Under the pieces are notes generated by a model, which worked only from the letters and a program-made list of their open reading frames with translations, searched no databases and was not told the DNA's origin. This document shows, piece after piece, positions 1-64,000 of a stretch of 64,000 nt of DNA. A program made the translations under genes and the position numbers. How positions within the stretch are numbered: position 1 is the stretch's first letter; each line of letters begins with the position of its first letter. The stretch is from Amycolatopsis sp. 195334CR (lineage in GTDB: Bacteria; Actinomycetota; Actinomycetes; Mycobacteriales; Pseudonocardiaceae), in assembly GCF_017309385.1 (NCBI RefSeq), contig NZ_JAFJMJ010000001.1:124001-188000 (forward strand). Direction: 5' to 3'.

Positions 1-727
1 TGTTGATGAACGCGACGCCGGCGATGTTGTTGGCGGCCAACGCGGAACCGGCGTTGAAGCCGAACCAGCCGAACCACAGCAGGCCGGCGCCGAGCATGAC
101 GAACGGCAGGTTGTGCGGCTTCATCGGCTCCTTGGGCCAGCCGACCCGCTTGCCGATCACCAGCACCAGCGCGAGCGCCGCGGCACCGGCGTTGATGTGC
201 ACCGCGGTACCGCCGGCGAAGTCGAGCGCGCCGAGGTCGTTGGCGATCCAGCCGCCGGACTTGGTGACCTCGCCGGTCACGTCGTCCTTCGCGTCGAACG
301 CGAACACCCAGTGCGCCACCGGGAAGTAGACGATGGTGGCCCACAGACCGGCGAACAGCAGCCAGGTGCCGAAGCGCACGCGGTCGGCCACCGCACCGGA
401 GATCAGCGCCACGGTGAGAATGGCGAACATCGCCTGGAACGCGGCGAAACCGGTGTTGGACAAGGTTTCCGCGCCCATCAGGCCGGACAGGCCGAGCGCC
501 TCGAACGGGTCACCGAGCAGCCCGGCCCCGACGTCGTTCCCGAAGGTGGTCGAGTAACCGAAGATCACCCACAGCACGCCGACCACGCCCAGTGAGCCGA
601 AGCTCATCATGAGCATGTTCAGCACGCTCTTGGAACGGACCATCCCCCCGTAGAAGAACGCCAGCCCTGGGACCATGAGCAGCACCAGGGCGGCGCTGGT
701 GAGCAGCCAGGCCGTATTCCCTTCCAC
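1..727 (-). CDS. amt: Ammonium transporter (partial, N-terminal 242 residues)
   Basis: This is the 5' part of an Amt/MEP/Rh ammonium channel gene; it runs off the left edge, leaving about half of the usual 430-450 residues. The GTG start at 727 is preceded by a strong AGGAGG-like site. The protein opens with a hydrophobic segment and the typical FFYGGMVRSKSVLNMLM motif. Further Amt hallmarks include GSLGVVGVLWVIFGYS, a GGTAVHINAGAAALA stretch and GWFGFNAGSAL near the cut edge. The protein is an inner-membrane trimer in this family and usually sits upstream of glnK and glnD in actinobacteria, which would lie outside the window. GlnR-like half-sites upstream suggest nitrogen control. Identity is secure; the exact transport substrate is by family. 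Confidence 0.95.
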   Translation of the reverse strand, partial: MEGNTAWLLTSAALVLLMVPGLAFFYGGMVRSKSVLNMLMMSFGSLGVVGVLWVIFGYSTTFGNDVGAGLLGDPFEALGLSGLMGAETLSNTGFAAFQAMFAILTVALISGAVADRVRFGTWLLFAGLWATIVYFPVAHWVFAFDAKDDVTGEVTKSGGWIANDLGALDFAGGTAVHINAGAAALALVLVIGKRVGWPKEPMKPHNLPFVMLGAGLLWFGWFGFNAGSALAANNIAGVAFIN

Positions 728-806
728 GCTTCCTCCTCGAGAAGATTGCCGATTCGCAATTGCGGCAAATCATGGGAAAGCCGTGTTGCACGGGATGACC
801 AGGGAC

Positions 807-899
807 GTTTCGGGTCTGTGAACCCGGGTGCGCCCTTTGTTACGGGTACGTTTCCCCCCACCCGGCGGATGATGTCCGTTTCCGAAACGGAACCGTTAT
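807..899. promoter_or_regulatory. Candidate GlnR binding region upstream of amt
   Basis: Several GlnR-like half-sites lie 80-170 bp upstream of the amt start. At 839-854 there is GTTAC-n6-GTTTC, which on the amt strand reads GAAAC-n6-GTAAC with the 11-bp phasing of known actinobacterial GlnR boxes. At 807-822 there is GTTTC-n6-GTGAA, and at 878-899 overlapping GTTTC/GAAAC/GTTAT half-sites. amt-glnK-glnD is a classic GlnR target, so the context agrees. The sites are imperfect, so this is an inference from spacing and half-site sequence. Confidence 0.5.
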
Positions 900-952
900 G
901 ACCCGAGGTCAGCCAGGGCGGGGGCGCGGTACTCCGAAGGAAGTAACGCCAT

Positions 953-1798
953 TCAACCGCGTTCGATGACCGCGTCGAGGATTTGGGGGGTGTGGGTCCA
1001 CAGGATCGAGCCGCCGCCGTCCGGAACGAGGTGGCGGGTAGCGCCTGGGATTCGCCGGGCCAGGCTCTCCCCCAGATCAGGTGAGTGCACCGGGCTCGTG
1101 TCGTGCGCGCCGTAGAAGAGGGTGACCGGGACGCGGATGTCTTCCACGGCGAACGGCCACGGCCGAAGCGCCAGCACCAGGTCCCGCGCGTACCCGGCCC
1201 CGCCCCGCCGGAAGCCGTCCGCCAGGGCCGAGCGGTAGGCCCGCGCGAAAGCCGGTTCCGTGTAGACCGCCAGATCGACCGGCGAGCTCATGCCCGCGAT
1301 CAGCTCCCACATCGTCGCCGCGTCGGCGGTGGCGGCGAAGGAGGCCTCGAACCCCGCCGGGTCCGCGTCCACGGCACGGATCAACCGAGCGACGTCCGGG
1401 TCCAGCGCGTCCCCGAACGACCTCAGCTCGTCCTGACCCGACACGACCACCAGCGACGTGCACAACCCCGCCGCCGCGCACGCGAGGCCGAAGGGCGCGC
1501 CCTGCGAGAACGCCACGATCGGACACGACGGCAACCCCAGCGCACGCACGTCCTCGACCCACGTGTCCAGCGTGCGGTCCGGCGCCCCCGGCCACGGCCG
1601 TTCGACCGAGATCAGCCGGATCCCCCGCGACGCCACCAGATCCGTGCCGAACCCGAAACCGCACCCCATCGCCGCGCCGGAGAAGAACAGCACGGGCCGC
1701 CCCTCCCCCCATTCCGCCGTGTCGAGTCCCATGCGGTGATCGTCGGGCCGGGGGTGGCGCGGGGCAACCGGATTACGCCCGTGGTCGAATGGGGCCAT
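953..1798 (-). CDS. Alpha/beta-fold hydrolase
   Basis: A 281-residue soluble alpha/beta hydrolase. The oxyanion/HG-like motif FFSG is near residue 38, and the nucleophile elbow is AFSQG with Ser98 (Ala replaces the usual first Gly). The acidic residue is in FYGAHDTSP, and a C-terminal LWTH supplies the likely catalytic His. The ATG at 1798 was chosen because residues before the next Met (position 23) still fit the family pattern PDxxRxGLDT; a GGCAGG stretch could be the ribosome site. The start overlaps the divergent rlmA start by 2 bp, so the two genes share a promoter region or have leaderless transcripts. Substrate cannot be told from sequence. Confidence 0.8.
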   Translation of the reverse strand: MAPFDHGRNPVAPRHPRPDDHRMGLDTAEWGEGRPVLFFSGAAMGCGFGFGTDLVASRGIRLISVERPWPGAPDRTLDTWVEDVRALGLPSCPIVAFSQGAPFGLACAAAGLCTSLVVVSGQDELRSFGDALDPDVARLIRAVDADPAGFEASFAATADAATMWELIAGMSSPVDLAVYTEPAFARAYRSALADGFRRGGAGYARDLVLALRPWPFAVEDIRVPVTLFYGAHDTSPVHSPDLGESLARRIPGATRHLVPDGGGSILWTHTPQILDAVIERG

Positions 1799-2612
1799 GC
1801 ACCTGCCCGAACCGGTCGTCCGCGCCCTGCGCTGCTCGGTGTGCGGCGCGCCGCTCACCGGGCGGGACCGCGCGGTGCGCTGCCACCACGGGCATTCCTT
1901 CGACCTGGCCAAGCAGGGTTACGTGAACCTCCTGCACGCCAAGATCCCGGCGGGCACCGCCGACACCGCCGAGATGGTCGCCGCCCGCGTCGAGTTCCTC
2001 GGCAAGGGCCACTACCAGCCGCTCGCGGAGGCCGTCGCCAAGCAGGCCGCCCGCTTCGACCCCGAGCTGATCATCGACGCCGGCGCGGGCACGGGCTACT
2101 ACCTCGCGAAGGCACTCCCGGAGAACGCGCACGGCCTCGCGCTGGACGTCTCGGCCGTCGCCCTGCGCCGTGCCGCCAAGGCGCATCCGGCGATCGGCGC
2201 CGCGGTGTGGAACCTGTGGGAGCCGTGGCCGGTCGCCGACCAGGCCGCCGACGTGGTGCTCAACGTCTTCGCCCCGCGCAACGCCGCCGAATTCCGCCGC
2301 GTGCTGCGGCCCGGCGGCGCGCTCGTGGTGGTATCACCGAATCCGGGGCACCTCGGGGAACTGGGATCGGCGGTGCTCGGCATCGGGGAGGACAAGGAGC
2401 AACGCTTGGACAGCTCGCTCGCGCGGTTCACCCTCGACCACCGCGAGGAGATCAGCTACCGCCTGCGCCTCGATCCGGACGAGGTGCGGCACGTGGTCGG
2501 CATGGGACCGGCGGCGCACCACCTCCACCGCGACGGCCGCGCCGAGCGGCTGGCCGGGTTCACCGAGCCGGTCGACGTCACCGCGTCCTTCACCCTGTCG
2601 GTGTTCACATGA
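1797..2612 (+). CDS. rlmA: 23S rRNA (guanine-N1) methyltransferase, RlmA family
   Basis: A 271-residue SAM-dependent methyltransferase of the RlmA family, which methylates G745 or G748 in helix 35 of 23S rRNA. The N-terminal zinc site is visible as Cys13, Cys16, Cys29 and His33 (LRCSVCGAPL and RCHHGHSF). The SAM-binding motif is IIDAGAGTGYY near residue 92, followed by an NVFAPRNAAEFRR motif typical of the family. Members of the RlmAII branch (TlrB type) give tylosin/mycinamicin resistance, but sequence alone does not tell RlmAI from RlmAII here. It is translationally coupled (ATGA) to the following FhuF-like gene. Confidence 0.88.
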   Translation: MHLPEPVVRALRCSVCGAPLTGRDRAVRCHHGHSFDLAKQGYVNLLHAKIPAGTADTAEMVAARVEFLGKGHYQPLAEAVAKQAARFDPELIIDAGAGTGYYLAKALPENAHGLALDVSAVALRRAAKAHPAIGAAVWNLWEPWPVADQAADVVLNVFAPRNAAEFRRVLRPGGALVVVSPNPGHLGELGSAVLGIGEDKEQRLDSSLARFTLDHREEISYRLRLDPDEVRHVVGMGPAAHHLHRDGRAERLAGFTEPVDVTASFTLSVFT

Positions 2613-3220
2613 GGGCCACCGTGCTCGCCGACCCCGACTGGCTGCGCGAGGACCTGAAGACCGCCGAGCGGATGTACGGGCGCACGGCCGGGCCGCGCGT
2701 GCTCGGCACGGTCCGCTGGTACTCGGCGTCCTCGGTGATCGTCGCGCCGTCGACCGAGTCCCTGTTCACCGGCAAGATCGCCGACCCCTCGCTCGACGCC
2801 ATCACGCTGAACATGCAGCCCGACGGCCGGTACCTCGACGCCCGCTCCGACCGCGTGCTCGACGGCGGCATCCTCGAACTGGGCCGGGCGATGCGCACCA
2901 TGCTGGCCACCGTCATCCCGCCGATGGCCGAGGTGTGCGGCGCCGCCGAGAACGCGCTGTGGGCCATCGCCACCGACTCGATCGCGAACCGGCTGCTCTG
3001 GTCGGGCGACGCTGCCAGAGCCGTCGACCTGGCCGGTCAGCTCGCCGAGGCGATCGGGACGAACCTGCCGCAACCGAGGTTCACCCAGGTCGGCCGGACC
3101 ACCATCGTGAAGCGCGCGTCCTGCTGCCTGATCTACGAGATCCCGCGGGCCGACAAGTGCGCGAGCTGCCCGCGCCAGACCCCGGAGGAACGCGCGGAGC
3201 GCCTCCGGGGTTTCGGATGA
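2609..3220 (+). CDS. FhuF-like (2Fe-2S) ferric reductase family protein
   Basis: A 203-residue protein with the FhuF C-terminal iron-sulfur signature: Cys172-Cys173 (CCLIYEIP) followed by Cys184 and Cys187 (CASCPR), i.e. C-C-x10-C-x2-C. In FhuF this unusual motif binds a 2Fe-2S cluster used to reduce ferric siderophores in the cytoplasm. The start ATG overlaps the rlmA stop (ATGA), so it is probably co-translated with rlmA. A small inverted repeat (3181-3209) followed by TTT lies at the 3' end of the gene and could help termination before the convergent aldo/keto reductase gene. No siderophore genes are nearby, so the substrate is open. Confidence 0.75.
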   Translation: MRATVLADPDWLREDLKTAERMYGRTAGPRVLGTVRWYSASSVIVAPSTESLFTGKIADPSLDAITLNMQPDGRYLDARSDRVLDGGILELGRAMRTMLATVIPPMAEVCGAAENALWAIATDSIANRLLWSGDAARAVDLAGQLAEAIGTNLPQPRFTQVGRTTIVKRASCCLIYEIPRADKCASCPRQTPEERAERLRGFG

Positions 3221-3222
3221 AC

Positions 3223-4092
3223 CTACGAAGCCAGCGCGGAGAACGCGTCGAACTCGGCGTCGGTCAGTGCGATGTCCGCCGCCGCGACGTTCTCCTCCAG
3301 GTGCGCCACCGAACGCGTGCCCGGGATCGGCAGCACCACCGGCGACCGCCGCAGCAGCCAGGCCAGCGCCAGCTGGGCCGGCGTCGAGCCGTGGTCCTTC
3401 GCGGCCTGCTCCAGCACGCTGCCCGGCTTGGCCAGCTCACCGGTGGCGATCGGGAACCACGGGATGAAGCCGATGCCGTGCTCGGTGGCGTAGTCGAGCA
3501 CGTCCTCGTGGTGCCGGTCGGCCAGGTTGTACAGGTTCTGCACGCTGGCGATCTCGGCGATCTGCGAAGCCTCGGCCAGCTGGGCCACGCCGACCTCGGA
3601 CAGCCCGATGTGCCGGATCTTGCCCTCCTGCTGGAGCTGCTTCAGCTCACCGACCTGGTCGGCCAGCGGCACCTCGGGATCGACCCGGTGCAGCTGGAAC
3701 AGGTCGATCCGCTCCACGCCCAGCTTGCGCAGGCTCAGTTCGAGCTGCTGGCGCAGGTAGGCGGGCCGCCCGACCGGGATCCACTGGTTCGGCCCGGTCC
3801 GGGTGAGCCCGGCCTTCGTCGCGATGACCAGGTCCTCCGGGTACGGGTGCAGTGCCTCGCGGATCAGCTCCTCGCTGACGTTGGGCCCGTACGAGTCGGC
3901 CGTGTCGATGAAGTTCACGCCCAGCTCGACGGTGCGCCGCAGCACCGCCAGCGCGCCGTCGCGATCGGCGGGCTCGCCCCAGACGCCCGCACCGGTGATC
4001 TGCATCGCGCCGTAGCCCAGCCGGTGCACGGGCAGGTCGCCACCGAGCTGGAAGGTTCCCCCTGGCGCCGCGTTGACCTGGGTGTTCGTCAC
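3223..4092 (-). CDS. Aldo/keto reductase
   Basis: A 289-residue NADPH-dependent oxidoreductase with a TIM-barrel fold. The catalytic tetrad is visible: Asp63 and Tyr68 in [11 protein letters not shown], Lys93 in IATKAG and His135 in [10 protein letters not shown]-terminal cofactor-binding motif [17 protein letters not shown] is also present. The GTG start at 4092 has a good AGGGAG site; an upstream in-frame ATG (4116) lacks one. It is divergent from the sulfhydrylase gene at 4177. Substrate unknown; the closest general class is the AKR11/YhdN-like group of small general reductases. Confidence 0.88.
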
Positions 4093-4176
4093 GTGTATCG
4101 CTCCCTGGATCGGCATGTGGGACACCTGGGGCAACCACTGGCCGCCCGCCGATGTTCCCGGGTAGCGTCGCGCGGG

Positions 4177-5466
4177 ATGACTGAGCGCTCCTGGGGCTTC
4201 CGCACCCGCGCACTGCACGCCGGTGGCACGCCCGACCGGACCACCGGCGCCCGCGCGGTGCCGATCTACCAGACCACCAGCTTCGTCTTCGAGGACGCGG
4301 CGGACGCGGCCTCGCTGTTCGCGCTGCAGAAGTACGGCAACATCTACAGCCGGATCGGCAATCCGACGGTGGCCGCGTTCGAGGAGCGCCTGGCCAGCCT
4401 GGAGGGCGCGATCGGCGGGGTGGCCACCAGCAGCGGGCAGGCCGCCGAGTTCCTCACCTTCGCCGCGCTGGCCGAGTCCGGGGACCACATCGTCGCGTCG
4501 AGCGACCTCTACGGCGGTACGGTCACCCAGCTCGACGGCACCCTGCGCCGGTTCGGCGTGGACACCAGCTTCATCCGCGGGACCGCGCTGGACGACTACG
4601 CCGCCGCCATCACCGACCGGACCCGCCTGCTCTACGCCGAGGTGATCGGCAACCCGAGTGGCGCGATCGCCGATCTGGAGGGGCTCGCCGAACTGGCCCA
4701 CGCGCACGACATCCCGCTGGTGGTGGACGCCACGCTGGCCACGCCGTACCTCTGCCGCCCGATGGAGCACGGCGCCGACATCGTGCTGCACTCGGCGACG
4801 AAGTTCCTCGGCGGCCACGGCACCACGCTCGGCGGTGTGGTGGTCGAATCGGGGAAGTTCAACTGGGGCAACGGCAAGTTCCCCCGGATGACCGAGGTGG
4901 TGGACAGCTACGGCGGCCTGAAGTACTGGGAGAACTTCGGCGAGTACGCCTTCTGCACCCGGCTGCGCGTCGAGCAGTTGCGCGACATCGGTGCCGTGCT
5001 CTCCCCGCATTCGGCGTTCCTCCTGCTCCAGGGCGTCGAGACGCTGCCGCAGCGGATGGGCGAACACGTGGCGAACGCGCGGAAGGTCGCCGAGTACCTC
5101 GAAGCCGACGACCGCGTCGCGTGGGTCAGCTACGCGGGCCTGCCCTCGCACCCGCACCACGAGCGCGCGCGGAAGTACCTGCCGGAGGGCCCGGGCGCGG
5201 TGTTCTCGTTCGGGGTGCGTGGTGGCCGTGCCGCCGGCGAGAAGTTCGTCGAGTCGGTGGAACTGCTCTCGCACCTGGCGAACGTCGGCGACGCTCGGAC
5301 GCTGGTGATCCACCCCGCGTCGACCACGCACCAGCAGCTCTCGGACGACCAGCTGCGCGCGGGCGGCGTCGGCCCGGACCTGGTCCGGTTGTCGGTCGGC
5401 CTGGAGGACGTCGACGACATCCTGTACGACCTCGACCGCGCGCTGGACCAGGCGGTGCGCGCATGA
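4177..5466 (+). CDS. metY: O-acetylhomoserine sulfhydrylase-like PLP enzyme (Cys/Met metabolism family)
   Basis: A 429-residue fold-type I PLP enzyme of the Cys/Met metabolism family. The Schiff-base lysine is Lys209 in [14 protein letters not shown]. Other family motifs are [20 protein letters not shown] and the N-terminal HAG...[13 protein letters not shown]. Length, the [12 protein letters not shown] motif and the [14 protein letters not shown] insertion fit O-acetylhomoserine aminocarboxypropyltransferase (direct sulfhydrylation to homocysteine) better than cystathionine gamma-lyase. It is coupled by an ATGA overlap to a CoA-binding protein gene, an arrangement often seen for this enzyme. 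Substrate choice (acetyl- or succinyl-homoserine) is inferred. Confidence 0.85.
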
Positions 5467-5939
5467 GCTGGACCGAGCCGACCGCCCGCGACCGCCGTCG
5501 CCTGCTCACCCGCACCGAATCGGTGACGATCATCGGCGCCTCGGCGAACCCGTCGCGGCCGAGCTTCTTCGTGGCTTCCTACCTGCTCTCGTCCAGCCGC
5601 TACCGCGTGCATTTCGTGAACCCGCGCCTCGACTCGCTGCTCGGGCAACCGGTGTACGCGTCGCTGGCCGACGTGCCGGACGTCGACCTGGTGAGCGTGT
5701 TCCGGAAGCACGATGACCTCCCCGGCGTGGCCGAGGAGGTCATCGAGGCGGGTGCGCGCACGCTGTGGATGCAACTCGGCCTGTGGCACGAACCGGTCGC
5801 CGAGAAGGCCACCGAAGCGGGCCTGGACGTGGTGATGAACCGGTGCGTGAAGATCGAGCACGCCCGCTTCGCCGGTGGTCTGCACCTGGCCGGGTTCGAC
5901 ACCGGCGTGATCAGCTCGAAGCGCGCGGACTTCAGCTAG
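5463..5939 (+). CDS. CoA-binding domain protein (YccU-like)
   Basis: A 158-residue protein consisting of a single succinyl-CoA-synthetase-alpha type Rossmann domain. The nucleotide-binding loop is visible as [22 protein letters not shown] near residue 20. [24 protein letters not shown] and the C-terminal [12 protein letters not shown] motif are typical of the YccU family. Its start overlaps the metY stop. The coupling suggests a role connected with sulfur amino acid metabolism, but no biochemical role is established. The 3' end overlaps the allantoinase gene tail-to-tail by 8 bp. Confidence 0.85.
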
Positions 5940-7257
5940 GCCGGGTGAGCAGCTCGCCGAACGGCTGCTCCCCGGTGATCTCGCGACCCCGGAGCCAGGT
6001 ACCGCGCACCACGCCGGCCAGCGGCCGCCCGTGGTAGGCGCTCACCGGGTTGCGGTGCCGCAGCTTCGCCACGTCGACGACAAAGGCCTCGTCCGGGGCG
6101 AACACGCAGAAGTCGGCGTCCGCGCCGACCTCGATCCGGCCCTTCTGCCGCAGTCCGGTCAGCTCGGCGGGCCGCAGCGCCATCCAGCGGACGACGTCGG
6201 CCAGTGAGTGGCCGCGGGTCCGCGCCTGGGTCCACACCGCGGGCAGGCCGAGTTGCAGGCTGGAGATCCCGCCCCACGCCTCACCGAAGTCGCCGCTGTC
6301 GAACCGTTTCAGCTCCGCCGTGCACGGCGAGTGGTCGCTGACCACGCAGTCGATCACCCCGTCGGCCAGGCCCTTCCAGAGCAGTTCCCGGTTGGCCGCC
6401 TCGCGGATCGGCGGGCAGCACTTGAACTGCGTCGCCCCGTCCACGATCTCCTCGGCGATGAAGCTCAGGTAGTGCGGGCAGGTCTCCACGGTCACCCGGA
6501 CGCCGTCGCGACGGGCTTCGGCGAGCATCGGCAGAGCGTCCGAAGAGGACAGATGGAGGATGTGCACCCGCGCGCCGGTGCGGCGTGCCTGGTCGAGCAC
6601 GTGCGCGATGGCCAGGTCCTCCGCGCCACGCGGGCGGGACCGCAGGAAGTCCGCGTAGAGCCCGCCGGTCACCTCCGGCGCGCGGTCGATCTCGTCGGAG
6701 TCCTCGGCGTGCACGATCATCATCGCGTCGATCTCGTTCACCGTGCGCAGGCCTTCGGCCAGCCCTGCGGGATCCAGCGGCGGGAACTCGTCGACCCCGG
6801 AATGCAGCAGGAAGCACTTGAAGCCGAAGACCCCGGCCTCGTGCAACGCGGGCAGCTGGTCCAGTTTGCCGGGGATCGCACCGCCCCAGAACCCGACGTC
6901 CACGTGCACCCGGCCCTCGGCCGACTTCCGCTTGATCGCCAGCGCGTCCGGGTCGACCGTCGGCGGCAGGCTGTTCAGCGGCATGTCCACGATGGTGGTG
7001 ACGCCACCGGCGGCCGCCGCGGCGGTGGCCGTCTCGAAGCCCTCCCACTCGCTGCGGCCGGGATCGTTGACGTGCACGTGGCTGTCCACCAACCCGGGCA
7101 GCAGCACCTCGTCCCCGGACAGTTCGACCACCCGATCGGCGGACAGTTCCGCGTCCAGCGGTTCGATCGCGGTGATGCGCCCGCCGGTCACGCCGACCGC
7201 CCGCGCGACCTCCCCGTCCGCCGTGATCACCCTCGGCGCTCGCAAGACCAGATCCAC
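5932..7257 (-). CDS. allB: Allantoinase
   Basis: A 441-residue cyclic amidohydrolase that opens the hydantoin ring of (S)-allantoin to allantoate. The metal-binding pair is His60/His62 in [11 protein letters not shown] and the carboxylated lysine is Lys147 in [11 protein letters not shown]. Later ligands lie in [14 protein letters not shown] and the DHSPC motif, and GPF-like substrate loops follow. The GTG at 7257 was chosen over an ATG at 7311 because it has an AAGGGAG site and begins at the conserved VDLVLR strand. It is divergent from the thiamine-binding/HTH/uraD side of the purine island. Dihydropyrimidinase is the main alternative, but the HVHVNDPG motif and neighbours favour allantoinase. 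Confidence 0.92.
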
Positions 7258-7312
7258 TGCTCGACTCCCTTCCGCCCCGGTACTTTCCGCACGAACCACG
7301 CGGCCGGTCAAG

Positions 7313-7364
7313 GTAGGAACCTACAAAATCCGAGGTTACGCCCGCGCGCCGAACGGGTTACCGT
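7313..7364. promoter_or_regulatory. Palindrome and candidate leaderless promoter between allB and the thiamine-binding gene
   Basis: The 115-bp divergent intergenic region holds a perfect small inverted repeat, GTAGG-AA-CCTAC (7313-7324). A -10-like TACCGT (7359-7364) lies seven bases before the GTG start at 7372. No ribosome site precedes that GTG, so a leaderless transcript is plausible. The palindrome is centrally placed between the two divergent starts and could be an operator for a purine-island regulator. This is inferred from position and symmetry only. Confidence 0.4.
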
Positions 7365-7371
7365 TCGCGAC

Positions 7372-7617
7372 GTGGAACTGGAAGCCGAGTTCACCACCGA
7401 ACCCTTCCTCGGCGAGGGTCCGGCACCGGAGCACGCCGAGCTGGCCCGGCAGGCGGCGCTGGCCGCGGGCCTGGACACCGACTTCGGCCCGCTCGGCACC
7501 TCGGTCCGCGGGGACGCCGAAGCGGTGCTGGCCGCGCTGCCCAAGATCGCCCGCGCGGCGCTGACCGGCGGCGCCACCAAACTCACCCTCCAACTGCGGA
7601 ACACCAGGGACGGCTAG
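7372..7617 (+). CDS. Thiamine-binding-fold protein (MTH1187/YqgV family)
   Basis: An 81-residue protein resembling the MTH1187/YqgV thiamine-binding fold: an N-terminal beta strand VELEAEFTTEPFLGEG, then DTDFGPLGTSVRGDAEAVLAALP and a final strand TKLTLQLRN. Proteins of this fold form small ligand-binding oligomers. The GTG start has no Shine-Dalgarno sequence and appears leaderless. The stop is directly followed by the GTG of the HTH gene, so the pair is one unit. Its place in a purine catabolic island raises the question whether its ligand is a purine breakdown product rather than thiamine; that is speculation. Confidence 0.65.
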   Translation: MELEAEFTTEPFLGEGPAPEHAELARQAALAAGLDTDFGPLGTSVRGDAEAVLAALPKIARAALTGGATKLTLQLRNTRDG

Positions 7618-8013
7618 GTGCCGAAACGAGCCGAACACCCGCTGGTGACCGCGATCGCGCCGTTGCTGGACCGCATCGACGCCACCGTGGTGCCCCCGGC
7701 CGAGCGGCGGCCGGAGGACGTGCCGTTGCGCTGGGAGGGTGAACTCGTCGGCGCGGTCCGGCTGCCCGGCGCCGAGCTGACCGGTGCGCTGGAGCGGCTG
7801 GTGCACGAGGTGGAGACCGAACTCGGCGGCGAACTGCACCGGCTGGACCGCGCCGGGAAGCAGCGGGCCGTGCGGCTGCTGGAAGAACGCGGTGCTTTCA
7901 CCATGCGGAAAGCGGTGGCCACCATCGCCGAATCGCTCGGCGTCACCCGGTTCACCGTGTACAACTACCTGAACCGAGATCAGCCGGACCGCGGGAATTC
8001 AACAAGTTGTTGA
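7618..8013 (+). CDS. Helix-turn-helix DNA-binding protein of the purine island
   Basis: A 131-residue protein whose C-terminal third contains a clear HTH: FTMRKAVATIAESLGVTRFTVYNYLNR, near residues 93-120. The N-terminal part (VTAIAPLLDRIDATVVPPAE and LRWEGELVGAVRLPG) resembles a small sensor domain I cannot assign to a named family. It starts at the base after the stop of the preceding gene. Its stop codon lies inside a 13-bp palindrome that precedes uraD, so autoregulation or control of the uraD operon is plausible. Similar small HTH proteins occur beside urate genes in other actinomycetes as far as I recall. Confidence 0.7.
   Translation: MPKRAEHPLVTAIAPLLDRIDATVVPPAERRPEDVPLRWEGELVGAVRLPGAELTGALERLVHEVETELGGELHRLDRAGKQRAVRLLEERGAFTMRKAVATIAESLGVTRFTVYNYLNRDQPDRGNSTSC
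8000..8012. promoter_or_regulatory. 13-bp palindrome upstream of uraD operon
   Basis: CAACAA-G-TTGTTG is a perfect inverted repeat overlapping the stop codon of the HTH gene and lying 63-75 bp before the uraD start. It is AT-rich relative to its surroundings and is the only strong symmetric element in the gap. Its position fits an operator for the uraD-uraH-uox-permease unit. The binding protein is unknown. Confidence 0.45.
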
Positions 8014-8074
8014 CGGCCGAGTGAAGCTCGACGTACCGTCTCCCAACCACATCGCCCCGACCCGGGAGCCGCCC

Positions 8075-8566
8075 GTGACTGTCGATCTGGCCGGGTTCAA
8101 CGAAGCCACCACCACCGAAGCACGCGCCGTGCTGCTGGCCTGCCTGGCGGTACCGCGCTGGGCCGACGCCGTACTGGCCGCGCGCCCGTTCGCCGACCGC
8201 GAGTCCCTGCTGGACACCGCGGCGAAGGCGGCCGACCCGCTCACCACCGAGGAGGTGCACCTCGCCATCGCGGACCACCCGAGAATCGGCGAAAAGCCTG
8301 CCGGACAGGGGAATTCGGCGGACTGGTCGAGATCGGAACAGTCCGGAGTGGACGATCAGGCGGCCGCCGAGTTCCGGGCCGCCAACGCCGCCTACGAGGA
8401 CCGCTTCGGCTGGGTCTACCTGGTCTGCGCGAGCGGGCGAAGCGGGGTCGAGCTGCTCGCCGACCTGAAGTCCAGAATGGACAACGACCCGGCCGACGAG
8501 ATCCGCGTCGCCGGGCGCGAACTGAGCAAGATCGCCGTACTGCGCTTGGGAAAGGCCGTCGCATGA
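8075..8566 (+). CDS. uraD: OHCU decarboxylase (2-oxo-4-hydroxy-4-carboxy-5-ureidoimidazoline decarboxylase)
   Basis: A 163-residue enzyme that carries out the last step from urate to (S)-allantoin, decarboxylating OHCU. The catalytic His68 is in ADHPRIGEKP, and the substrate-binding FGWVYLVCASGRS motif follows near residue 110. FNEA near the N-terminus is also conserved. GTG 8075 was chosen because it has a GGGAG site and begins at the conserved start of the family; an upstream GTG at 8021 would add 18 unrelated residues. It is coupled to uraH by an ATGA overlap and heads a four-gene urate oxidation operon. Confidence 0.92.
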   Translation: MTVDLAGFNEATTTEARAVLLACLAVPRWADAVLAARPFADRESLLDTAAKAADPLTTEEVHLAIADHPRIGEKPAGQGNSADWSRSEQSGVDDQAAAEFRAANAAYEDRFGWVYLVCASGRSGVELLADLKSRMDNDPADEIRVAGRELSKIAVLRLGKAVA

Positions 8567-8877
8567 GCCTGGTGACCACCCACGTACTCGACACCGCCAC
8601 CGGCCGCCCGGCGCCCGGCATCGAGGTGGTGCTGGAGTCCGACGGCAAGATCGTCGCGAAAGGACGGACCGACGACGACGGCCGGATCCGCGACCTCGGC
8701 CCGGAAACCCTGCCCGCCGGGGTCTACCGGCTCACCTTCGACACCGGCGCCTACCTCGGGCCGGACGCGTTCTTCCCCGAGGTGTCGCTGACCTTCCGGA
8801 TCACCGATCCCGGCGCGCACCACCACGTACCGCTGCTGCTGAGCCCGTTCGCCTACTCCACGTACCGAGGGAGCTGA
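8563..8877 (+). CDS. uraH: 5-Hydroxyisourate hydrolase
   Basis: A 104-residue transthyretin-related protein that hydrolyses 5-hydroxyisourate, the product of urate oxidase, to OHCU. The N-terminal TTHVLDTATGRPAPGI motif carries the conserved His, and the diagnostic C-terminal tetrapeptide YRGS is intact. HHHVPLLLSPFAYSTYRGS forms the last strands. Length is typical. It overlaps uraD by four bases and is followed two bases later by urate oxidase. Confidence 0.95.
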   Translation: MSLVTTHVLDTATGRPAPGIEVVLESDGKIVAKGRTDDDGRIRDLGPETLPAGVYRLTFDTGAYLGPDAFFPEVSLTFRITDPGAHHHVPLLLSPFAYSTYRGS

Positions 8878-8879
8878 CC

Positions 8880-9752
8880 GTGGCCGTCCACCTGGGCCCC
8901 AACCAGTACGGGAAAGCCGAAGTCCGGATGGTCACCGTGCAGCGCTCGGGCCCGGTGCACGAACTCCGCGACCTCACCGTGTCCACCGCGTTGCGCGGAC
9001 ACCTCGAACGCACCCACCTCACCGGCGACAACGCCGACGTGGTGGCCACCGACACGCAGAAGAACACCGTCTACGCCTTCGCCAAGCAGGAACCGGTCGG
9101 CGAGATCGAGGATTTCGCGCTGCGCCTCGGCCGGCACTTCACCGGCGAATTCAGCCACATCACCGGTGCGCGCGTCCGGATCGAGGAACACGGCTGGCAG
9201 CGCATCACCGTCGGCGGTGAACCACACGACCACTCCTTCAACCGGTCCGGGGACGAGCGCCGGACCACCGAGGTCACCTTCAAGGACGGTGCCCCCACGG
9301 TGATTTCCGGGCTCACCGGGCTGACCGTGCTCAAGTCGACCGGCTCGGAGTTCCACGGTTTCCCCCGCGACCAGTACACGACGCTGGCCGAAACCGACGA
9401 CCGCATCCTGGCCACCGCGCTCACCGCCCGCTGGCGCCATCGCGCCGCGTCCGGTGACTGGGCCACCTCCTTCGGCGAGATCCGCCGCATCCTGCTGGAA
9501 ACCTTCGCCACCAAGCACAGCCTCTCCCTGCAGCAGACGCTCTACGCGATGGGCGAGGCGGTGTTGCTGGCCCGCGACGAGATCGCCGAGATCCGGCTCT
9601 CGCTGCCGAACAAGCACCACTTCCTGGTCGACCTGAGCCCGTTCGGGCTGACCAACGAGAACGAGGTCTTCTTCGCCGCGGACCGCCCGTACGGGCTGAT
9701 CGAGGGCACGGTGCTGCGTGACGGAGAAGACGCCGAGGTGGACGTCCAGTGA
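8880..9752 (+). CDS. Urate oxidase (uricase)
   Basis: A 290-residue cofactor-free uricase that oxidises urate to 5-hydroxyisourate. The catalytic dyad is visible as Lys12 in LGPNQYGKAEVRM and Thr57 in VVATDTQKNTVYAFAK. Other conserved stretches are GSEFHGFPRDQYTTL, the QQTLYAMGEAVLL helix and NKHHFLVDLSPFG. The GTG start follows a GGGAG site two bases after uraH. It is coupled to the downstream permease by a GTGA overlap. Known symbols for the family are uox, uaZ or pucL. Confidence 0.95.
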   Translation: MAVHLGPNQYGKAEVRMVTVQRSGPVHELRDLTVSTALRGHLERTHLTGDNADVVATDTQKNTVYAFAKQEPVGEIEDFALRLGRHFTGEFSHITGARVRIEEHGWQRITVGGEPHDHSFNRSGDERRTTEVTFKDGAPTVISGLTGLTVLKSTGSEFHGFPRDQYTTLAETDDRILATALTARWRHRAASGDWATSFGEIRRILLETFATKHSLSLQQTLYAMGEAVLLARDEIAEIRLSLPNKHHFLVDLSPFGLTNENEVFFAADRPYGLIEGTVLRDGEDAEVDVQ

Positions 9753-11059
9753 CCCATCCCGTAGACACCATCCCGTCCAAAGGACAACTGATCGCGGGCG
9801 GCATCCAGCACGTCGCCGCGATGTACGCCGGGGTCGTCGCGCCCCCGCTGATCATCGGCGCCGCCGTCGGGCTGAGCCCCGGTGAGCTGAGCCTGCTGAT
9901 CAGCGCCAGCCTGTTCACCGCCGGGCTGGCGACCCTGTTGCAGACACTGGGTTTCTGGCGGTTCGGCGCGCGGCTGCCGCTGGTGAACGGCGTGACCTTC
10001 GCGACCGTCGCGCCGGTGCTGGCGATCGTGAAGCAGCACGGCGGCGAGAACGCGCTCGGCGTGGTCTACGGCGCCACGCTCATCGGCGGCGTGCTGATGG
10101 TGCTCGCGGCCCCGTTCTTCTCGCGGCTCACCCGGTTCTTCCCGCCGCTGGTCACCGGCACGGTGATCACCCTGATCGGCGTCTCGCTGCTGCCGGTCGC
10201 GGTGCGGTGGATCGCGAACCAGCAGGACTCGGCGTCGCCGTCGGGGCTGCTGCTGGCCGGGGTCACGCTGATCGCGGTGCTGGCGTTCACCCGGTTCCTC
10301 CCGGGTTTCTTCAGCCGGATCGCGTTGCTGCTCGGCCTGGTCGCCGGCACCCTGCTGGCCTGGCCGCTCGGCGAGGTGGACACCGCCACGCTGACCGAGG
10401 CGCCGGCGTTCGGCATCGCCAGCCCGTTCCACTTCGGCACGCCCGCCTTCGACATCGCCGCGGTGGTGTCCATGGCCATCGTGATGATCGTGATCATGGT
10501 GGAGAGCACGGCGGACATGCTGGCGCTCGGCGAGATCGTGGACCGGCCGTCCACCCCGCGCACCATCGCCGACGGCCTGCGCGCGGACGGCATCGCCACC
10601 GCGGCGAGCACCGTCTTCGGCGGGTTCGCCGCGACGGCCTTCGCGCAGAACGTCGGCCTGGTGGCGCTGACCAGGATGGTGAGCCGGTACGTGGTCGCGG
10701 CCGGCGGGGTGGTGCTGGTGCTGCTCGGGGTGTTCCCGATCGCCGGCGGGATCGTCGCGCTGGTGCCGCAGCCGGTGCTCGGCGGGGCCGGGCTGGTGTT
10801 GTTCGGCAGCGTCGCGGTCAGCGGCATCCGGACGCTGGCGAAGGCGTCGTTCGAGCGGCCGGTGAACATCGCGGTGGTGGCCGCGGCGCTGGGCATCGGG
10901 CTGATCCCGATCGCCGCGCCGGGGTTCTACGAGCACTTCCCCTCGGCGGTGCGGACCGTGCTGGACTCGGGCATCAGCGCCGGGTGCGTGGCCGCGGTGC
11001 TGCTGAACCTGGTGTTCGGCGACCGCGCGCGCAAGCCGGCTCTGGATAGAACGCTCTAG
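9749..11059 (+). CDS. NCS2-family urate/xanthine permease
   Basis: A 436-residue membrane protein of the NCS2 nucleobase:cation symporter family. The family signature QNVGLVALTRM is present near residue 300, after a conserved MIVIMVESTADMLALGE segment carrying the substrate-binding acidic residue. Hydrophobic segments run throughout. It is the last gene of the uraD-uraH-urate oxidase unit, so urate or xanthine import is the natural inference; uracil is less likely by context. Its 3' end overlaps a palindrome that is probably the operator of the next gene, a TetR regulator. Confidence 0.9.
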   Translation: MTHPVDTIPSKGQLIAGGIQHVAAMYAGVVAPPLIIGAAVGLSPGELSLLISASLFTAGLATLLQTLGFWRFGARLPLVNGVTFATVAPVLAIVKQHGGENALGVVYGATLIGGVLMVLAAPFFSRLTRFFPPLVTGTVITLIGVSLLPVAVRWIANQQDSASPSGLLLAGVTLIAVLAFTRFLPGFFSRIALLLGLVAGTLLAWPLGEVDTATLTEAPAFGIASPFHFGTPAFDIAAVVSMAIVMIVIMVESTADMLALGEIVDRPSTPRTIADGLRADGIATAASTVFGGFAATAFAQNVGLVALTRMVSRYVVAAGGVVLVLLGVFPIAGGIVALVPQPVLGGAGLVLFGSVAVSGIRTLAKASFERPVNIAVVAAALGIGLIPIAAPGFYEHFPSAVRTVLDSGISAGCVAAVLLNLVFGDRARKPALDRTL

Positions 11060-11068
11060 CGGTATCCT
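11047..11068 (+). promoter_or_regulatory. Candidate TetR operator and leaderless promoter
   Basis: TAGA-ACGC-TCTA (11047-11058) is an inverted repeat of the type bound by LmrA/YxaF-like TetR proteins. It is followed by a -10-like TATCCT (11063-11068), and the GTG start of the TetR gene comes six bases later. No ribosome site fits, so a leaderless, self-repressed transcript is likely. The operator overlaps the last codons of the permease gene. Inference from sequence and position. Confidence 0.5.
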
Positions 11069-11074
11069 GGGCTG

Positions 11075-11644
11075 GTGGGAAACACCAAGGAACGGATCAT
11101 GACCGCCGGCGCCGAGCTGTTCCGCCGCAACGGCTACACCGGCACCGGGCTGAAGCAGATCGTGGCCGAGGCGAACGCGCCGTTCGGCTCGCTCTACCAC
11201 TTCTTCCCCGGTGGCAAGGAACAGCTCGGCGAGGAGGTCATCCGTACCTCGGGCATGGCCTACATCGCCCTGCTCGACGAACTGATCGCGCCGGCGCCCG
11301 ACCTGGTCACCGGCCTGGAGACGTTCTTCTCGGCGGCGGCCGAGATGCTGGTGGAGACCGGGTACGCGGACGCGTGCCCGATCGCCACCGTCGCGCTGGA
11401 GGTGGCCAGCACGAACGAGCAACTGCGGATCGCCACCGCCGACGTGTTCACCGCGTGGATCGAAGCGGGGACGCGGGGCATCGCCGCTTTCGGCCTCACC
11501 GAGGCGGACGCCAGGAAGCTCACGTTCGCCGTGATCAACGCGCTGGAAGGCGCCTTCGTCCTGTGCCGCGCCATGCGGGCCACGGAACCGATGGACGCCG
11601 CCTCCGCCTCGTGCGTCGCCTACGCGAAGACGCTCATGCCGTGA
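11075..11644 (+). CDS. TetR/AcrR family regulator (LmrA/YxaF-like)
   Basis: A 189-residue repressor with the TetR N-terminal HTH: IMTAGAELFRRNGYTGTGLKQIVAEA then GSLYHFFPGGKEQL. The C-terminal ligand domain contains ADACPIATVALE, a motif of the LmrA/YxaF group, whose members control drug exporters or flavin enzymes. No obvious target gene lies beside it, since its neighbours are urate genes and it faces xanthine dehydrogenase. Autoregulation is suggested by the palindrome at its start. The stop codon is inside a large palindromic repeat shared with the opposing gene. Confidence 0.85.
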   Translation: MGNTKERIMTAGAELFRRNGYTGTGLKQIVAEANAPFGSLYHFFPGGKEQLGEEVIRTSGMAYIALLDELIAPAPDLVTGLETFFSAAAEMLVETGYADACPIATVALEVASTNEQLRIATADVFTAWIEAGTRGIAAFGLTEADARKLTFAVINALEGAFVLCRAMRATEPMDAASASCVAYAKTLMP

Positions 11645-11687
11645 ATGTGGCTTTCACTGCCGATTCGGCAGTGAAAGCCACATTCAC
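11641..11687. repeat. Palindromic repeat copy 1 / bidirectional terminator
   Basis: A perfect inverted repeat with 23-bp arms around one central base. The outer 17 bp of each arm is the same sequence as in two other copies (28124-28170 and 35134-35195), and the central 13 bases (11658-11670) are the variable loop, here itself palindromic. The arms contain the stop codons of both convergent genes: TGA of the TetR gene (11642-11644) and of the xanthine dehydrogenase gene (11684-11686). It would form a very stable hairpin on either strand and probably ends both transcripts, although no T-tract follows. Confidence 0.85.
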
Positions 11688-13915
11688 TGCACCTCGGCCG
11701 TAGCCACGGTCAGGTGTTCCGGGCGGACCGGGACCCGCTCAAGGGCCAGGCCGGTAGCCGCCCGGATGGCGGCCACGATGGCGGGCGTCGACGAGATGGT
11801 CGGCGGCTCCCCCACGCCGCGCAGCCCGTACGGCGCGTGCGGGTCGGCCCGTTCCAGCACGTCGATCGACATCGGCGGCATGTCCAGCACGGTCGGGATC
11901 AGGTAGTCGGTGAACGACGGGTTCCGGATCTTCCCGCCCTCGGTCTGGATCTCCTCCATCACCGCCAGCCCGAGCCCCTGCGCCGAACCGCCCTGGATCT
12001 GGCCCAGCACGGCCTGCGGGTTCAGCGCCCGCCCCACGTCCTGGGCGCAGTCCAGCGCCACCACCTTCACCAGCCCCAGCTCGACGTCCACGTCGACCAC
12101 CGCCCGGTGCGCGGCGAACCCGTACTGCACGTGCGCGGTGCCCGCACCCGTCGACGGGTCCAGCGCGGTGGTCGGCCGGTGCCGCCATTCGACGGTCTCC
12201 TCCAGCACCGTGTCCCCGAGCGCCTGCGCCAGGCTGACGTCCGCGACCAGCGGCGTCGCCACCCGCTGCAGTGACGCCCGCACCGCCAGGCAGGCCGCCC
12301 GCACCGCGCCACCGGTCACGTAGGTCTGCCGCGAAGCCGAGGTCGACCCGGCGTTGCCGATGGTGGTGTCCATCGGCAGCACGGTCACCCGGTCCACGCC
12401 CAGCTCGGTCCGCACGATCTGCTGCAGCACGGTGACCAGGCCCTGCCCCACCTCACAGGCCGCGGTCTGCACGGTCGCCGCCGGTTCCCCGCCGACCACC
12501 TCCAGCCGCACCCGCGCGGTCGAGTAGTCGTCGAAGCCCTCGGAGAAGCAGATGTTCTTGATCCCGACGCCGTAGCCGACCCCGCGCACCACGCCCTCGC
12601 CGTGCGTCGTGTTCGACACCCCGCCCGGCATCCGCCGCAGGTCGAACTCGGCCGACGGCGGCAACGGCATGTCGCGCACCCGTTCCAGCAGTTCCGCCAC
12701 CGGCGCCGCCGAGTCGACCACCTGCCCGGTCGGCATCACCGAGCCCTCGCTCATCGCGTTGCGCAGGCGCACCTCGACCGGGTCCAGCCCGCACGCCTCG
12801 GCCAGTTTGTCCATTTGGGACTCGTACGCGAAACCCGCCTGCACCGCCCCGAACCCGCGCATGGCCCCGCACGGCGGGTTGTTCGTGTACGCGCCCCAGC
12901 AGTCCACCGTCACGTTGGGCACGTCGTACGGCCCGACGCCGAGCGTGGCCGCGTTCGCCACCACCGCACCGGTCGATGAGGCGTACGCGCCACCGTCGAG
13001 GTACAGCTTCGCCCGGACGTAGACCAGCTTGCCGTCCGCATCGGCGCCGTGCTCGTAGTACATCCGCGCGGGATGCCGGTGCACGTGACCGTAGAAGGAC
13101 TCTTCGCGGTTGTAGACCATCTTCACCGGCTTGCCGGTGTGCAGCGCGAGCAGGCACGCGTGCACCTGGATCGACAGGTCCTCCCGGCCGCCGAACGCCC
13201 CGCCGACCCCACCGAGGGTCAGCCGCACCTTCTCCGGCGGCAGCTCGAGCGCCGCGACGATCTGCTGCTGGTCCACGTGCAACCACTGCGTGGCCACGAA
13301 AAGATCGACACCGCCGTCCTCGGCGGGTACCGCGAGCCCACTTTCCGGCCCGAGGAAGGCCTGGTCCTGCATGCCGACCTCGTAGGTCCCGCGGACCACC
13401 ACGGCGGCCTCGGCGGACTGGTCACCGCGGCGGATCGGCACGTGGCGCACCACGTTCCCGCCGGGGTGCAGCCGCGGGCCCACGCCCTCGACCGCGGTTT
13501 CCGCGTCGGTGACCGGCTCCAGCACCTCGTAGTCGACCTTGATCCGGTCCATCGCGCGCCGGGCCGTCTCGGGGTGGTCCGCGGCCACCACGGCCACCGG
13601 TTCCCCCTGGTACCGCACCACGTCCACGGCGAGCACCGGCTGGTCGGCGTGCTCCAGGCCGTAGGCGTTGCTGCCCGGCACGTCCTCGTGAGTGAGCACC
13701 GCGTACACCCCGGGCACGGCCAGCGCCTCGCCGATCTCGATGCCGAGGATGCGCGCGTAGGGGTGCGGGCTGCGCAGCGTGGCGCCCCACAGCATGTCCT
13801 CGTGCCACAGGTCCGAGGAGTAGGCGAACTCGCCGCGCACCTTGACCGTGCCGTCCGGGCGCTGCGCGTTGCTGCCGACCCCGCCCTCGACGACCACCTC
13901 GGTGGTGGTGCTCAT
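11684..13915 (-). CDS. Xanthine dehydrogenase, molybdopterin-binding subunit
   Basis: A 743-residue large subunit of a bacterial XDH that oxidises hypoxanthine and xanthine to urate. Moco-binding motifs are GGVGGAFGGRED (near residue 235), GAMRGFGAVQAGFAYE (near 365) and ACEVGQGLVTVLQQ (near 490). The catalytic base is Glu703 in GLRGVGEPPTIS. The product is a separate subunit; FAD and 2Fe-2S subunits are encoded upstream in the same operon. The ATG overlaps the stop of the 8-oxoguanine deaminase gene. The 3' end lies inside a palindromic repeat. Context in the urate island supports xanthine rather than CO or aldehyde as substrate. Confidence 0.93.
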   Translation of the reverse strand: MSTTTEVVVEGGVGSNAQRPDGTVKVRGEFAYSSDLWHEDMLWGATLRSPHPYARILGIEIGEALAVPGVYAVLTHEDVPGSNAYGLEHADQPVLAVDVVRYQGEPVAVVAADHPETARRAMDRIKVDYEVLEPVTDAETAVEGVGPRLHPGGNVVRHVPIRRGDQSAEAAVVVRGTYEVGMQDQAFLGPESGLAVPAEDGGVDLFVATQWLHVDQQQIVAALELPPEKVRLTLGGVGGAFGGREDLSIQVHACLLALHTGKPVKMVYNREESFYGHVHRHPARMYYEHGADADGKLVYVRAKLYLDGGAYASSTGAVVANAATLGVGPYDVPNVTVDCWGAYTNNPPCGAMRGFGAVQAGFAYESQMDKLAEACGLDPVEVRLRNAMSEGSVMPTGQVVDSAAPVAELLERVRDMPLPPSAEFDLRRMPGGVSNTTHGEGVVRGVGYGVGIKNICFSEGFDDYSTARVRLEVVGGEPAATVQTAACEVGQGLVTVLQQIVRTELGVDRVTVLPMDTTIGNAGSTSASRQTYVTGGAVRAACLAVRASLQRVATPLVADVSLAQALGDTVLEETVEWRHRPTTALDPSTGAGTAHVQYGFAAHRAVVDVDVELGLVKVVALDCAQDVGRALNPQAVLGQIQGGSAQGLGLAVMEEIQTEGGKIRNPSFTDYLIPTVLDMPPMSIDVLERADPHAPYGLRGVGEPPTISSTPAIVAAIRAATGLALERVPVRPEHLTVATAEVQ

Positions 13916-15267
13916 CTCGCCTCCCGCAGCCGCGTGCTCACCTTGCGCAGGTCACCGGCGATCGCCGTGGTGTCGGCGGTTTCCAGCGCGCCCTCGGAAA
14001 CCACGGTCCGGCCGCCGACGAACACGCGGTACGGCCGTGGCGCGCTGCCCAGCACCAGCGACGCCACCGGGTCGGTGATCCCGGCGTAGTCGAGCCCGCC
14101 GAGATCCCAGACCACCAGGTCGGCGAGCTTGCCCGGTTCGATCGAGCCGAGTTCGGACTCCCGGCCGAGGCAGCGCGCGCCGCCCATCGTGCCGAGCCAC
14201 AGCGCCTCGCGCACGGTCAGCGCCTTGGGCCCACCGCGCTGGCGTGCCTGCAGCAACGCCGCGTGCAGCTCCACCCCGAGCCCACCGTCCTCATTGGACG
14301 CCGCACCGTCGACGCCGAGGCCGACCGGGGCACCCGCGTCGAGCAGGTCCCGCACCGGCGCGATGCCGGTGCCGAGGCGGCCGTTGGAGGTCGGGCAGTG
14401 CGCCGAGCCGGTCCGGGTCTTGCCCATTCGCGCGATGGCCTCCGGCGCCAGGTGCACGGTGTGCGCGAGCCAGACGTCGTCGCCGAGCCAGCCCATGTCG
14501 TCCGCGTACTCGGCCGGGGTGCAGCCCTCCTCGGCGAGGCACTGCTCCTCCTCGTCGAGCGTTTCGGCGAGGTGGGTGTGCAGCCGGACGCCCTTGCGGC
14601 GCGCCAGTTCGGCCGCACCGGTCATCAGCGCGCGGCTGACCGTGAACGGTGAGCACGGGCCGGCCGCGATCCGGACGTGCGCGTTCTTCGAAGTGTCGTG
14701 GTACCGGTCGATCGCCTCCTCGGTGCCGGTCAGCGCGGCGTCGGTGTCCTCGACCAGGTTGTCCGGCGGGAGGCCGCCGTCGGACTCCCCCCGGTCCATC
14801 GAGCCGCGCACGATGTGGCTGCGCACGCCGATCCGGCCGGTGGCCGCGACCAGCGCTTCGACCTGGTCACCGGCGTCGGACGGGAAGACGTAGTGGTGGT
14901 CGGCGACGGTGGTGCAGCCAGACAGCGCGAGCTTGGCCAGCCCGGCGGTGGCGGCGGCGTGCGTGACGTCGGCGTCGAGTCGGCCCCAGATCGGGTAGAG
15001 CTCGACCAGCCACTCGAACAGCGTCGAATCGGCGGCGAGCCCGCGCGTGGCCCACTGGTACAGGTGGTGGTGCGTGTTCACCAGGCCGGGTGTGACCAGG
15101 CCGAGGCCGCCGAAGTCGAGGCGCTCGTCGTAGTCGCCGCCCGGTGCCGGACCCGGCCCCACCTCGGTGATCAGCTCGTTCTCCACCACCACGTGGCCGT
15201 CGGCGTGCTCGGTGCCGTCGGCATCCACAGTGGACACCGTGACACCCTGGATGGCGATCCGGCTCAT
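13912..15267 (-). CDS. 8-Oxoguanine deaminase (amidohydrolase)
   Basis: A 451-residue metal-dependent deaminase of the guanine deaminase/AtzA group. Metal ligands appear in NTHHHLYQWATRG (near residue 65), LHTHLAETLDEE (near 235), HTVHL and DGAASNEDGG (near 320); SAHCPTSNGRLGTG lies between. The pattern matches 8-oxoguanine deaminase (EC 3.5.4.32), whose product is urate. It is embedded in the XDH operon, coupled by ATGA overlaps to the 2Fe-2S gene upstream and the Mo gene downstream. That placement supports a role in feeding urate into the same pathway. Guanine deaminase, giving xanthine for XDH, is the main alternative. Confidence 0.8.
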   Translation of the reverse strand: MSRIAIQGVTVSTVDADGTEHADGHVVVENELITEVGPGPAPGGDYDERLDFGGLGLVTPGLVNTHHHLYQWATRGLAADSTLFEWLVELYPIWGRLDADVTHAAATAGLAKLALSGCTTVADHHYVFPSDAGDQVEALVAATGRIGVRSHIVRGSMDRGESDGGLPPDNLVEDTDAALTGTEEAIDRYHDTSKNAHVRIAAGPCSPFTVSRALMTGAAELARRKGVRLHTHLAETLDEEEQCLAEEGCTPAEYADDMGWLGDDVWLAHTVHLAPEAIARMGKTRTGSAHCPTSNGRLGTGIAPVRDLLDAGAPVGLGVDGAASNEDGGLGVELHAALLQARQRGGPKALTVREALWLGTMGGARCLGRESELGSIEPGKLADLVVWDLGGLDYAGITDPVASLVLGSAPRPYRVFVGGRTVVSEGALETADTTAIAGDLRKVSTRLREAR

Positions 15268-15734
15268 GCGCTCGCCCCCCGCGTCGCGGCCAGCTTCACC
15301 GCGTCGAGGATCTTCTCGTACCCGGTGCAGCGGCAGAGGTTCCCGGCCAGCGCCTCGCGGATCTCCTCATCGGCCGGCTCCGGCACCCTGGCCAGCAGGT
15401 CGTGCGCGGCCACCACCAGCCCCGGCGTGCAGAACCCGCACTGCACCGCGCCCGCGTCCACAAAGGACTGCTGGACCGGGTCGAGGCGGTCCCCGTCGGC
15501 CAGCCCCTCCACCGTGCGGACCTCGCGGCCCTCGGCCTGTCCGGCGGCGACCAGGCAGGCGCACACCGGAACGGCGTCCAGGTACACCGTGCACGACCCG
15601 CATTCGCCCTGCTCGCAAGCGTTCTTGGAGCCGGGGAGGCCGAGGCGCTCGCGCAGCACGTACAGCAGGCTCTCCCCTTCCCAGACGTCGTCGGCCTGGC
15701 GCTGCTCGCCGTTGACGGTCATGTTCACGCGCAT
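15264..15734 (-). CDS. Xanthine dehydrogenase, 2Fe-2S subunit
   Basis: A 156-residue small subunit carrying two 2Fe-2S clusters that pass electrons from Moco to FAD. The plant-type cluster ligands are Cys40, Cys45, Cys48 and Cys60 (NACEQGECGSC and VCAC). The second cluster is bound by Cys99, Cys102, Cys134 and Cys136 (VQCGFCTPG and NLCRCTGYEKI). The ATG at 15734 has a GGGGAG site and overlaps the end of the FAD-subunit gene by 10 bp; an upstream Met (15764) is less likely. Confidence 0.95.
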   Translation of the reverse strand: MRVNMTVNGEQRQADDVWEGESLLYVLRERLGLPGSKNACEQGECGSCTVYLDAVPVCACLVAAGQAEGREVRTVEGLADGDRLDPVQQSFVDAGAVQCGFCTPGLVVAAHDLLARVPEPADEEIREALAGNLCRCTGYEKILDAVKLAATRGASA

Positions 15735-16606
15735 GAACGCTCCCCTGTCCGGTACTCCTGCCACGCCCAGGTCAGCGTGCGCCGCGCGAGCACGGACAAC
15801 GCGTGCCTGCGGTACGCGGCGCTGCCGCGGACGTCGTCGATCGGTTCGGTGCCCTCGGCCACCAGCTCACCGAAGCGGCGGCACACCGAATCCCGCAGCG
15901 GTGCGGGAGATTCCCACAGTCCGGCGTCGGTCAGCTCACCGGAGAGGAAGTCCTCGGCGGCCCGGCTGCGGCGCGGGGTGGGTGCGGCCGACCCGATCGC
16001 CGCGCCGACGCGCCCCTGCTCCGGGTGCAACGCGAGGCCGAACGAGCACACCGCGATCACCATCGCGTTGCGCGTGCCGATCTTCGAGAACTGCTGCGGT
16101 GCCTTGGCGTCGGGCAGGTTCACCGCGGTGATCAGTTCGTCGTCGGCCAGCGCGTTGCGCTTCACCCCGAGGTAGAAGTCGTCGGCGGCGATCAGCCGGA
16201 TCCCGCGCACCGAGGCCACCTCGACGGTGCCGCCGGTGGCCAGCAGCACCGGGTGCGTGTCCCCGGCGGGCGAGGCCGCGCCGAGGTTGCCGCCGACCGT
16301 GCCGCGGTTGCGGATCTGCGGGGAGCCGACCGTGCGGGCGGCCATCGCCAGCCCCGGCAACCGCGCGCCCAGCTGCTCGATCAGCCGGGTGTAGGGCACC
16401 CCGGCACCCAACCGGACATTCCCGTCGGCGGTGCTCCACTCACCCAGTTCGGCGATCCCGGTCAGGTCCAGCAGCGCCTCGGGCCTGCGGTGGTCGAAGT
16501 TCAGCTCGACCATCACGTCGGTGCCCCCGGCGATCGGCACCGCACCGGGCCGCTCGGCCTTCACCGCGAGCGCCTCCGCCAGCGTGGCCGGACGCAGGAA
16601 TTCCAC
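15725..16606 (-). CDS. Xanthine dehydrogenase, FAD-binding subunit
   Basis: A 293-residue medium subunit of the CoxM/XdhB type. FAD-binding motifs are VPIAGGTDVMVELNF (near residue 24) and RTVGSPQIRNRGTVGGNLGAASPAGDT (near 90), followed by KIGTRNAMVIAVCSFGLAL. It is the first gene of the four-gene XDH operon; the GTG start lies behind a GGGG-rich site. The operon is divergent from pucR with a 125-bp gap, suggesting PucR control of xdh. Confidence 0.93.
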   Translation of the reverse strand: MEFLRPATLAEALAVKAERPGAVPIAGGTDVMVELNFDHRRPEALLDLTGIAELGEWSTADGNVRLGAGVPYTRLIEQLGARLPGLAMAARTVGSPQIRNRGTVGGNLGAASPAGDTHPVLLATGGTVEVASVRGIRLIAADDFYLGVKRNALADDELITAVNLPDAKAPQQFSKIGTRNAMVIAVCSFGLALHPEQGRVGAAIGSAAPTPRRSRAAEDFLSGELTDAGLWESPAPLRDSVCRRFGELVAEGTEPIDDVRGSAAYRRHALSVLARRTLTWAWQEYRTGERSCA

Positions 16607-16731
16607 TGGTCACCCCGTCCCCTTCTTGGTGGATACACCAGTAGACAGCGGCCGAATCGCCGCGGCAACGGTGGCCGGACACGAATCTCCGTGAGCGAAA
16701 CACCGGCATGTTGTGGTTTTCTACAAAGCCT

Positions 16732-18180
16732 ATGACCGTGGTGAAAACTCTGCTGGAGCTGCCGGAGCTGCGCCTGCGCCTGCGTGGCGGCGGCGACCTG
16801 CTCGACCGGCGGGTCACCCGGGTCTACGGCACCGAACTGCCGGACCCCAGCCGTTACCTCTCGGCGGGTGAACTGGTGCTCACCGGGCTGCTGTGGTGGC
16901 GGGCGCCCGGCGACGCCGATCCGTTCGTGGCGGCGCTCGCGCGGGCGGGCACGGCGGCGCTGGCCGCCTCGGGCGCGGACTCCGGCGGTATCCCCGACGA
17001 CCTGGTCCAGGCCTGCGAACGCCACCACATCCCGCTGCTCGAAGTGCCGCCCGACCTGTCGTTCGCGGTGATCGTCGAGCGGGTGGTGCTGGCGCTGGCC
17101 GCCGAGCGCGAAGCCCCACCGGGCAGGCTGCCCGCCCACGCCGCCGAACTCCCGCTGCCGGACCTGCTGCGGCTGGGTTCGGCCGAACTCGGTGTGCCGT
17201 GCTGGGTGCTGGCGGGGACCGGCCGGGTGGTCGCGGGCACCGGCCTGCTGCTGCCCGAGGCCGAACCGCTGGCCGCCGCGTTCAGCATGGGCGCGGAGGT
17301 GGACAGCAGGCACACCGTGCTGCCCGCCGGTGCGGGGTTCACCGTGCCGTGGGCGCTGGTCACCGGCGGTGCCGCGGACTGGGCCACCGAGCAGCACGAG
17401 ATCGCCGCGGAGGTGGCCGCGCTGGTCGGCCGGTCACGCGTCCAGGCCCGGCAGACGGAGGTCGAAAGATCACTCTTCCGTGGGCTGAACGGGGGCGGTG
17501 ATCTCGGCGACGCCTTCGCCGCGGCGGGCTGGGCGCCGGACACCGCGGTCCGCGTGGTGCTTACCCGGACCGTGGGCGAGGCGGTGGCCGGGGACCTGCT
17601 CGACGAGCTGCTCGCCGGGTACCCGCTGCGCGTGCTGCGCGGCCGGTTCGGCGAGGACTCCTGCGCACTGGTCGCCGCCGACGGCTGGCCCGCCGACTGG
17701 GCCCCGGCCGCCACCCGCGCACTGTCCACAGTGGAGCCCGCACTGGCGGCGGACCGGGTGCTGGTCGGCGTCGGCGGGCCGGCCGCGCTGACCGGGGTGC
17801 GCGGCGCGGTGGAGGAAGCCGTGCACGCACTGGAGGTCGGCGCGAACCGCGAGGACCGCGTGGCCGTGGTCCCCGGCGAGGAGATCGGTGTGCACCGGCT
17901 GGTACTGGCCGGCGTCTCGGACGAACTGCGCACCGCCCTCCGGCGCCGGGTGCTCGGCCCGCTGCTGGACTACGACGCCGCGCAGCACAGCGACCTGGTG
18001 CACACGGTCCGCGTGTTCCTGGAGTCGTCGGGTTCCCCGGCGGTGGCCGCGAAAGCCCTGCACATCCACGTGAACACCCTGCGGTACCGGATCGGGCGCG
18101 CCAGTGAACTGCTGGGCCTCGACCTGACCGACTTCACCAACCAGGTCGACGTCTACTTGGCACTGCGCATCAGCAGTTGA
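16732..18180 (+). CDS. pucR: PucR-family purine catabolism regulator
   Basis: A 482-residue transcription factor. The N-terminal PucR domain begins with VKTLLELPELRLRLRGGGDLL and contains PSRYLSAGELVLTGLLWW. The C-terminal PucR-type HTH is HIHVNTLRYRIGRASELLGLDL (near residue 445). In Bacillus PucR activates purine genes in response to allantoin-type signals. Here it is divergent from the XDH operon, which is its likely target. The ATG at 16732 starts the conserved domain; an ATG eight codons earlier is possible. It overlaps dctA tail-to-tail by 28 bp. Confidence 0.88.
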   Translation: MTVVKTLLELPELRLRLRGGGDLLDRRVTRVYGTELPDPSRYLSAGELVLTGLLWWRAPGDADPFVAALARAGTAALAASGADSGGIPDDLVQACERHHIPLLEVPPDLSFAVIVERVVLALAAEREAPPGRLPAHAAELPLPDLLRLGSAELGVPCWVLAGTGRVVAGTGLLLPEAEPLAAAFSMGAEVDSRHTVLPAGAGFTVPWALVTGGAADWATEQHEIAAEVAALVGRSRVQARQTEVERSLFRGLNGGGDLGDAFAAAGWAPDTAVRVVLTRTVGEAVAGDLLDELLAGYPLRVLRGRFGEDSCALVAADGWPADWAPAATRALSTVEPALAADRVLVGVGGPAALTGVRGAVEEAVHALEVGANREDRVAVVPGEEIGVHRLVLAGVSDELRTALRRRVLGPLLDYDAAQHSDLVHTVRVFLESSGSPAVAAKALHIHVNTLRYRIGRASELLGLDLTDFTNQVDVYLALRISS

Positions 18181-19448
18181 GACATCTGTTCGCGGTCCAG
18201 CTGCTTCTCCGACTTCGCCACCACAAAGGTCGCGACGCAGTTGCCGAGCAGGTTCACGAACACCCGCATCGAATCCATCAGGCGGTCCGCGCCCAGCAGC
18301 AGTGCGACCCCGGCAACCGGGAACGCGCCGATGGCGGCGGCCGTGGCCGAGAGGGCCAGGAACGACGAGCCCGGCACACCGGCCATGCCCTTCGACGTCA
18401 GCATCAGGATGCCCACGGCCACCAGCTGCTGCCCGAGCGACATGTCGACATCGAACGCCTGCGCCAGGAACACCGTGCAGATGGACAGGTAGATCGTCGC
18501 CCCGTCCAGGTTGAACGAGTACCCCGTCGGCACCACCAGCCCGGTCGCCGCCCGCGAGCAGCCCGCGTCGGTCAGCTTGGTCATGATGCGCGGCATCACC
18601 GCTTCGGTCGACGCGGTGCCCAGCGCCAGCAGGAACTCCTCACGGGCGTAACGCACGAACCGCCAGATCGGCACGCCCGCGTAGAACCGCGCGATCGCCG
18701 CGAGGATCAGCGCGAACAGCACCGCGGCCGCGTAGCAGGCCAGGATCAGCTTCGCGTAGGTGCCGAGCGTGCCGATGCCGTACTGGCCGATGATGAACGC
18801 CATCGCGCCGAACGCGCCCAGCGGCGCGGCCCGCATCACCCAGCCCATCACCTTGAAGATGACCAGCTGCACCTGCTCGACGAACCCCAGCACCAGCGGC
18901 GCCTTCTCCCGTCCGAGCACGGCCAGCGCCAGCCCGAAGAACACGGCGAAGAACAGCACCTGCAGCAGGGTGTTCTCGGCGAACGCACCGACCACGCTCT
19001 CCGGAATGGTCTCCAGCAGGAACTCCGAAGTGGACGGCAGGTGCCCGCCCTGGGTCTTCGCGTCCAGCGCCGAAGCATCCAAAGTGGATGGATCGATGTG
19101 CAGTCCGGCACCCGGTTGCCCGAGATTGGCCACCAGCAGGCCGAACAGCAGCGCGAAGGTGGTGACGATCTCGAAGTACAGGATCGCCTTGAAGCCGAGC
19201 CGTCCCACCGCCTTGACGTCGCCGACCGCGGCGATGCCGGTGACCACCACGCAGAAGATCAGCGGCGCGATGATCATCTTGATCAGCCGGATGAAGCCGT
19301 CGCCGACCGGTTTCAGCTCCGCGCCGATGGACGGCCAGAAGTGCCCGAGCAGCACCCCGGCCACCACCGCCACGATGATCTGGAAGAACAGCGAGGTGTA
19401 CCAGCGCTTCTTCTTCGCCGCCGGTTCCACCTTCTCGACGTCGGTCAT
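18153..19448 (-). CDS. dctA: C4-dicarboxylate/cation symporter (DctA-like)
   Basis: A 431-residue DAACS-family transporter. Family hallmarks are the first helix FFQIIVAVVAGVLLGHFWP, the FNLDGATIYLSICTVFLAQA segment carrying the substrate-binding region, GMAGVPGSSFLALSATAAAIG and a final helix ending GADRLMDSMRVFVNLLGNCVA. Succinate, fumarate and malate are the usual DctA substrates. It lies directly upstream of the DUF6986 and malate synthase genes' ends on the same strand but starts after them, with only 34 bp between, so it may be read through from the aceB promoter. Glutamate/aspartate transport is the alternative. Confidence 0.87.
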   Translation of the reverse strand: MTDVEKVEPAAKKKRWYTSLFFQIIVAVVAGVLLGHFWPSIGAELKPVGDGFIRLIKMIIAPLIFCVVVTGIAAVGDVKAVGRLGFKAILYFEIVTTFALLFGLLVANLGQPGAGLHIDPSTLDASALDAKTQGGHLPSTSEFLLETIPESVVGAFAENTLLQVLFFAVFFGLALAVLGREKAPLVLGFVEQVQLVIFKVMGWVMRAAPLGAFGAMAFIIGQYGIGTLGTYAKLILACYAAAVLFALILAAIARFYAGVPIWRFVRYAREEFLLALGTASTEAVMPRIMTKLTDAGCSRAATGLVVPTGYSFNLDGATIYLSICTVFLAQAFDVDMSLGQQLVAVGILMLTSKGMAGVPGSSFLALSATAAAIGAFPVAGVALLLGADRLMDSMRVFVNLLGNCVATFVVAKSEKQLDREQMSQLLMRSAK

Positions 19449-19482
19449 GCGCGCAACCTAAGGTTCGGGAGTTCCGGGCGTG

Positions 19483-20703
19483 TTACGCGCGGCGGACGTA
19501 CCGATCAAGCGTCGCTCTGTCCAAATCGGTCAGTTCCGGCTCGCCGAGCGCCCCGCAGTCCAGGCCTCGGCACAGGTACGCGGCCAGCGCCTGCGCGGTC
19601 GCCGGTTCGTCGAGGAAACCGCCTTCCGCGGCCGAGGCGTAGGCCCTCAGGCGCGCGGCCGCCGCCGAGAAGCCCGAGCGGAAGAACGCGTACGTGGCCG
19701 CGTACCGGCTCGGCAGCTGGTGCGGGTGCAGGTCCCAGCCCTGGTAGAAACCGCGTTCCAGCGAACGCCGGATCAACCGCATCTGCTCGCGCCACGCCGA
19801 CCGCACGGCCTCCCGGTCGCCCACCGGCAGCTTGTTCGCCGAACCGTCGGACAACCGCACGCCCGTCCCGGCCGCGGCCACCTGCATGAACCCCTTGGCG
19901 AAGTCGGCCGCCGGGTGCTCCATGCTCTGGTACTCCGCGCTGATGCCGAGCCCGGCGCTGTAGTCGTACGTCCCGTAGTGCAGCCCGGTGATCCGGCCGC
20001 CGCCCGCCTGGATGATCCGGGCCACGGCGACCGTGCCGTCCTCGGCCAGGATCGACTGCGCCGTCTCCACCTGCACCTCGAACCGCAGCGCGCCGGCCGC
20101 CAGGCCGTACGCGGGTTCGAGCCGCTCCAGCACCGCGGCGCAGGCCTCCACCTGCTCGACCGCGGTGACCTTAGGCAGCGTCACCACGAACCCGGCCGGT
20201 AGGTCGCCACCTTCGAGCAACCCGCCGAGGAACAGGTCCAGCGTGCGGATCCCGCGCCGCCGGGTCGGTTGCTCGAAGCTCTTGAACCGGATCCCGGTGA
20301 ACGGCGGCGCCTGGCCGTTCTTCACCGACGCCGCCAGTTCGGCACCCGCCGCCCGCGCGTCGGCGTCCTCGGTCTCGTCGCCGTGGCGGCCGTAGCCGTC
20401 CTCGAAGTCGAGCCGCAGGTCCTCGATCGGCTCGGCGGCGAGTTTGGCGCGAACCCGCTCGACCACGGTGCCATCGACGTCGTCCGTCTCAAGTGGACCG
20501 TGCTCGGCCAGCGCGGCCAGCGCCTGCTCGCCCCACCGCGCGGCCAGGTCGGCGGTGAACCGCCCGGCGGGCACGTACACCGTGTGCACCGGCTGGCGGT
20601 CGGGCGGCTCACCGGGGTACAACCCGGCGACCCGGGCGTCCACCTCGGCGAGGCGGGCGTCGATGTTCGCGTAGACGTCCTCGGAGAGCCGCCCCTCTGC
20701 CAT
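19483..20703 (-). CDS. DUF6986-type aldolase/citrate-lyase-fold protein
   Basis: A 406-residue protein with a CitE/HpcH-like (phosphoenolpyruvate-utilising superfamily) character: LRLDFEDGYGRHGDETED near residue 98, TGIRFKSFE, ALRFEVQVETAQSIL near 215 (metal-binding Glu) and HYGTYDYSAGLGI. I recognise it as the DUF6986 group, which in actinomycetes regularly accompanies malate synthase in ureide/glyoxylate clusters. The gene lies three bases downstream of aceB. An aldol or lyase reaction on a glyoxylate-derived acid is a reasonable guess; no function is established. Confidence 0.7.
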   Translation of the reverse strand: MAEGRLSEDVYANIDARLAEVDARVAGLYPGEPPDRQPVHTVYVPAGRFTADLAARWGEQALAALAEHGPLETDDVDGTVVERVRAKLAAEPIEDLRLDFEDGYGRHGDETEDADARAAGAELAASVKNGQAPPFTGIRFKSFEQPTRRRGIRTLDLFLGGLLEGGDLPAGFVVTLPKVTAVEQVEACAAVLERLEPAYGLAAGALRFEVQVETAQSILAEDGTVAVARIIQAGGGRITGLHYGTYDYSAGLGISAEYQSMEHPAADFAKGFMQVAAAGTGVRLSDGSANKLPVGDREAVRSAWREQMRLIRRSLERGFYQGWDLHPHQLPSRYAATYAFFRSGFSAAAARLRAYASAAEGGFLDEPATAQALAAYLCRGLDCGALGEPELTDLDRATLDRYVRRA

Positions 20704-20706
20704 CGC

Positions 20707-22284
20707 TTACTTGATCCGCTCGTAGGCGGGCAGGGTCAGGAAGTCGACGAACTCCTCGGCGAGCGCGACCTCCTCGAACAGCTCGACCGCTTCCTTGAGC
20801 AGGTCGGCGTCGATCGCCCCGGTCAGTTCCTGCCGCACGTCGGCGAGCGACTCGCGCACCAGCTCACGGGTCACCGTCTGGCCGTTGTCCAGCTTGGTGC
20901 CGTTGCGCACCCACTGCCACAGCTGCGACCGCGAGATCTCCGCGGTGGCCGCGTCCTCCATCAGGTTGTGGATCGCGGCGGCGCCGTTCCCGCCCAGCCA
21001 GGACGCGATGTACCGGACACCGACGTCGACCGCGCCACGCAGGCCTGCCGCGGTCGCGCCGCCCTCGGTGGAGGCCACGTCGAGCAGCTGCTCCGCGGTC
21101 ACGCTCACCTCGTCACGGGTGCGCTCGAGCTGGTTCGGCCGGTCGCCGAGGACCTTGTCGAACTCCTCCTTGCACAGCCCGACCATGCCCGGGTGCGCCA
21201 CCCACGAACCGTCGAACCCGTCGCCGGCCTCGCGCGCCTTGTCGGCGTGGACCTTCTTCGACGCGTTCTCGGCGACCTCGGGGTCCTTGCTCGGGATGAA
21301 CGCGGCCATGCCGCCGATCGCGAACGCGCCGCGCTTGTGGCAGGTGCGCACCAGCAGCTCGGTGTAGGCCCGCATGAACGGCGCGGTCATGGTGACGCTG
21401 TTGCGGTCCGGCAGGACGAACTTCTCGCCGGCGTCGCGGAAGTACTTGATCACGCTGAACAGGTAGTCCCAGCGGCCCGCGTTCAGCCCGGAGGCGTGCT
21501 CGCGCAGTTCGTAGAGGATCTCCTCCATCTCGAACGCGGCCGGGATGGTCTCGATCAGCACGGTGGCGCGGACGGTGCCGTGCGGGATGCCCAGCTCCTT
21601 CTGCGCGTGCGTGAACACGTCGTTCCACAGCCGCGCTTCGAGGTGGCTCTCCATCTTCGGCAGGTAGTAGTACGGGCCCTTGTCGTTGGCCAGCAGGGCA
21701 CGCACGTTGTGGAAGAAGTGCAGGCCGAAGTCGACCAGCGCGCCGACCCCGGCGCGGCCGTCGAACTCCAGGTTGCGCTCGTCGAGGTGCCAGCCGCGCG
21801 GGCGGACCACGATGGTGGCGTGCTCGACGTCGTCGCGCAGCTGGTAGTTCTTGCCCTCCGGCGTGCTCAGCGAGATGTCGCCGCGGATGGCGTCGCGCAG
21901 GTTGACCTGCCCGCCGACGACGTTGCGCCAGTGCGGGGTGTTGGCGTCCTCCAGGTCGGCCAGCCAGACCTTGGCCCCGGAGTTGAGCGCGTTGATGGTC
22001 ATCTTGCGGTCGGTCGGCCCGGTGATCTCCACCCGGCGGTCGCGCAGCGCCGGCGGCGCGTCGGAGACCTTCCAGTCGGACTCGCGCACGTGCGCGGTCT
22101 CCGGCAGGAAGTCGAGCTTGCCGGTGCGCGCGGCCTCCTCGCGGCGGACGCGGCGGGCCTGGAGCAGCTCGTCCCGGCGAGCGGCGAAGGCATCGTGCAG
22201 ACCGGCGAGGAATTCCAGCGCTTCGGGCGTCAGGATCTCCTCGCCGCCTTCGACGGAATCTCCGAGGACACGAACTTCAGACAT
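20707..22284 (-). CDS. aceB: Malate synthase A
   Basis: A 525-residue enzyme condensing glyoxylate with acetyl-CoA to malate. Family motifs are VLIETIPAAFEMEEILYELR (catalytic Glu), HASGLNAGRWDYLFS and, further on, FDGSWVAHPGMVGLCKEEFDKV. The ATG at 22284 has a GGGGTG site. The gene is divergent from an IclR regulator across 54 bp and is followed by DUF6986 and dctA. In this purine island the glyoxylate is expected to come from ureidoglycolate; no isocitrate lyase is nearby, which supports that over the classical glyoxylate bypass. Confidence 0.93.
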   Translation of the reverse strand: MSEVRVLGDSVEGGEEILTPEALEFLAGLHDAFAARRDELLQARRVRREEAARTGKLDFLPETAHVRESDWKVSDAPPALRDRRVEITGPTDRKMTINALNSGAKVWLADLEDANTPHWRNVVGGQVNLRDAIRGDISLSTPEGKNYQLRDDVEHATIVVRPRGWHLDERNLEFDGRAGVGALVDFGLHFFHNVRALLANDKGPYYYLPKMESHLEARLWNDVFTHAQKELGIPHGTVRATVLIETIPAAFEMEEILYELREHASGLNAGRWDYLFSVIKYFRDAGEKFVLPDRNSVTMTAPFMRAYTELLVRTCHKRGAFAIGGMAAFIPSKDPEVAENASKKVHADKAREAGDGFDGSWVAHPGMVGLCKEEFDKVLGDRPNQLERTRDEVSVTAEQLLDVASTEGGATAAGLRGAVDVGVRYIASWLGGNGAAAIHNLMEDAATAEISRSQLWQWVRNGTKLDNGQTVTRELVRESLADVRQELTGAIDADLLKEAVELFEEVALAEEFVDFLTLPAYERIK

Positions 22285-22309
22285 GTGTGAACACCCCAAC
22301 TTGGAGACG

Positions 22310-22335
22310 TTTTCTATTTTGCGGACTATAGTTTC
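22310..22335. promoter_or_regulatory. Candidate IclR operator with leaderless iclR promoter
   Basis: The short divergent gap between aceB and iclR holds an AT-rich 26-bp element with an imperfect inverted repeat, CTAT (22314-22317) and ATAG (22328-22331) around a GCGG core. A -10-like TATAGT (22327-22332) lies six bases before the iclR ATG, and no ribosome site is present, so the iclR transcript is probably leaderless. A bound regulator would block both directions. Confidence 0.5.
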
Positions 22336-22338
22336 TGC

Positions 22339-23100
22339 ATGGCGGAAACTCAACGCAGGCCCGGCAGTGTGCAGTCGCTGCAGCGGGCCTTTGAGCTGCT
22401 GGAACGCCTGGCCGACGCCGGGGGTGAGGCAAGTCTCTCCGAACTGGCCACCTCATCCGGCCTCCCGATGCCCACGATCCACCGGCTCATCCGGACCCTG
22501 CTCGACCTCGGGTACGTCCGACAGCACACCAATCGCCGGTACGCCTTGGGAGCCCGGCTCATCCGGTTGGGTGAACACGCGGGGGTGCAGTTCGGCACCG
22601 CGACCCGGCCGCTGCTCGCCGAGCTGGTCGAGGAGACCGGCGAGACGGCGAACCTGGCGATCCTGGAGCGCGACGAGGTGGTCTACGTCGCGCAGGTCCC
22701 GTCGAAGCACTCGATGCGCATGTTCACCGAGGTGGGCAGGCGGCTGCTGCCGCACGGGACCGGGGTCGGCAAGGCCATGCTCGCGCGACTGCCCGCCGAC
22801 GACGTGCGCGCGCTGCTGGCGCGCACCGGTACGCCCGCGTACACCACGCACACCCTGACCGACCCGGCCACGCTGCTCGACCACCTGCGTGAGGTGGCCG
22901 AGCAGGGGTACGCGCTGGACGAGAGCGAGCAGGAGATCGGCGTGCGCTGCGTGGCGGTCGCACTGACCGGCACGCCGACCCCGGCCGCGGTGTCGGTGTC
23001 CGGCCCGGAGGGACGGCTCACCAAGGAGGCGGTCTCGCGCATCGCGCCCGCGGTTCAGCGGGTGGCGAAGGAGCTGTCGGCGCGGATCACGGCTTCGTGA
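22339..23100 (+). CDS. IclR-family regulator (AllR/glyoxylate type)
   Basis: A 253-residue IclR repressor. The N-terminal winged helix is VQSLQRAFELLERLADAGGEASLSELA then LPMPTIHRLIRTLLDLGYV. The C-terminal effector domain contains VSKHSMRMFTEVGRRLLPH-like and GYALDESEQEIGVRCVAVAL motifs. Divergence from malate synthase in a purine island matches actinobacterial AllR, which senses allantoin intermediates and represses ureide genes. Other IclR ligands, such as glyoxylate, remain possible. It overlaps the GNAT gene tail-to-tail by 14 bp. Confidence 0.85.
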   Translation: MAETQRRPGSVQSLQRAFELLERLADAGGEASLSELATSSGLPMPTIHRLIRTLLDLGYVRQHTNRRYALGARLIRLGEHAGVQFGTATRPLLAELVEETGETANLAILERDEVVYVAQVPSKHSMRMFTEVGRRLLPHGTGVGKAMLARLPADDVRALLARTGTPAYTTHTLTDPATLLDHLREVAEQGYALDESEQEIGVRCVAVALTGTPTPAAVSVSGPEGRLTKEAVSRIAPAVQRVAKELSARITAS

Positions 23101-23581
23101 GTTCGGGCGCGAGCAGGTCCATCAGGAGGCCGTCGCGCCAGGTGCCGTCGCGGCGCTGCTCGTACTGGCGCAGCACACCGACCGGCCGGAAGCCGAGCCT
23201 GCGGTAGACCGCGATCGCCCGCTCGTTCTCGGCGGCCGGGTCGATGGTCAGCCGGTGGTGGCCGCGTTCCTCGATGAAGTACGTGGCCAGCCGGTGGATC
23301 GCGGCCGTGCCGATGCCGCGGCCGTGCCAGTCCGGGTGCACCGCGAGATCGATGCCCGCGTGCCGGTACTGCGGGGTGGTTTCCTCCGAACCCTGGATCA
23401 CGCCGACCACGGTGCCCTCGAACTCGATGGCGTACGAGGTGGTGTCCGGGTCCTCGGGCGCGACCAGTTCGGGGGTCTCCACGTCCGGATCGCCCCACCA
23501 GGCCGCGACCTCGGGCGTGGCGAGGATCTCGTGCACGCGCGGGGCGTCGTCGCCGGTGAGACGGCGTAGTTCGATGGTCAT
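23087..23581 (-). CDS. GNAT family N-acetyltransferase
   Basis: A 164-residue acetyltransferase. The acetyl-CoA binding motif A is DLAVHPDWHGRGIGTAAIHRLA (near residue 80), and motif B is IDPAAENERAIAVYRRLGFRPVGVLRQYE. The general shape, including AAWWGDPD near residue 26, resembles aminoglycoside 6'-N-acetyltransferases and siderophore lysine acetylases, but no substrate can be assigned. It stands alone between iclR and ftsY. Confidence 0.85.
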   Translation of the reverse strand: MTIELRRLTGDDAPRVHEILATPEVAAWWGDPDVETPELVAPEDPDTTSYAIEFEGTVVGVIQGSEETTPQYRHAGIDLAVHPDWHGRGIGTAAIHRLATYFIEERGHHRLTIDPAAENERAIAVYRRLGFRPVGVLRQYEQRRDGTWRDGLLMDLLAPELTKP

Positions 23582-23671
23582 TCAGGTCCTCCTCGAAGCG
23601 GTTGCGGATGACGGCGAACCGTCGAGGAGGTGGGGCGCGGGAAGGGCGTCAACCGGGCATGGCCGACATTC

Positions 23672-23696
23672 TGCCCCGGCCGCACCGGCCGGGGCA
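23672..23696. terminator. GC-rich hairpin downstream of ftsY
   Basis: A 10-bp perfect stem (23672-23681 with 23687-23696) with a five-base loop lies just after the ftsY stop on the reverse strand. A run of five T follows on the plus side (23701-23705), immediately before the ftsY stop, so a plus-strand U-tail exists while the ftsY transcript has only the GC hairpin. Both are compatible with actinobacterial termination. Confidence 0.6.
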
Positions 23697-23705
23697 TCGG
23701 GTTTT

Positions 23706-25184
23706 TCAGCCGAGCAGGGCGTCCACGAAGGCACCGGCCTCGAACGGCGCCAGGTCGTCCGCGCCTTCGCCGAGGCCGACCAGCTTGACCGGCACGCCCA
23801 GCTCGCGCTGCACCTGGAAGACGATGCCGCCCTTGGCGGTGCCGTCCAGCTTGGTCAGCACGATGCCGGTCACGTCCACCACCTCGGCGAACACGCGGGC
23901 CTGCATCAGCCCGTTCTGGCCGGTGGTGGCGTCGAGCACGAGCAGCACCTCGTCCACCTTGGCCTGCTTCTCCACCACCCGCTTGACCTTGCCCAGCTCG
24001 TCCATCAGGCCGGTTTTGGTGTGCAGGCGGCCGGCGGTGTCGACCAGCACGGTGTCCACGCGGGCCTCGGTGCCGCGCTTGACCGCGTCGAAGGCGACGG
24101 CGGCCGGGTCGGCGCCCTCCTTGCCGCGGACCACCTCGGCGCCGACGCGGTCGGCCCAGGTCTGGAGCTGGTCGGCGGCGGCGGCGCGGAAGGTGTCGGC
24201 CGCGCCGAGCAGGACGTCGCGGCCCTGTGCCACCAGCACCCGGGCGAGCTTGCCGGTGGTGGTGGTCTTCCCGGTGCCGTTCACCCCGGCGACCAGCACG
24301 ACCGCGGGCTTCTTGTCGTCGCCGGTGCCGTGCGGGAGCGCGCGCACCGCGCGGTCGCCGTCGGTGGCCAGCGCCTCGATCAGGACCTCGCGGAGCACGG
24401 CCCTGGCGTCCTCGGAGGTGCGGACCGCGCGCACGGACAGTTCGGAACGCAGCTTCTCGACGATCTCGGTGGTGGTCGCCGCACCGAGGTCGGCGACCAG
24501 GAGGGTGTCCTCGACGTCCTGCCAGGAGTCCTCGTCCAGGTCACCGGCGCCGAGCAGCCCGAGCAACCCCTGCCCGAACGCCGACCGCGACTTGGACAGG
24601 CGCCCGCGCAACCGCTCGATCCGCCCAGCCGCCGGCGCGATCTCCTCCACCGGCTCCGGCGCTGCCTCGGGCTTGGTCTCGGGCTTCGCCCCGGTCGTGG
24701 GCTTGGCTTCAGCCTCGGGCTTGGCCCCGGCTTCGGGCTTGACCCCGGCCGCAGGCTTGGCTCCTGCCTCGGGCTTCGCCCCGGCTTCGGGCTTGGCTCC
24801 GGTCTTCGGCTTGGTGTCGGTGTCGGGCTCCGCCTCGGGCTCGGCCGCGGCTTCCGTGTCCTCCGGCAGGCCGACGTCGACGATCCCCCGGCGAGGCGCG
24901 TCCCGCGGCACCGAAGCGTCGTCACCGACGCCCGGCTGCCCGTCGACCTCGGTGCGCTCACCGGCCGGGTGCGCCTCGGCCTTCTCCCCGCCGGGCGCCA
25001 GCGCGATGCCACCACCCGCCTGATAACCACCGCCCTTGGGCTTGACCTCCTTGGCCTGCTCGGCCTTGTCGGTCTCGGTCAGGCTGATCTTGCGCTTGCG
25101 CGCCACGATCAGCCCGGTGACCAGCGCGACCGCCAGCACCACGACGACTACGACGATGATCCAGAACCAGAGGTTGCTCGACAC
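23706..25184 (-). CDS. ftsY: Signal recognition particle receptor FtsY
   Basis: A 492-residue SRP receptor GTPase that docks ribosome-SRP complexes at the membrane. It begins with one transmembrane helix (residues 5-28), then a long acidic/Ala-Lys-Pro linker (about residues 95-170) with degenerate KPEAGA repeats, then the NG domain. G motifs are VAGVNGTGKTTTTGKLA, DTFRAAAADQL, VDTAGR and LTKLDGTAKGG. The GTG at 25184 opens directly at the membrane helix. The linker is longer than a minimal NG protein but variable linkers are normal in actinobacteria. It sits 4.8 kb from smc, its usual near neighbour. Confidence 0.96.
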   Translation of the reverse strand: MSSNLWFWIIVVVVVVLAVALVTGLIVARKRKISLTETDKAEQAKEVKPKGGGYQAGGGIALAPGGEKAEAHPAGERTEVDGQPGVGDDASVPRDAPRRGIVDVGLPEDTEAAAEPEAEPDTDTKPKTGAKPEAGAKPEAGAKPAAGVKPEAGAKPEAEAKPTTGAKPETKPEAAPEPVEEIAPAAGRIERLRGRLSKSRSAFGQGLLGLLGAGDLDEDSWQDVEDTLLVADLGAATTTEIVEKLRSELSVRAVRTSEDARAVLREVLIEALATDGDRAVRALPHGTGDDKKPAVVLVAGVNGTGKTTTTGKLARVLVAQGRDVLLGAADTFRAAAADQLQTWADRVGAEVVRGKEGADPAAVAFDAVKRGTEARVDTVLVDTAGRLHTKTGLMDELGKVKRVVEKQAKVDEVLLVLDATTGQNGLMQARVFAEVVDVTGIVLTKLDGTAKGGIVFQVQRELGVPVKLVGLGEGADDLAPFEAGAFVDALLG

Positions 25185-25326
25185 GCGGCCATCCTCGCAT
25201 CCGAGCCCCCCGGCCCCCATCCGCCCCCGCGCCCAGGCCAAGCATCCACCGAGGTGAACTCGGTTTGGACAAGAAGTAACGATTCCGCTTGCGCCCCGCC
25301 CGCGCCAAGGACTAGACCACTCCTCC

Positions 25327-26529
25327 GTGACTGCTCGTTCTGGCGAGCCCCTCACCGTCGTGGGGCTCATCTCGGGCACGTCGATCGATGGCATCGACGT
25401 GGCCGCCGCCCGGTTGTGCGCCGAGGACGGCGAACTGGCGCTGACCCCGATCGCCGAGACGGAGATCCCCTACCCCGACGAGCTCCGCGAGCGGTTGCTC
25501 GGCGCACTGCCGCCGAACCCGTGCACCGCGGAGGAGCTCACCCGGCTGGACACGCTGGTCGGCCAGTCCTTCGCCGAGGCGGCCGCCACCGGCGTCGAGC
25601 TCGCGGGCGGCGCGGACCTGATCGCGTCGCTCGGGCAGACGGTGTTCCACTGGGTCGAGCACGGACGGGCCCGCGGCACGCTGCAACTCGGCCAGCCCGC
25701 GTGGATCGCCGAACGCACCGGCCTGCCCGTGGTGGCCGACCTGCGCACCCGCGACGTCGCGGCGGGCGGGCACGGCGCGCCGCTGGCCAGCACGCTCGAC
25801 CAGCTCTGGCTGCGCGGGCTCGCCGAAGACAGCGGGAAGACAGCGGTCGGGCTCAACATCGGCGGCATCGCCAACATCACCGTGGTGCGCGCGGACACCG
25901 GCGCGCTGGCCTACGACACCGGACCGGGCAACGCGCTGCTCGACCTCGCCGCCGCCGAGGTCAGCGGGCAGCGCAGCGACTTCGGCGGCCGGCTCGCCGC
26001 CGCCGGTCGTGTCCACTCCGGACTGCTGGACCGGTTGCTCGCCGATCCCTACTACGCCGCTCCCCCGCCGAAAAGCACCGGCAAGGAACATTTCCACACC
26101 GATTACCTGCACACCCACATCGGCGATCTTTCGCTTTCCGGAGAAGATCTTCTCGCCACCCTCACGGAACTGACCGCGACCACCATCGCCGCCGAATGCG
26201 CCCGCCACGAAGCGGGCACCGTGGTGGCTTCCGGCGGCGGCGTGGAGAACCCGGCGCTGATGCGCGCACTCGCCGCGCGGCTCACCGCCGAACTGCGCAC
26301 GAGCGACGAACTCGGCCTGCCCCGCGCGGCCAAAGAGGCTTACCTGACCGCGTTGCTGGGCTGGCTGACCTGGCACGGACAGCCGGCGAACCTGCCGAGC
26401 GCCACCGGCGCCGCGGGCCCGCGACTGCTCGGCAGCATCACGCCCGGTGCGCACCCGGCGGCGCTCCCGCCCCCTTTGCCCGCGGTCATTACCCGTTTGC
26501 GTATAGCGCCGCGGGGTAAAACACGGTAG
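25327..26529 (+). CDS. anmK: Anhydro-N-acetylmuramic acid kinase
   Basis: A 400-residue ASKHA-fold kinase converting 1,6-anhydro-MurNAc and ATP to MurNAc-6-phosphate during cell-wall recycling. The N-terminal phosphate loop GLISGTSIDGIDVAA is present, and further motifs are LGQTVFHW, NIGGIANITV (near residue 178), DTGPGNALLDLA and the SGGGVENPALM adenosine motif. The C-terminus is slightly extended. It is followed nine bases later by a sodium:solute symporter gene, so an uptake-and-phosphorylation operon is likely. Confidence 0.93.
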   Translation: MTARSGEPLTVVGLISGTSIDGIDVAAARLCAEDGELALTPIAETEIPYPDELRERLLGALPPNPCTAEELTRLDTLVGQSFAEAAATGVELAGGADLIASLGQTVFHWVEHGRARGTLQLGQPAWIAERTGLPVVADLRTRDVAAGGHGAPLASTLDQLWLRGLAEDSGKTAVGLNIGGIANITVVRADTGALAYDTGPGNALLDLAAAEVSGQRSDFGGRLAAAGRVHSGLLDRLLADPYYAAPPPKSTGKEHFHTDYLHTHIGDLSLSGEDLLATLTELTATTIAAECARHEAGTVVASGGGVENPALMRALAARLTAELRTSDELGLPRAAKEAYLTALLGWLTWHGQPANLPSATGAAGPRLLGSITPGAHPAALPPPLPAVITRLRIAPRGKTR

Positions 26530-26538
26530 GAGATGTCA

Positions 26539-28113
26539 ATGCGCGCAGTCGACCTCGCGATAATCGCGATCTTTCTGGTGGGGATGCCGGTACTCGGCAT
26601 CGTGATCGGCGGCCGGCAGAAGTCCGGTAACGACTATTTCGTCGGCGAGGGCAAGATCTCGTGGTGGGTGGCCTGCCTCTCGGTGGTGTCGGCGGAAACG
26701 TCGACGCTGACCGTGTTGTCGGTGCCCACGGTCGCCTACATAGCCACGCCCGGTGCGGGCGGGATGACCTATTTGTCGCTGGCGATCGGGTACATCCTCG
26801 GTCGCATCGTGGTTTCTTTCGTGCTGCTGCCCCGGTACGTGGCGGGCAACCTGGTGACCGCGTACGCCTTCCTCGGCAAGCGGTTCGGCAGCGGGCTGCA
26901 GGGCACCGCCTCGGTGACCTTCCTGCTCACCCGCACCGCGGCCGACGGGATCCGGCTGTTCGCCACCGCGATCCCGGTGAAGGTGGTGCTCGGCGCGTAC
27001 GGCCTGAACGTGTCGTACTGGGCGATCGTGATCGCGCTCGGCATCGCGATGGTGATCTACAGCTTCTTCGGCGGGGTGCGCGCCGTGGTGTGGGTCGACG
27101 CCATCCAGATGCTCTGGTACGTGCTCGGCGGCATCGTGGTGATCTGGGTGCTGGCGGCCAACCTGCCCGACGGCTGGTTCTCGCGAGCCGTCGACGCGAA
27201 CAAGTTCCAGTTGCTCGACTTCTCGTCGAACCCGCTGACCGGGCAGTACGCGATCATCACCGCGGTGATCGGTGGCGCGGTGCTGTCGATGGCCTCGCAC
27301 GGGTCCGACCAGCTGATCGTGCAGCGCCTCCAGGCCACGAACGACCTGCGCGCGGCGCAGAAGGCGCTGATCGCCTCGGGCGTGGTGGTGTTCCTGCAGT
27401 TCGCGCTGTTCCTGTTCATCGGCGTGATGCTGTGGGCGTTCTACAACGGACTGGACCCGGTCAAGCAACTGGGGCTGAACACGAACGACGAACTGTTCGC
27501 GAACTACATCGTGACCGAGCTGCCCAGCGGGTTGTCGGGCTTCGTGATCGCCGGGATCCTCGCCGCCGCACTGAGTTCCTCGCTCGGCGCGCTGGCGTCC
27601 TCGACGGTCACCGATGTGTACGAACGGGTCATCGGCAGGCAACTGTCCGATGAGGAGCGACTGAAGCAGGGTCGCATCTGGACGATCATCTGGGCCGGGA
27701 TCCTGATCGTGTTCGCCGGTTTCTTCGCCTCGTTCACCTCGACCAGCGACCCGATCGTGGTGCAGGCGCTGGGCATCACCGGGTACACCTACGGCGCGCT
27801 GCTCGGCGCGTTCCTGCTCGGGCTGCTGATCAAGAAGGCGCGGCAGCCGGACGCGATCGCCGCCTTCGTGGTCACCGTGCTGGTGATGGCGTTCGTGATC
27901 CTCGGGGTGAAGTTCGACAAGGCGAGCGGTGCGCTGCTCGGCGTGGACTTCTCGAAGGCGGGCGGGAACAACGTGGCGCTGGCGTTCCCGTGGTACACGC
28001 TGGCCGGGGTGATCATCACCCTGATCGTGGGCGGCCTGCTCTCGCTGCGGCACTCGACGCCGGACCCGAAGTCGGCCGAAGCCACCGCCGCCCCGGTCGA
28101 CAAGGCGGCTTAG
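26539..28113 (+). CDS. Sodium:solute symporter (probable anhydro-MurNAc or sugar uptake)
   Basis: A 524-residue SSS-family membrane protein with a LeuT-like fold. Family features are the first helix AIIAIFLVGMPVLGIVIGGR followed by NDYFVGEGKISWWVACLSVVSAETST, then FGGVRAVVWVDAIQM and the sodium-site region GILAAALSSSLGALASS (near residue 335). The ATG at 26539 is preferred because an AGGAG lies six bases before it; the in-frame ATG at 26533 is too close to that site. Linkage to anmK suggests anhydromuropeptide sugar as substrate, by inference. Confidence 0.85.
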   Translation: MRAVDLAIIAIFLVGMPVLGIVIGGRQKSGNDYFVGEGKISWWVACLSVVSAETSTLTVLSVPTVAYIATPGAGGMTYLSLAIGYILGRIVVSFVLLPRYVAGNLVTAYAFLGKRFGSGLQGTASVTFLLTRTAADGIRLFATAIPVKVVLGAYGLNVSYWAIVIALGIAMVIYSFFGGVRAVVWVDAIQMLWYVLGGIVVIWVLAANLPDGWFSRAVDANKFQLLDFSSNPLTGQYAIITAVIGGAVLSMASHGSDQLIVQRLQATNDLRAAQKALIASGVVVFLQFALFLFIGVMLWAFYNGLDPVKQLGLNTNDELFANYIVTELPSGLSGFVIAGILAAALSSSLGALASSTVTDVYERVIGRQLSDEERLKQGRIWTIIWAGILIVFAGFFASFTSTSDPIVVQALGITGYTYGALLGAFLLGLLIKKARQPDAIAAFVVTVLVMAFVILGVKFDKASGALLGVDFSKAGGNNVALAFPWYTLAGVIITLIVGGLLSLRHSTPDPKSAEATAAPVDKAA

Positions 28114-28123
28114 GTCCCGTGCA

Positions 28124-28170
28124 GTGAATGTGGCTTTCACAGCGTCTGGCGCAGTGAAAGCCACATTCAC
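28124..28170. repeat. Palindromic repeat copy 2
   Basis: Two perfect 17-bp arms (28124-28140 and 28154-28170) flank a 13-nt loop. The arms match copies at 11641 and 35134. The loop is the exact reverse complement of the copy 3 loop, so copies 2 and 3 are the same element in opposite orientation. It lies between the convergent symporter gene and the gene ending at 28176 and would serve as a bidirectional terminator. Confidence 0.85.
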
Positions 28171-28175
28171 CGCGT

Positions 28176-28967
28176 TCAGGGGATGGCGGGGTGGACGCGG
28201 TCCGAGAGCGAGCCGACGAAGCGGGCGCGGCCGGTTTCCTGCCATTCCACCGGTACTCCGATCCGGCTGACCGGGCGGCGCAGGCCGTCGGGCAGTTCGG
28301 TGTCCGGGATGACCAGCAGCCTGCTCATCCGGCGGCGCAGTTCGGTGAGCTGTTCGGCGCCGGTGAGGAGTTGGGTCCACTCGGCCTCGGGGATCATCCG
28401 GTCCGCGTTCTGCAGCACGGTCGCGTCGGCGGTGGCCCAGGAGACGGGGGACGCCTCGAAGTTCCACCAGGTGTCCCGGCGGCCGGGACCGACGAACCCG
28501 TGCATGACGCACGGGACCCACTGGCCGGGCACGAACTGCGTGCCCTCGCGGGCGCGGAACGAAATCAGCCGGTAGGCGAAGCGCGGTGGTGAGACCGGGT
28601 CGCGCGAGATGTCGCCGAGGACCAGGATTTCGACCTTGCCGTCGGCCTGCTGGACCACCACGCCCGGGACGAGCTGCCCACCACGGAAGGGCTTGACCGC
28701 GTGCTCGGCGCGGAAGCCGCGCACCACCGCGTACAGCCCGGCGAGGACCACGAGCACGCCCAGCACCACCGACCACCACCGCCCGTCGGCGATGGCCCAC
28801 CAGCCCAGCGCGACCAGCACCACCCCGGCCACCAGGCCGACGGCCACCGCGATGGCCCTGGCGTGGATGTTGGGGCTGCTCGCGCGCAGCTGGTCGGCAT
28901 CGATCGGAGCGTCGAAGAATCGCCGCGGGTCACCCGCCGGCCACGCTGACTCACTCACCCGGGGCAT
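28176..28967 (-). CDS. Membrane protein of unknown function
   Basis: A 263-residue protein with two closely spaced transmembrane helices (about residues 36-60 and 65-86) and a soluble C-terminal domain of about 170 residues. The domain has VPGVVVQQADGKVEILVLGDIS, RAREGTQFVPGQWVPCVMHGF and a helical LTELRRRMSRLLVIPD segment. I do not recognise it with confidence; it may belong to the DUF3239 group of actinobacterial membrane proteins. Single gene, convergent with the symporter and divergent from a lipoprotein gene. Confidence 0.65.
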   Translation of the reverse strand: MPRVSESAWPAGDPRRFFDAPIDADQLRASSPNIHARAIAVAVGLVAGVVLVALGWWAIADGRWWSVVLGVLVVLAGLYAVVRGFRAEHAVKPFRGGQLVPGVVVQQADGKVEILVLGDISRDPVSPPRFAYRLISFRAREGTQFVPGQWVPCVMHGFVGPGRRDTWWNFEASPVSWATADATVLQNADRMIPEAEWTQLLTGAEQLTELRRRMSRLLVIPDTELPDGLRRPVSRIGVPVEWQETGRARFVGSLSDRVHPAIP

Positions 28968-29061
28968 CCTGCCAGAACAATCACCGACAGCGGGTCACGA
29001 TTTTCGAACCACTCCACTAAAGTCATGACGGACGGTGACTCTGGCAGGGGACGCGACGGTC

Positions 29062-29574
29062 ATGGCGGGATCCGGCACGGTGTTCCTGACGGCAGTGGCC
29101 TGCGCCTTCGCCCTCGGCGCCTGCGGGAGCCCCGGCAGCCGGTGGAGCGAACTCACCCGGCGGCCGGACATCGACGAGGCCGTGGCGCGGTACGGAGAAC
29201 TGACGAACGAGATCGCCGGTGCACTCAGCGCCAAATTCGGCCTGCCCCCGTGGGAAACCGCGGACGATCGCGATCCGGGCTGCGCCGACTTCCCCGAGGC
29301 GGCTCCCGGGGACGCCCTGACCTCGACCCGGACGAGCAGCACCCCGGCGAGGATCCCGCCGGACCAGTGGCCGCGGGCCGCGATCACCGTCGAGCGAACG
29401 GCTTCAGCCCACGGGTTCACCATCGACGACCTCGGCTCACGCAGCGTCAGCTTCCACGACGCCTACGCCGCGAAGCTCACGGTCGACGCCACTTCGGAGA
29501 GCACCACCATCCGCGTGCGGACCGGCTGTCACCTGCTTCCCGAGGCGAAGCAGCGCGCATCCCGCGCTCCTTAG
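29062..29574 (+). CDS. Putative lipoprotein (LppA-like)
   Basis: A protein of about 170 residues with a hydrophobic N-terminus ending in a lipobox-like LGAC (FALGACGSPG), so probably a lipid-anchored exported protein. The signal lacks the usual positive charges, which is odd. The mature part (YGELTNEIAGALSAKFGLPPW and a late GCHLLP) resembles the LppA family of mycobacterial lipoproteins, but weakly. The ATG at 29062 has an AGGGGA site; a GTG at 29035 is an alternative. It overlaps the VOC gene tail-to-tail by four bases. Confidence 0.55.
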   Translation: MAGSGTVFLTAVACAFALGACGSPGSRWSELTRRPDIDEAVARYGELTNEIAGALSAKFGLPPWETADDRDPGCADFPEAAPGDALTSTRTSSTPARIPPDQWPRAAITVERTASAHGFTIDDLGSRSVSFHDAYAAKLTVDATSESTTIRVRTGCHLLPEAKQRASRAP

Positions 29575-29948
29575 CCGGCTCGTTCGGCGGCGCTGCGGAG
29601 TACGCAGAACTCGTTGCCCTCGGGGTCGGCGAGCACGACCCAGCCCGAGCCGTCCGGTTCGCGGCGGTCCGCGACCAGGGTGGCGCCGAGGGCCAGGAGG
29701 CGCTCGGTTTCCTCTTCGCGCGTGGTTTCGGGGCGGAGGCAGAGGTGGAGCCGGTTCTTCTGCGCGGTTTTCGCCTCGGGGACCTGGTTGAAGTGCAGGA
29801 TGGGGCCGTCGGGGAGCATCACCTCCGTCTCCTCGTCACCCGGATTGTCCTCCGGGTGGAGCGGGAAGCCGGTCACCTCGCTCCAGAAGCGAGCCAGTTC
29901 GTAGGCGTTGACCGCGTCGATCGCGACGTTCTGCAGCTGGGAAACCAT
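29571..29948 (-). CDS. VOC-superfamily (glyoxalase-like) protein
   Basis: A 125-residue single VOC module: QNVAIDAVNAYELARFWSEVTGFPL at the N-terminus and GSGWVVLADPEGNEFCVLRS at the C-terminus, the latter carrying the DPEGNEF metal-site motif. Such proteins bind divalent metals and act as lyases, dioxygenases or binding proteins for drugs. The ATG at 29948 starts the conserved strand; the longer frame to 29984 is unlikely. It lies 42 bases downstream of smc on the same strand. Confidence 0.82.
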   Translation of the reverse strand: MVSQLQNVAIDAVNAYELARFWSEVTGFPLHPEDNPGDEETEVMLPDGPILHFNQVPEAKTAQKNRLHLCLRPETTREEETERLLALGATLVADRREPDGSGWVVLADPEGNEFCVLRSAAERAG

Positions 29949-29990
29949 GCGGAGACGGTGCCGCAAGCCGGGGCGTGGCGCCACCGGTTT

Positions 29991-32900
29991 TCAGGCGGGG
30001 GACTCCTCGGTGGCCACCTCGGGCTCAGGTTCGGAGGCAGCCTCGGCCACCGCTTCAGGCGCGGCTTCCGGTGCTACCTCGGCCCCCGGCGCAGCTTCCG
30101 GCTCGACCTCCGGCTCAGGCTCGGCCTCAGCCAGCGCCGCAGCTTCCCGCTCGGAGGCGGCTTCGGCCACCGCCTCAGGCGCGGCTTCGGCTACCGGCGC
30201 GGCTTCCGGCTCGGAAGCGGCTTCGGCCACCGGCTCAGCCTCCGGCTCCGGCGCGGTTTCCGGCGCAGGCTCGGCCACCGGCGCGGCTTCCGTGGCTTCG
30301 GCCATCGGCGCGGGCTCCGGCGTGGCGGCGGCTGAAGGCGCCTCGGGCTCGGGCGGGGGCGAGGCGGGCGCCTCGGCTTCCGGCGCCGCAACCGCGGCCG
30401 CGGGCGCCGCCGCTCGTGCGGGCGGCGGCTTCGGGTCGTTCCGGAGGCGTTGCGAGATCACCTTCGTGATGCCGTCGCCCTGCATGCTCACGCCGTACAG
30501 CGCGTCGGCGATCTCCATCGTCGGCTTCTGGTGGGTGATGATGATCAGCTGCGAACTCTCCCGCAGCTGCTCCAGCAGCCCGATCAGCCGGCGCATGTTC
30601 GTGTCGTCCAGCGCCGCCTCGACCTCGTCCATCACGTAGAACGGCGACGGCCTCGCGCGGAAGATGGCCACCAGCATCGCCACCGCGACCAGCGACTTCT
30701 CCCCACCCGACAACAACGACAGCCGCTTGACCTTCTTGCCGGGGGGCCGCGCCTCCACGTCGACGCCGGTGGCGAGCAGGTCGTCCGGCTCGGTGAGCAC
30801 CATCCGCCCGTCCCCGCCGGGGAACAGCACCGAGAACACGATCTCGAACTCGCGCGCCACGTCCTCGTAGGCGGTGCTGAACACCTCGAGGATCTTGTCG
30901 TCGACCTCCTTGATCACCGTCAGCAGGTCCTTGCGCGTCGCCTTCAGGTCCTCCAGCTGGGTGGACAGGAACTTGTAGCGCTCCTCCAGCGCGGCGAACT
31001 CCTCCAGCGCCAGCGGGTTGACCTTGCCGAGCAGCGTCAGGTCGCGTTCGGCGCGCTTGGCCCGCCGCTGCTGCGTCGGCCGGTCGAACGGGATCGGCTG
31101 CGGCGCGCTGACCTGCTCGCCGCGCTCCTTCGCCGCCTCGTACTCGGCGATCTCGCCGGCGCTCGGCGGCACCGGCACCTCCGGGCCGTACTCCGCGACC
31201 AGGTCCTCGAGCCCGATGCCGAAGTCCTCGGCGATCTTGCCTTCCAGCGTTTCCAGCCGCAGCCGCTGCTCGGCCCGCAGCACCTCGTCGCGGTGCACCG
31301 CGTCGGTCAGCTTCTCCAGTTCACCGGCGAACTCCCGGACCTTGCCGCGCACCTGCGCGAGCATGGTCTCCCGGCGCTGCCGCTCCCCCTGGATCTCGTC
31401 GCGCTCGGCGGCGGCCCGCTGCACGGACACCTCGATCCGGTCCAGCGCGTACTCACCGGCCTCGACCACGGCCGCGGCGATCTCCGCGCCACGCTCCCGC
31501 GCCTCGCGCGCCTTCGCCGCGCGCTCCCGCGCCTGCCGCTCGTTGAACGCCGCGCGCCGCAGAGACTCGGCCTTGCCCGCCAGCCCGCGCGACCGCTCCT
31601 CGGCGGTCCGCAACGCGAGCCGTGCCTCGACCTCCTCCTGCCGCAACGCCGCCAGGTCGTCCTTCGCCTGGTCGCGCTCGGAAGTGTCGGGATCCTCGTC
31701 GACCGGCTGCTCGGCCACGGCGTCCAGCCGTTCCTCCAGCTCAGCCAGCTGCGCAAGCGCTTGCTCCCGGGTGCGCTCCACCTTCGCGCGCTGCTCGCGC
31801 AGGCGGGTCACCTCGGCCTCGGCGGACCGCGCCGCCTGCTGCACCCGGTTGAGCCGCTCCGACGACCGCGCGCGGCGGACCTTCGCCTCGCCCAGCGCTT
31901 CCTTCGCCTGCCCGACCTCTTCGCGCCGCGCCTGCTGCTCGGCCCGCGCGCCTTCGAGTTCGGCGGTGGTGCGCTCCAGGCTGCGTTCCGCGGCGGCCAG
32001 GCGGTTCTGCGCCTCGTCGACGGCCGCCTGCACCTCGATCACGCTCTCCTGGCGCGCGGAGCCGCCCATCGCCCAGTGCGCGCCGAACACGTCACCGTCG
32101 GCGGTGACCGTGCTGACCGACGGATCCACCGCGACCAGCCGCCGCGCCGTCTCCAGATCGTCCACAATGGCCACTCGGGCCAGCGCCCGCTCGACCGCGG
32201 GCCGCAGCGCGACCGGCGCGGTGACCACCTCGCGCGCCCAGCGCGCCCCCGGCGGCAGGCTCGGCCAGCTCGCGGTGTCCACTGTGTACTCGTCGCTGCC
32301 GAGCAGGATGCCGGCGCGGCCGGATTCGTTGCTCTTCAACAGCTTCAGCGCGGCCAGCGCGTCCTCGCCACCGGTCACCGCGATCGCGTCGGCGACCGGG
32401 CCGAGCGCGGCGGCCAGCGCCACCTCGTGCCCCGGCTCGACGGTGAGCAGCGCGGCCACCGAACCGAGCAGGCCGGGCAGCTGGTCGGCGGCACCGAGCA
32501 GCACGCCGGCGCCGTCCTTGCGGCGCAAGCCCATCGACAGCGCGTCGACGCGGGCCTTCTCCGAAGCGATCTCGCGCTCGGCCGAACGCTCGGCCTTGAC
32601 CAGTTCCTCGACCCGGGCCTTCGCCGCGTTGTTCGCCTCGACGGCACGGTCGTGGCGGCCCTGCAGATCGGCGTCGTCGGACTCCTCGACCCCGCCCTCG
32701 GTCTGGGCCAGCTCCAGTTCCTCGGCGGCGATCTCGGCACGCTCACCGGCTTCGTCGATCGACACGGTGAGCCGGTCGATCTCGTCGGAGGTGGCGCCGT
32801 TCTTGCTGCGCAGCGCCTCCACCTGACCGGTCAGCTTGGCCAGGCCCTCGCGGCGGTCGGCGATCGCGCGGACCGCGGCCATGTGCGCGCGTTCGGCCGC

Positions 32901-34010
32901 CTGCACCTGGTGTTCGAGCTGCTCACGCCGCTGGATGGTCTCCGAGAGCAGCATCCTGGCTTCTTCGACGGCCTCGGCCAGCTCCTGCTCGCGTTCGGCG
33001 ACCTGCTCCGCCTCGGCGAGCAGTTCCTCGGGGTCGCGGCCGCCGGAATGCGCGTCGGGTGCGGCGGAGAGGTGGCGCTGCCGTTCGACCGCCAGCCGGA
33101 CCGTGCCGCGCAACCGCTCGGCCAGCGCGGACAGCTTGTACCAGGTCTCCTGGGCCGCGGTCAGCCGCGGCGCGTCCTCGGCGAGCGAGCCCTCCAGCTC
33201 GTTCTCCTGCGCGGTGACGATCTCCAGCGCCTGCTCGACCTCGTGGCGGCGGGCGCGGGCGGCGTGCTCGTCGGCCTCCTCCTTGGCCAGCGTGGCGCGC
33301 TGGGTGACCAGGTCGTCGGCGAACAGGCGCAGCCGCGAATCCCGCAGTTCGGACTGCACGGCCTGGGCCTTGCGCGCGATCTCGGCCTGCTTGCCCAGCG
33401 GCTTGAGCTGGCGGCGCAGCTCGGTGGTGAGGTCGCCGAGCCGGTCGAGGTTGGTCTGCATCGCGTTCAGCTTCCGCAGCGCCTTTTCCTTGCGCTTGCG
33501 GTGCTTGAGCACGCCGGCCGCCTCTTCGATGAAGGCGCGGCGCTCCTCCGGCTTGGCCTCCAGGATCTGGGCGAGCTGGCCCTGCCCGACGATGACGTGC
33601 ATCTCGCGGCCGATACCGGAGTCCGACAGCAGTTCCTGCACGTCCATCAGGCGGCACGTGCTGCCGTTGATCTCGTACTCGCTGGCGCCGTCGCGGAACA
33701 TGCGGCGGGTGATCGAGACCTCGGTGTAGTCGATCGGGAGCGCGCCGTCGGAGTTGTCGATGGTGAGGCTGACCTCGGCGCGCCCGAGCGGGGCGCGGCC
33801 GGAGGTGCCGGCGAAGATGACGTCCTCCATCTTGCCGCCGCGCAGGTCCTTGGCGCCCTGCGTGCCCATCACCCAGCGCAGCGCGTCGAGCACGTTGGAC
33901 TTGCCGGAGCCGTTGGGGCCGACCACGCAGGTGATCCCGGGCTCGAACCGCAGCGTGGTCGCCGAGGCGAAGGACTTGAAGCCCTTGAGCGTCAGGCTCT
34001 TGAGGTGCAC
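29991..34010 (-). CDS. smc: Chromosome segregation ATPase SMC with long Ala/Glu/Pro tail
   Basis: A 1339-residue condensin subunit that organises and segregates the chromosome with ScpA and ScpB. The N-terminal head has Walker A GPNGSGKSNV (residues 31-40) after LKGFKSFASATTL; two long coiled coils flank the hinge (near 520-690, including GVLLGAADQLPGLLGSV). The C-terminal head has the LSGGEKSLVAVAMLVAIFRA signature and FYVMDEVEAALDD Walker B. About 148 residues (1192-1339) then follow as a low-complexity Ala/Glu/Pro tail with repeated AEAASEPE units, absent from typical SMC (about 1190 residues). GTG start. Upstream is acyP, the usual actinobacterial neighbour. Confidence 0.96.
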   Translation of the reverse strand: MHLKSLTLKGFKSFASATTLRFEPGITCVVGPNGSGKSNVLDALRWVMGTQGAKDLRGGKMEDVIFAGTSGRAPLGRAEVSLTIDNSDGALPIDYTEVSITRRMFRDGASEYEINGSTCRLMDVQELLSDSGIGREMHVIVGQGQLAQILEAKPEERRAFIEEAAGVLKHRKRKEKALRKLNAMQTNLDRLGDLTTELRRQLKPLGKQAEIARKAQAVQSELRDSRLRLFADDLVTQRATLAKEEADEHAARARRHEVEQALEIVTAQENELEGSLAEDAPRLTAAQETWYKLSALAERLRGTVRLAVERQRHLSAAPDAHSGGRDPEELLAEAEQVAEREQELAEAVEEARMLLSETIQRREQLEHQVQAAERAHMAAVRAIADRREGLAKLTGQVEALRSKNGATSDEIDRLTVSIDEAGERAEIAAEELELAQTEGGVEESDDADLQGRHDRAVEANNAAKARVEELVKAERSAEREIASEKARVDALSMGLRRKDGAGVLLGAADQLPGLLGSVAALLTVEPGHEVALAAALGPVADAIAVTGGEDALAALKLLKSNESGRAGILLGSDEYTVDTASWPSLPPGARWAREVVTAPVALRPAVERALARVAIVDDLETARRLVAVDPSVSTVTADGDVFGAHWAMGGSARQESVIEVQAAVDEAQNRLAAAERSLERTTAELEGARAEQQARREEVGQAKEALGEAKVRRARSSERLNRVQQAARSAEAEVTRLREQRAKVERTREQALAQLAELEERLDAVAEQPVDEDPDTSERDQAKDDLAALRQEEVEARLALRTAEERSRGLAGKAESLRRAAFNERQARERAAKAREARERGAEIAAAVVEAGEYALDRIEVSVQRAAAERDEIQGERQRRETMLAQVRGKVREFAGELEKLTDAVHRDEVLRAEQRLRLETLEGKIAEDFGIGLEDLVAEYGPEVPVPPSAGEIAEYEAAKERGEQVSAPQPIPFDRPTQQRRAKRAERDLTLLGKVNPLALEEFAALEERYKFLSTQLEDLKATRKDLLTVIKEVDDKILEVFSTAYEDVAREFEIVFSVLFPGGDGRMVLTEPDDLLATGVDVEARPPGKKVKRLSLLSGGEKSLVAVAMLVAIFRARPSPFYVMDEVEAALDDTNMRRLIGLLEQLRESSQLIIITHQKPTMEIADALYGVSMQGDGITKVISQRLRNDPKPPPARAAAPAAAVAAPEAEAPASPPPEPEAPSAAATPEPAPMAEATEAAPVAEPAPETAPEPEAEPVAEAASEPEAAPVAEAAPEAVAEAASEREAAALAEAEPEPEVEPEAAPGAEVAPEAAPEAVAEAASEPEPEVATEESPA

Positions 34011-34080
34011 GCGGCCAATCCCTCTCGGTCCGGGCGCGACGGCCGGGGACTCGGTTCAATCGCCCGATGCTACCTGGGTG

Positions 34081-34101
34081 GCCTCCCGCCGCCGGGGAGG
34101 C
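34081..34101. terminator. Hairpin downstream of acyP
   Basis: A 7-bp stem (34081-34087 with 34095-34101) and seven-base loop lie just past the acyP stop on the reverse strand, within the 97-bp gap before smc. No T-tract follows, so smc could still be partly transcribed from the acyP promoter. Confidence 0.35.
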
Positions 34102-34107
34102 GGGCCG

Positions 34108-34395
34108 TCAGCGCTCGACGAAGGTGGTCAGGCCACCACGCGGAGTGCTCCAGCGCTCCACCACCGTGTCCACTCGACCGGGTGACCCACCGGACCGAAG
34201 GGCGGCCAGGAGCCGCTCACAGTGGTCCCGCCTACCCTCCGCTACCACCTCGACACGACCGTCGACCAGGTTGCCCGCGCTGCCGACCAAGCCGAGCTCC
34301 AGCGCCCGGCTGCGCGTCCACCAGCGGAAACCGACGCCCTGGACCTGTCCGTGCACCCACGCGGTGAGGCGCACGGCCTCCTGTTCCTCGCTCAC
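34108..34395 (-). CDS. acyP: Acylphosphatase
   Basis: A 95-residue enzyme hydrolysing acyl phosphates such as carbamoyl and 1,3-bisphosphoglycerate. The signature [21 protein letters not shown] carries the phosphate-binding Arg, and the catalytic Asn is in [16 protein letters not shown]. The GTG at 34395 gives the usual family length; longer frames extend far upstream without similarity. It precedes smc as in many actinobacteria. Confidence 0.9.
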
Positions 34396-34559
34396 GAACC
34401 CATCGTGCCCTACGTCGGCAAATACCATGCGGCTACCCTGCGTCAACATCTGGGGACGGTTCGCTCGCACAGGGTCATCCGACGGTGATACGGTCCCCTG
34501 CGGATCCGGCGCCTGGAGTGCGCGTCCGGGTTCCACCACCCGCATCGCAAGGAGAACCA

Positions 34560-35123
34560 ATGCCCCAGTCGCCGGGGTCTCCCCCGAGCCAGCCGGCCGT
34601 GGTCGCCCCGCCCCGTGAGCCGGGCGGACGGCTGCACCGGACCGGGTACGTCATTCTCGCCGCCAGCGGCCTCGCGCTCGCCACCGCGTTCGGCGCGGTC
34701 GCGCAGTTCTCCAGCCCCAGCTCCGCCGACGACGCGCCGCCCGCGCTGCAGGCGAACCCCGGCGGCGGCCCCGGCGCGCTGGTGCCCGGCCAGCCGCAGC
34801 CCGGCCCGGTGATGGTCAGCGGTGTGCCGGTTCCGGGAACCTCGCCGAGCGCGGCGCCGACCACCATCGTGACCACCGGTCCCGACGGCGTGCCGACCAC
34901 CACGGTGGTCACCCCGCCGCCCGCGCCCCCGGCGCCCGGCAACCCGCCCGGACCCGGTGACCCGCCGCAGCCGCCGAGCACGCCCACCGGCAAGCCGACG
35001 ACCATTCCGCCGACCACGTCGAAGCCGACCGATCCGCCGACGTCCGATCCGTCGCCGACGGACCCGCCGAGCAGCAGCCCCCAGCCGCCGGACTCGGGCG
35101 ACCCGGGCAGCACCACGCCGTAG
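34560..35123 (+). CDS. Pro/Thr-rich single-pass membrane protein, unknown function
   Basis: A 187-residue protein with a short Pro-rich cytoplasmic N-terminus, one transmembrane helix (about residues 32-56, [19 protein letters not shown]) and an outside tail of about 130 residues composed almost wholly of Pro, Thr, Gly and Ser. Such tails often cross the cell wall. The ATG at 34560 has an AAGGAGA site. No catalytic domain is visible. The gene is divergent from acyP and ends just before palindromic repeat copy 3. Confidence 0.6.
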
Positions 35124-35133
35124 CTCTCGTGCA

Positions 35134-35195
35134 GTGAATGTGGGGCGGTTTCAACTGGCTTTCACTGCGCCAGACGCTGTGAAAGCCACATTCAC
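35134..35195. repeat. Palindromic repeat copy 3 with 15-nt insertion
   Basis: The right arm (35179-35195) and the 13-nt loop (35166-35178) match copy 2 in inverted orientation. The left arm is split: bases 35134-35143 and 35159-35165 together make the 17-bp arm, with 15 extra bases (35144-35158) between them. The insertion ends in GG, which repeats the preceding GG. The element lies between the convergent Pro-rich membrane gene and kdpE. Confidence 0.8.
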
Positions 35196-35231
35196 TGCAC
35201 TCGGGGTCGCGGCCGGTGTCCCGAAGGGGGC

Positions 35232-35915
35232 TCAGGCTTCGAAGCGGTAGCCCATGCCCGGTTCGGTCAGCAGGTGCCGCGGCCGCGAAGGCTCCGGCTC
35301 CAGCTTCCGCCGCAGCTGCGCCAGGTACACCCGCAGGTAGTGCGACTCCGTGTCGTACGACGGGCCCCAGACCTCGTGCAGCAGCTGCTTCTGCGCCACC
35401 AGGCGCCCCCGGTTGCGCACCAGCAGCTCCAGCACCCCCCATTCCGTCTTCGTCAGGTGCACCTCGGCACCGTCCCGCAGGACCTTCTTCGCGGCCAGGT
35501 CGATGGTGAACGCGTCCGTCTCCACCACCGCGCTGCCGTCCTCGGCGCCGGTCACCGCGGACCGGCGCACCGCCGCGCGCAACCGCGCCAGCAGCTCGTC
35601 CATGCCGAACGGCTTGGTCACGTAGTCGTCCGCGCCCGCGTCCAGCGCCGCCACCTTGTCCGCCGAATCGCCCCGCGCGGACAGCACGATGATCGGCACC
35701 GTGGTCCACCCGCGCAGCCCGGCGATCACCTCGTTGCCGTCCATGTCCGGCAATCCGAGGTCGAGCACCACCACGTCCGGCTTGGTCTCGGCGACCGCGC
35801 GCAGCGCGGCGGAACCGTCGTGCGCGGTGATCACCTTGTACCCCCGCGCGGACAGGTTGATCCGCAGCGCCCGCACGATCTGCGGCTCGTCGTCCACCAC
35901 CAGCACCGTGCTCAT
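35232..35915 (-). CDS. kdpE: KDP operon response regulator KdpE
   Basis: A 227-residue OmpR-type regulator. The receiver domain has the acidic pair DD (residues 8-9), phosphoacceptor Asp52 in VVVLDLGLPDMDG and the TKPFG lysine. The C-terminal winged helix contains LTKTEWGVLELLVRNRGRLV and SHYLRVYLAQLRRKLE. The ATG overlaps the kdpD stop (ATGA). It activates kdpFABC under potassium limitation in characterised systems. Confidence 0.95.
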   Translation of the reverse strand: MSTVLVVDDEPQIVRALRINLSARGYKVITAHDGSAALRAVAETKPDVVVLDLGLPDMDGNEVIAGLRGWTTVPIIVLSARGDSADKVAALDAGADDYVTKPFGMDELLARLRAAVRRSAVTGAEDGSAVVETDAFTIDLAAKKVLRDGAEVHLTKTEWGVLELLVRNRGRLVAQKQLLHEVWGPSYDTESHYLRVYLAQLRRKLEPEPSRPRHLLTEPGMGYRFEA

Positions 35916-38425
35916 GCTTCTCCATTCCACTTCGGCAGCGAGACGACCACGGTCAGCCCGCCGCCGGGGGTGTCCTCCGCCCTGATCGTGCCGCCCATCG
36001 CCTCGGTGAAGCCCTTCGCCACGGACAGGCCGAGCCCGACCCCCGGCGCGGCGTTGCGGTCACCGAGCCGCTGGAACGGCGCGAACGCCGACTCCGCGGC
36101 CCCCTTCTTCAACCCCCGCCCGTGATCCACGATGCGGAGCTCCACATAGGACGCGTGCGCGCTGGCCCGTACCGACACCGGCGCCGAACCGTGCCGCAGC
36201 GCGTTGTCCACCACGTTCGCCACCACCCGCTCCAGCAGGCCGGGATCGGCCGTCACCCACGGCACGTCGTCGGCCACCTCGGCGCGCACCGCCGCCGAGC
36301 CATCCACATTGGACAAAGCGAGCGCGACCACCTCGTCGTAGCCGACCGCGCGCAGGTGCGGGCGCACCGCGCCGGTGGCCAGCCGCGAGGAGTCGAGCAG
36401 GTTGTCCACCAGCCCGGCCAGCCGGTCGGCGGACAGCTCGATCGCCTCCAGCAGTTCCCCGGTGTCCTCTTCGGACAGCTGGATGTCGTCGGCGCGCAGG
36501 CTGCCCACCGCGGCCTTGATCGAGGTCAGCGGGGTGCGCAGGTCGTGCCCGACGGCGGACAGCAGCGCGGTCCGCAGTTCGGTGGCCTCGGCCTTGCGCT
36601 GCGCCTCGTCCGCGGTGGCCGCCATGCGCTGCTGGCGCAGGGCGAGCAGCGCCTGCCCGGCCGCCGCCTCCAGCACGCCGCGATCGGCCGCGGGCAGCGC
36701 CCGCCCGCGCAGCACCAGGTGCACGTCGCCGGTCACCGGGATGTCCACGTCCGCGTCGTCCGGTTTGGTGCACGGGTCGAGCCCGGTCTGCGCCACCCGT
36801 CGCCAGGACCCGGACTTCTTCTCCACCAGCGCCACCGAGGTGAGCCCGAAGTTCTCCCGCACCTTCTCCAGCAGCCGGTCGACCGGCTGGGCGTGCGTGA
36901 GCACCGTGCGCGCGTAGGACGCCAGCAGCGCGGCCTCGGTGCGCGCCCGCGCGGCCTGCGCGGCCCGTCTGGCCGCCGCGTCCACCACCGCGGCCACCAG
37001 TATCGCCACCACGATCATCGCCACCAGCGTGATCACGTTCCGCGGTTCCTGCACGGTCAGCTGGTACCGCGGTTCGGTGAAGAAGAAGTTCAGCAGCCCA
37101 CCGGAGAACGCCGCCGCCACCAGTGCCGGCCCGAGCCCGCCGACGAGCGCGACCACCACGGTGGCCAGCACGTACCCGACCACGTCGGTGGAGAAGTCGA
37201 CCTGCTCGCGCAGCAGCAACCCGAGCGCGGTGGCCACCCCCGGCGCGACCACCGACAGCACCCAGCCCCACAGCCGCCGAGACGGCGTCAGCGGGCTGCG
37301 GCTCAGCGTCGCCCGCAGCCGCCCGCCCGCCTCGTCGTGGGTGACCATGTGCACGTCGATCGGCCCGGAGCGCTGCACCACGGTGGCGCCGATGCCCTCG
37401 TCGAACAGCCGCGCCACCCGCGACCGCCGCGAGGTGCCGATCACCAGCTGCGTCGCGTTCACCCCGCGCGCGAAGTCGAGCAGCGCGCTGGGCACGTCGT
37501 CGCCGACGACGGTGTGGAAGGTGGCGCCGAGTTCGTCGGCGAGCTTGCGGTACCGCCCGACGGCGGTCGGCCCGAGCCCGGTGAGCCCGTCACCGCGCAG
37601 GATGTGCAGCACCAGCAACTCGGCACCGGCGCGGTTGGCGATCCGGCTGCCCCGCCGGATCAGCGTCTCGCTCTCCGGCCCGCCGGTGATCGAGACGACC
37701 ACGCGTTCCCTGGTCTCCCAGGTGTCGGTGATCTTCTGCTCGGCGCGGTACCGCTGCAGCGCGACGTCGACCTGGTCGGCCACCCACAGCAGGGCCAGCT
37801 CCCGCAACGCGGTGAGGTTGCCCGGCCGGAAGTAGTTGCCCAGCGCGGCGTCGATGCGGTCGGCCGGGTAGACGTTGCCGTGCGCCAGGCGCCGCCGCAG
37901 CGCCTCCGGCGTGATGTCCACCAGCTCCAGCTGCTCGGCGCGGCGCACCACCTCGTCCGGCACGGTCTCGTACTGGGTGGCACCGGTGATGCGCTGCACC
38001 ACGTCGTTGAGGCTCTGCAGGTGCTGGACGTTGACCGTGGACAGCACGTCGATCCCGGCGTCGAGCAGCTCGTCGACGTCCTGCCACCGCTTCTCGTTGC
38101 GCGAACCGGGCACGTTGGTGTGCGCCAGCTCGTCGACCACGGCGACCTCGGGCTTGCGGGCCAGCAGGCCGTCGACGTCCATCTCGGTGAACTCGCGCCC
38201 GCGGTGCTCGCTGGCCCGCCGCGGGACCACCTCCAGGCCGTCGAGCAGTTCCGCGGTCTTCCTGCGGCCGTGCGTCTCGACCAGCCCGATCACCACGTCC
38301 GTGCCCCGCTCCAGCCGCCGCCGCGCCTCCCCGAGCATGGCGAAGGTCTTGCCGACGCCCGGGGCCGCGCCGAGGTAGATGCGCAGCTCACCTCGGCGCG
38401 GCGGGGTTTCGGTTTCCGGCTCCAC
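35912..38425 (-). CDS. kdpD: Sensor histidine kinase KdpD
   Basis: An 837-residue potassium/turgor sensor kinase. The N-terminal KdpD domain has a Walker A-like GAAPGVGKTFAML (residues 19-31) and VVDELAHTNVPGSRNEKRWQDV. A universal-stress-like domain follows (near 250-370), then a block of four transmembrane helices (DUF4118, near 400-500), a GAF-like region and the kinase core with phosphoacceptor His627 in GHDLRTPLTSIK and ATP-site GVGLGLSVAKGF. GTG start. It lies 26 bp after kdpC and is coupled to kdpE. Confidence 0.95.
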   Translation of the reverse strand: MEPETETPPRRGELRIYLGAAPGVGKTFAMLGEARRRLERGTDVVIGLVETHGRRKTAELLDGLEVVPRRASEHRGREFTEMDVDGLLARKPEVAVVDELAHTNVPGSRNEKRWQDVDELLDAGIDVLSTVNVQHLQSLNDVVQRITGATQYETVPDEVVRRAEQLELVDITPEALRRRLAHGNVYPADRIDAALGNYFRPGNLTALRELALLWVADQVDVALQRYRAEQKITDTWETRERVVVSITGGPESETLIRRGSRIANRAGAELLVLHILRGDGLTGLGPTAVGRYRKLADELGATFHTVVGDDVPSALLDFARGVNATQLVIGTSRRSRVARLFDEGIGATVVQRSGPIDVHMVTHDEAGGRLRATLSRSPLTPSRRLWGWVLSVVAPGVATALGLLLREQVDFSTDVVGYVLATVVVALVGGLGPALVAAAFSGGLLNFFFTEPRYQLTVQEPRNVITLVAMIVVAILVAAVVDAAARRAAQAARARTEAALLASYARTVLTHAQPVDRLLEKVRENFGLTSVALVEKKSGSWRRVAQTGLDPCTKPDDADVDIPVTGDVHLVLRGRALPAADRGVLEAAAGQALLALRQQRMAATADEAQRKAEATELRTALLSAVGHDLRTPLTSIKAAVGSLRADDIQLSEEDTGELLEAIELSADRLAGLVDNLLDSSRLATGAVRPHLRAVGYDEVVALALSNVDGSAAVRAEVADDVPWVTADPGLLERVVANVVDNALRHGSAPVSVRASAHASYVELRIVDHGRGLKKGAAESAFAPFQRLGDRNAAPGVGLGLSVAKGFTEAMGGTIRAEDTPGGGLTVVVSLPKWNGEA

Positions 38426-38451
38426 GCGACCAGTCTGCGCCCGCGTCCACC

Positions 38452-39036
38452 TCACCGGCCCGTGACTTGCTGCACGGCGAGGTTGAGTTGCAGCACATTC
38501 ACCCCCGGGATCACCCCGCTGGTGTGCTCGCGGACCAGTTCGGCCACCCGATCGGGGGCCACCCCGGTGTGGCGGGCCACGCGCGGGACCTGCAGCTCGG
38601 CGTAGGCCACGCTGATCGACGGGTCCAGGCCGGACGCCGAGGCGGTGACCGCGTCGGGCGGCACCCGCGACGGATCCACGCCCTCCCGGGCGGCGATCGC
38701 CGACCGGCGCTCGGCGACCTCGGTGACCAGGTCCTCGTTGAACCCGGACTTGTTGGACCCGCCCGAGGTCGACGCGTCGGCGGCGGCCGAGGGCCGGGTG
38801 TGGAACCACGGGTCGGCCGCCGGATCGGCGGCCACCGGGTCCACCCCGATCAGCGCCGAGCCGACCGCCTGGCCGTCCTTCGTGACCACCGAGCCCTCGG
38901 CGTTGGCCTGCAGCCCGGGGATGCGGGAGACCGCCCACACCCCGAGCGGGTAGGCCACGCCGAGCAGCACGGTCATCACCAGCAGCACGCGCAGTCCCGC
39001 GGCCGCCTGGTTGAACAGGTTCTTCACGTTCCTCAC
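38452..39036 (-). CDS. kdpC: Potassium-transporting ATPase KdpC subunit
   Basis: A 194-residue single-span subunit that bridges KdpA and KdpB and increases ATP affinity. The N-terminal helix is [23 protein letters not shown]; the exported domain has [18 protein letters not shown] and the conserved [20 protein letters not shown] motif. The GTG start overlaps the kdpB stop (GTGA). Length is typical. Confidence 0.95.
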
Positions 39037-41048
39037 CCGATCCCGGGAATCAGTCGGACAAGCTGGTCGATCAGCCAGATCCCGGCGAACGGGGTGAGCA
39101 CCCCGCCGACGCCGTAGACCAGCAGGTTGCGCCGCAGCAGCGCGGCCGCGCTGGACGGCCGGTACCGCACCCCGCGCAGGGCCAGCGGGATCAGCGCCAC
39201 GATCACCAGCGCGTTGAAGATCACCGCGGACAGGATCGCCGAGGCCGGGGTGGCCAGCCCCATCACGTTCAGCCCGCCGAGCTGCGGGTAGATCGCCAGG
39301 AACATGGCGGGCAGGATGGCGAAGTACTTCGCCAGGTCGTTCGCCACGCTGAAGGTGGTCAGCGCGCCCCTGGTGATCAGCAGCTGCTTGCCGATGCCGA
39401 CGATCTCGATCAGCTTGGTCGGGTCGGAGTCGAGGTCGACCATGTTGCCGGCCTCCTTGGCGGCCGACGTGCCGGTGTTCATCGCCACCCCGACGTCCGA
39501 GGCGGCCAGCGCGGGCGCGTCGTTGGTGCCGTCACCGGTCATCGCGACCAGCCGCCCGCCCTCCTGCTCGCGGTGGATCAGCGCCATCTTGTCCTCGGGC
39601 TTGGCCTCGGCGAGGTAGTCGTCGACCCCGGCGTCCTCGGCGATGGCCTTGGCGGTGAGCGGGTTGTCCCCGGTGATCATCACCGTCCGGATGCCCATCG
39701 AGCGCAGTTCGGCGAACCGCTCCCGCATCCCCGGCTTGACCACGTCGGACAGCCGGATCACGCCACGCACCACGGCCTTCTCGCCGGCGACGCGTTCGGC
39801 GACGACCAGCGGCGTGCCGCCCTGCTGGCTGACCTCGTCGACGATCCGCTCGGTCTTGTCCGGCATCTCGCCACCGCGTTCGCGCACCCACGCCCGCACC
39901 GCGCCCGCCGCGCCCTTGCGGATCTCGCGGTCACCGAGGTTCAGCCCGCTCATCCGCGTCTGCGCGGTGAACGGCACGAACTCGGCGAGCCGTTCTTCCT
40001 CGGTGGGTTCGGTGTCCCCGGTCAGCTCCACGATGCTGCGGCCTTCCGGGGTGCCGTCGGCGAGGCTGGACAGCCTGGCCACCGCGGCCAGCTCGTCCAC
40101 TGTGGACTCACCGACCGGGATCAGCTCGGTGGCCTTGCGGTTGCCGAAGGTGATCGTGCCGGTCTTGTCCAGCAGCAGGGTGGACACGTCCCCGGCCGCC
40201 TCGACCGCGCGCCCGGAGGTGGCCAGCACGTTGCGCTGCACCAGGCGGTCCATCCCGGCGATGCCGATGGCGGACAGCAGCGCGCCGATGGTGGTCGGGA
40301 TCAGGCAGACCAGCAGCGCGGTCAGCACCACCACCGACTGCTCGCTGCCCGAGTACGCCGCCATCGGCTGCAGCGCGACCACCGCGAGCAGGAAGATGAT
40401 GGTCAGCGTGGACAGCAGGATGGTCAGCGCGATCTCGTTCGGCGTCTTCTGCCGCGAAGCGCCCTCCACCAAGGCGATCATGCGGTCCACAAAGGACTCG
40501 CCGGGTTTGGTGGTGATCTTCACGACGATCCGGTCCGAGAGCACGGTGGTGCCACCGGTGACCGCCGAGCGGTCGCCGCCCGACTCCCGGATCACCGGGG
40601 CCGACTCCCCGGTGATGGCGGATTCGTCGACCGTGGCGATGCCCTCGACCACGTCGCCGTCGCCCGGGATCGTCTCCCCGGCCTCGACCACCACCAGGTG
40701 GCCGATCCGCAGTTCGGCGCCAGGGCACTCCTCCTCGGAACCGTCCGCGGTCAGCCGCCGCGCCACGGTCTCCTTCTTGGTGCGCCGCAGCGATTCCGCC
40801 TGCGCCTTGCCGCGGCCCTCGGCCACCGCTTCGGCCAGGTTCGCGAACAACACGGTGAACCACAACCACACCGCGATCAGCACGGTGAACACGCTCGGCT
40901 CGGCCACGGCGAACACGGTGACCAGCACCGAACCCGCCCAGACCACGAACATCACCGGGTTCCGCAGCTGGTGGCGCGGGTGCAGCTTGCGCAGCGCGTC
41001 GGGCAGCGAAGCCAGCAGTTGCCGCGGGGCGAACACGTTCTTGCTCAT
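39033..41048 (-). CDS. kdpB: Potassium-transporting ATPase ATP-binding subunit KdpB
   Basis: A 671-residue P-type ATPase. The phosphorylated aspartate is Asp294 in [13 protein letters not shown]; the actuator motif is [15 protein letters not shown] (residues 141-155), and the hinge is [39 protein letters not shown] and the [14 protein letters not shown] helix are characteristic of KdpB. It is coupled by ATGA overlap to kdpA and by GTGA to kdpC. Confidence 0.97.
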
Positions 41049-42706
41049 GCGAGTGCCTCCGCGATGGGGCCGAGTGCCAGTGCCGGGACGAAGGTCAGCG
41101 CCGCGACCAGCACCACCGTGCCGGTGAGCAGCGAACCGAACAGCGGACCGGTGGTGGGCAGCGTGCCCGCGGTCACCGGGACCTTCTGCTGCGCGGCGAG
41201 CGAACCCGCCAGGCACAGCACCGCGATGATCGGGAGGAACCGGCCGAGCAGCATCGCCACGCCGAGCGAGGACTGGAACCAGTCGCTGGTCACGGTCAGC
41301 CCGCCGAACGCGCTGCCGTTGTTGTTGCCGGTGGAGGCGTAGGCGTAGAGGACCTCCGACAGCCCGTGCGGGCCGCTGTTGGTCATCGCGCTCGTGGTGT
41401 CCGGCAGCATCAGCGCCGCGCCGGTGCCGAGCAGCACCACGGCGGGCATGGCCAGCATCGCCACCGCCGCGCAGGTGACCTCGCGCCGGCCGAGCTTCTT
41501 GCCGAGGAACTCCGGCGTGCGCCCGACCATCAGCCCGGCCAGGAACATGGCGATGATCGCCAGCACCAGGATGCCGTAGAGCCCGGTGCCCACCCCACCC
41601 GGCGAAACCTCGCCGAAGAGCATGTGCAGCAACGGGACCCCGCCGCCGAGGCCGGTGAAGCTGTCGTGCAGCGAGTTGACCGCGCCGGTGGAGGTGCCGG
41701 TGGTGCTGGTGGCGAACAACGCGGACAGGCTGAGCCCGAACCGCTGTTCCTTGCCCTCCATCGCGGCCCCGGCCAGCAGCGCGGCCGGGCCGTTCGGGTG
41801 GTTCTCGCCGAGCCACGACACGGTCAGCATCGCGGCCCACAGCGCGCCCATCACCGACAGCAGCACGTACCCCTGCTTGTGGCTGCCGACCAGCTTGCCG
41901 AACGCGCGCGGCATGGCCACCGGGATGACCAGCAGCAGGAACACCTCGACCAGGTTGGACCAGGAGTTCGGGTTCTCGAACGGGTGCGCCGAGTTGGCGT
42001 TGAAGATGCCCCCGCCGTTGGTGCCCAGTTCCTTGATCGCCTCCTGGCTGGCGGCCGGCGCCAGCGAGAGCGTGGACGAGGTGCCGTCGGGCCCGGTCAC
42101 CGCGACCCCCGCGGACAGGCTCTGCACCACCCCGAGCGCGACCAGCACGATGGCGAAGACGAAGGCCATCGGCAGCAGGATCCGCACGGTGCCGCGGGTC
42201 AGGTCCACCCAGAAGTTGCCGAGCCGGTCGGTCTTCGCCCGCACGAACCCGCGGGTCAGCGCGACCGCGACGGCCATGCCGACCGCACCGGACAGGAAGT
42301 TCTGCACGGTGAGCCCGAACATCTGGACCCCGTGCCCCAGCACCGTCTCCGGCACGTAGGACTGCCAGTTGGTGTTGGTGACGAAGCTGACCGCGGTGTT
42401 GAACGCGGTGCCCGGGTCGACCGAGCCGCGCCCGAGGTCCCACGGCAGCAGCGGCTGCAACCGCTGGAGCAGGTACAGGAACAGCACCGACACCAGCGAG
42501 AACGCCAGCACGCCGAGTGCGTAGGTGCCCCACCGCTGCGAGGAACCGGGGTTCACCCGGAACAGCCGGTAGAGCAGGAGTTCGCCCTTGAGGTGCTTCT
42601 CGGTGGAATACACCTTGGCGATGTAGTCGCCCAGCGGCTTGTAGGCCACCGCCAGCGCGACCAGGAGCAGGCCGGTCTGCAGCAGACCGGCCGTGGTGTC
42701 GGACAT
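41045..42706 (-). CDS. kdpA: Potassium-transporting ATPase potassium-binding subunit KdpA
   Basis: A 553-residue multi-pass channel-like subunit. Selectivity-loop motifs are [14 protein letters not shown] (near residue 108), [21 protein letters not shown] (near 228), [13 protein letters not shown] and [14 protein letters not shown] (near 470), matching the four pore loops. The ATG shares one base with the kdpF stop (TGATG). Confidence 0.97.
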
Positions 42707-42807
42707 CAGAATTTCTCCGGCCTGAGCAACGCGACGAACAGGTAGACGAGCAGCCCCAGCGCCAGCACCCCGCCGACGGCGTTGGCCACGACCCCCGCGC
42801 CGCTCAC
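42706..42807 (-). CDS. kdpF: KdpF small membrane subunit
   Basis: A 33-residue hydrophobic peptide of the KdpF type: [21 protein letters not shown] then the conserved LLRPEKF end. KdpF stabilises the KdpABC complex in the membrane lipid phase. The GTG at 42807 has a GGAAAAG site and overlaps the stop of an upstream small ORF (GTGA). Confidence 0.88.
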
Positions 42808-42887
42808 AGCTTTTCCAGCCCGCGCAGGGTGAGCGCGAGCGCCACGAAAACGCCGATCAGCAGCACGGCGTAGAGCAAGTCGGCCAA
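42804..42887 (-). CDS. Small membrane ORF upstream of kdpF
   Basis: A 27-residue ORF (TTG start at 42887, after a GGAGAGG site six bases away; an ATG at 42902 would give 32 residues). It is a single hydrophobic helix, DLLYAVLLIGVFVALALTL, followed by RGLEKL. Its stop overlaps the kdpF GTG, so the two would be translationally coupled. I recall similar unannotated peptides before kdpF in other actinomycetes, but cannot verify that here. A second membrane micro-subunit of the Kdp complex or a leader peptide are both possible. Confidence 0.6.
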   Translation of the reverse strand: MADLLYAVLLIGVFVALALTLRGLEKL

Positions 42888-42907
42888 TTCGCACCTCTCC
42901 ATCTCGA

Positions 42908-42952
42908 GATCACCCGTTTCGGTGATCGATGCGACGATGCGCCGATCACCGA
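42908..42952 (-). promoter_or_regulatory. kdp leader with mutually exclusive hairpins
   Basis: Three related segments occur in the kdp 5' region: 42943-42952 and 42919-42928 form a perfect 10-bp inverted repeat with a 14-nt spacer, while 42921-42927 can instead pair with 42908-42914 (7 bp, six-base loop). Because the middle segment is shared, the two hairpins exclude each other. The second hairpin lies directly before the ribosome site of the small ORF. This could be a leader switch or a set of three half-sites for KdpE. Confidence 0.5.
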
Positions 42953-43094
42953 CCGCGACCGAGTCCGCCTAACGGGTCCTTGACGCCGTTTTCCTGGCCA
43001 TTTACGGCTTTTTGACGCGCGGTGAGACCGGCCACAACCGCGGTGACGCTTCGGGCGGAGCAGGCATACCGGGCAGACATTTCCGCGAACCCGC

Positions 43095-43110
43095 GTTACA
43101 ACGGTGTTAC
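43095..43110 (+). promoter_or_regulatory. GTTAC direct repeats upstream of asnB
   Basis: GTTAC-n6-GTTAC with 11-bp phasing lies 43-58 bp before the asnB start. The phasing and sequence resemble the a-sites of GlnR boxes (gTnAC), though the intervening GaAAC sites are not evident. A nitrogen-responsive asparagine synthetase would make sense. Weak evidence. Confidence 0.3.
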
Positions 43111-43152
43111 GAATATTTCGCATAGCTAAGTAATCCTGCGGAGGTGGCTCTC

Positions 43153-44991
43153 ATGTGCGGTATCACCGGGTGGATCGCCTACGAATCGGATCTGCGCACC
43201 AGAAGCGAAGTGGTGGACGCGATGACCGCCACCATGTCCTGCCGGGGCCCGGACGACTCCGGCACCTGGCTCAGCGAGCACGCGGCGCTCGGGCACCGCA
43301 GGCTCGCCATCATCGACCTGCCCGGCGGCCGCCAGCCGATGACCGAGCGCACCCCGTCCGGCGACGTGGTGCTGGTCTACAGCGGTGAGGCGTACAACTT
43401 CGCCGAGCTGCGCGAAGAACTGTCGGCCAAGGGCCACCGGTTCACCACCAGCAGCGACACCGAGGTGGTGCTGCACGCCTACCTCGAATGGGGTGAGGGC
43501 GTGCCCGAGCACCTGAACGGGATGTACGCCTTCGCCGTCTGGGACGAGCGCACGCGGAAACTGCTGCTGGTGCGCGACCGCATGGGCATCAAGCCGCTGT
43601 ACTACTACCCCACGCGCGACGGCGTGCTGTTCGGCTCGGAGCCGAAGGCGATCCTGGCCAATCCGGCCGCCAAGCGCGAAGTCGACTACGACGGCCTGCG
43701 CGGGCTGCTGGCGTTCACCAAAACGCCCGGCTGGTCGCTGTGGAAGAACATGTACGAGGTCGAACCGGGCAGCACGGTCACCGTCGACGACTCGGGCATC
43801 CGCGGCCGCACCTACTGGAAGCTGACCGCCACCGAGCACACGGATTCCCAGGAAGCCACCGTGGCGAAGGTCCGCGAGCTGATGACCGACATCGTGCACC
43901 GGCAACTGGTGGCCGACGTGCCGCGCTGCGTGCTGCTCTCCGGCGGGCTCGACTCCAGCGCGGTCACCGGGCTCGCGGCGCCGTACGTGGCGAACGAGGG
44001 CGAGCAGCTGCGCACCTTCTCGGTCGATTTCACCGGGCAGGAGGAGAACTTCCAGCCCGACCGGATCCGCGCGACGCCCGATTCCCCGTACATCCGCGAC
44101 GTCGCGAACCTGGTCGGCTCGGCGCACCAGAACGTGGTGCTCGATTCGGCCGCGCTGAGCGACCCCGAAGTGCGGCGGGCGGTGGTCCGTGCCCGCGACA
44201 TGCCCGGCGGCATGGGCGACATGGACACCTCGCTGTACCTGTTGTTCAAAGCGATCCGCGAGCAGTCGACGGTGGCGTTGTCCGGCGAATCGGCGGACGA
44301 GGTCTTCGGCGGTTACCTGTGGTTCCACGACCAGGCCGCCCGCGACGCCGACACGTTCCCCTGGCTGGCCTTCAACGAGCTGACCGGCAGCCGGACCGCG
44401 ATGCTGCGCCAGGACGTCACCGACGGCCTGCACCTGGACGGCTACATCGACGACCAGTACCGCACCGCCGTCGCGCAGGTGGACCACCTCGACGGCGAAA
44501 GCGACCTGGAACGCCGGATGCGCACGATCTGCCACCTGCACCTGACCCGGTTCGTGCGCATGCTGCTCGACCGGAAGGACCGCGCCTCGATGGCGGTCGG
44601 ACTGGAGGTGCGCGTACCGTTCTGCGATCACCGGCTGGTCGAATACGTCTACAACACGCCGTGGTCGCTGAAGACCTTCGACGGCCGGGAGAAGAGCCTG
44701 CTGCGGCACGCGACCAAGCACGTGCTGCCGGAGTCGGTGGCTTCGCGGGTGAAGAGCCCGTACCCGTCGACGCAGGATCCGCACTACGCGGAGGCGCTGC
44801 AGAAGCAGGCGCGGGAACTGGTGGCCGACCGCGACGCCGCGGTGTTCCAGCTGGCGGACCGGGAATGGGTGACCAAGGCGGCGGAGTTGGACTCGGCGGA
44901 GGTGACCGGCGAGGTGCGCCAAGGCCTGGACAAGGTGCTCGAACTGCAGACCTGGTTCGAGGAATACGGCCCAACCCTTACGCTCGGCTAA
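43153..44991 (+). CDS. asnB: Asparagine synthetase (glutamine-hydrolysing)
   Basis: A 612-residue two-domain amidotransferase. The N-terminal glutaminase nucleophile is Cys2 of MCGITGW, which fixes the ATG at 43153 (GGAGG site eight bases upstream) over one three codons earlier. RRLAIIDLPGGRQPM and YNFAELREEL belong to this domain. The synthetase domain has the PP-loop VLLSGGLDSSAVTG (near residue 260) and SGESADEVFGGYLWFHDQA. It converts aspartate, glutamine and ATP to asparagine. No NRPS genes are nearby, so it is probably housekeeping. Confidence 0.94.
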   Translation: MCGITGWIAYESDLRTRSEVVDAMTATMSCRGPDDSGTWLSEHAALGHRRLAIIDLPGGRQPMTERTPSGDVVLVYSGEAYNFAELREELSAKGHRFTTSSDTEVVLHAYLEWGEGVPEHLNGMYAFAVWDERTRKLLLVRDRMGIKPLYYYPTRDGVLFGSEPKAILANPAAKREVDYDGLRGLLAFTKTPGWSLWKNMYEVEPGSTVTVDDSGIRGRTYWKLTATEHTDSQEATVAKVRELMTDIVHRQLVADVPRCVLLSGGLDSSAVTGLAAPYVANEGEQLRTFSVDFTGQEENFQPDRIRATPDSPYIRDVANLVGSAHQNVVLDSAALSDPEVRRAVVRARDMPGGMGDMDTSLYLLFKAIREQSTVALSGESADEVFGGYLWFHDQAARDADTFPWLAFNELTGSRTAMLRQDVTDGLHLDGYIDDQYRTAVAQVDHLDGESDLERRMRTICHLHLTRFVRMLLDRKDRASMAVGLEVRVPFCDHRLVEYVYNTPWSLKTFDGREKSLLRHATKHVLPESVASRVKSPYPSTQDPHYAEALQKQARELVADRDAAVFQLADREWVTKAAELDSAEVTGEVRQGLDKVLELQTWFEEYGPTLTLG

Positions 44992-45087
44992 CCTTTCGCC
45001 GGTAAACCTCGTGTCAAATGTCTTTCCCATGCAGAAGTGTGACGGTCATGCGTATATGATGAAAGGAGTCACGCAGAAGGGGATCCC

Positions 45088-46386
45088 ATGGGAGAGCCGC
45101 CCGGAGGCGAACCGCCGAACTCCGAGCTGGTCGCGAGTTACGGCAAGCTGCTGCGGCTGGTCCGCAGCGGGCAGGCGCAGACCAGGCCGGCCCTGTCCGA
45201 GTGGACCGGGCTGGGCCGGACCGCGGTCACCCAGCGGATCACCACGCTGCTGAACGCCGGGCTGCTGGAGGAGGGGGAGCTCAACCCCTCCACCGGCGGC
45301 CGCCAGGCGCGGACGCTGCGGTTCCGCAAGGACGCCGGGCGCATCCTGACCGCGGAGCTGGGCGCCACCAGTTTCATCGCGGGCATCACCGACCTGGCCG
45401 GGACCGTGCTCGCCGTCGCGCACTGCGACTGCGACATCGCGGCCGGGCCGGAGATCGTGCTCGACGAGGTGGAGGCCACGCTCGACAAGCTGTGGTCCGA
45501 ACACGGCGAGGAGGAGATCGGCATCTGGGGCGTCGGCCTCGGCCTGCCGGGGCCGGTCGAGTTCGCCACCGGGCGCCCGTCCGAACCGCCGATCATGCCC
45601 GGCTGGAACAACTACCCGGTGCGCGACCGCCTCGGCGCGAAGTACCGCGCGCCGGTGTGGGTGGACAACGAGGTGAACCTGCTCTGCCTCGGCGAGCTGC
45701 GGGACCCGGCCGCGCGCGGGCACGAGCACGGCGGTGACCTGCTCTACGTCAAGATCGGCACCGGGATCGGCGCGGGCATCAGCAACGGCGGGTCACTGCA
45801 CCGCGGCGCGCAGGGCTGTGCCGGCGACATCGGCCACGCCGCGGTCGCGGACGAGGGCCCGGCGGGCGAGGTCGTCTGCCGCTGCGGGAAAACCGGGTGC
45901 CTGGAAGCGCTCGCGGGCGGTTCGGCACTGGCCCGCGACGGCGAGGAGCTGGCGCGGACCGGGCAGAGCGAAGCACTGGCGCGGGTGCTGGCCGAAACGG
46001 GCCGCATCACCGCCGCCGACGTCACCGCGGCCGCGCGCTCGGGTGACCACCAGGCGGTGCGCCTGCTCGTCGCGGCGGGCAAGCGGATCGGCTCGATGCT
46101 CGCCACCATGGTCAACTTCTACAACCCGTCCACCATCCTGCTGGGCGGGAAGATCGCCGGTGCCGGTGACCTCTTCCTCGCCACCATCCGGGAAACCATC
46201 TACCGGCGCTCGCTCCCACTGTCCACAAGGGAGCTTCGCATCGACAAGGCCCGGCTCGGCGAGGAGGGCGGCCTGATCGGCGCCGCGCACATGGTGCTCG
46301 ACGAACTGTTCGACCCGGAGTTCTTCGCCCGCTGGCTCCCCGACGGCTCCCCGGCCGGTCGCCCGGAACTGCTCGCCGCGGTCTGA
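45088..46386 (+). CDS. ROK-family transcriptional regulator/sugar kinase
   Basis: A 432-residue ROK protein with an N-terminal winged HTH (LRLVRSGQAQTRPALSEWTGLGRTAVTQRITTLLNAGLL). The ROK domain has GVGLGLPGPVE, YVKIGTGIGAGISNGGSLHRGAQGCAGDIGH and the zinc motif CRCGKTGCLEALAGG (near residue 270). Such proteins repress sugar genes in response to a sugar or sugar phosphate. No sugar operon adjoins it, so its target is unclear. The ATG has an AAGGGGA site. Confidence 0.88.
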   Translation: MGEPPGGEPPNSELVASYGKLLRLVRSGQAQTRPALSEWTGLGRTAVTQRITTLLNAGLLEEGELNPSTGGRQARTLRFRKDAGRILTAELGATSFIAGITDLAGTVLAVAHCDCDIAAGPEIVLDEVEATLDKLWSEHGEEEIGIWGVGLGLPGPVEFATGRPSEPPIMPGWNNYPVRDRLGAKYRAPVWVDNEVNLLCLGELRDPAARGHEHGGDLLYVKIGTGIGAGISNGGSLHRGAQGCAGDIGHAAVADEGPAGEVVCRCGKTGCLEALAGGSALARDGEELARTGQSEALARVLAETGRITAADVTAAARSGDHQAVRLLVAAGKRIGSMLATMVNFYNPSTILLGGKIAGAGDLFLATIRETIYRRSLPLSTRELRIDKARLGEEGGLIGAAHMVLDELFDPEFFARWLPDGSPAGRPELLAAV

Positions 46387-46493
46387 GCCCGTCGGGGCGA
46401 CGCGGGTCACAGTCTGAGAAGTGGCTGTGAACTGGCGTTTTCGGGCATGCGCGGCCGGGTAAGCGCGTTGTGAGGAGCAGAGAGGTGAGAACA

Positions 46494-47012
46494 ATGACCA
46501 CAGCTTTCTCGCAGACCACGTTCACCAGGAACCCGGGCACCCCGCAGCTGCCGACCATGCCCAGCGGCTGGCCGATCGGGTCCTACGACTCCTACGAGGG
46601 CGCGCAGCGCGCCGTCGACCACCTCGCCGACAGCAAGTTCCCGGTGGAGGACGTGACCATCGTCGGCGTGGAGCCGATGCTGGTCGAGCGCGTCGCCGGG
46701 CGGCTGAGCTGGGGGAAGGTGCTGACCAGCGGGGCGCTGTCCGGCGCCTGGTTCGGTCTGTTCGTCGGGCTGCTGCTGAGCATGTTCACCGCGGGCGCCG
46801 GGTTCGCGCCGATCCTGATCGGCCTGGTCTCCGGTGTCGGCTTCGGCATGGTGTTCTCGGCGATCAGCTACGGCGCCACGCGCGGCAGGCGCGACTTCGT
46901 CTCCAGCAGCCAGCTGGTGGCCCGCCGCTACGACGTGCTTTCCCAGCCGCGCAACGCCGAGAAGGGCCGCGAGCTGCTCTCCCAGCTGGAGCTGAACCGC
47001 CCCGCATTCTGA
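46494..47012 (+). CDS. General stress protein 17M/YflT-like membrane protein
   Basis: A 172-residue protein with an N-terminal YflT-type domain (IGSYDSYEGAQRAVDHLADSKFPVEDVTIVG) and two Gly-rich membrane segments (about residues 78-96 and 102-122). C-terminal QLVARRYDVLSQPRNAEKGRELL is soluble. Homologues in Bacillus belong to the SigB stress regulon; the actinobacterial role is not known. GAGAGG ribosome site. Confidence 0.8.
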   Translation: MTTAFSQTTFTRNPGTPQLPTMPSGWPIGSYDSYEGAQRAVDHLADSKFPVEDVTIVGVEPMLVERVAGRLSWGKVLTSGALSGAWFGLFVGLLLSMFTAGAGFAPILIGLVSGVGFGMVFSAISYGATRGRRDFVSSSQLVARRYDVLSQPRNAEKGRELLSQLELNRPAF

Positions 47013-47039
47013 ATAGGACAGTCCTGATAGGACAGAGAT

Positions 47040-47077
47040 GAAGCGAGGAGCGGGCCCCGACGCCCGCTCCTCGCTTC
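47040..47077. terminator. Bidirectional terminator
   Basis: A 15-bp perfect stem (47040-47054 with 47063-47077) and eight-base loop lie between the convergent stress-protein gene and the HAAS-type gene. No T-tract; strength comes from the stem. Confidence 0.75.
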
Positions 47078-47089
47078 GCGCGCGCACCC

Positions 47090-48337
47090 TCAGCCGGTCG
47101 GCGTCGGTGCGGTGGCCGGTGCCGACGGGGTCGGCGGCGCGGTCGGCGGCTGGGTCGGTGCGTCCGGCGTGGGCACGCCGGGAGTGGGCACGCCGGGCGC
47201 CGCCGGCGGGGCGGGCACCTTCGGGATCGCCGCGGTGAACGGCACTCCCGGCACCACCCGGCAACCCGGCTGGTAGGCGTTGTACCCGTTGTAGTGCCCC
47301 TGGTCGTCGTACCCGTACTGGTCGACCTCCGGCCGCGGGAACTGGTTGTCCGCCCCCTCGCGCTGACGCGATCCGGTCCCCGGCTCGCAGCCGTACCGCG
47401 GCAGCGTCAGCGGCTTGCCGTCCTGGTCGAACAGGTAGACCTCGGACAGCGGCTTGCCCTCGGCGTCGAACGCGTAGATGTTCTCCACCTGCGTGTTGCC
47501 GTAGCTCAGCACCGGCTGCCCGCCGACGGTGTTGTAGGTCTGGCCGTACCCGCCGTAGCCGTTGTACCGGCTGTTCGCCACCCGGAACACGCCCTCGGTC
47601 ACCAGCCCGAGCACCACGCCCACCACCAGCGCCGACACCGGCAAGCTGAGCCACAGCCACTTGCGGTCGGCCACCGACTTCGGCCCGAACCACACGATCA
47701 CCACGGCGACCGCGGCCAGCGCCACGAGCGCCAGCATGCCTTCGCGGCCCTCGTCCAGGAACAGCAGCAGGCCGAACACCACCAGCACGGCCGCGCACAG
47801 CAGCCACCACGCCGGGCGCAGCGACTTCAGGTACGCCAGCGCCTTCGACTCGCGCCCCACCGCCGTGCGCAACGGCTTCAGCTCCGGCAGCCTGCCGAGC
47901 GCGGCGTCCCCGTGCCGCGCCAGGTACCAGCCGCCCGCGGCGAGCACCGCGGCCGCCGGGATCAGCAGCAGCAGCGCGTCGGCGGACAGGCTCCCGGCCG
48001 CCATCACCCCGAACGGCAGCAGGATCACCACCATCGCGGCGAGGCTCCACAACGCCAGCCGCGAGCCCAGGTCGGAGTTGAGCTTGCGGCCGCCCGCCTG
48101 CTCCGGCGACGGGTAGTCGCCCGCCGCCCGCAGTTCCGCCGCGTAGCTCTCCGGCGAGCCGAGGCGCTCGGTCATCGCCGCGAGCGTGCCCTCCTCCCCC
48201 AGCTCGGTGCCGATCTCGAGCAGGTGCGGGCGGACGTCCTCGAGTATTTCGTCCACTTCGGCCGGCGGCAGGTCGGCCAGCGCGGTCCGGACCCTCGCCA
48301 GGTAGTCCCGCACGACGGCGGGAGTCTGGGTGCTCAT
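47090..48337 (-). CDS. HAAS-domain membrane protein with PT-rich tail
   Basis: A 415-residue protein beginning with a HAAS/DUF1700-like helical domain (VRDYLARVRTALADLPPAEVDEILEDVRPHLLEI, residues 9-42; then LGSPESYAAELRAAG). Six or so hydrophobic segments follow, then an extracytoplasmic Tyr/Gly-rich region (NGYGGYGQTYN) and a Pro/Thr/Ala tail. HAAS proteins are typically paired with PadR regulators, as here; the ATG overlaps the PadR stop. The role is unknown, possibly cell-envelope sensing. Confidence 0.75.
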   Translation of the reverse strand: MSTQTPAVVRDYLARVRTALADLPPAEVDEILEDVRPHLLEIGTELGEEGTLAAMTERLGSPESYAAELRAAGDYPSPEQAGGRKLNSDLGSRLALWSLAAMVVILLPFGVMAAGSLSADALLLLIPAAAVLAAGGWYLARHGDAALGRLPELKPLRTAVGRESKALAYLKSLRPAWWLLCAAVLVVFGLLLFLDEGREGMLALVALAAVAVVIVWFGPKSVADRKWLWLSLPVSALVVGVVLGLVTEGVFRVANSRYNGYGGYGQTYNTVGGQPVLSYGNTQVENIYAFDAEGKPLSEVYLFDQDGKPLTLPRYGCEPGTGSRQREGADNQFPRPEVDQYGYDDQGHYNGYNAYQPGCRVVPGVPFTAAIPKVPAPPAAPGVPTPGVPTPDAPTQPPTAPPTPSAPATAPTPTG

Positions 48338-48657
48338 GCTGCCTCTCCCAACAGGCTGTCCATCGTCTTGGCGAAGGTGGTCCAGGTCTTCCCCGACTCC
48401 GCCAGGCGCTGGCGCCCCGACTCGTTCAAGCTGTAGTACTTGCGATGCGGTCCTTCTTCGCTGGGCACGACGTACGACGTCAGCAACCCCGCCTTGTACA
48501 GCCGCCGCAGCGTGCCGTACACCGACGCGTCGCCGACCTCCTCCAGCCCCGCCTGTCTCAAGCGGCGGAGGACGTCGTAGCCGTAACCGTCGTGCCCGCG
48601 GAGCACCGCGAGCACCGCGAGATCGAGCACGCCTTTGAGTAACTGACTGATCTCCAC
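48334..48657 (-). CDS. PadR-family regulator
   Basis: A 107-residue winged-helix repressor. The PadR fold is evident in LLKGVLDLAVLAVLRGHDGYGYDVLRRL, VGDASVYGTLRRLYKAGLL and SEEGPHRKYYSLNESGRQRL. The GTG at 48657 has a GGAGGG site; a longer frame from 48714 is unlikely. It forms a two-gene operon with the HAAS protein and probably controls it. Confidence 0.9.
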   Translation of the reverse strand: MEISQLLKGVLDLAVLAVLRGHDGYGYDVLRRLRQAGLEEVGDASVYGTLRRLYKAGLLTSYVVPSEEGPHRKYYSLNESGRQRLAESGKTWTTFAKTMDSLLGEAA

Positions 48658-48745
48658 CGGTTCCCTCCAGTCCTGCGCCGCGAACACTAGCACGCATTGC
48701 GCAGTAGCGTGCACAAGAGACCGCCAATCGGCGGTAAGGAATTGC

Positions 48746-49612
48746 TCAGGCCCTGGTCAGCCGGGGTTTCGGCTGGCAACGCGGGCAGGAGAACGACGAC
48801 CGGTTCATGAACGGGTCGCGCCGGATCGGCGTACCGCAGCGGCGGCAGGCCCGGCCCTCCCGGCCGTAGGCGTCCAGCGAGCGCTCGAAGTAGCCGGACT
48901 GGCCGTTGATGTTGACGTACAACGCGTCGAACGAGGTGCCACCGGCGAGCAGCGCCTCGCTCATCACGTCGGTGGCCGCCTGGAGCAGGGCCGCGCCCTG
49001 CTTGGCGGTGAGCTTCTCGGCGGGCCGCGCCCAGTGCAGCCGCGCGCGCCACAGCGCCTCGTCGGCGTAGATGTTGCCGACCCCGGAGACCAGGGTCTGG
49101 TCCAGCAGCGCGCGCTTGATCTCGGTGCGACGGGACCGCAGCGCCTTGACCGCGAGCACCGGGTCGAACGCCGGGTCCATCGGGTCGCGCGCGATGTGCG
49201 CGATCGTGCTCGGCAGCAGCGTGCCGTCGACGTCGACCAGGTCGGACAACGCCAGGCCGCCGAAGGTGCGCTGGTCGACGAACCGCAGTTCGGGGCCGTC
49301 GTCGTCGAAGCGGACGCGGATCCGCAGGTGCTTCTCGTCCGGCGCGTCGGCGGCCTGCACCAGCATCTGCCCGCTCATCCCGAGGTGCGCGAGCACGGCG
49401 TCCTGGCCGGACATCTCCAGCCACAGGTACTTGCCGCGGCGGCGGGCGGCGAGCACCCGCTCCCCGGCGAGCCTGCCGGAGAAGTCCGCCGCGCCTTCGA
49501 CGTGCCGCCGGATCGCGCGCGGGTGCAGCACGGTGACCTCGGCGATGGTCCGCCCGGACACGTGCTTCTCCAGGCCGGCGCGAACGACCTCGACCTCAGG
49601 GAGTTCCGGCAT
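48746..49612 (-). CDS. mutM: Formamidopyrimidine-DNA glycosylase
   Basis: A 288-residue base-excision repair enzyme removing 8-oxoguanine and FaPy lesions. The catalytic N-terminus [14 protein letters not shown] is intact (Pro2, Glu3), Lys60 is in [10 protein letters not shown], and the H2TH region contains [25 protein letters not shown] sequence. The zinc finger is CRRCGTPI...CPRCQ at the C-terminus. Its first 17 bases overlap the end of rnc, so they are co-transcribed. Confidence 0.96.
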
Positions 49613-50342
49613 CGCCCTGCTGGTTGAGCTCCTCGTTGAGGGTGCGCCAAGCGGCCTCGGCGGCCTTCTGCTCGGCTTCCTTCTTCGTCGTGCCGACGCC
49701 GTTGCCCAGGGTGCGCCCGGCGATGATCACCTTGGCGCTGAACTCCTTGCGGTGGTCCGGCCCGGTGTCCTCGACCTGGTACTCGGGCACGCCAAGCCCG
49801 GCCGACGCGGTCTGCTCCTGGAGGCTGGTCTTCCAGTCCAGGCCGGCCCCGCGCAGCGGGACCTCGGCCAGCAGGCTGTCGAAGAGGTGGTGCACCAGCT
49901 TGCGCGCGGTCTCGATGCCGTGCGCGAGGTAGGTGGCGCCGATGACGGCTTCGAGGCCGTCGGCGAGGATGCTCGCCTTGTCCCGGCCGCCGGTCAGCTC
50001 CTCGCCCTTGCCGAGCAGCAGGTGCGCGCCGAGGCCGCCGTCACCGAGGTTCCTGGCCACCCCGGCCAGCGCGTGCATGTTCACCACGCTGGCCCGCAGC
50101 TTCGCCAGCTGGCCCTCCGGCAGGTCGGGGTGCTCGTTGTACAGGTGGTCGGTGACCACCAGGCCGAGCACCGCGTCGCCGAGGAACTCGAGCCGCTCGT
50201 TCGGCAGCAACCCGCCGTTCTCGTAGGCGTACGACCGGTGGGTCAGGGAAAGCCGAAGGAGCTCGGCGTCCAAGGTGACGCCGAGCGCCTCGAGTAAGGG
50301 CGTCGGATCGCTTGCCGGACCGGTGGGCGATTTTCCCCCCAT
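49596..50342 (-). CDS. rnc: Ribonuclease III
   Basis: A 248-residue double-strand-specific endoribonuclease that processes rRNA and regulatory RNAs. The signature [20 protein letters not shown] is near residue 48, and the second acidic cluster is [18 protein letters not shown]. The C-terminal dsRNA-binding domain is [26 protein letters not shown]...[19 protein letters not shown]. It lies 12 bp after rpmF. Confidence 0.96.
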
Positions 50343-50354
50343 GTCTCAGCTACC

Positions 50355-50537
50355 TCAGGCGGGCTCGACGACCTGACGACCGTCGTACTGGCCGCAGGTC
50401 GGGCAGGCGATGTGCTGCGGCTTGGGCGCCTTGCAGGCACGGTTCGAGCAGGGCACCAGCTGCACCGGGGCGGCCTTCCACTGGGCGCGGCGCGAGCGGG
50501 TGTTGGAACGCGACATCTTCCGCTTGGGGACGGCCAC
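50355..50537 (-). CDS. rpmF: 50S ribosomal protein L32
   Basis: A 60-residue ribosomal protein with the L32 start [20 protein letters not shown] and a zinc ribbon (Cys30, Cys35, Cys45, Cys48), so this is the C+ zinc-bound form. GTG start. Part of the yceD-rpmF-rnc-mutM unit. Confidence 0.97.
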
Positions 50538-50606
50538 GACTGGTTCTCCTCAATCACGATCTGCCCGCGTGCGCGGGCATGCTTGCGGTCTACGAGCTGG
50601 CGCTCG

Positions 50607-51200
50607 TCAGGCTTGCTTGTCCGGGCCGGACGCCGGATTCTCGTCGAAACGCTCGACCAGCGCGGCCCACCGAGGGTCTATGGTCTCATGCCCGTGTCCG
50701 GGCTCGAGATCGGCCCACTTCACCCCGCACTCGCTGCACAGACCGGCGCAGTCGTCGGTGCACAGCGGGGCGAGCGGCAGCGCGAGGACCACCGCGTCCC
50801 GCACCGCCGGTTCGAGATCGATCCGGTCGTCGACCAGGCGCATGATCTCGTCCTCGTCGGTGGTCTCCTCGGTGGTGGAGTCCGGGTAGGCGTACAGCTC
50901 GGTCAGATCGACCTCGACCTCGTCGGAGATCGGGTCCAGGCAGCGCGAGCAGTGCCCGGTCACCGGGGCCGCCGCGGTGCCGGTGACCAGCACGCCCTCG
51001 ACCACGGACTCGAGCAGCAGGTCCAGCTCCACCTTCGCGCCCTCGGGCACCACGATCACGTCGGGCACGCCGAGGGGCTTGGTGACCTCGACGTCGCGCT
51101 GCACGGCACGGCTGAGCCCGGCCCGGCGGCCGAGTTCGCGGGTGTCGAGCACCCAGGGACTGCGCGCGTCGAGGTGCGACGCGCTCTTGTCTTCAGACAT
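50607..51200 (-). CDS. yceD: DUF177/YceD family protein
   Basis: A 197-residue protein of the DUF177 (YceD) family, linked to 23S rRNA accumulation and almost always next to rpmF, as here. Motifs are WVLDTRELGRRAG near the N-terminus, VTGHCSRCLDPISDEVEVDLTELYAYP (near residue 85) and a second CxxC-like LCTDDCAGLCSECGVKW. The ATG at 51200 is favoured over a Met 11 codons upstream. Confidence 0.92.
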   Translation of the reverse strand: MSEDKSASHLDARSPWVLDTRELGRRAGLSRAVQRDVEVTKPLGVPDVIVVPEGAKVELDLLLESVVEGVLVTGTAAAPVTGHCSRCLDPISDEVEVDLTELYAYPDSTTEETTDEDEIMRLVDDRIDLEPAVRDAVVLALPLAPLCTDDCAGLCSECGVKWADLEPGHGHETIDPRWAALVERFDENPASGPDKQA

Positions 51201-51285
51201 GACTCTCTCTGCTACGAGGTTCTCGGGCAGCACTCGGAACCGGAGTGCGCAACCTCACCACTGTACGCGACCTCGGGGGCCGGCA

Positions 51286-52002
51286 TCACGCCTGGTAGTC
51301 GTACACGGTGTTGCGCCCGAGGCTGGACGGGGCGCGCAGGTGGTTGCGGCCGGAGTCGACCGTGCGCAGCGTGGTCGAGAGCAGCTCGGAGAACTCGGCG
51401 AGCTTGCCGTCGACGTAGGCGTCGCAGTCGGCGCGCTGGCGGTCGGCCTCGCCGTGGGCCTCGTCGACGATCCGGGCGGCCTCGGCGTGCGCGGCCTGGA
51501 CCACCTCGGTCTGCGCGACCAGGCGCGCCTGCTCGGCCCGGCCCTCGTCGATCGCGCGGTCGTAGGCGTCGCGACCGGCCTGGATCATCCGCTCGGACTC
51601 GGCGCGGGAGCGCTCGGTGAGGTTCTGGTACTCGGCCTGGCCGGCGGCCACCGTGCGGTCGGCGTCGGCGTGCGCGTCGGCGACCATCTGCTCGGCGCGG
51701 GCGCGGGCGTCGGCGAGCAGCCGGTCGGCCTCGGCGGTGGCCTCGGCGATGGTGCGCTCGGCGTCGGCGTTCGCCCCGGAGACCGTGGTCTCCGCCTCGT
51801 GCCGGGCCTTGTTGATCAGCTCGTCGCGCTTGTCCAGCACGTCCTGCGCGTCGTCGACCTCGCTCGGCAGCGCGTCGCGGACGTCGTCGAGCAGTTCGAG
51901 GACGTCACCGCGCGGGACCACGCAACTGGCCGTCATCGGCACGCCGCGTGCCTCTTCCACGATGGTGACCAGTTCGTCTAGGGCCTCGAACACCCGGTAC
52001 AC
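51286..52002 (-). CDS. sepIVA: DivIVA-like septation protein SepIVA
   Basis: A 238-residue protein starting with a DivIVA-like N-terminus (MYRVFEALDELVTIVEEARG) and continuing as a long Ala-rich coiled coil (about residues 55-215). Location directly upstream of yceD-rpmF-rnc-mutM matches the mycobacterial septation factor SepIVA (Rv2927c-type), which acts at the divisome and in polar cell-wall synthesis. GTG start. The gene is followed on the same strand by yceD after 85 bp. Confidence 0.82.
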   Translation of the reverse strand: MYRVFEALDELVTIVEEARGVPMTASCVVPRGDVLELLDDVRDALPSEVDDAQDVLDKRDELINKARHEAETTVSGANADAERTIAEATAEADRLLADARARAEQMVADAHADADRTVAAGQAEYQNLTERSRAESERMIQAGRDAYDRAIDEGRAEQARLVAQTEVVQAAHAEAARIVDEAHGEADRQRADCDAYVDGKLAEFSELLSTTLRTVDSGRNHLRAPSSLGRNTVYDYQA

Positions 52003-52125
52003 GGCAACTCCCTCACGGCAGAACTTCCCACTTCGCCGGGTCCCAGTCTGCCCGTCCGGCCGGTGGAACGCCGTGAAGGAGGGTCACCCGGCGTGTCCGC
52101 CACGACCGGGTGACCCCGCGTTCGT

Positions 52126-52536
52126 TCAGACCGTGACCAGCACGAAGCTCTCGTAGTGGTCCGCGGTGTAGAAGTACTCGTCGCCCTCGCCCTTGACGAT
52201 CCGGCGCGCGCCGCGGTCGTCGCTGCCCGGGGTTTCCACGGTGTACTCGCGGTAGTAGCCGGAGTCGCACAGCGGCAGGAGCCGCTCGCGGTTCTGGAAG
52301 ACGGTGTCGTCCTGCGGGTACGGGTACGGGCCGTTCTGCTGGATGAGGTCGTAGGTCTCGCTCGCCTCGGCGGGCAGCGAGTCCAGCGGGGACTGCTCGA
52401 AGCCGGAGGTGTCCCCGCACTCGGCCTGCACCGGCACGGGAGCGGCGGGCGCCGCCGCGACGGTGGTGGCCCCACCGAAGAAGGCGACCAGGATTGCCAG
52501 CAGAACGCCTGCTAAGCGCGACTTTTGGTTAATCAT
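52126..52536 (-). CDS. Secreted guanyl-specific ribonuclease, RNase Sa-like
   Basis: A 136-residue exported protein. A signal peptide (residues 1-29, ending VAAA) precedes a domain closely resembling RNase Sa: ASETYDLIQQNGPYPYPQDDTVFQNRERLLP. Catalytic residues align as Glu97 (YYREYTV), Arg108 and Arg112 (RGARRI) and His127 (TADHYESF). The two cysteines are Cys40 and Cys90, not at the same places as the single disulfide of RNase Sa. The enzyme would cut RNA after guanosine. No barstar-like inhibitor gene is adjacent. Confidence 0.9.
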   Translation of the reverse strand: MINQKSRLAGVLLAILVAFFGGATTVAAAPAAPVPVQAECGDTSGFEQSPLDSLPAEASETYDLIQQNGPYPYPQDDTVFQNRERLLPLCDSGYYREYTVETPGSDDRGARRIVKGEGDEYFYTADHYESFVLVTV

Positions 52537-52540
52537 TTTC

Positions 52541-52564
52541 GAACCGTAGCCCGATCACGTGATC
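52541..52564 (-). promoter_or_regulatory. Palindrome and candidate leaderless promoter of the RNase gene
   Basis: A perfect 12-bp palindrome GATCACGTGATC (52553-52564) lies 17 bases before the RNase ATG. On the reverse strand a -10-like TACGGT (52541-52546) follows, six bases before the ATG, and no ribosome site is present. A leaderless promoter with an operator in the -35 to -10 spacer is the simplest reading. Confidence 0.45.
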
Positions 52565-52651
52565 ATCGGGAGACACCGGCGTGAACTCGGTCCGAGCGAA
52601 CGGAACCATTCGGGGGTCCCGCTGGGCCGAACGGCCTAGCGCCCGCCGGAT

Positions 52652-52714
52652 CGAATGCTATGAGTGGGGCATTACTTGCATTGAACGCTAGTAATGCCCC
52701 ACTCATAGCATTCG
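52652..52714. repeat. 24-bp-arm palindrome downstream of coaD
   Basis: Two perfect 24-bp arms (52652-52675 and 52691-52714) surround a 15-nt loop. The arm sequence is unrelated to the three palindromic repeats elsewhere, though the architecture is similar. It lies after the coaD stop and before the RNase promoter region on the same strand, so it may terminate coaD transcription. Confidence 0.8.
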
Positions 52715-52745
52715 GAGGGCCTCGGCCCGGGCCCCGTCGCCGCGG

Positions 52746-53228
52746 CTAGCGCTGTTCGGCGAGCCGTTCCAGCAGCTTGGCGTGGACCACCTCGGGCAGC
52801 AGGTGCGAGACGTCGCCGCCGTAGGTGGCCACCTCCTTGACCAGCGAGCTGGACAGGAAGCTGTACTCCGGGTTCGTCGGCATGAACAGCGTCTCCACCC
52901 CGGTCAGGCGGTGGTTCATCTGCGCCATCTGCAGCTCGTAGTCGAAGTCGCTGACCGCGCGCAGGCCCTTGGTGATGGCCACGATGTCGTGGTCGCGGCA
53001 GTAGTCGACCAGCAGGCCCTGCCACGAGTCCACCCGCACGTTGGGCATGGCGGTGACCGCGGCGGAGATCAGGTCCATCCGCTCCTCGATGGAGAACAGG
53101 CCGTGCTTCTTCGGGTTCACCATGACGGTGATCACGACCTCGTCGAACAGCTTGGCCGCCCGCTCGAAGACGTCGATGTGCCCAAGGGTGACCGGATCGT
53201 AGGAGCCGGGACAGACCGCGCGCCGCAT
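52746..53228 (-). CDS. coaD: Phosphopantetheine adenylyltransferase
   Basis: A 160-residue enzyme of coenzyme A synthesis, transferring AMP to 4'-phosphopantetheine. The nucleotidyltransferase motif GSYDPVTLGHIDVFERA is at residues 9-25 and the second substrate motif YSFLSSSLVKEVATYGGDVS is near 125. ITKGLRAVSDFDYELQMAQMN is the pantetheine-binding part. The ATG at 53228 fixes the usual length. It follows rsmD by 13 bp, the common actinobacterial pair. Confidence 0.96.
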   Translation of the reverse strand: MRRAVCPGSYDPVTLGHIDVFERAAKLFDEVVITVMVNPKKHGLFSIEERMDLISAAVTAMPNVRVDSWQGLLVDYCRDHDIVAITKGLRAVSDFDYELQMAQMNHRLTGVETLFMPTNPEYSFLSSSLVKEVATYGGDVSHLLPEVVHAKLLERLAEQR

Positions 53229-53241
53229 GACGCGGACGTTA

Positions 53242-53799
53242 TCAACTTCCGGTGGACTCGGCCCAGTGCAGTGCCGTGTCGCCGTACCGCTTGGTGCGCA
53301 ACGGCTCCAGACCGTCCGGCCAGGACGGTTCGCCGTCGCGCAGCGCCCGCTCGACGACGACCAGCCCGCCGGGCACCAGCCAGCCACCGGTGACCAGCGC
53401 GGCGAGCACCGCCGCCAGCCGCACCGCGCCGAGGTCGTACGGCGGATCCGCGAGCACCAGGTCGAAGGGCGCGTCGGCGCCGGCCGTGAGCACCGTCTCA
53501 GCCTTGCCGTGGCGCACCACGCCGCCGAGTGCGAGTGCGGTCACATTCCCGCGCAGCACGTCGGCCGCGCGCTTGTCCGCCTCGACGAAGACCGCCTCGC
53601 GCGCGCCGCGGGAAAGGGCCTCCAGCCCGAGCGCGCCGGTGCCGGCGTAGAGGTCGAGCACGCGGGCCCCGTCCAGCTCACCAGCCACTTCCAGGGCGTT
53701 GAACAAGGCTTCGCGGACGCGTTCGGAGGTCGGCCGGGTGCCCTTCGGCGGCACCTTGAGCTTCCGGCCACCGGCGCTGCCCGCCACGATCCTGGTCAC
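53242..53799 (-). CDS. rsmD: 16S rRNA (guanine966-N2)-methyltransferase RsmD
   Basis: A 185-residue methyltransferase. It begins VTRIVAGSAGGRKLKVP, followed by RPTSERVREALFNALE; the SAM-binding motif is VLDLYAGTGALGLEALSRGA (near residue 53) and the catalytic DPPYD motif is near 125. The GTG at 53799 starts the conserved first strand. It forms an operon with coaD. Confidence 0.94.
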   Translation of the reverse strand: MTRIVAGSAGGRKLKVPPKGTRPTSERVREALFNALEVAGELDGARVLDLYAGTGALGLEALSRGAREAVFVEADKRAADVLRGNVTALALGGVVRHGKAETVLTAGADAPFDLVLADPPYDLGAVRLAAVLAALVTGGWLVPGGLVVVERALRDGEPSWPDGLEPLRTKRYGDTALHWAESTGS

Positions 53800-53907
53800 G
53801 GTGGCATGGTCGCACCTGTGTTTTTGGGCAGGACCGGCTGTACCCCGGCACGGGGACGCGTATTGTCGTTCTTCCCCTTCCCGGCGAGTGAGCTGTAGGA
53901 GCGCTGC

Positions 53908-56037
53908 GTGTCGGAACCTCGGGTCAGACGGGCCGAGATCGCCATCGAACAGACCCATGTCGATCGGGTCTACACCCGTCTCGCGGAACTGCGGACCCAA
54001 GCCGAGGCGATGCGCGCCAAGGGCTACGAACTGGGCCACGGCGCCCAGACCGAAGCGGTGTTCGAGCAGGCGTCGATGCTGTTCGAGCGGGACATGATGG
54101 TCTACCACGCCAACCAGACCCTGCAGACGCTCGACGCCGAGTACGAGGGCCTGGTCTTCGGCAGGCTCGACCACGCCTCCGACAACGAGCCGATCTACGT
54201 CGGCCGCCTCGGCATCCGCGACGCCGAGTTCGACAACCTGGTCACCGACTGGCGCGCCCCGGCCGCGGCCGCGTTCTACCAGGCCACCGCCGAGGAACCG
54301 ATGGACGTGGTGCGCCGCCGGGTGATCCGCTGCTCCGGGCAGACCGTGCTCGACGTGGACGACGACGTGCTGATGGCCGACGCCGTGCCCGAGTCCATGC
54401 AGATCGTCGGCGAGGGCGCGCTGATGGCCGCGCTCGGCCGGTCCCGCGGCGAGAAGATGCGCGACATCGTCGCCACCATCCAGCGCGAGCAGGACGAGGT
54501 GATCCGCGCGCCGTGGCGCGGGGTCACCGAGATCACCGGCGGGCCCGGCACCGGCAAGACCGCGGTCGCCCTGCACCGCGCCGCCTACCTGCTCTACCGC
54601 CACCGCCGCCAGCTCGGCGGCGCCGGCGTGCTGGTGGTCGGCCCGTCCGGGGTGTTCACCAACTACATCTCGCGCGTGCTCCCCGCGATGGGTGAGACGA
54701 ACGTGGAGCTGCGCGCGCTCGGCGAGCTGCTCGACGGCGCCACCGGCACGCACCAGGACCCGGCCCGCCTCGCCGCGATCAAGGGCTCCTCGCGGATGCG
54801 CAAACTGCTCGCGCGCGCCATGCGGGACACCCCGCCGGACGCGCCGACCGAGATGCGCATCGTCTACAAGGGCGAGGTGCTCAAGCTCGACGCGAAGGAG
54901 CTGGAGAAGGTCCGCCGCAAGGTGCACACCCAGGGCGGGCCGCCGAACCGGTCCCGGGTGCGCGCCGCGGAGACCCTGCTCGAAGCGCTGGCCGACAAGG
55001 CCGACGCGCACGCGAAGGCCGACGGCCGCTCCTCCGACCGGGCCGAGCTGATCACCGATCTGGGTGAGCGCATCGACTTCCACCGGTTCCTGGTGGTGTG
55101 GTGGCCGGTGCTGCACCCGGCCGAGGTGCTGCGCTGGCTCGGTGACGAGCGGCGGCTGGCCCGGTCCGGCAAGCAGTTGCTCAACCGCGAGGAGATCACC
55201 CTGCTCGCGGCTTCGCTGGCGGACGAGAGCACCGGCTGGTCGGTGGCCGACATCGCGCTGCTCGACGAGCTGCGCGTGCTGATCGGCCCGCCGCCGAAGC
55301 GCCGCCGCCGGGCCCAGTCGATCGAACTGGACGCCGCCCCGGTCGCCCGCGGTTCCAGCGGCACCGGTCCGCAGCGGCCGGAGCACTACGACGAGTACTC
55401 GCACATCGTGGTCGACGAGTCGCAGGACCTCTCGCCGATGCAGTGGCGGATGGTCGGGCGGCGCGGGAAGTACGCCAGCTGGACCGTGGTCGGCGACCCG
55501 GTGCAGAGTTCGTGGCCGGACCCGCCGGAGGCCGCGCAGGCCAGGGAACAGGCGTTCGGCCGCGGCACCGCGCACCGGCGCTACACCCTGCGCACCAACT
55601 ACCGGAACTCGGCGGAGATCTTCGACCTGGCGGCCAAGGTGGTGGCGAACCAGGCCGAGGCCGACGAGCTGCCGAAGGCGGTGCGCACCACCGGACTGGA
55701 GCCCGAGGTCCGGCCGGTCGACCCGGCCGCGTGGGAGAGCTCGGTGCAGGCGGCGGCCAAGGAGCTGATGGGCGCGGTCGAGGGCACGGTCGGCGTGATC
55801 TGCGCCATGGACCGGGTGCCCGAGGTGGAGCGCTGGCTCGCCGATCAGGCCGACGAACGGCTCAAGGTGGTCGGCAGCCTCGACTCGAAGGGCCTGGAGT
55901 ACGACGCGGTGGTGCTGGTGGAACCGGCCGAACTGGTAACCGAGTCGTCGACCGGGCGGCGTGTGCTCTACGTCGCGCTGACCCGCGCGACGCAGCAGCT
56001 GACCGTGCTGGCGTCCGACCCGAGCTGGTTGCCGTAG
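53908..56037 (+). CDS. HelD-like RNA polymerase recycling ATPase
   Basis: A 709-residue UvrD-like superfamily 1 ATPase. The N-terminal part is a helical arm (RVYTRLAELRTQAEAM) followed by LDHASDNEPIYVGRLGIRD and DWRAPAAAAFYQAT, the hallmark of HelD proteins. Walker A is GGPGTGKTAVALHR (near residue 210), and VVDESQDLSPMQWRM is motif II. HelD removes stalled RNA polymerase from nucleic acid; some actinobacterial relatives (HelR) protect against rifamycins. I see no rifamycin-associated inverted repeat upstream, so a general HelD is more likely than an inducible HelR. Confidence 0.87.
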   Translation: MSEPRVRRAEIAIEQTHVDRVYTRLAELRTQAEAMRAKGYELGHGAQTEAVFEQASMLFERDMMVYHANQTLQTLDAEYEGLVFGRLDHASDNEPIYVGRLGIRDAEFDNLVTDWRAPAAAAFYQATAEEPMDVVRRRVIRCSGQTVLDVDDDVLMADAVPESMQIVGEGALMAALGRSRGEKMRDIVATIQREQDEVIRAPWRGVTEITGGPGTGKTAVALHRAAYLLYRHRRQLGGAGVLVVGPSGVFTNYISRVLPAMGETNVELRALGELLDGATGTHQDPARLAAIKGSSRMRKLLARAMRDTPPDAPTEMRIVYKGEVLKLDAKELEKVRRKVHTQGGPPNRSRVRAAETLLEALADKADAHAKADGRSSDRAELITDLGERIDFHRFLVVWWPVLHPAEVLRWLGDERRLARSGKQLLNREEITLLAASLADESTGWSVADIALLDELRVLIGPPPKRRRRAQSIELDAAPVARGSSGTGPQRPEHYDEYSHIVVDESQDLSPMQWRMVGRRGKYASWTVVGDPVQSSWPDPPEAAQAREQAFGRGTAHRRYTLRTNYRNSAEIFDLAAKVVANQAEADELPKAVRTTGLEPEVRPVDPAAWESSVQAAAKELMGAVEGTVGVICAMDRVPEVERWLADQADERLKVVGSLDSKGLEYDAVVLVEPAELVTESSTGRRVLYVALTRATQQLTVLASDPSWLP

Positions 56038-56073
56038 GGAAGCTTTCGCGGCTCCCGCGCGTTCACTCCAGGC

Positions 56074-57069
56074 GTGAGTTCACTGTCTGAAGTGCCCCTG
56101 TCCGTGCTCGACCTGGCGCCGATCGTCAGCGGGTCGGACGCGCGGGCCGCGCTGGAGAGCAGCGTCGAGCTGGCCAAGTACACCGAGCGCCTCGGTTACC
56201 ACCGCTACTGGGTGGCCGAGCACCACAACATGCCGGGCATCGCCAGCTCCGCCACCTCGGTGCTGATGAGCCACATCGCCACCGCCACCGAGCGCATCCG
56301 CGTCGGTTCCGGCGGCATCATGCTGCCCAACCACGCGCCGCTGGTGATCGCCGAGCAGTTCGGCATGCTGGAGGCCTTCCACCCGGGCCGCATCGACCTC
56401 GGCATCGGCCGCGCGCCGGGCACCGACCAGCGCACCGCGCTCGCCCTGCGCGGCGCCGCCGGGCTGTCCGCCGACGACTTCCCGCAGAAGCTCCAGGAAC
56501 TGCGCACCTACTTCGAACCGGGTGAGGGGCGGGCGGTGCGCGCGTTCCCCGCCGAGGGGTTCAAGGTGCCGGTGTGGCTGCTCGGGTCGAGCGGGTTCAG
56601 CGCCCAGCTCGCCGGCGCGCTCGGCCTGCCGTTCAGCTTCGCGCACCACTTCAGCGCGCAGAACACGATCCCGGCCGTCCGGCTGTACCGCGAGGCGTTC
56701 CAGCCGTCCGAGGTGCTCGACGAGCCGTACGTGATGCTCGGGGTTTCCGTGCTGGCCGCGGACACCGACGAGCACGCGCGCTACCTGGCCGGGCCGAGCG
56801 CGCTGACCTTCCTCAGCCTCCGCCGCGGCAGGCCGATCCCGTTGCCCACGCCGGAGGAAGCGGCCGCCTACCCGTACACCGACGTGGACACCATGTTCGT
56901 CGAGGAACGGCTCGGCACCACCGTGCTCGGCTCGCCGGAGACCGTGCGCAAGGGCTTGGAGCAGCTGCTCGAGGACACCGACGCGGACGAGCTGATGATC
57001 ACCACCATGGTCCACGGCGAGGAGGACCGGAAGCGCTCCTACGAGCTGGTCACTTCAGTGCGAGGCTGA
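56074..57069 (+). CDS. LLM-class flavin-dependent oxidoreductase
   Basis: A 331-residue bacterial luciferase-like monooxygenase of the short MsnO8/YhbW type: [33 protein letters not shown] and [20 protein letters not shown] are characteristic. FMNH2 or F420 may be the cofactor; the sequence does not decide. GTG start. Its 3' end overlaps the RCC1 gene tail-to-tail by 20 bp. Confidence 0.87.
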
Positions 57070-58033
57070 ACCGGTCGGCGGCGGCGATCGAGAACACGCC
57101 CGACGCCGCCGTCGCGGGGACCGCGATCGCGCTGCTGTTGCTCCAGCCCCAGGCGATCACCTTGCCGGTGGACAGCAGCGCGACGCTGTGCGTCCAGCCC
57201 GCCGCGATCGCCTTCACCCCGACCGCGGTGGCCGGCACGTCGGTCTGCTTGTACTCGTTGTTGCCCCAGGCGACGATCGTGCCATCGGCCTTGAGCGCCA
57301 GGCTGTGCTCCCAGCCCGCGGAGATCGCGGTGACCCCGGACTTCGCCGCGGCGGGCACGTCGATCTGGCCCCATTCGTTGCCGCCCCAGGCGATCACGCC
57401 GCCGTTCTTCAGCGCGAGGTTGTGGTCGCCGCCCACGGAAATCGCGCTCACCCCGGACTTCGCCTCGGCAGGCACGTCGTCGCGCAGGCCCCAGCTGACC
57501 ACCTGCCCGCCCTGCTTCAACGCGAGGCTGTGGAAACCGTAGGCGGAGATGGCGGTGACCCCGGACTTGGCGGCGTCGGGCACTTTCAGCTGCCCGAACC
57601 AGTCGTTGCCCCAGGCGACGACACCGCCGTTCTTGAGCGCGAGGCTGTGGCCCCACCCGGCGGCGAGCGCGGTGGCGCCCTGCGCCTCGGCGGGGACGAC
57701 CGTCTGCCCGTAGGTGTTGTTGCCCCAGGCGACCACGGTGCCGTCGCCCTTGAGCGCGAGCGCGTGCACGCCGCCGACGCGCACTTCGGCCACGCCGGCG
57801 GTCAACCCGGCGGGCACCGGCCGCTGCTGCCAGATCCCGTTGCCCCAGGCGATCACCCCGCCGGTGCCGTCCGCGGCCGCGGCTGCCTCCACCGGCGCTG
57901 CTTCGGCGGACGGGGTGGCCGTGGCCGGCGGCGGCGCGGTGGGCCCCGGCTCCACCGACACCGCGGTCAGCGCACCGGCCAGCAGCAGCCCCGCTCCCAG
58001 CGCGCCCACCACGAGCGAAGCCGATTTCCGCAT
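57050..58033 (-). CDS. Secreted RCC1-repeat protein
   Basis: A 327-residue exported protein. A signal peptide or membrane anchor (residues 1-25) is followed by a short Pro/Ala-rich spacer and seven RCC1-like repeats of about 35-48 residues, each with a VIAWGNNxxGQ-type core and a GxxHSLALK end. Seven repeats fit a closed seven-bladed beta-propeller. Such actinobacterial proteins are surface or secreted and of unknown function; protein binding is likely. Confidence 0.85.
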
Positions 58034-58445
58034 TGTTCCTCCGGAGCATCACCTACGGCCGTTCGGCCGAACGCGGCATGGGTAGAAGACACCTGGACTT
58101 TACGGCAGGACCACGCCGAACACGGACCGTCGCGGTCGCGGAGGCCGTTTTTCATACGCTGGTGACAAAGCCGGGATTGGCGATCCGGCTGGGGTGACAA
58201 ATTCACCGATACAGGAGCCGAGTTTGCCCTGGATTCCTTGCCGCCTCTTGATTCGCCAGGACACGCGCTCGTAATCTACTAGCGGGTAACCCGAGAACGG
58301 ACGGTGTAAAAAGGGGGACTCTGCCGTCCGGTATCAGCTCTACCCCGGGATCGATCTCCACTTTACTCGGCCGCCGGAGAATCGGCGAGCAGCCGCCGTG
58401 CCCGTTTTATGCGGACCAGCAGAACGATTGAGGAGATTATCGCTA
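58034..58445. other. 412-bp divergent intergenic region
   Basis: No coding sequence is evident. Two near-identical direct repeats, GCTGGTGACAAA (58157-58168) and GCTGGGGTGACAAA (58187-58200), lie about 30 bp apart; the second continues into a small hairpin GGTGA-CAAAT-TCACC (58192-58206). The region is less GC-rich than its surroundings and must hold the promoters of the RCC1 gene and of the secreted-protein gene at 58446. A long 5' leader for the latter is possible. Confidence 0.5.
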
Positions 58446-59078
58446 ATGTCACGACGATTCGGCAGACTCTTCGCCGGTATGGCGACCACCAGCATGGTTC
58501 TCGGCCTCACCATGGCCGGAGCCGGTACCGCGCTGGCCGCGGACCAGGCGTACACCACCACCAGCACGCTGTCCTACACCTGCAACTACCCGCTGATCGG
58601 TGAAGCACCGCTCACCGTCACGGCCACCTTCCAGGGTCCGGACTCGATCACCGGTGGCGGTACCTTCCAGGCCCACACCGTGACCGCGGTGGCCACCGTG
58701 CCCGCCGACGTGGTGGGCGCCCTGTACTTCCTCGGCGGCATCGACGGTGTCCGCGGCACCGCCGACGCCAGCGTCGCCGTTTCGGGCGGGACCCCGTCCA
58801 CGGTCAACGTGAGCGACCTCGGGGTGGCGGAGCAGTTCGTCGCCGACCCGAACGCGGACTTCCCGGTCAACGCGGCCCAGACCTCGAGCACGGTGGTGCC
58901 CGCCATCACCGCGGCGTCCTCGGGGACCCTGACCGCGTCGCTCGGCGCGACCTTCTCCGCGTCGCTGGACTTCCACTACCTCAACGCCACCCCCGAGTGG
59001 CAGGGCCCGGAAGCCTTCGACTGCACGCTCGACGGCGGCCAGACCCCGGCCTTCTCGCCGTCCCTGCCGATCACCTGA
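58446..59078 (+). CDS. Secreted protein A (DUF6801-like)
   Basis: A 210-residue exported protein with a clear signal peptide (residues 1-32, ending ALAA). The mature domain starts LSYTCNYPLIGEAPLTVTATF and matches what I recall of the DUF6801 group of actinobacterial secreted proteins. It is beta-rich with only two cysteines, Cys46 and Cys193, near the ends of the domain and probably bonded. The ATG has a GAGGAG site. The next gene carries a related domain at its N-terminus. Function unknown. Confidence 0.75.
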   Translation: MSRRFGRLFAGMATTSMVLGLTMAGAGTALAADQAYTTTSTLSYTCNYPLIGEAPLTVTATFQGPDSITGGGTFQAHTVTAVATVPADVVGALYFLGGIDGVRGTADASVAVSGGTPSTVNVSDLGVAEQFVADPNADFPVNAAQTSSTVVPAITAASSGTLTASLGATFSASLDFHYLNATPEWQGPEAFDCTLDGGQTPAFSPSLPIT

Positions 59079-59168
59079 TTCGAGTAGTAGATTCCCCCGG
59101 TGCTCCGGCCACGTCCCCGACACGTGGCCGGAGTTTCCGGCATTTCTGGCTCTGGCGAAGGAACGCGG

Positions 59169-60515
59169 ATGGCACAGAAAAAACTCCGGGACAAGCTCGG
59201 CACCACGGCGGCCGTCGCGCTGCTCGCCGCCGGACTGACCAGCGGGCTGACCGGAGCGGGGTCCGCCGCGCCCGAGGCACCCGAAGCGCCGGCGGAGAGC
59301 GTTCCGGTCTCGCTGGCGCTGACCTACGACTGCACCTTCGGCGAGAGCGAGCCGCAGGCGGTCGGCCTCACCCTCAACACCACCCTGCCCAGCTCGGTGC
59401 TGGTCGGGGAACCGGTGGCCGCGGGACCGCTCGACGCGGAACTGGTCCTGCCCGACACGCTGTGGCCCGCGCTCGGCGCGCCCGCGTCGATCCAGGGCAC
59501 GGTCACCACGAACCTGCTCGGCGTGCAGGACGCGAAACCGGAGGCGGTGTCCGCGGAGCTGCCGGTGCCGTCCACCCCGGTGCCGCCGGAGGCCGCGCTG
59601 ATCGTGAAGACCGCGGGCACCGTCCCGGCGTGGCAGACCAGCGCGGCGGGTTCGCTGACCGTTTCCGTCGGGCCGCCGTCGATCGTGCTGACCACCCAGC
59701 CTGCCGAAGGCGCGATGGGCACCGAGGTGGTCGTCGAATCGGTCTGTGAACCGGCGCCCGAGCAGGATCCGCTGCTGGGCTCGGTGGCGGTCCTGCTGCC
59801 CGGTGAGCCGGTGCCGCCGCCGGGCACCACTCCCCTGCCGGGGCTGCCCGGACCGGACGGTGTGGTGCCGGGCCTGCCGTCCGCGCCCGGTGCGCAGGCC
59901 GCGGAGGCCGGTCCCGGCGCACTCGCCGCCGCGCCACCGGTTTTCCCGCTCACCGCGCAGTACATCAACGGCGAGTCCACGGTGAAGAAGACCGGGGCGA
60001 AGGTCGTGCTCGGCCCGGGGTTGATGGTCAACGGCGGTTCGTACCTCAACCCGGCGGGCATTCGCGGGGACGTGGCGCTGCCGAAGGCGAAGACCCCGTT
60101 CTACGCGTTCGGCTTCCTGCCGGTGACCGGGCTGGCGGAGTTCCTGCCCGCCAACGACCCCAACGGCAAGCTGACCTTCACCGAGGGCACTTACCCGAAG
60201 CCGGACAGCATGCTGTTCGCGCACACCGAGGTGTTCCTGCGGATCAGCGACGTGGAGATCAACGGGCTGTCGTACGACGTGGGCCCGGACTGCCGCAGCG
60301 ACAAGATCTCGCTGGACCTGTGGGGGCAGTACCTGGTGACCAGCGGTGGCACCATCGGCACCCACCCGGACGCGCCGCTGGAGTCGCAGCGGTCGTTCAC
60401 CATCCCGCCGTTCAGCGGGTGCGGGGTGTTCGAGGACATCTCCCCGATCGTCACCGGCCTGGTGTCGGGTCCGGGCAACCAGGTCACCCTGGTGCTCAAG
60501 ACGGTCGGCAAGTAG
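59169..60515 (+). CDS. Secreted protein B (fusion of A-type and C-type domains)
   Basis: A 448-residue exported protein with a signal peptide (residues 1-33). Its first domain (about 45-195) resembles protein A: LALTYDCTFGES at the start and a second Cys at 193, the same spacing as in A. A Pro/Gly-rich linker (about 200-258) leads to a second domain (about 262-448) clearly homologous to protein C: GESTVKKTGAKVVLGPG, FYAFGFLPVTG and LVSGPGNQVTLVL, with Cys375 and Cys418 matching Cys145 and Cys181 of C. A terminator follows the stop. Function unknown. Confidence 0.75.
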   Translation: MAQKKLRDKLGTTAAVALLAAGLTSGLTGAGSAAPEAPEAPAESVPVSLALTYDCTFGESEPQAVGLTLNTTLPSSVLVGEPVAAGPLDAELVLPDTLWPALGAPASIQGTVTTNLLGVQDAKPEAVSAELPVPSTPVPPEAALIVKTAGTVPAWQTSAAGSLTVSVGPPSIVLTTQPAEGAMGTEVVVESVCEPAPEQDPLLGSVAVLLPGEPVPPPGTTPLPGLPGPDGVVPGLPSAPGAQAAEAGPGALAAAPPVFPLTAQYINGESTVKKTGAKVVLGPGLMVNGGSYLNPAGIRGDVALPKAKTPFYAFGFLPVTGLAEFLPANDPNGKLTFTEGTYPKPDSMLFAHTEVFLRISDVEINGLSYDVGPDCRSDKISLDLWGQYLVTSGGTIGTHPDAPLESQRSFTIPPFSGCGVFEDISPIVTGLVSGPGNQVTLVLKTVGK

Positions 60516-60516
60516 G

Positions 60517-60559
60517 AAAAAGGCCCGCCACCCCGGTTTCCCGGGTGGCGGGCCTTTTT
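60517..60559. terminator. Bidirectional intrinsic terminator
   Basis: A 17-bp stem (60517-60533 with 60543-60559) that is GC-rich inside and ends in five A on one side and five T on the other. It lies immediately after the stop of gene B and before the stop of the convergent gene C, so it serves both. Confidence 0.92.
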
Positions 60560-60574
60560 GTGCGCGAGGTTTCT

Positions 60575-61207
60575 TTACGGCAGCGAGGAGGCCTTGCCGA
60601 GCACCAGCTTGATCGTGTTGTCCGGCCCGGAGACGAGCGAGCTGAGCAACGGGGCGAAAATGGTGCAGTTCTTGAATTCCGGAATGGTGTAGGTGCCGGA
60701 GACGGTGCCGCCGTTGAAAATGGTGAAGTCACCCTCGGACTTGAGGTCCATGCCGACCGGGGTCTGCGTCTTGCACTCGTTCCCGACCGGGGTGTAGAAG
60801 ATGCCGCCGACCCAGATGTCGCTGAGCTGGATGTAGGCGTCGGCGTGGGTGGTGATCACGCCCTGCTTGATCTCGCCGGAGACCGGGCCGGTCGGGATGA
60901 CGGTGACCGTGGCCTTGACCGGGATGAAACCGAAGACCTGGAAGGAGGCCTTGGCCGGCGGGATGCTGAGCACACCGGAGACGTCGCCGCCGCCGGGCTT
61001 GGTGGTGACGGTGGTGTCCAGGGTGCCGGGGCCGAGCGGGAGCGGGCTGCCGGTCTTCTTCACCACCGACTCGCCGGAGACCGGGTACCGGACCTTGAGC
61101 GTGGCCGCGGACGCGGGCCCGGCGGCCAGCACCCCGGCGCTGAAAACAGCCGCCGCCATCGCCATCACCGCGGCCGGTCTGCGGAACCTGGACAACATTC
61201 TGGACAT
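60575..61207 (-). CDS. Secreted protein C
   Basis: A 210-residue exported protein with a signal peptide (residues 1-35, ending ASA). The mature domain has GESVVKKTGSPLPLGPGT, FQVFGFIPVKATVTVIP, YIQLSDIWVGGIFY and LVSGPDNTIKLVLG, and two cysteines (145, 181). It is homologous to the second half of the convergent gene B. The ATG at 61207 has a GAGGA site. No catalytic residues are evident; a surface or cell-wall binding role is conceivable. Confidence 0.75.
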   Translation of the reverse strand: MSRMLSRFRRPAAVMAMAAAVFSAGVLAAGPASAATLKVRYPVSGESVVKKTGSPLPLGPGTLDTTVTTKPGGGDVSGVLSIPPAKASFQVFGFIPVKATVTVIPTGPVSGEIKQGVITTHADAYIQLSDIWVGGIFYTPVGNECKTQTPVGMDLKSEGDFTIFNGGTVSGTYTIPEFKNCTIFAPLLSSLVSGPDNTIKLVLGKASSLP

Positions 61208-61420
61208 CGCAATTCCTCTGTTCGGGGGTCGGCGGAAGTGCAACTTACTGACGAGTATGCTAGTTCTGGGACGGTCCGCCGGACAACCCACCAAAATTGC
61301 AACAACTATTCTTTGCTCACTTCCACACAAACACGCGGGCCGAAATTGTCACGGCGGTTCAACGCGGGGAAAACCGGTCGTCCGCCCAGCCCGGCGCGCG
61401 CCACCGGCGGGGCGTCGGCG

Positions 61421-62272
61421 ATGCTGTGGGGTGTGGAGTACGTGTCCAGAGTGCCGCGACCGCCGCTGGACGGGCTGATCGACGACCTCTACTACCTGGC
61501 GGGCGCACCGCCGTACGCCCGGTTGACGCTGCCGCCGGCGCCGTCGGCGTTGCTCATCGTCAACCTCGGGGCGCCGTTCCGCATCCGCGCCGGGACGGAG
61601 ATCGAGGCGGCCGAGTACGCCGACGGTTGTGTGATCACCATGGCCACCCGCGCGTCGGAGTTCGGCTACCCGCCCCGGACCCGGTCCGTCGGCGTGCACT
61701 TCAAACCGTGGGGACTGGCGCCGTTCGTGCCGATGCCCGCGGCCGAGTTGTGCAACCGGCCGGTGACGGTGGAGCAGGTTTGGGGCAGGGCCGCGGTGGC
61801 CGAACTGCGAGATCGGCTGTCAGAGGCGGACGGACCGCACGAGATGATGACGCTGCTCGAGGAGGAGCTCCTGCGGCGGCTGCGTGAGACCGCCGGACTG
61901 GGCCTGGTCCGCCATACGAGCGGCGTCATCGCGGCGACCAGCGGGGCGGTGTCGATCGGCGAGTTGGGCACGGCAGCCGGTGTCAGCAGTACCCATCTGG
62001 CACAGCGGTTCAAGGAGCTCGTCGGGATCACGCCGAAGCGGCTGGCCCGCACCTACCGCTTCACCACCACCGTGTTCGCGATGGATCCCAGCGGGCCGAT
62101 CGACTGGGGCCATCTCGCCAGTGTCGCGGGTTACTTCGACCAGGCCCACTTCGGCCACGAGCTCCGGGCGTTCACCGGGCTCACGCCGACGCGGTACCTC
62201 GAAGTCCGGCGGCAGTTCCTGCGCGAGCACCCCGGCCACACACTGGACGGCTGGCCGCTGCCGGCCGATTGA
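61421..62272 (+). CDS. AraC-family transcriptional regulator
   Basis: A 283-residue regulator. The N-terminal half (PPLDGLIDDLYYLAGAPPYARLTLPPAPSALLIVNLG) is a DUF6597/cupin-like effector domain. The C-terminal AraC HTH pair is SIGELGTAAGVSSTHLAQRFKEL and HLASVAGYFDQAHFGHELRAFTGLTPTRY. The ATG at 61421 is likely, with a GTG four codons on as an alternative. It is single, divergent from gene C across 213 bp of AT-richer sequence, and upstream of a DHFR-like gene it may control. Confidence 0.87.
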   Translation: MLWGVEYVSRVPRPPLDGLIDDLYYLAGAPPYARLTLPPAPSALLIVNLGAPFRIRAGTEIEAAEYADGCVITMATRASEFGYPPRTRSVGVHFKPWGLAPFVPMPAAELCNRPVTVEQVWGRAAVAELRDRLSEADGPHEMMTLLEEELLRRLRETAGLGLVRHTSGVIAATSGAVSIGELGTAAGVSSTHLAQRFKELVGITPKRLARTYRFTTTVFAMDPSGPIDWGHLASVAGYFDQAHFGHELRAFTGLTPTRYLEVRRQFLREHPGHTLDGWPLPAD

Positions 62273-62339
62273 TTTCTTACAAGAGCGGCGGCGCACGACC
62301 CGCTAGTTTCGGGGCCATCCCGGAACAGAGGAGAACGCC

Positions 62340-62921
62340 GTGGGCAAGGTGGTCATGTACGGCTCGGTGTCGGTGGACGGCTTCGTCGCGGACGAGAAGG
62401 ACCAGCCCGGCCCGCTGTTCGACTGGTTGACCAGCGGTGACGTCCCGTTGGATGAAGGCGGCGAGCTGAAGGTGTCGCAGGCCTCCCACGCCTACACCCG
62501 GGCGTACTGGGACCAGATCGGGGTGACGATCGCGGGTCGCCACGTCTTCGACCTGACGGACGGGTGGGACGGGAAGCCGCCGAGCGGGGTCGATCACGTG
62601 GTCGTCGTGACGCACCGGCCGGCCCCCGAGGGCTGGGACGCGGAGGCACCGTTCCACTTCGTCGATGGCATCGAGGCTGCTGTGGTCAAGGCGCAGGAAC
62701 TCGCGGGGGACCGCCTGGTCGAGGTGGCCGCCGGGGACGTCGGTGGCCAAGCGCTCGCCGCGGGCCTGGTCGACGAGGTGCGCATGGACGTCGTGCCCGT
62801 GGTGTTCGGCTCGGGCAAACGCTACTTCGGCTCGGTCGACGCGCAGCACCTGCTGGAAGACCCCGACGTGGTACTCCAGGGCAACCGAGTACTGCACCTG
62901 CGCTATCCGGTGCGCCGATGA
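62340..62921 (+). CDS. Dihydrofolate reductase family protein (RibD C-terminal-like)
   Basis: A 193-residue protein of the YyaP/RibD-C family: KVVMYGSVSVDGFVADEKDQPG at the N-terminus, VTIAGRHVFDLTDGWDG and VVPVVFGSGKRYFGSV near residue 155. The fold is that of DHFR but these are generally not true folate enzymes; reduction of small molecules with NADPH is likely. GTG start with an AGAGGAG site 67 bp after the AraC gene. Confidence 0.85.
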   Translation: MGKVVMYGSVSVDGFVADEKDQPGPLFDWLTSGDVPLDEGGELKVSQASHAYTRAYWDQIGVTIAGRHVFDLTDGWDGKPPSGVDHVVVVTHRPAPEGWDAEAPFHFVDGIEAAVVKAQELAGDRLVEVAAGDVGGQALAAGLVDEVRMDVVPVVFGSGKRYFGSVDAQHLLEDPDVVLQGNRVLHLRYPVRR

Positions 62922-62938
62922 CCCCGGACATACAAAAA

Positions 62939-62977
62939 GAGCGGGGCTCGAGCCATGTCCTGGCTCGAGCCCCGCTC
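62939..62977 (-). terminator. rRNA operon terminator
   Basis: A perfect 17-bp stem (62939-62955 with 62961-62977) with a five-base loop, followed on the reverse strand by TTTTT. It lies after the 5S gene in the direction of transcription and also faces the end of the DHFR-like gene. Confidence 0.93.
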
Positions 62978-62992
62978 CCTTGTTAAGTTAAG

Positions 62993-63110
62993 TTCGGCGG
63001 CGTCCTACTCTCCCACACCCCTTCGAGTGCAGTACCATCGGCGCTGGCAGGCTTAGCTTCCGGGTTCGGAATGGGACCGGGCGTTTCCCCGCCGCTATAA
63101 CCACCGAAAC
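62993..63110 (-). rRNA. rrf: 5S ribosomal RNA
   Basis: About 117 nt. On the reverse strand it starts GTTTCGGTGGTTATAGC and contains the universal CCCATTCCGAACCCGGAAG loop, then GCGCCGATGGTACTGC, and closes with ACGCCGCCGAA, which pairs with the 5' end. Ends are accurate to a few bases. Confidence 0.95.
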
Positions 63111-63191
63111 ACTACGAAACAAACACACTAGTGTCGTAACACGTGCTCTGGTGTGGTGTTTCAGAGCCGTAGAGTGGATGCGAAGCACCTT

Positions 63192-64000
<809 letters not shown>

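Follow-up and report, generated by a model that had tools for sequence, protein, structure and literature searches.

Secreted-type proteins with a DUF6801 module and a second, unnamed module are linked to a subset of Mce operons in Amycolatopsis and its relatives

The trio locus

The window, i.e. the whole stretch of 64,000 nucleotides of Amycolatopsis sp. 195334CR that was analyzed, holds three neighbouring genes for secreted-type proteins, hereafter A, B, and C. Protein A (58446-59078, plus strand) has 210 residues, with a signal-like N terminus and one DUF6801 module containing Cys46 and Cys193. Its gene is followed head to tail, after 90 bases, by that of protein B (59169-60515, plus strand), whose 448 residues comprise a signal-like N terminus, a DUF6801 module (residues 52-204; 59322-59780, plus strand), a Pro/Gly linker, and a C-type module (residues 261-443; 59949-60497, plus strand). 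Protein C (60575-61207, minus strand), convergent with B, has again 210 residues, with a signal-like N terminus and an unnamed module containing Cys145 and Cys181. These features, read from the sequence, confirm what a preliminary description of this DNA had reported, namely that A and C are secreted-type proteins of equal length with one Cys pair each and that B joins an A-like domain (Cys55/Cys193) and a C-like domain (Cys375/Cys418) through the linker. The same description saw no enzyme motifs, in agreement with our Pfam and NCBIfam scans.

The N termini of all three proteins look, by eye, like signal peptides, with a basic segment, then a hydrophobic one, and an Ala-rich end. Inspection by eye revealed neither a membrane segment beyond this start nor an anchor motif in A, B, or C. 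Between B and C lies a hairpin with A/T-run flanks (60517-60559, no strand assigned; -39 kcal/mol, z -5.4), which looks like a shared bidirectional terminator; it was not reported by the consensus promoter/terminator scan, which otherwise added nothing. A secreted-type RCC1-repeat protein is encoded on the minus strand at 57050-58033 and is a conserved neighbour of the trio. Regarding a mobile origin, no relative of C was confirmed in viral contigs, and B had no match in the plasmid collection.

Two module families, single and fused

Residues 43-203 of A match PF20611 (DUF6801), a family listed with its function unassigned, with 114 bits (E 9e-33), and residues 52-204 of B match it with 58 bits (E 1.7e-15), for a family cut-off of 26 bits. 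A plain BLASTP comparison of A with B gave no significant match (best E 0.12), so that the kinship of the two proteins rests on the profile. The C-terminal half of B is 31% identical to C over 190 aligned positions (E 3e-23). Hence, the two similarities on which the idea of a modular fusion depended, one at each end of B, are both present. A family search with C, listed to E 10, did not bring up DUF6801, and when 32 aligned members of the C module were searched, the best E was 0.043 in Pfam and 0.042 in NCBIfam, with no family matching more than 2 of the 32. The C module is thus a separate family from DUF6801, without a name in Pfam-A or NCBIfam. In sets thinned to <75% identity, both Cys columns of the A module are Cys in all 42 rows, and each of the two Cys columns of the C module is Cys in 32 of 34.

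We surveyed domain architectures with profiles built locally from the matches. The modules occur as A, C, tandem C genes, A-A, A-C, and A-A-C, with the A module N-terminal to the C module in every surveyed reading frame that has the two. Three long, secreted-type proteins place 4-6 FN3 repeats (identified by Pfam) between an A-A pair and C (L075 6891-10259, L106 4649-7543, and L107 5095-8502), and one in L105 has Thr/Glu/Pro repeats between A and C. A tree was built from 106 C modules. Of its 50 standalone labels, 40 fall in one weakly supported group (86/76), which also includes representatives of other families in the class (L115, L116); some of the standalone labels belong to fused genes truncated where a short locus ends (e.g. 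L011_2917 and L012_2825). The B protein of the window belongs to a 30-row group (97/86) together with fusions found at the head of mce operons (L117, L076, L077, L079, L089, and L128). The view that two exported-type modules exist both singly and fused therefore holds well beyond this locus, and the arrangement is widespread and apparently long-standing. Since standalone and fused C modules are mostly in separate groups and the A-C order is constant, we do not favour an origin of B by recent local fusion of the neighbouring A and C genes.

Distribution of the modules

The source genome encodes four DUF6801 modules and two C modules, the latter both at the trio locus. In our genus set of 80 Amycolatopsis genomes, which counts the source genome, each module is present in 72; these are the same 72 genomes, and the other eight have neither, in line with the co-occurrence that the preliminary description had proposed to look for, a result partly trivial given the fusions. 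Co-occurrence statistics are partly built in, as fused proteins hold both modules, and the genomes are not independent; read in this light, they give a Fisher p of 3e-11 in the genus, p 8e-35 across 200 genomes of the family (87 with both modules, 14 with only DUF6801, 5 with only C, and 94 with neither), and p 4e-9 across 396 genomes of the phylum (respectively 5, 3, 1, and 387, where two of the three DUF6801-only genomes score below the family cut-off). Conservation and co-occurrence together rule out chance or artefact as the source of the trio pattern.

Linkage to mce operons

The genome of the window has an mce operon just outside it, 7.7 kb from C, with two MlaE permeases and four Mce proteins (Pfam). 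By a crude gene call it begins 4.7 kb beyond the window end (position 68675 on the numbering of the window), and it is transcribed in the opposite direction to C, the two pointing away from each other. An rRNA operon (5S, 23S, and 16S; L125 2493-7612, partly past the window end) lies between the neighbours of the trio and this mce operon, whereas in the genomes G032 and G004 the gap between C and yrbE is only about 0.6 kb.

In a distant locus, L116, an A-C fusion is followed by an ATPase gene whose product we take to be MceG/Mkl-like. In a local search, this ATPase recurred at 66-82% identity in L115, L117, L121, L076, L077, L079, and L122, while matches at 30-35% in other loci were taken as different ABC ATPases. 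In L117, L116, L077, L079, and L076, the gene right upstream of mceG encodes an A-C fusion and shares its strand; mceG is followed by yrbE genes in L117 and L121 and by an Mce gene in L117.

We then mapped PF02405 (MlaE/YrbE) matches and C modules across 32 chosen genomes. At least 62 of the 96 C modules, spread over 26 of the 32 genomes, have a yrbE gene within 10 kb among the matches listed, for about 0.9 expected, and at least 32 have one within 3 kb; G000, G054, G003, and G027 are close relatives and represent nearly one event in this count. The distances are upper bounds, as they refer to the yrbE genes among the matches listed and most second-permease rows were omitted, and dropping the second piece of a G325 protein reduced the C matches from 97 to 96. 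Excluding the eight genomes already known for a nearby mceG, at least 34 of 62 C matches, in 18 of 24 genomes, are within 10 kb of yrbE. The gap between C and yrbE is 0.55-0.64 kb in G032, G004, and G483. The linkage recurs at unlike loci, is not confined to one genus or family, and can involve different mce operons of a single genome (e.g. G004 and G032).

The association is not complete. Among the matches listed, 34 of the 96 C matches are not close to yrbE, and 6 of the 32 genomes have no yrbE within 10 kb of C. The genomes G489, G494, G507, G502, and G505 have modules and mce genes, with the listed yrbE not close to C (in G502 and G505 on separate contigs), and G386 has both modules, yet no MlaE match. 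Conversely, mce operons also occur without the modules, as all eight genus members lacking them have MlaE matches. Repeated encoding beside yrbE/mce genes, as would be expected of accessory proteins of Mce operons, is observed here, and the link of the trio modules to Mce is well supported. We found no description of it in the open-licence literature searched, as far as the texts were accessible; the name DUF6801 did not occur in that literature, and the accessible part of PMC6678751 does not mention Amycolatopsis.

To see which permeases accompany the modules, we placed in one tree 20 module-linked and 20 unlinked YrbE proteins, hand-chosen among the matches listed, with 16 from the eight genus members lacking modules (one per operon). 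Rows were picked by position and not by sequence, and second permeases and two partial G018 pieces were omitted. The 20 linked rows require one label change, for a mean of 16.4 in shuffled labels, and none of 500 shuffles was as low. The 20 module-linked operons thus separate from the 36 unlinked ones, although the dividing branch is poorly supported (38/0) and bootstraps require one to two changes. Of the 16 rows from module-less genomes, 15 fall inside a 33-row unlinked clade and the last has a very long branch. The clade also leaves out two unlinked rows, from G032 and G004. The eight module-less genomes thus own mce operons, none of which groups with the linked ones.

Structural models

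The models of A and C were built from 5-sequence alignments (pLDDT 86 and pTM 0.78 for A; pLDDT 80 and pTM 0.71 for C). The A model is an all-beta, Ig-like sandwich, for which one domain of 3LSO matched well above all other rows. 3LSO, a putative membrane-anchored protein of Corynebacterium diphtheriae, thus appears to resemble A in one domain; it was not retrieved by sequence search, where nothing in the PDB was significant (the lowest E, 0.022, was obtained for MpAFP_RII with the A profile). The domain is called Ig-like in a figure legend of PMC10034466, a paper accessible in part, and the accessible text of PMC1810536 reports no mce genes in the four Corynebacterium genomes examined there.

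The C model resembles closed 8-stranded beta barrels, outer-membrane and soluble alike, including YceI, and a Foldseek search with it gave no match below E 1e-3. Identities to the OmpW, OmpX, PsbO, HtaA, and YceI barrels are 5-12% in the corresponding rows. Such likeness in a predicted structure marks the fold class, which unrelated families share, and not kinship. Amycolatopsis is not known to have a mycolate outer membrane. For a secreted-type protein where no such membrane is present, the model suggests that C may be a soluble, perhaps ligand-holding barrel. The heme-binding domain of HtaA has a conserved His/Tyr heme ligand. The only invariant columns of the C module are C145, C181, and N197, with no invariant His or Tyr, and we do not favour HtaA-like heme uptake.

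A putative role in lipid import and its alternatives

The main new result is a likely functional tie of A, B, and C to a subset of Mce importers. Our best explanation, to which we give about an even chance of being right, is that the three assist a subset of the Mce (YrbE/Mce/MceG) lipid importers as accessory proteins outside the cytoplasm, as the mce neighbourhood points to transport rather than generic surface assembly. A shared neighbourhood can, however, also mirror co-regulation instead of contact. In such a scheme, A, B, and C would first be exported and form their Cys pairs. The Ig-like A module might then dock onto the Mce needle or the cell wall, while the barrel-like C module would capture a hydrophobic substrate outside the membrane and pass it on to the tunnel of the Mce complex. 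On their own, A and C could be diffusible or exchangeable counterparts of the halves joined in B, and the FN3 repeats or Thr/Pro-rich linkers of some relatives may tune the reach between these halves. The modules may bind lipids, we infer, and a more specific reading, which we put forward tentatively and with less confidence, would have them serve this Mce subset as lipid carriers or receptors, in a layer outside the cell dedicated to substrate capture, in bacteria without a mycolate outer membrane.

Proteins accessory to actinobacterial Mce importers are known, such as the Mas proteins (PMC1810536) and LucB (PMC9882608). LucB is a small transmembrane protein that binds Mce1C (PMC9882608), in contrast to A, B, and C, where we see no membrane segment by eye. 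The same paper, on the structure of Mce1, leaves open in its accessible text whether "additional unknown factors" feed the tunnel. According to Casali & Riley 2007 (PMC1810536), mce operons of Streptomyces and Amycolatopsis have an ATPase gene upstream, and the accessible part of their paper does not mention a secreted A/C-like pair. A two-module, secreted-type family that tracks particular YrbE lineages offers candidates for such outside factors in tractable actinomycetes. It also provides a first functional lead for DUF6801 and defines the C module as an unnamed family.

A role resembling that of LucB or Mas, in which the proteins partner Mce without binding a substrate, as structural collars, wall anchors, or needle assembly factors, would entail an identical Mce linkage and an identical split of YrbE lineages. 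The variable spacers between A and C (FN3 or Thr/Pro-rich) fit a spanning or anchoring function. We nonetheless regard this as unlikely, if a serious contender: a pure scaffold would less readily account for diffusible forms with a single module and for C models resembling a barrel, although both arguments are of limited strength.

Explanations that dispense with Mce seem improbable. The trio genes may share conserved chromosomal regions with mce operons and yet serve another end, for instance together with the RCC1 protein (inhibitor- or lectin-like). The RCC1 gene is indeed found within 5 kb of C in at least 63 of 71 genomes, and the 6 of 32 genomes without a close yrbE among the matches listed fit this account, but plain synteny fails to explain why the linkage recurs across loci, genera, families, and, in G004 and G032, mce operons. 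Quite improbable, too, is a surface assembly or adhesin formed by A and C (and B) with no relation to transport; the preliminary description had suggested that A and C may assemble on the surface. Secreted-type modules, Cys pairs, an Ig-like A fold, and FN3 spacers would suit it; however, it predicts neither the mce neighbourhood nor the split of YrbE lineages, and the three proteins show no anchor motif by eye.

Other genes near the modules

All ten trio loci examined (L068-L074, L081, L082, and L085) hold a secreted-type RCC1-repeat gene, with a changed gene order in some, and the count given above refers to the best C match in the 71 genus genomes for which one is listed; the 72nd module-bearing genome, G022, has no C match among the matches listed. 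The RCC1 gene is far from C in G001 and was not found in G011, G028, and G037, and its state could not be judged among the matches listed in G006, G040, G058, and G066. The RCC1 protein is a possible fourth component of the trio system.

Two more secreted-type genes lie near the A-C fusion and mceG in each of two loci (L117 2678-4628; L121 3612-4646 and 6290-7138), and the secreted-type gene at L117 2738-3766 has no Pfam match. The genome G293, which has no DUF6801 match, carries C-type modules close to an mce operon (locus L115). Finally, in the source genome (C4, locus L066), a lone DUF6801 gene is near a gene for a luciferase-like monooxygenase that is 50% related to its counterpart at 56074-57069 of the window.
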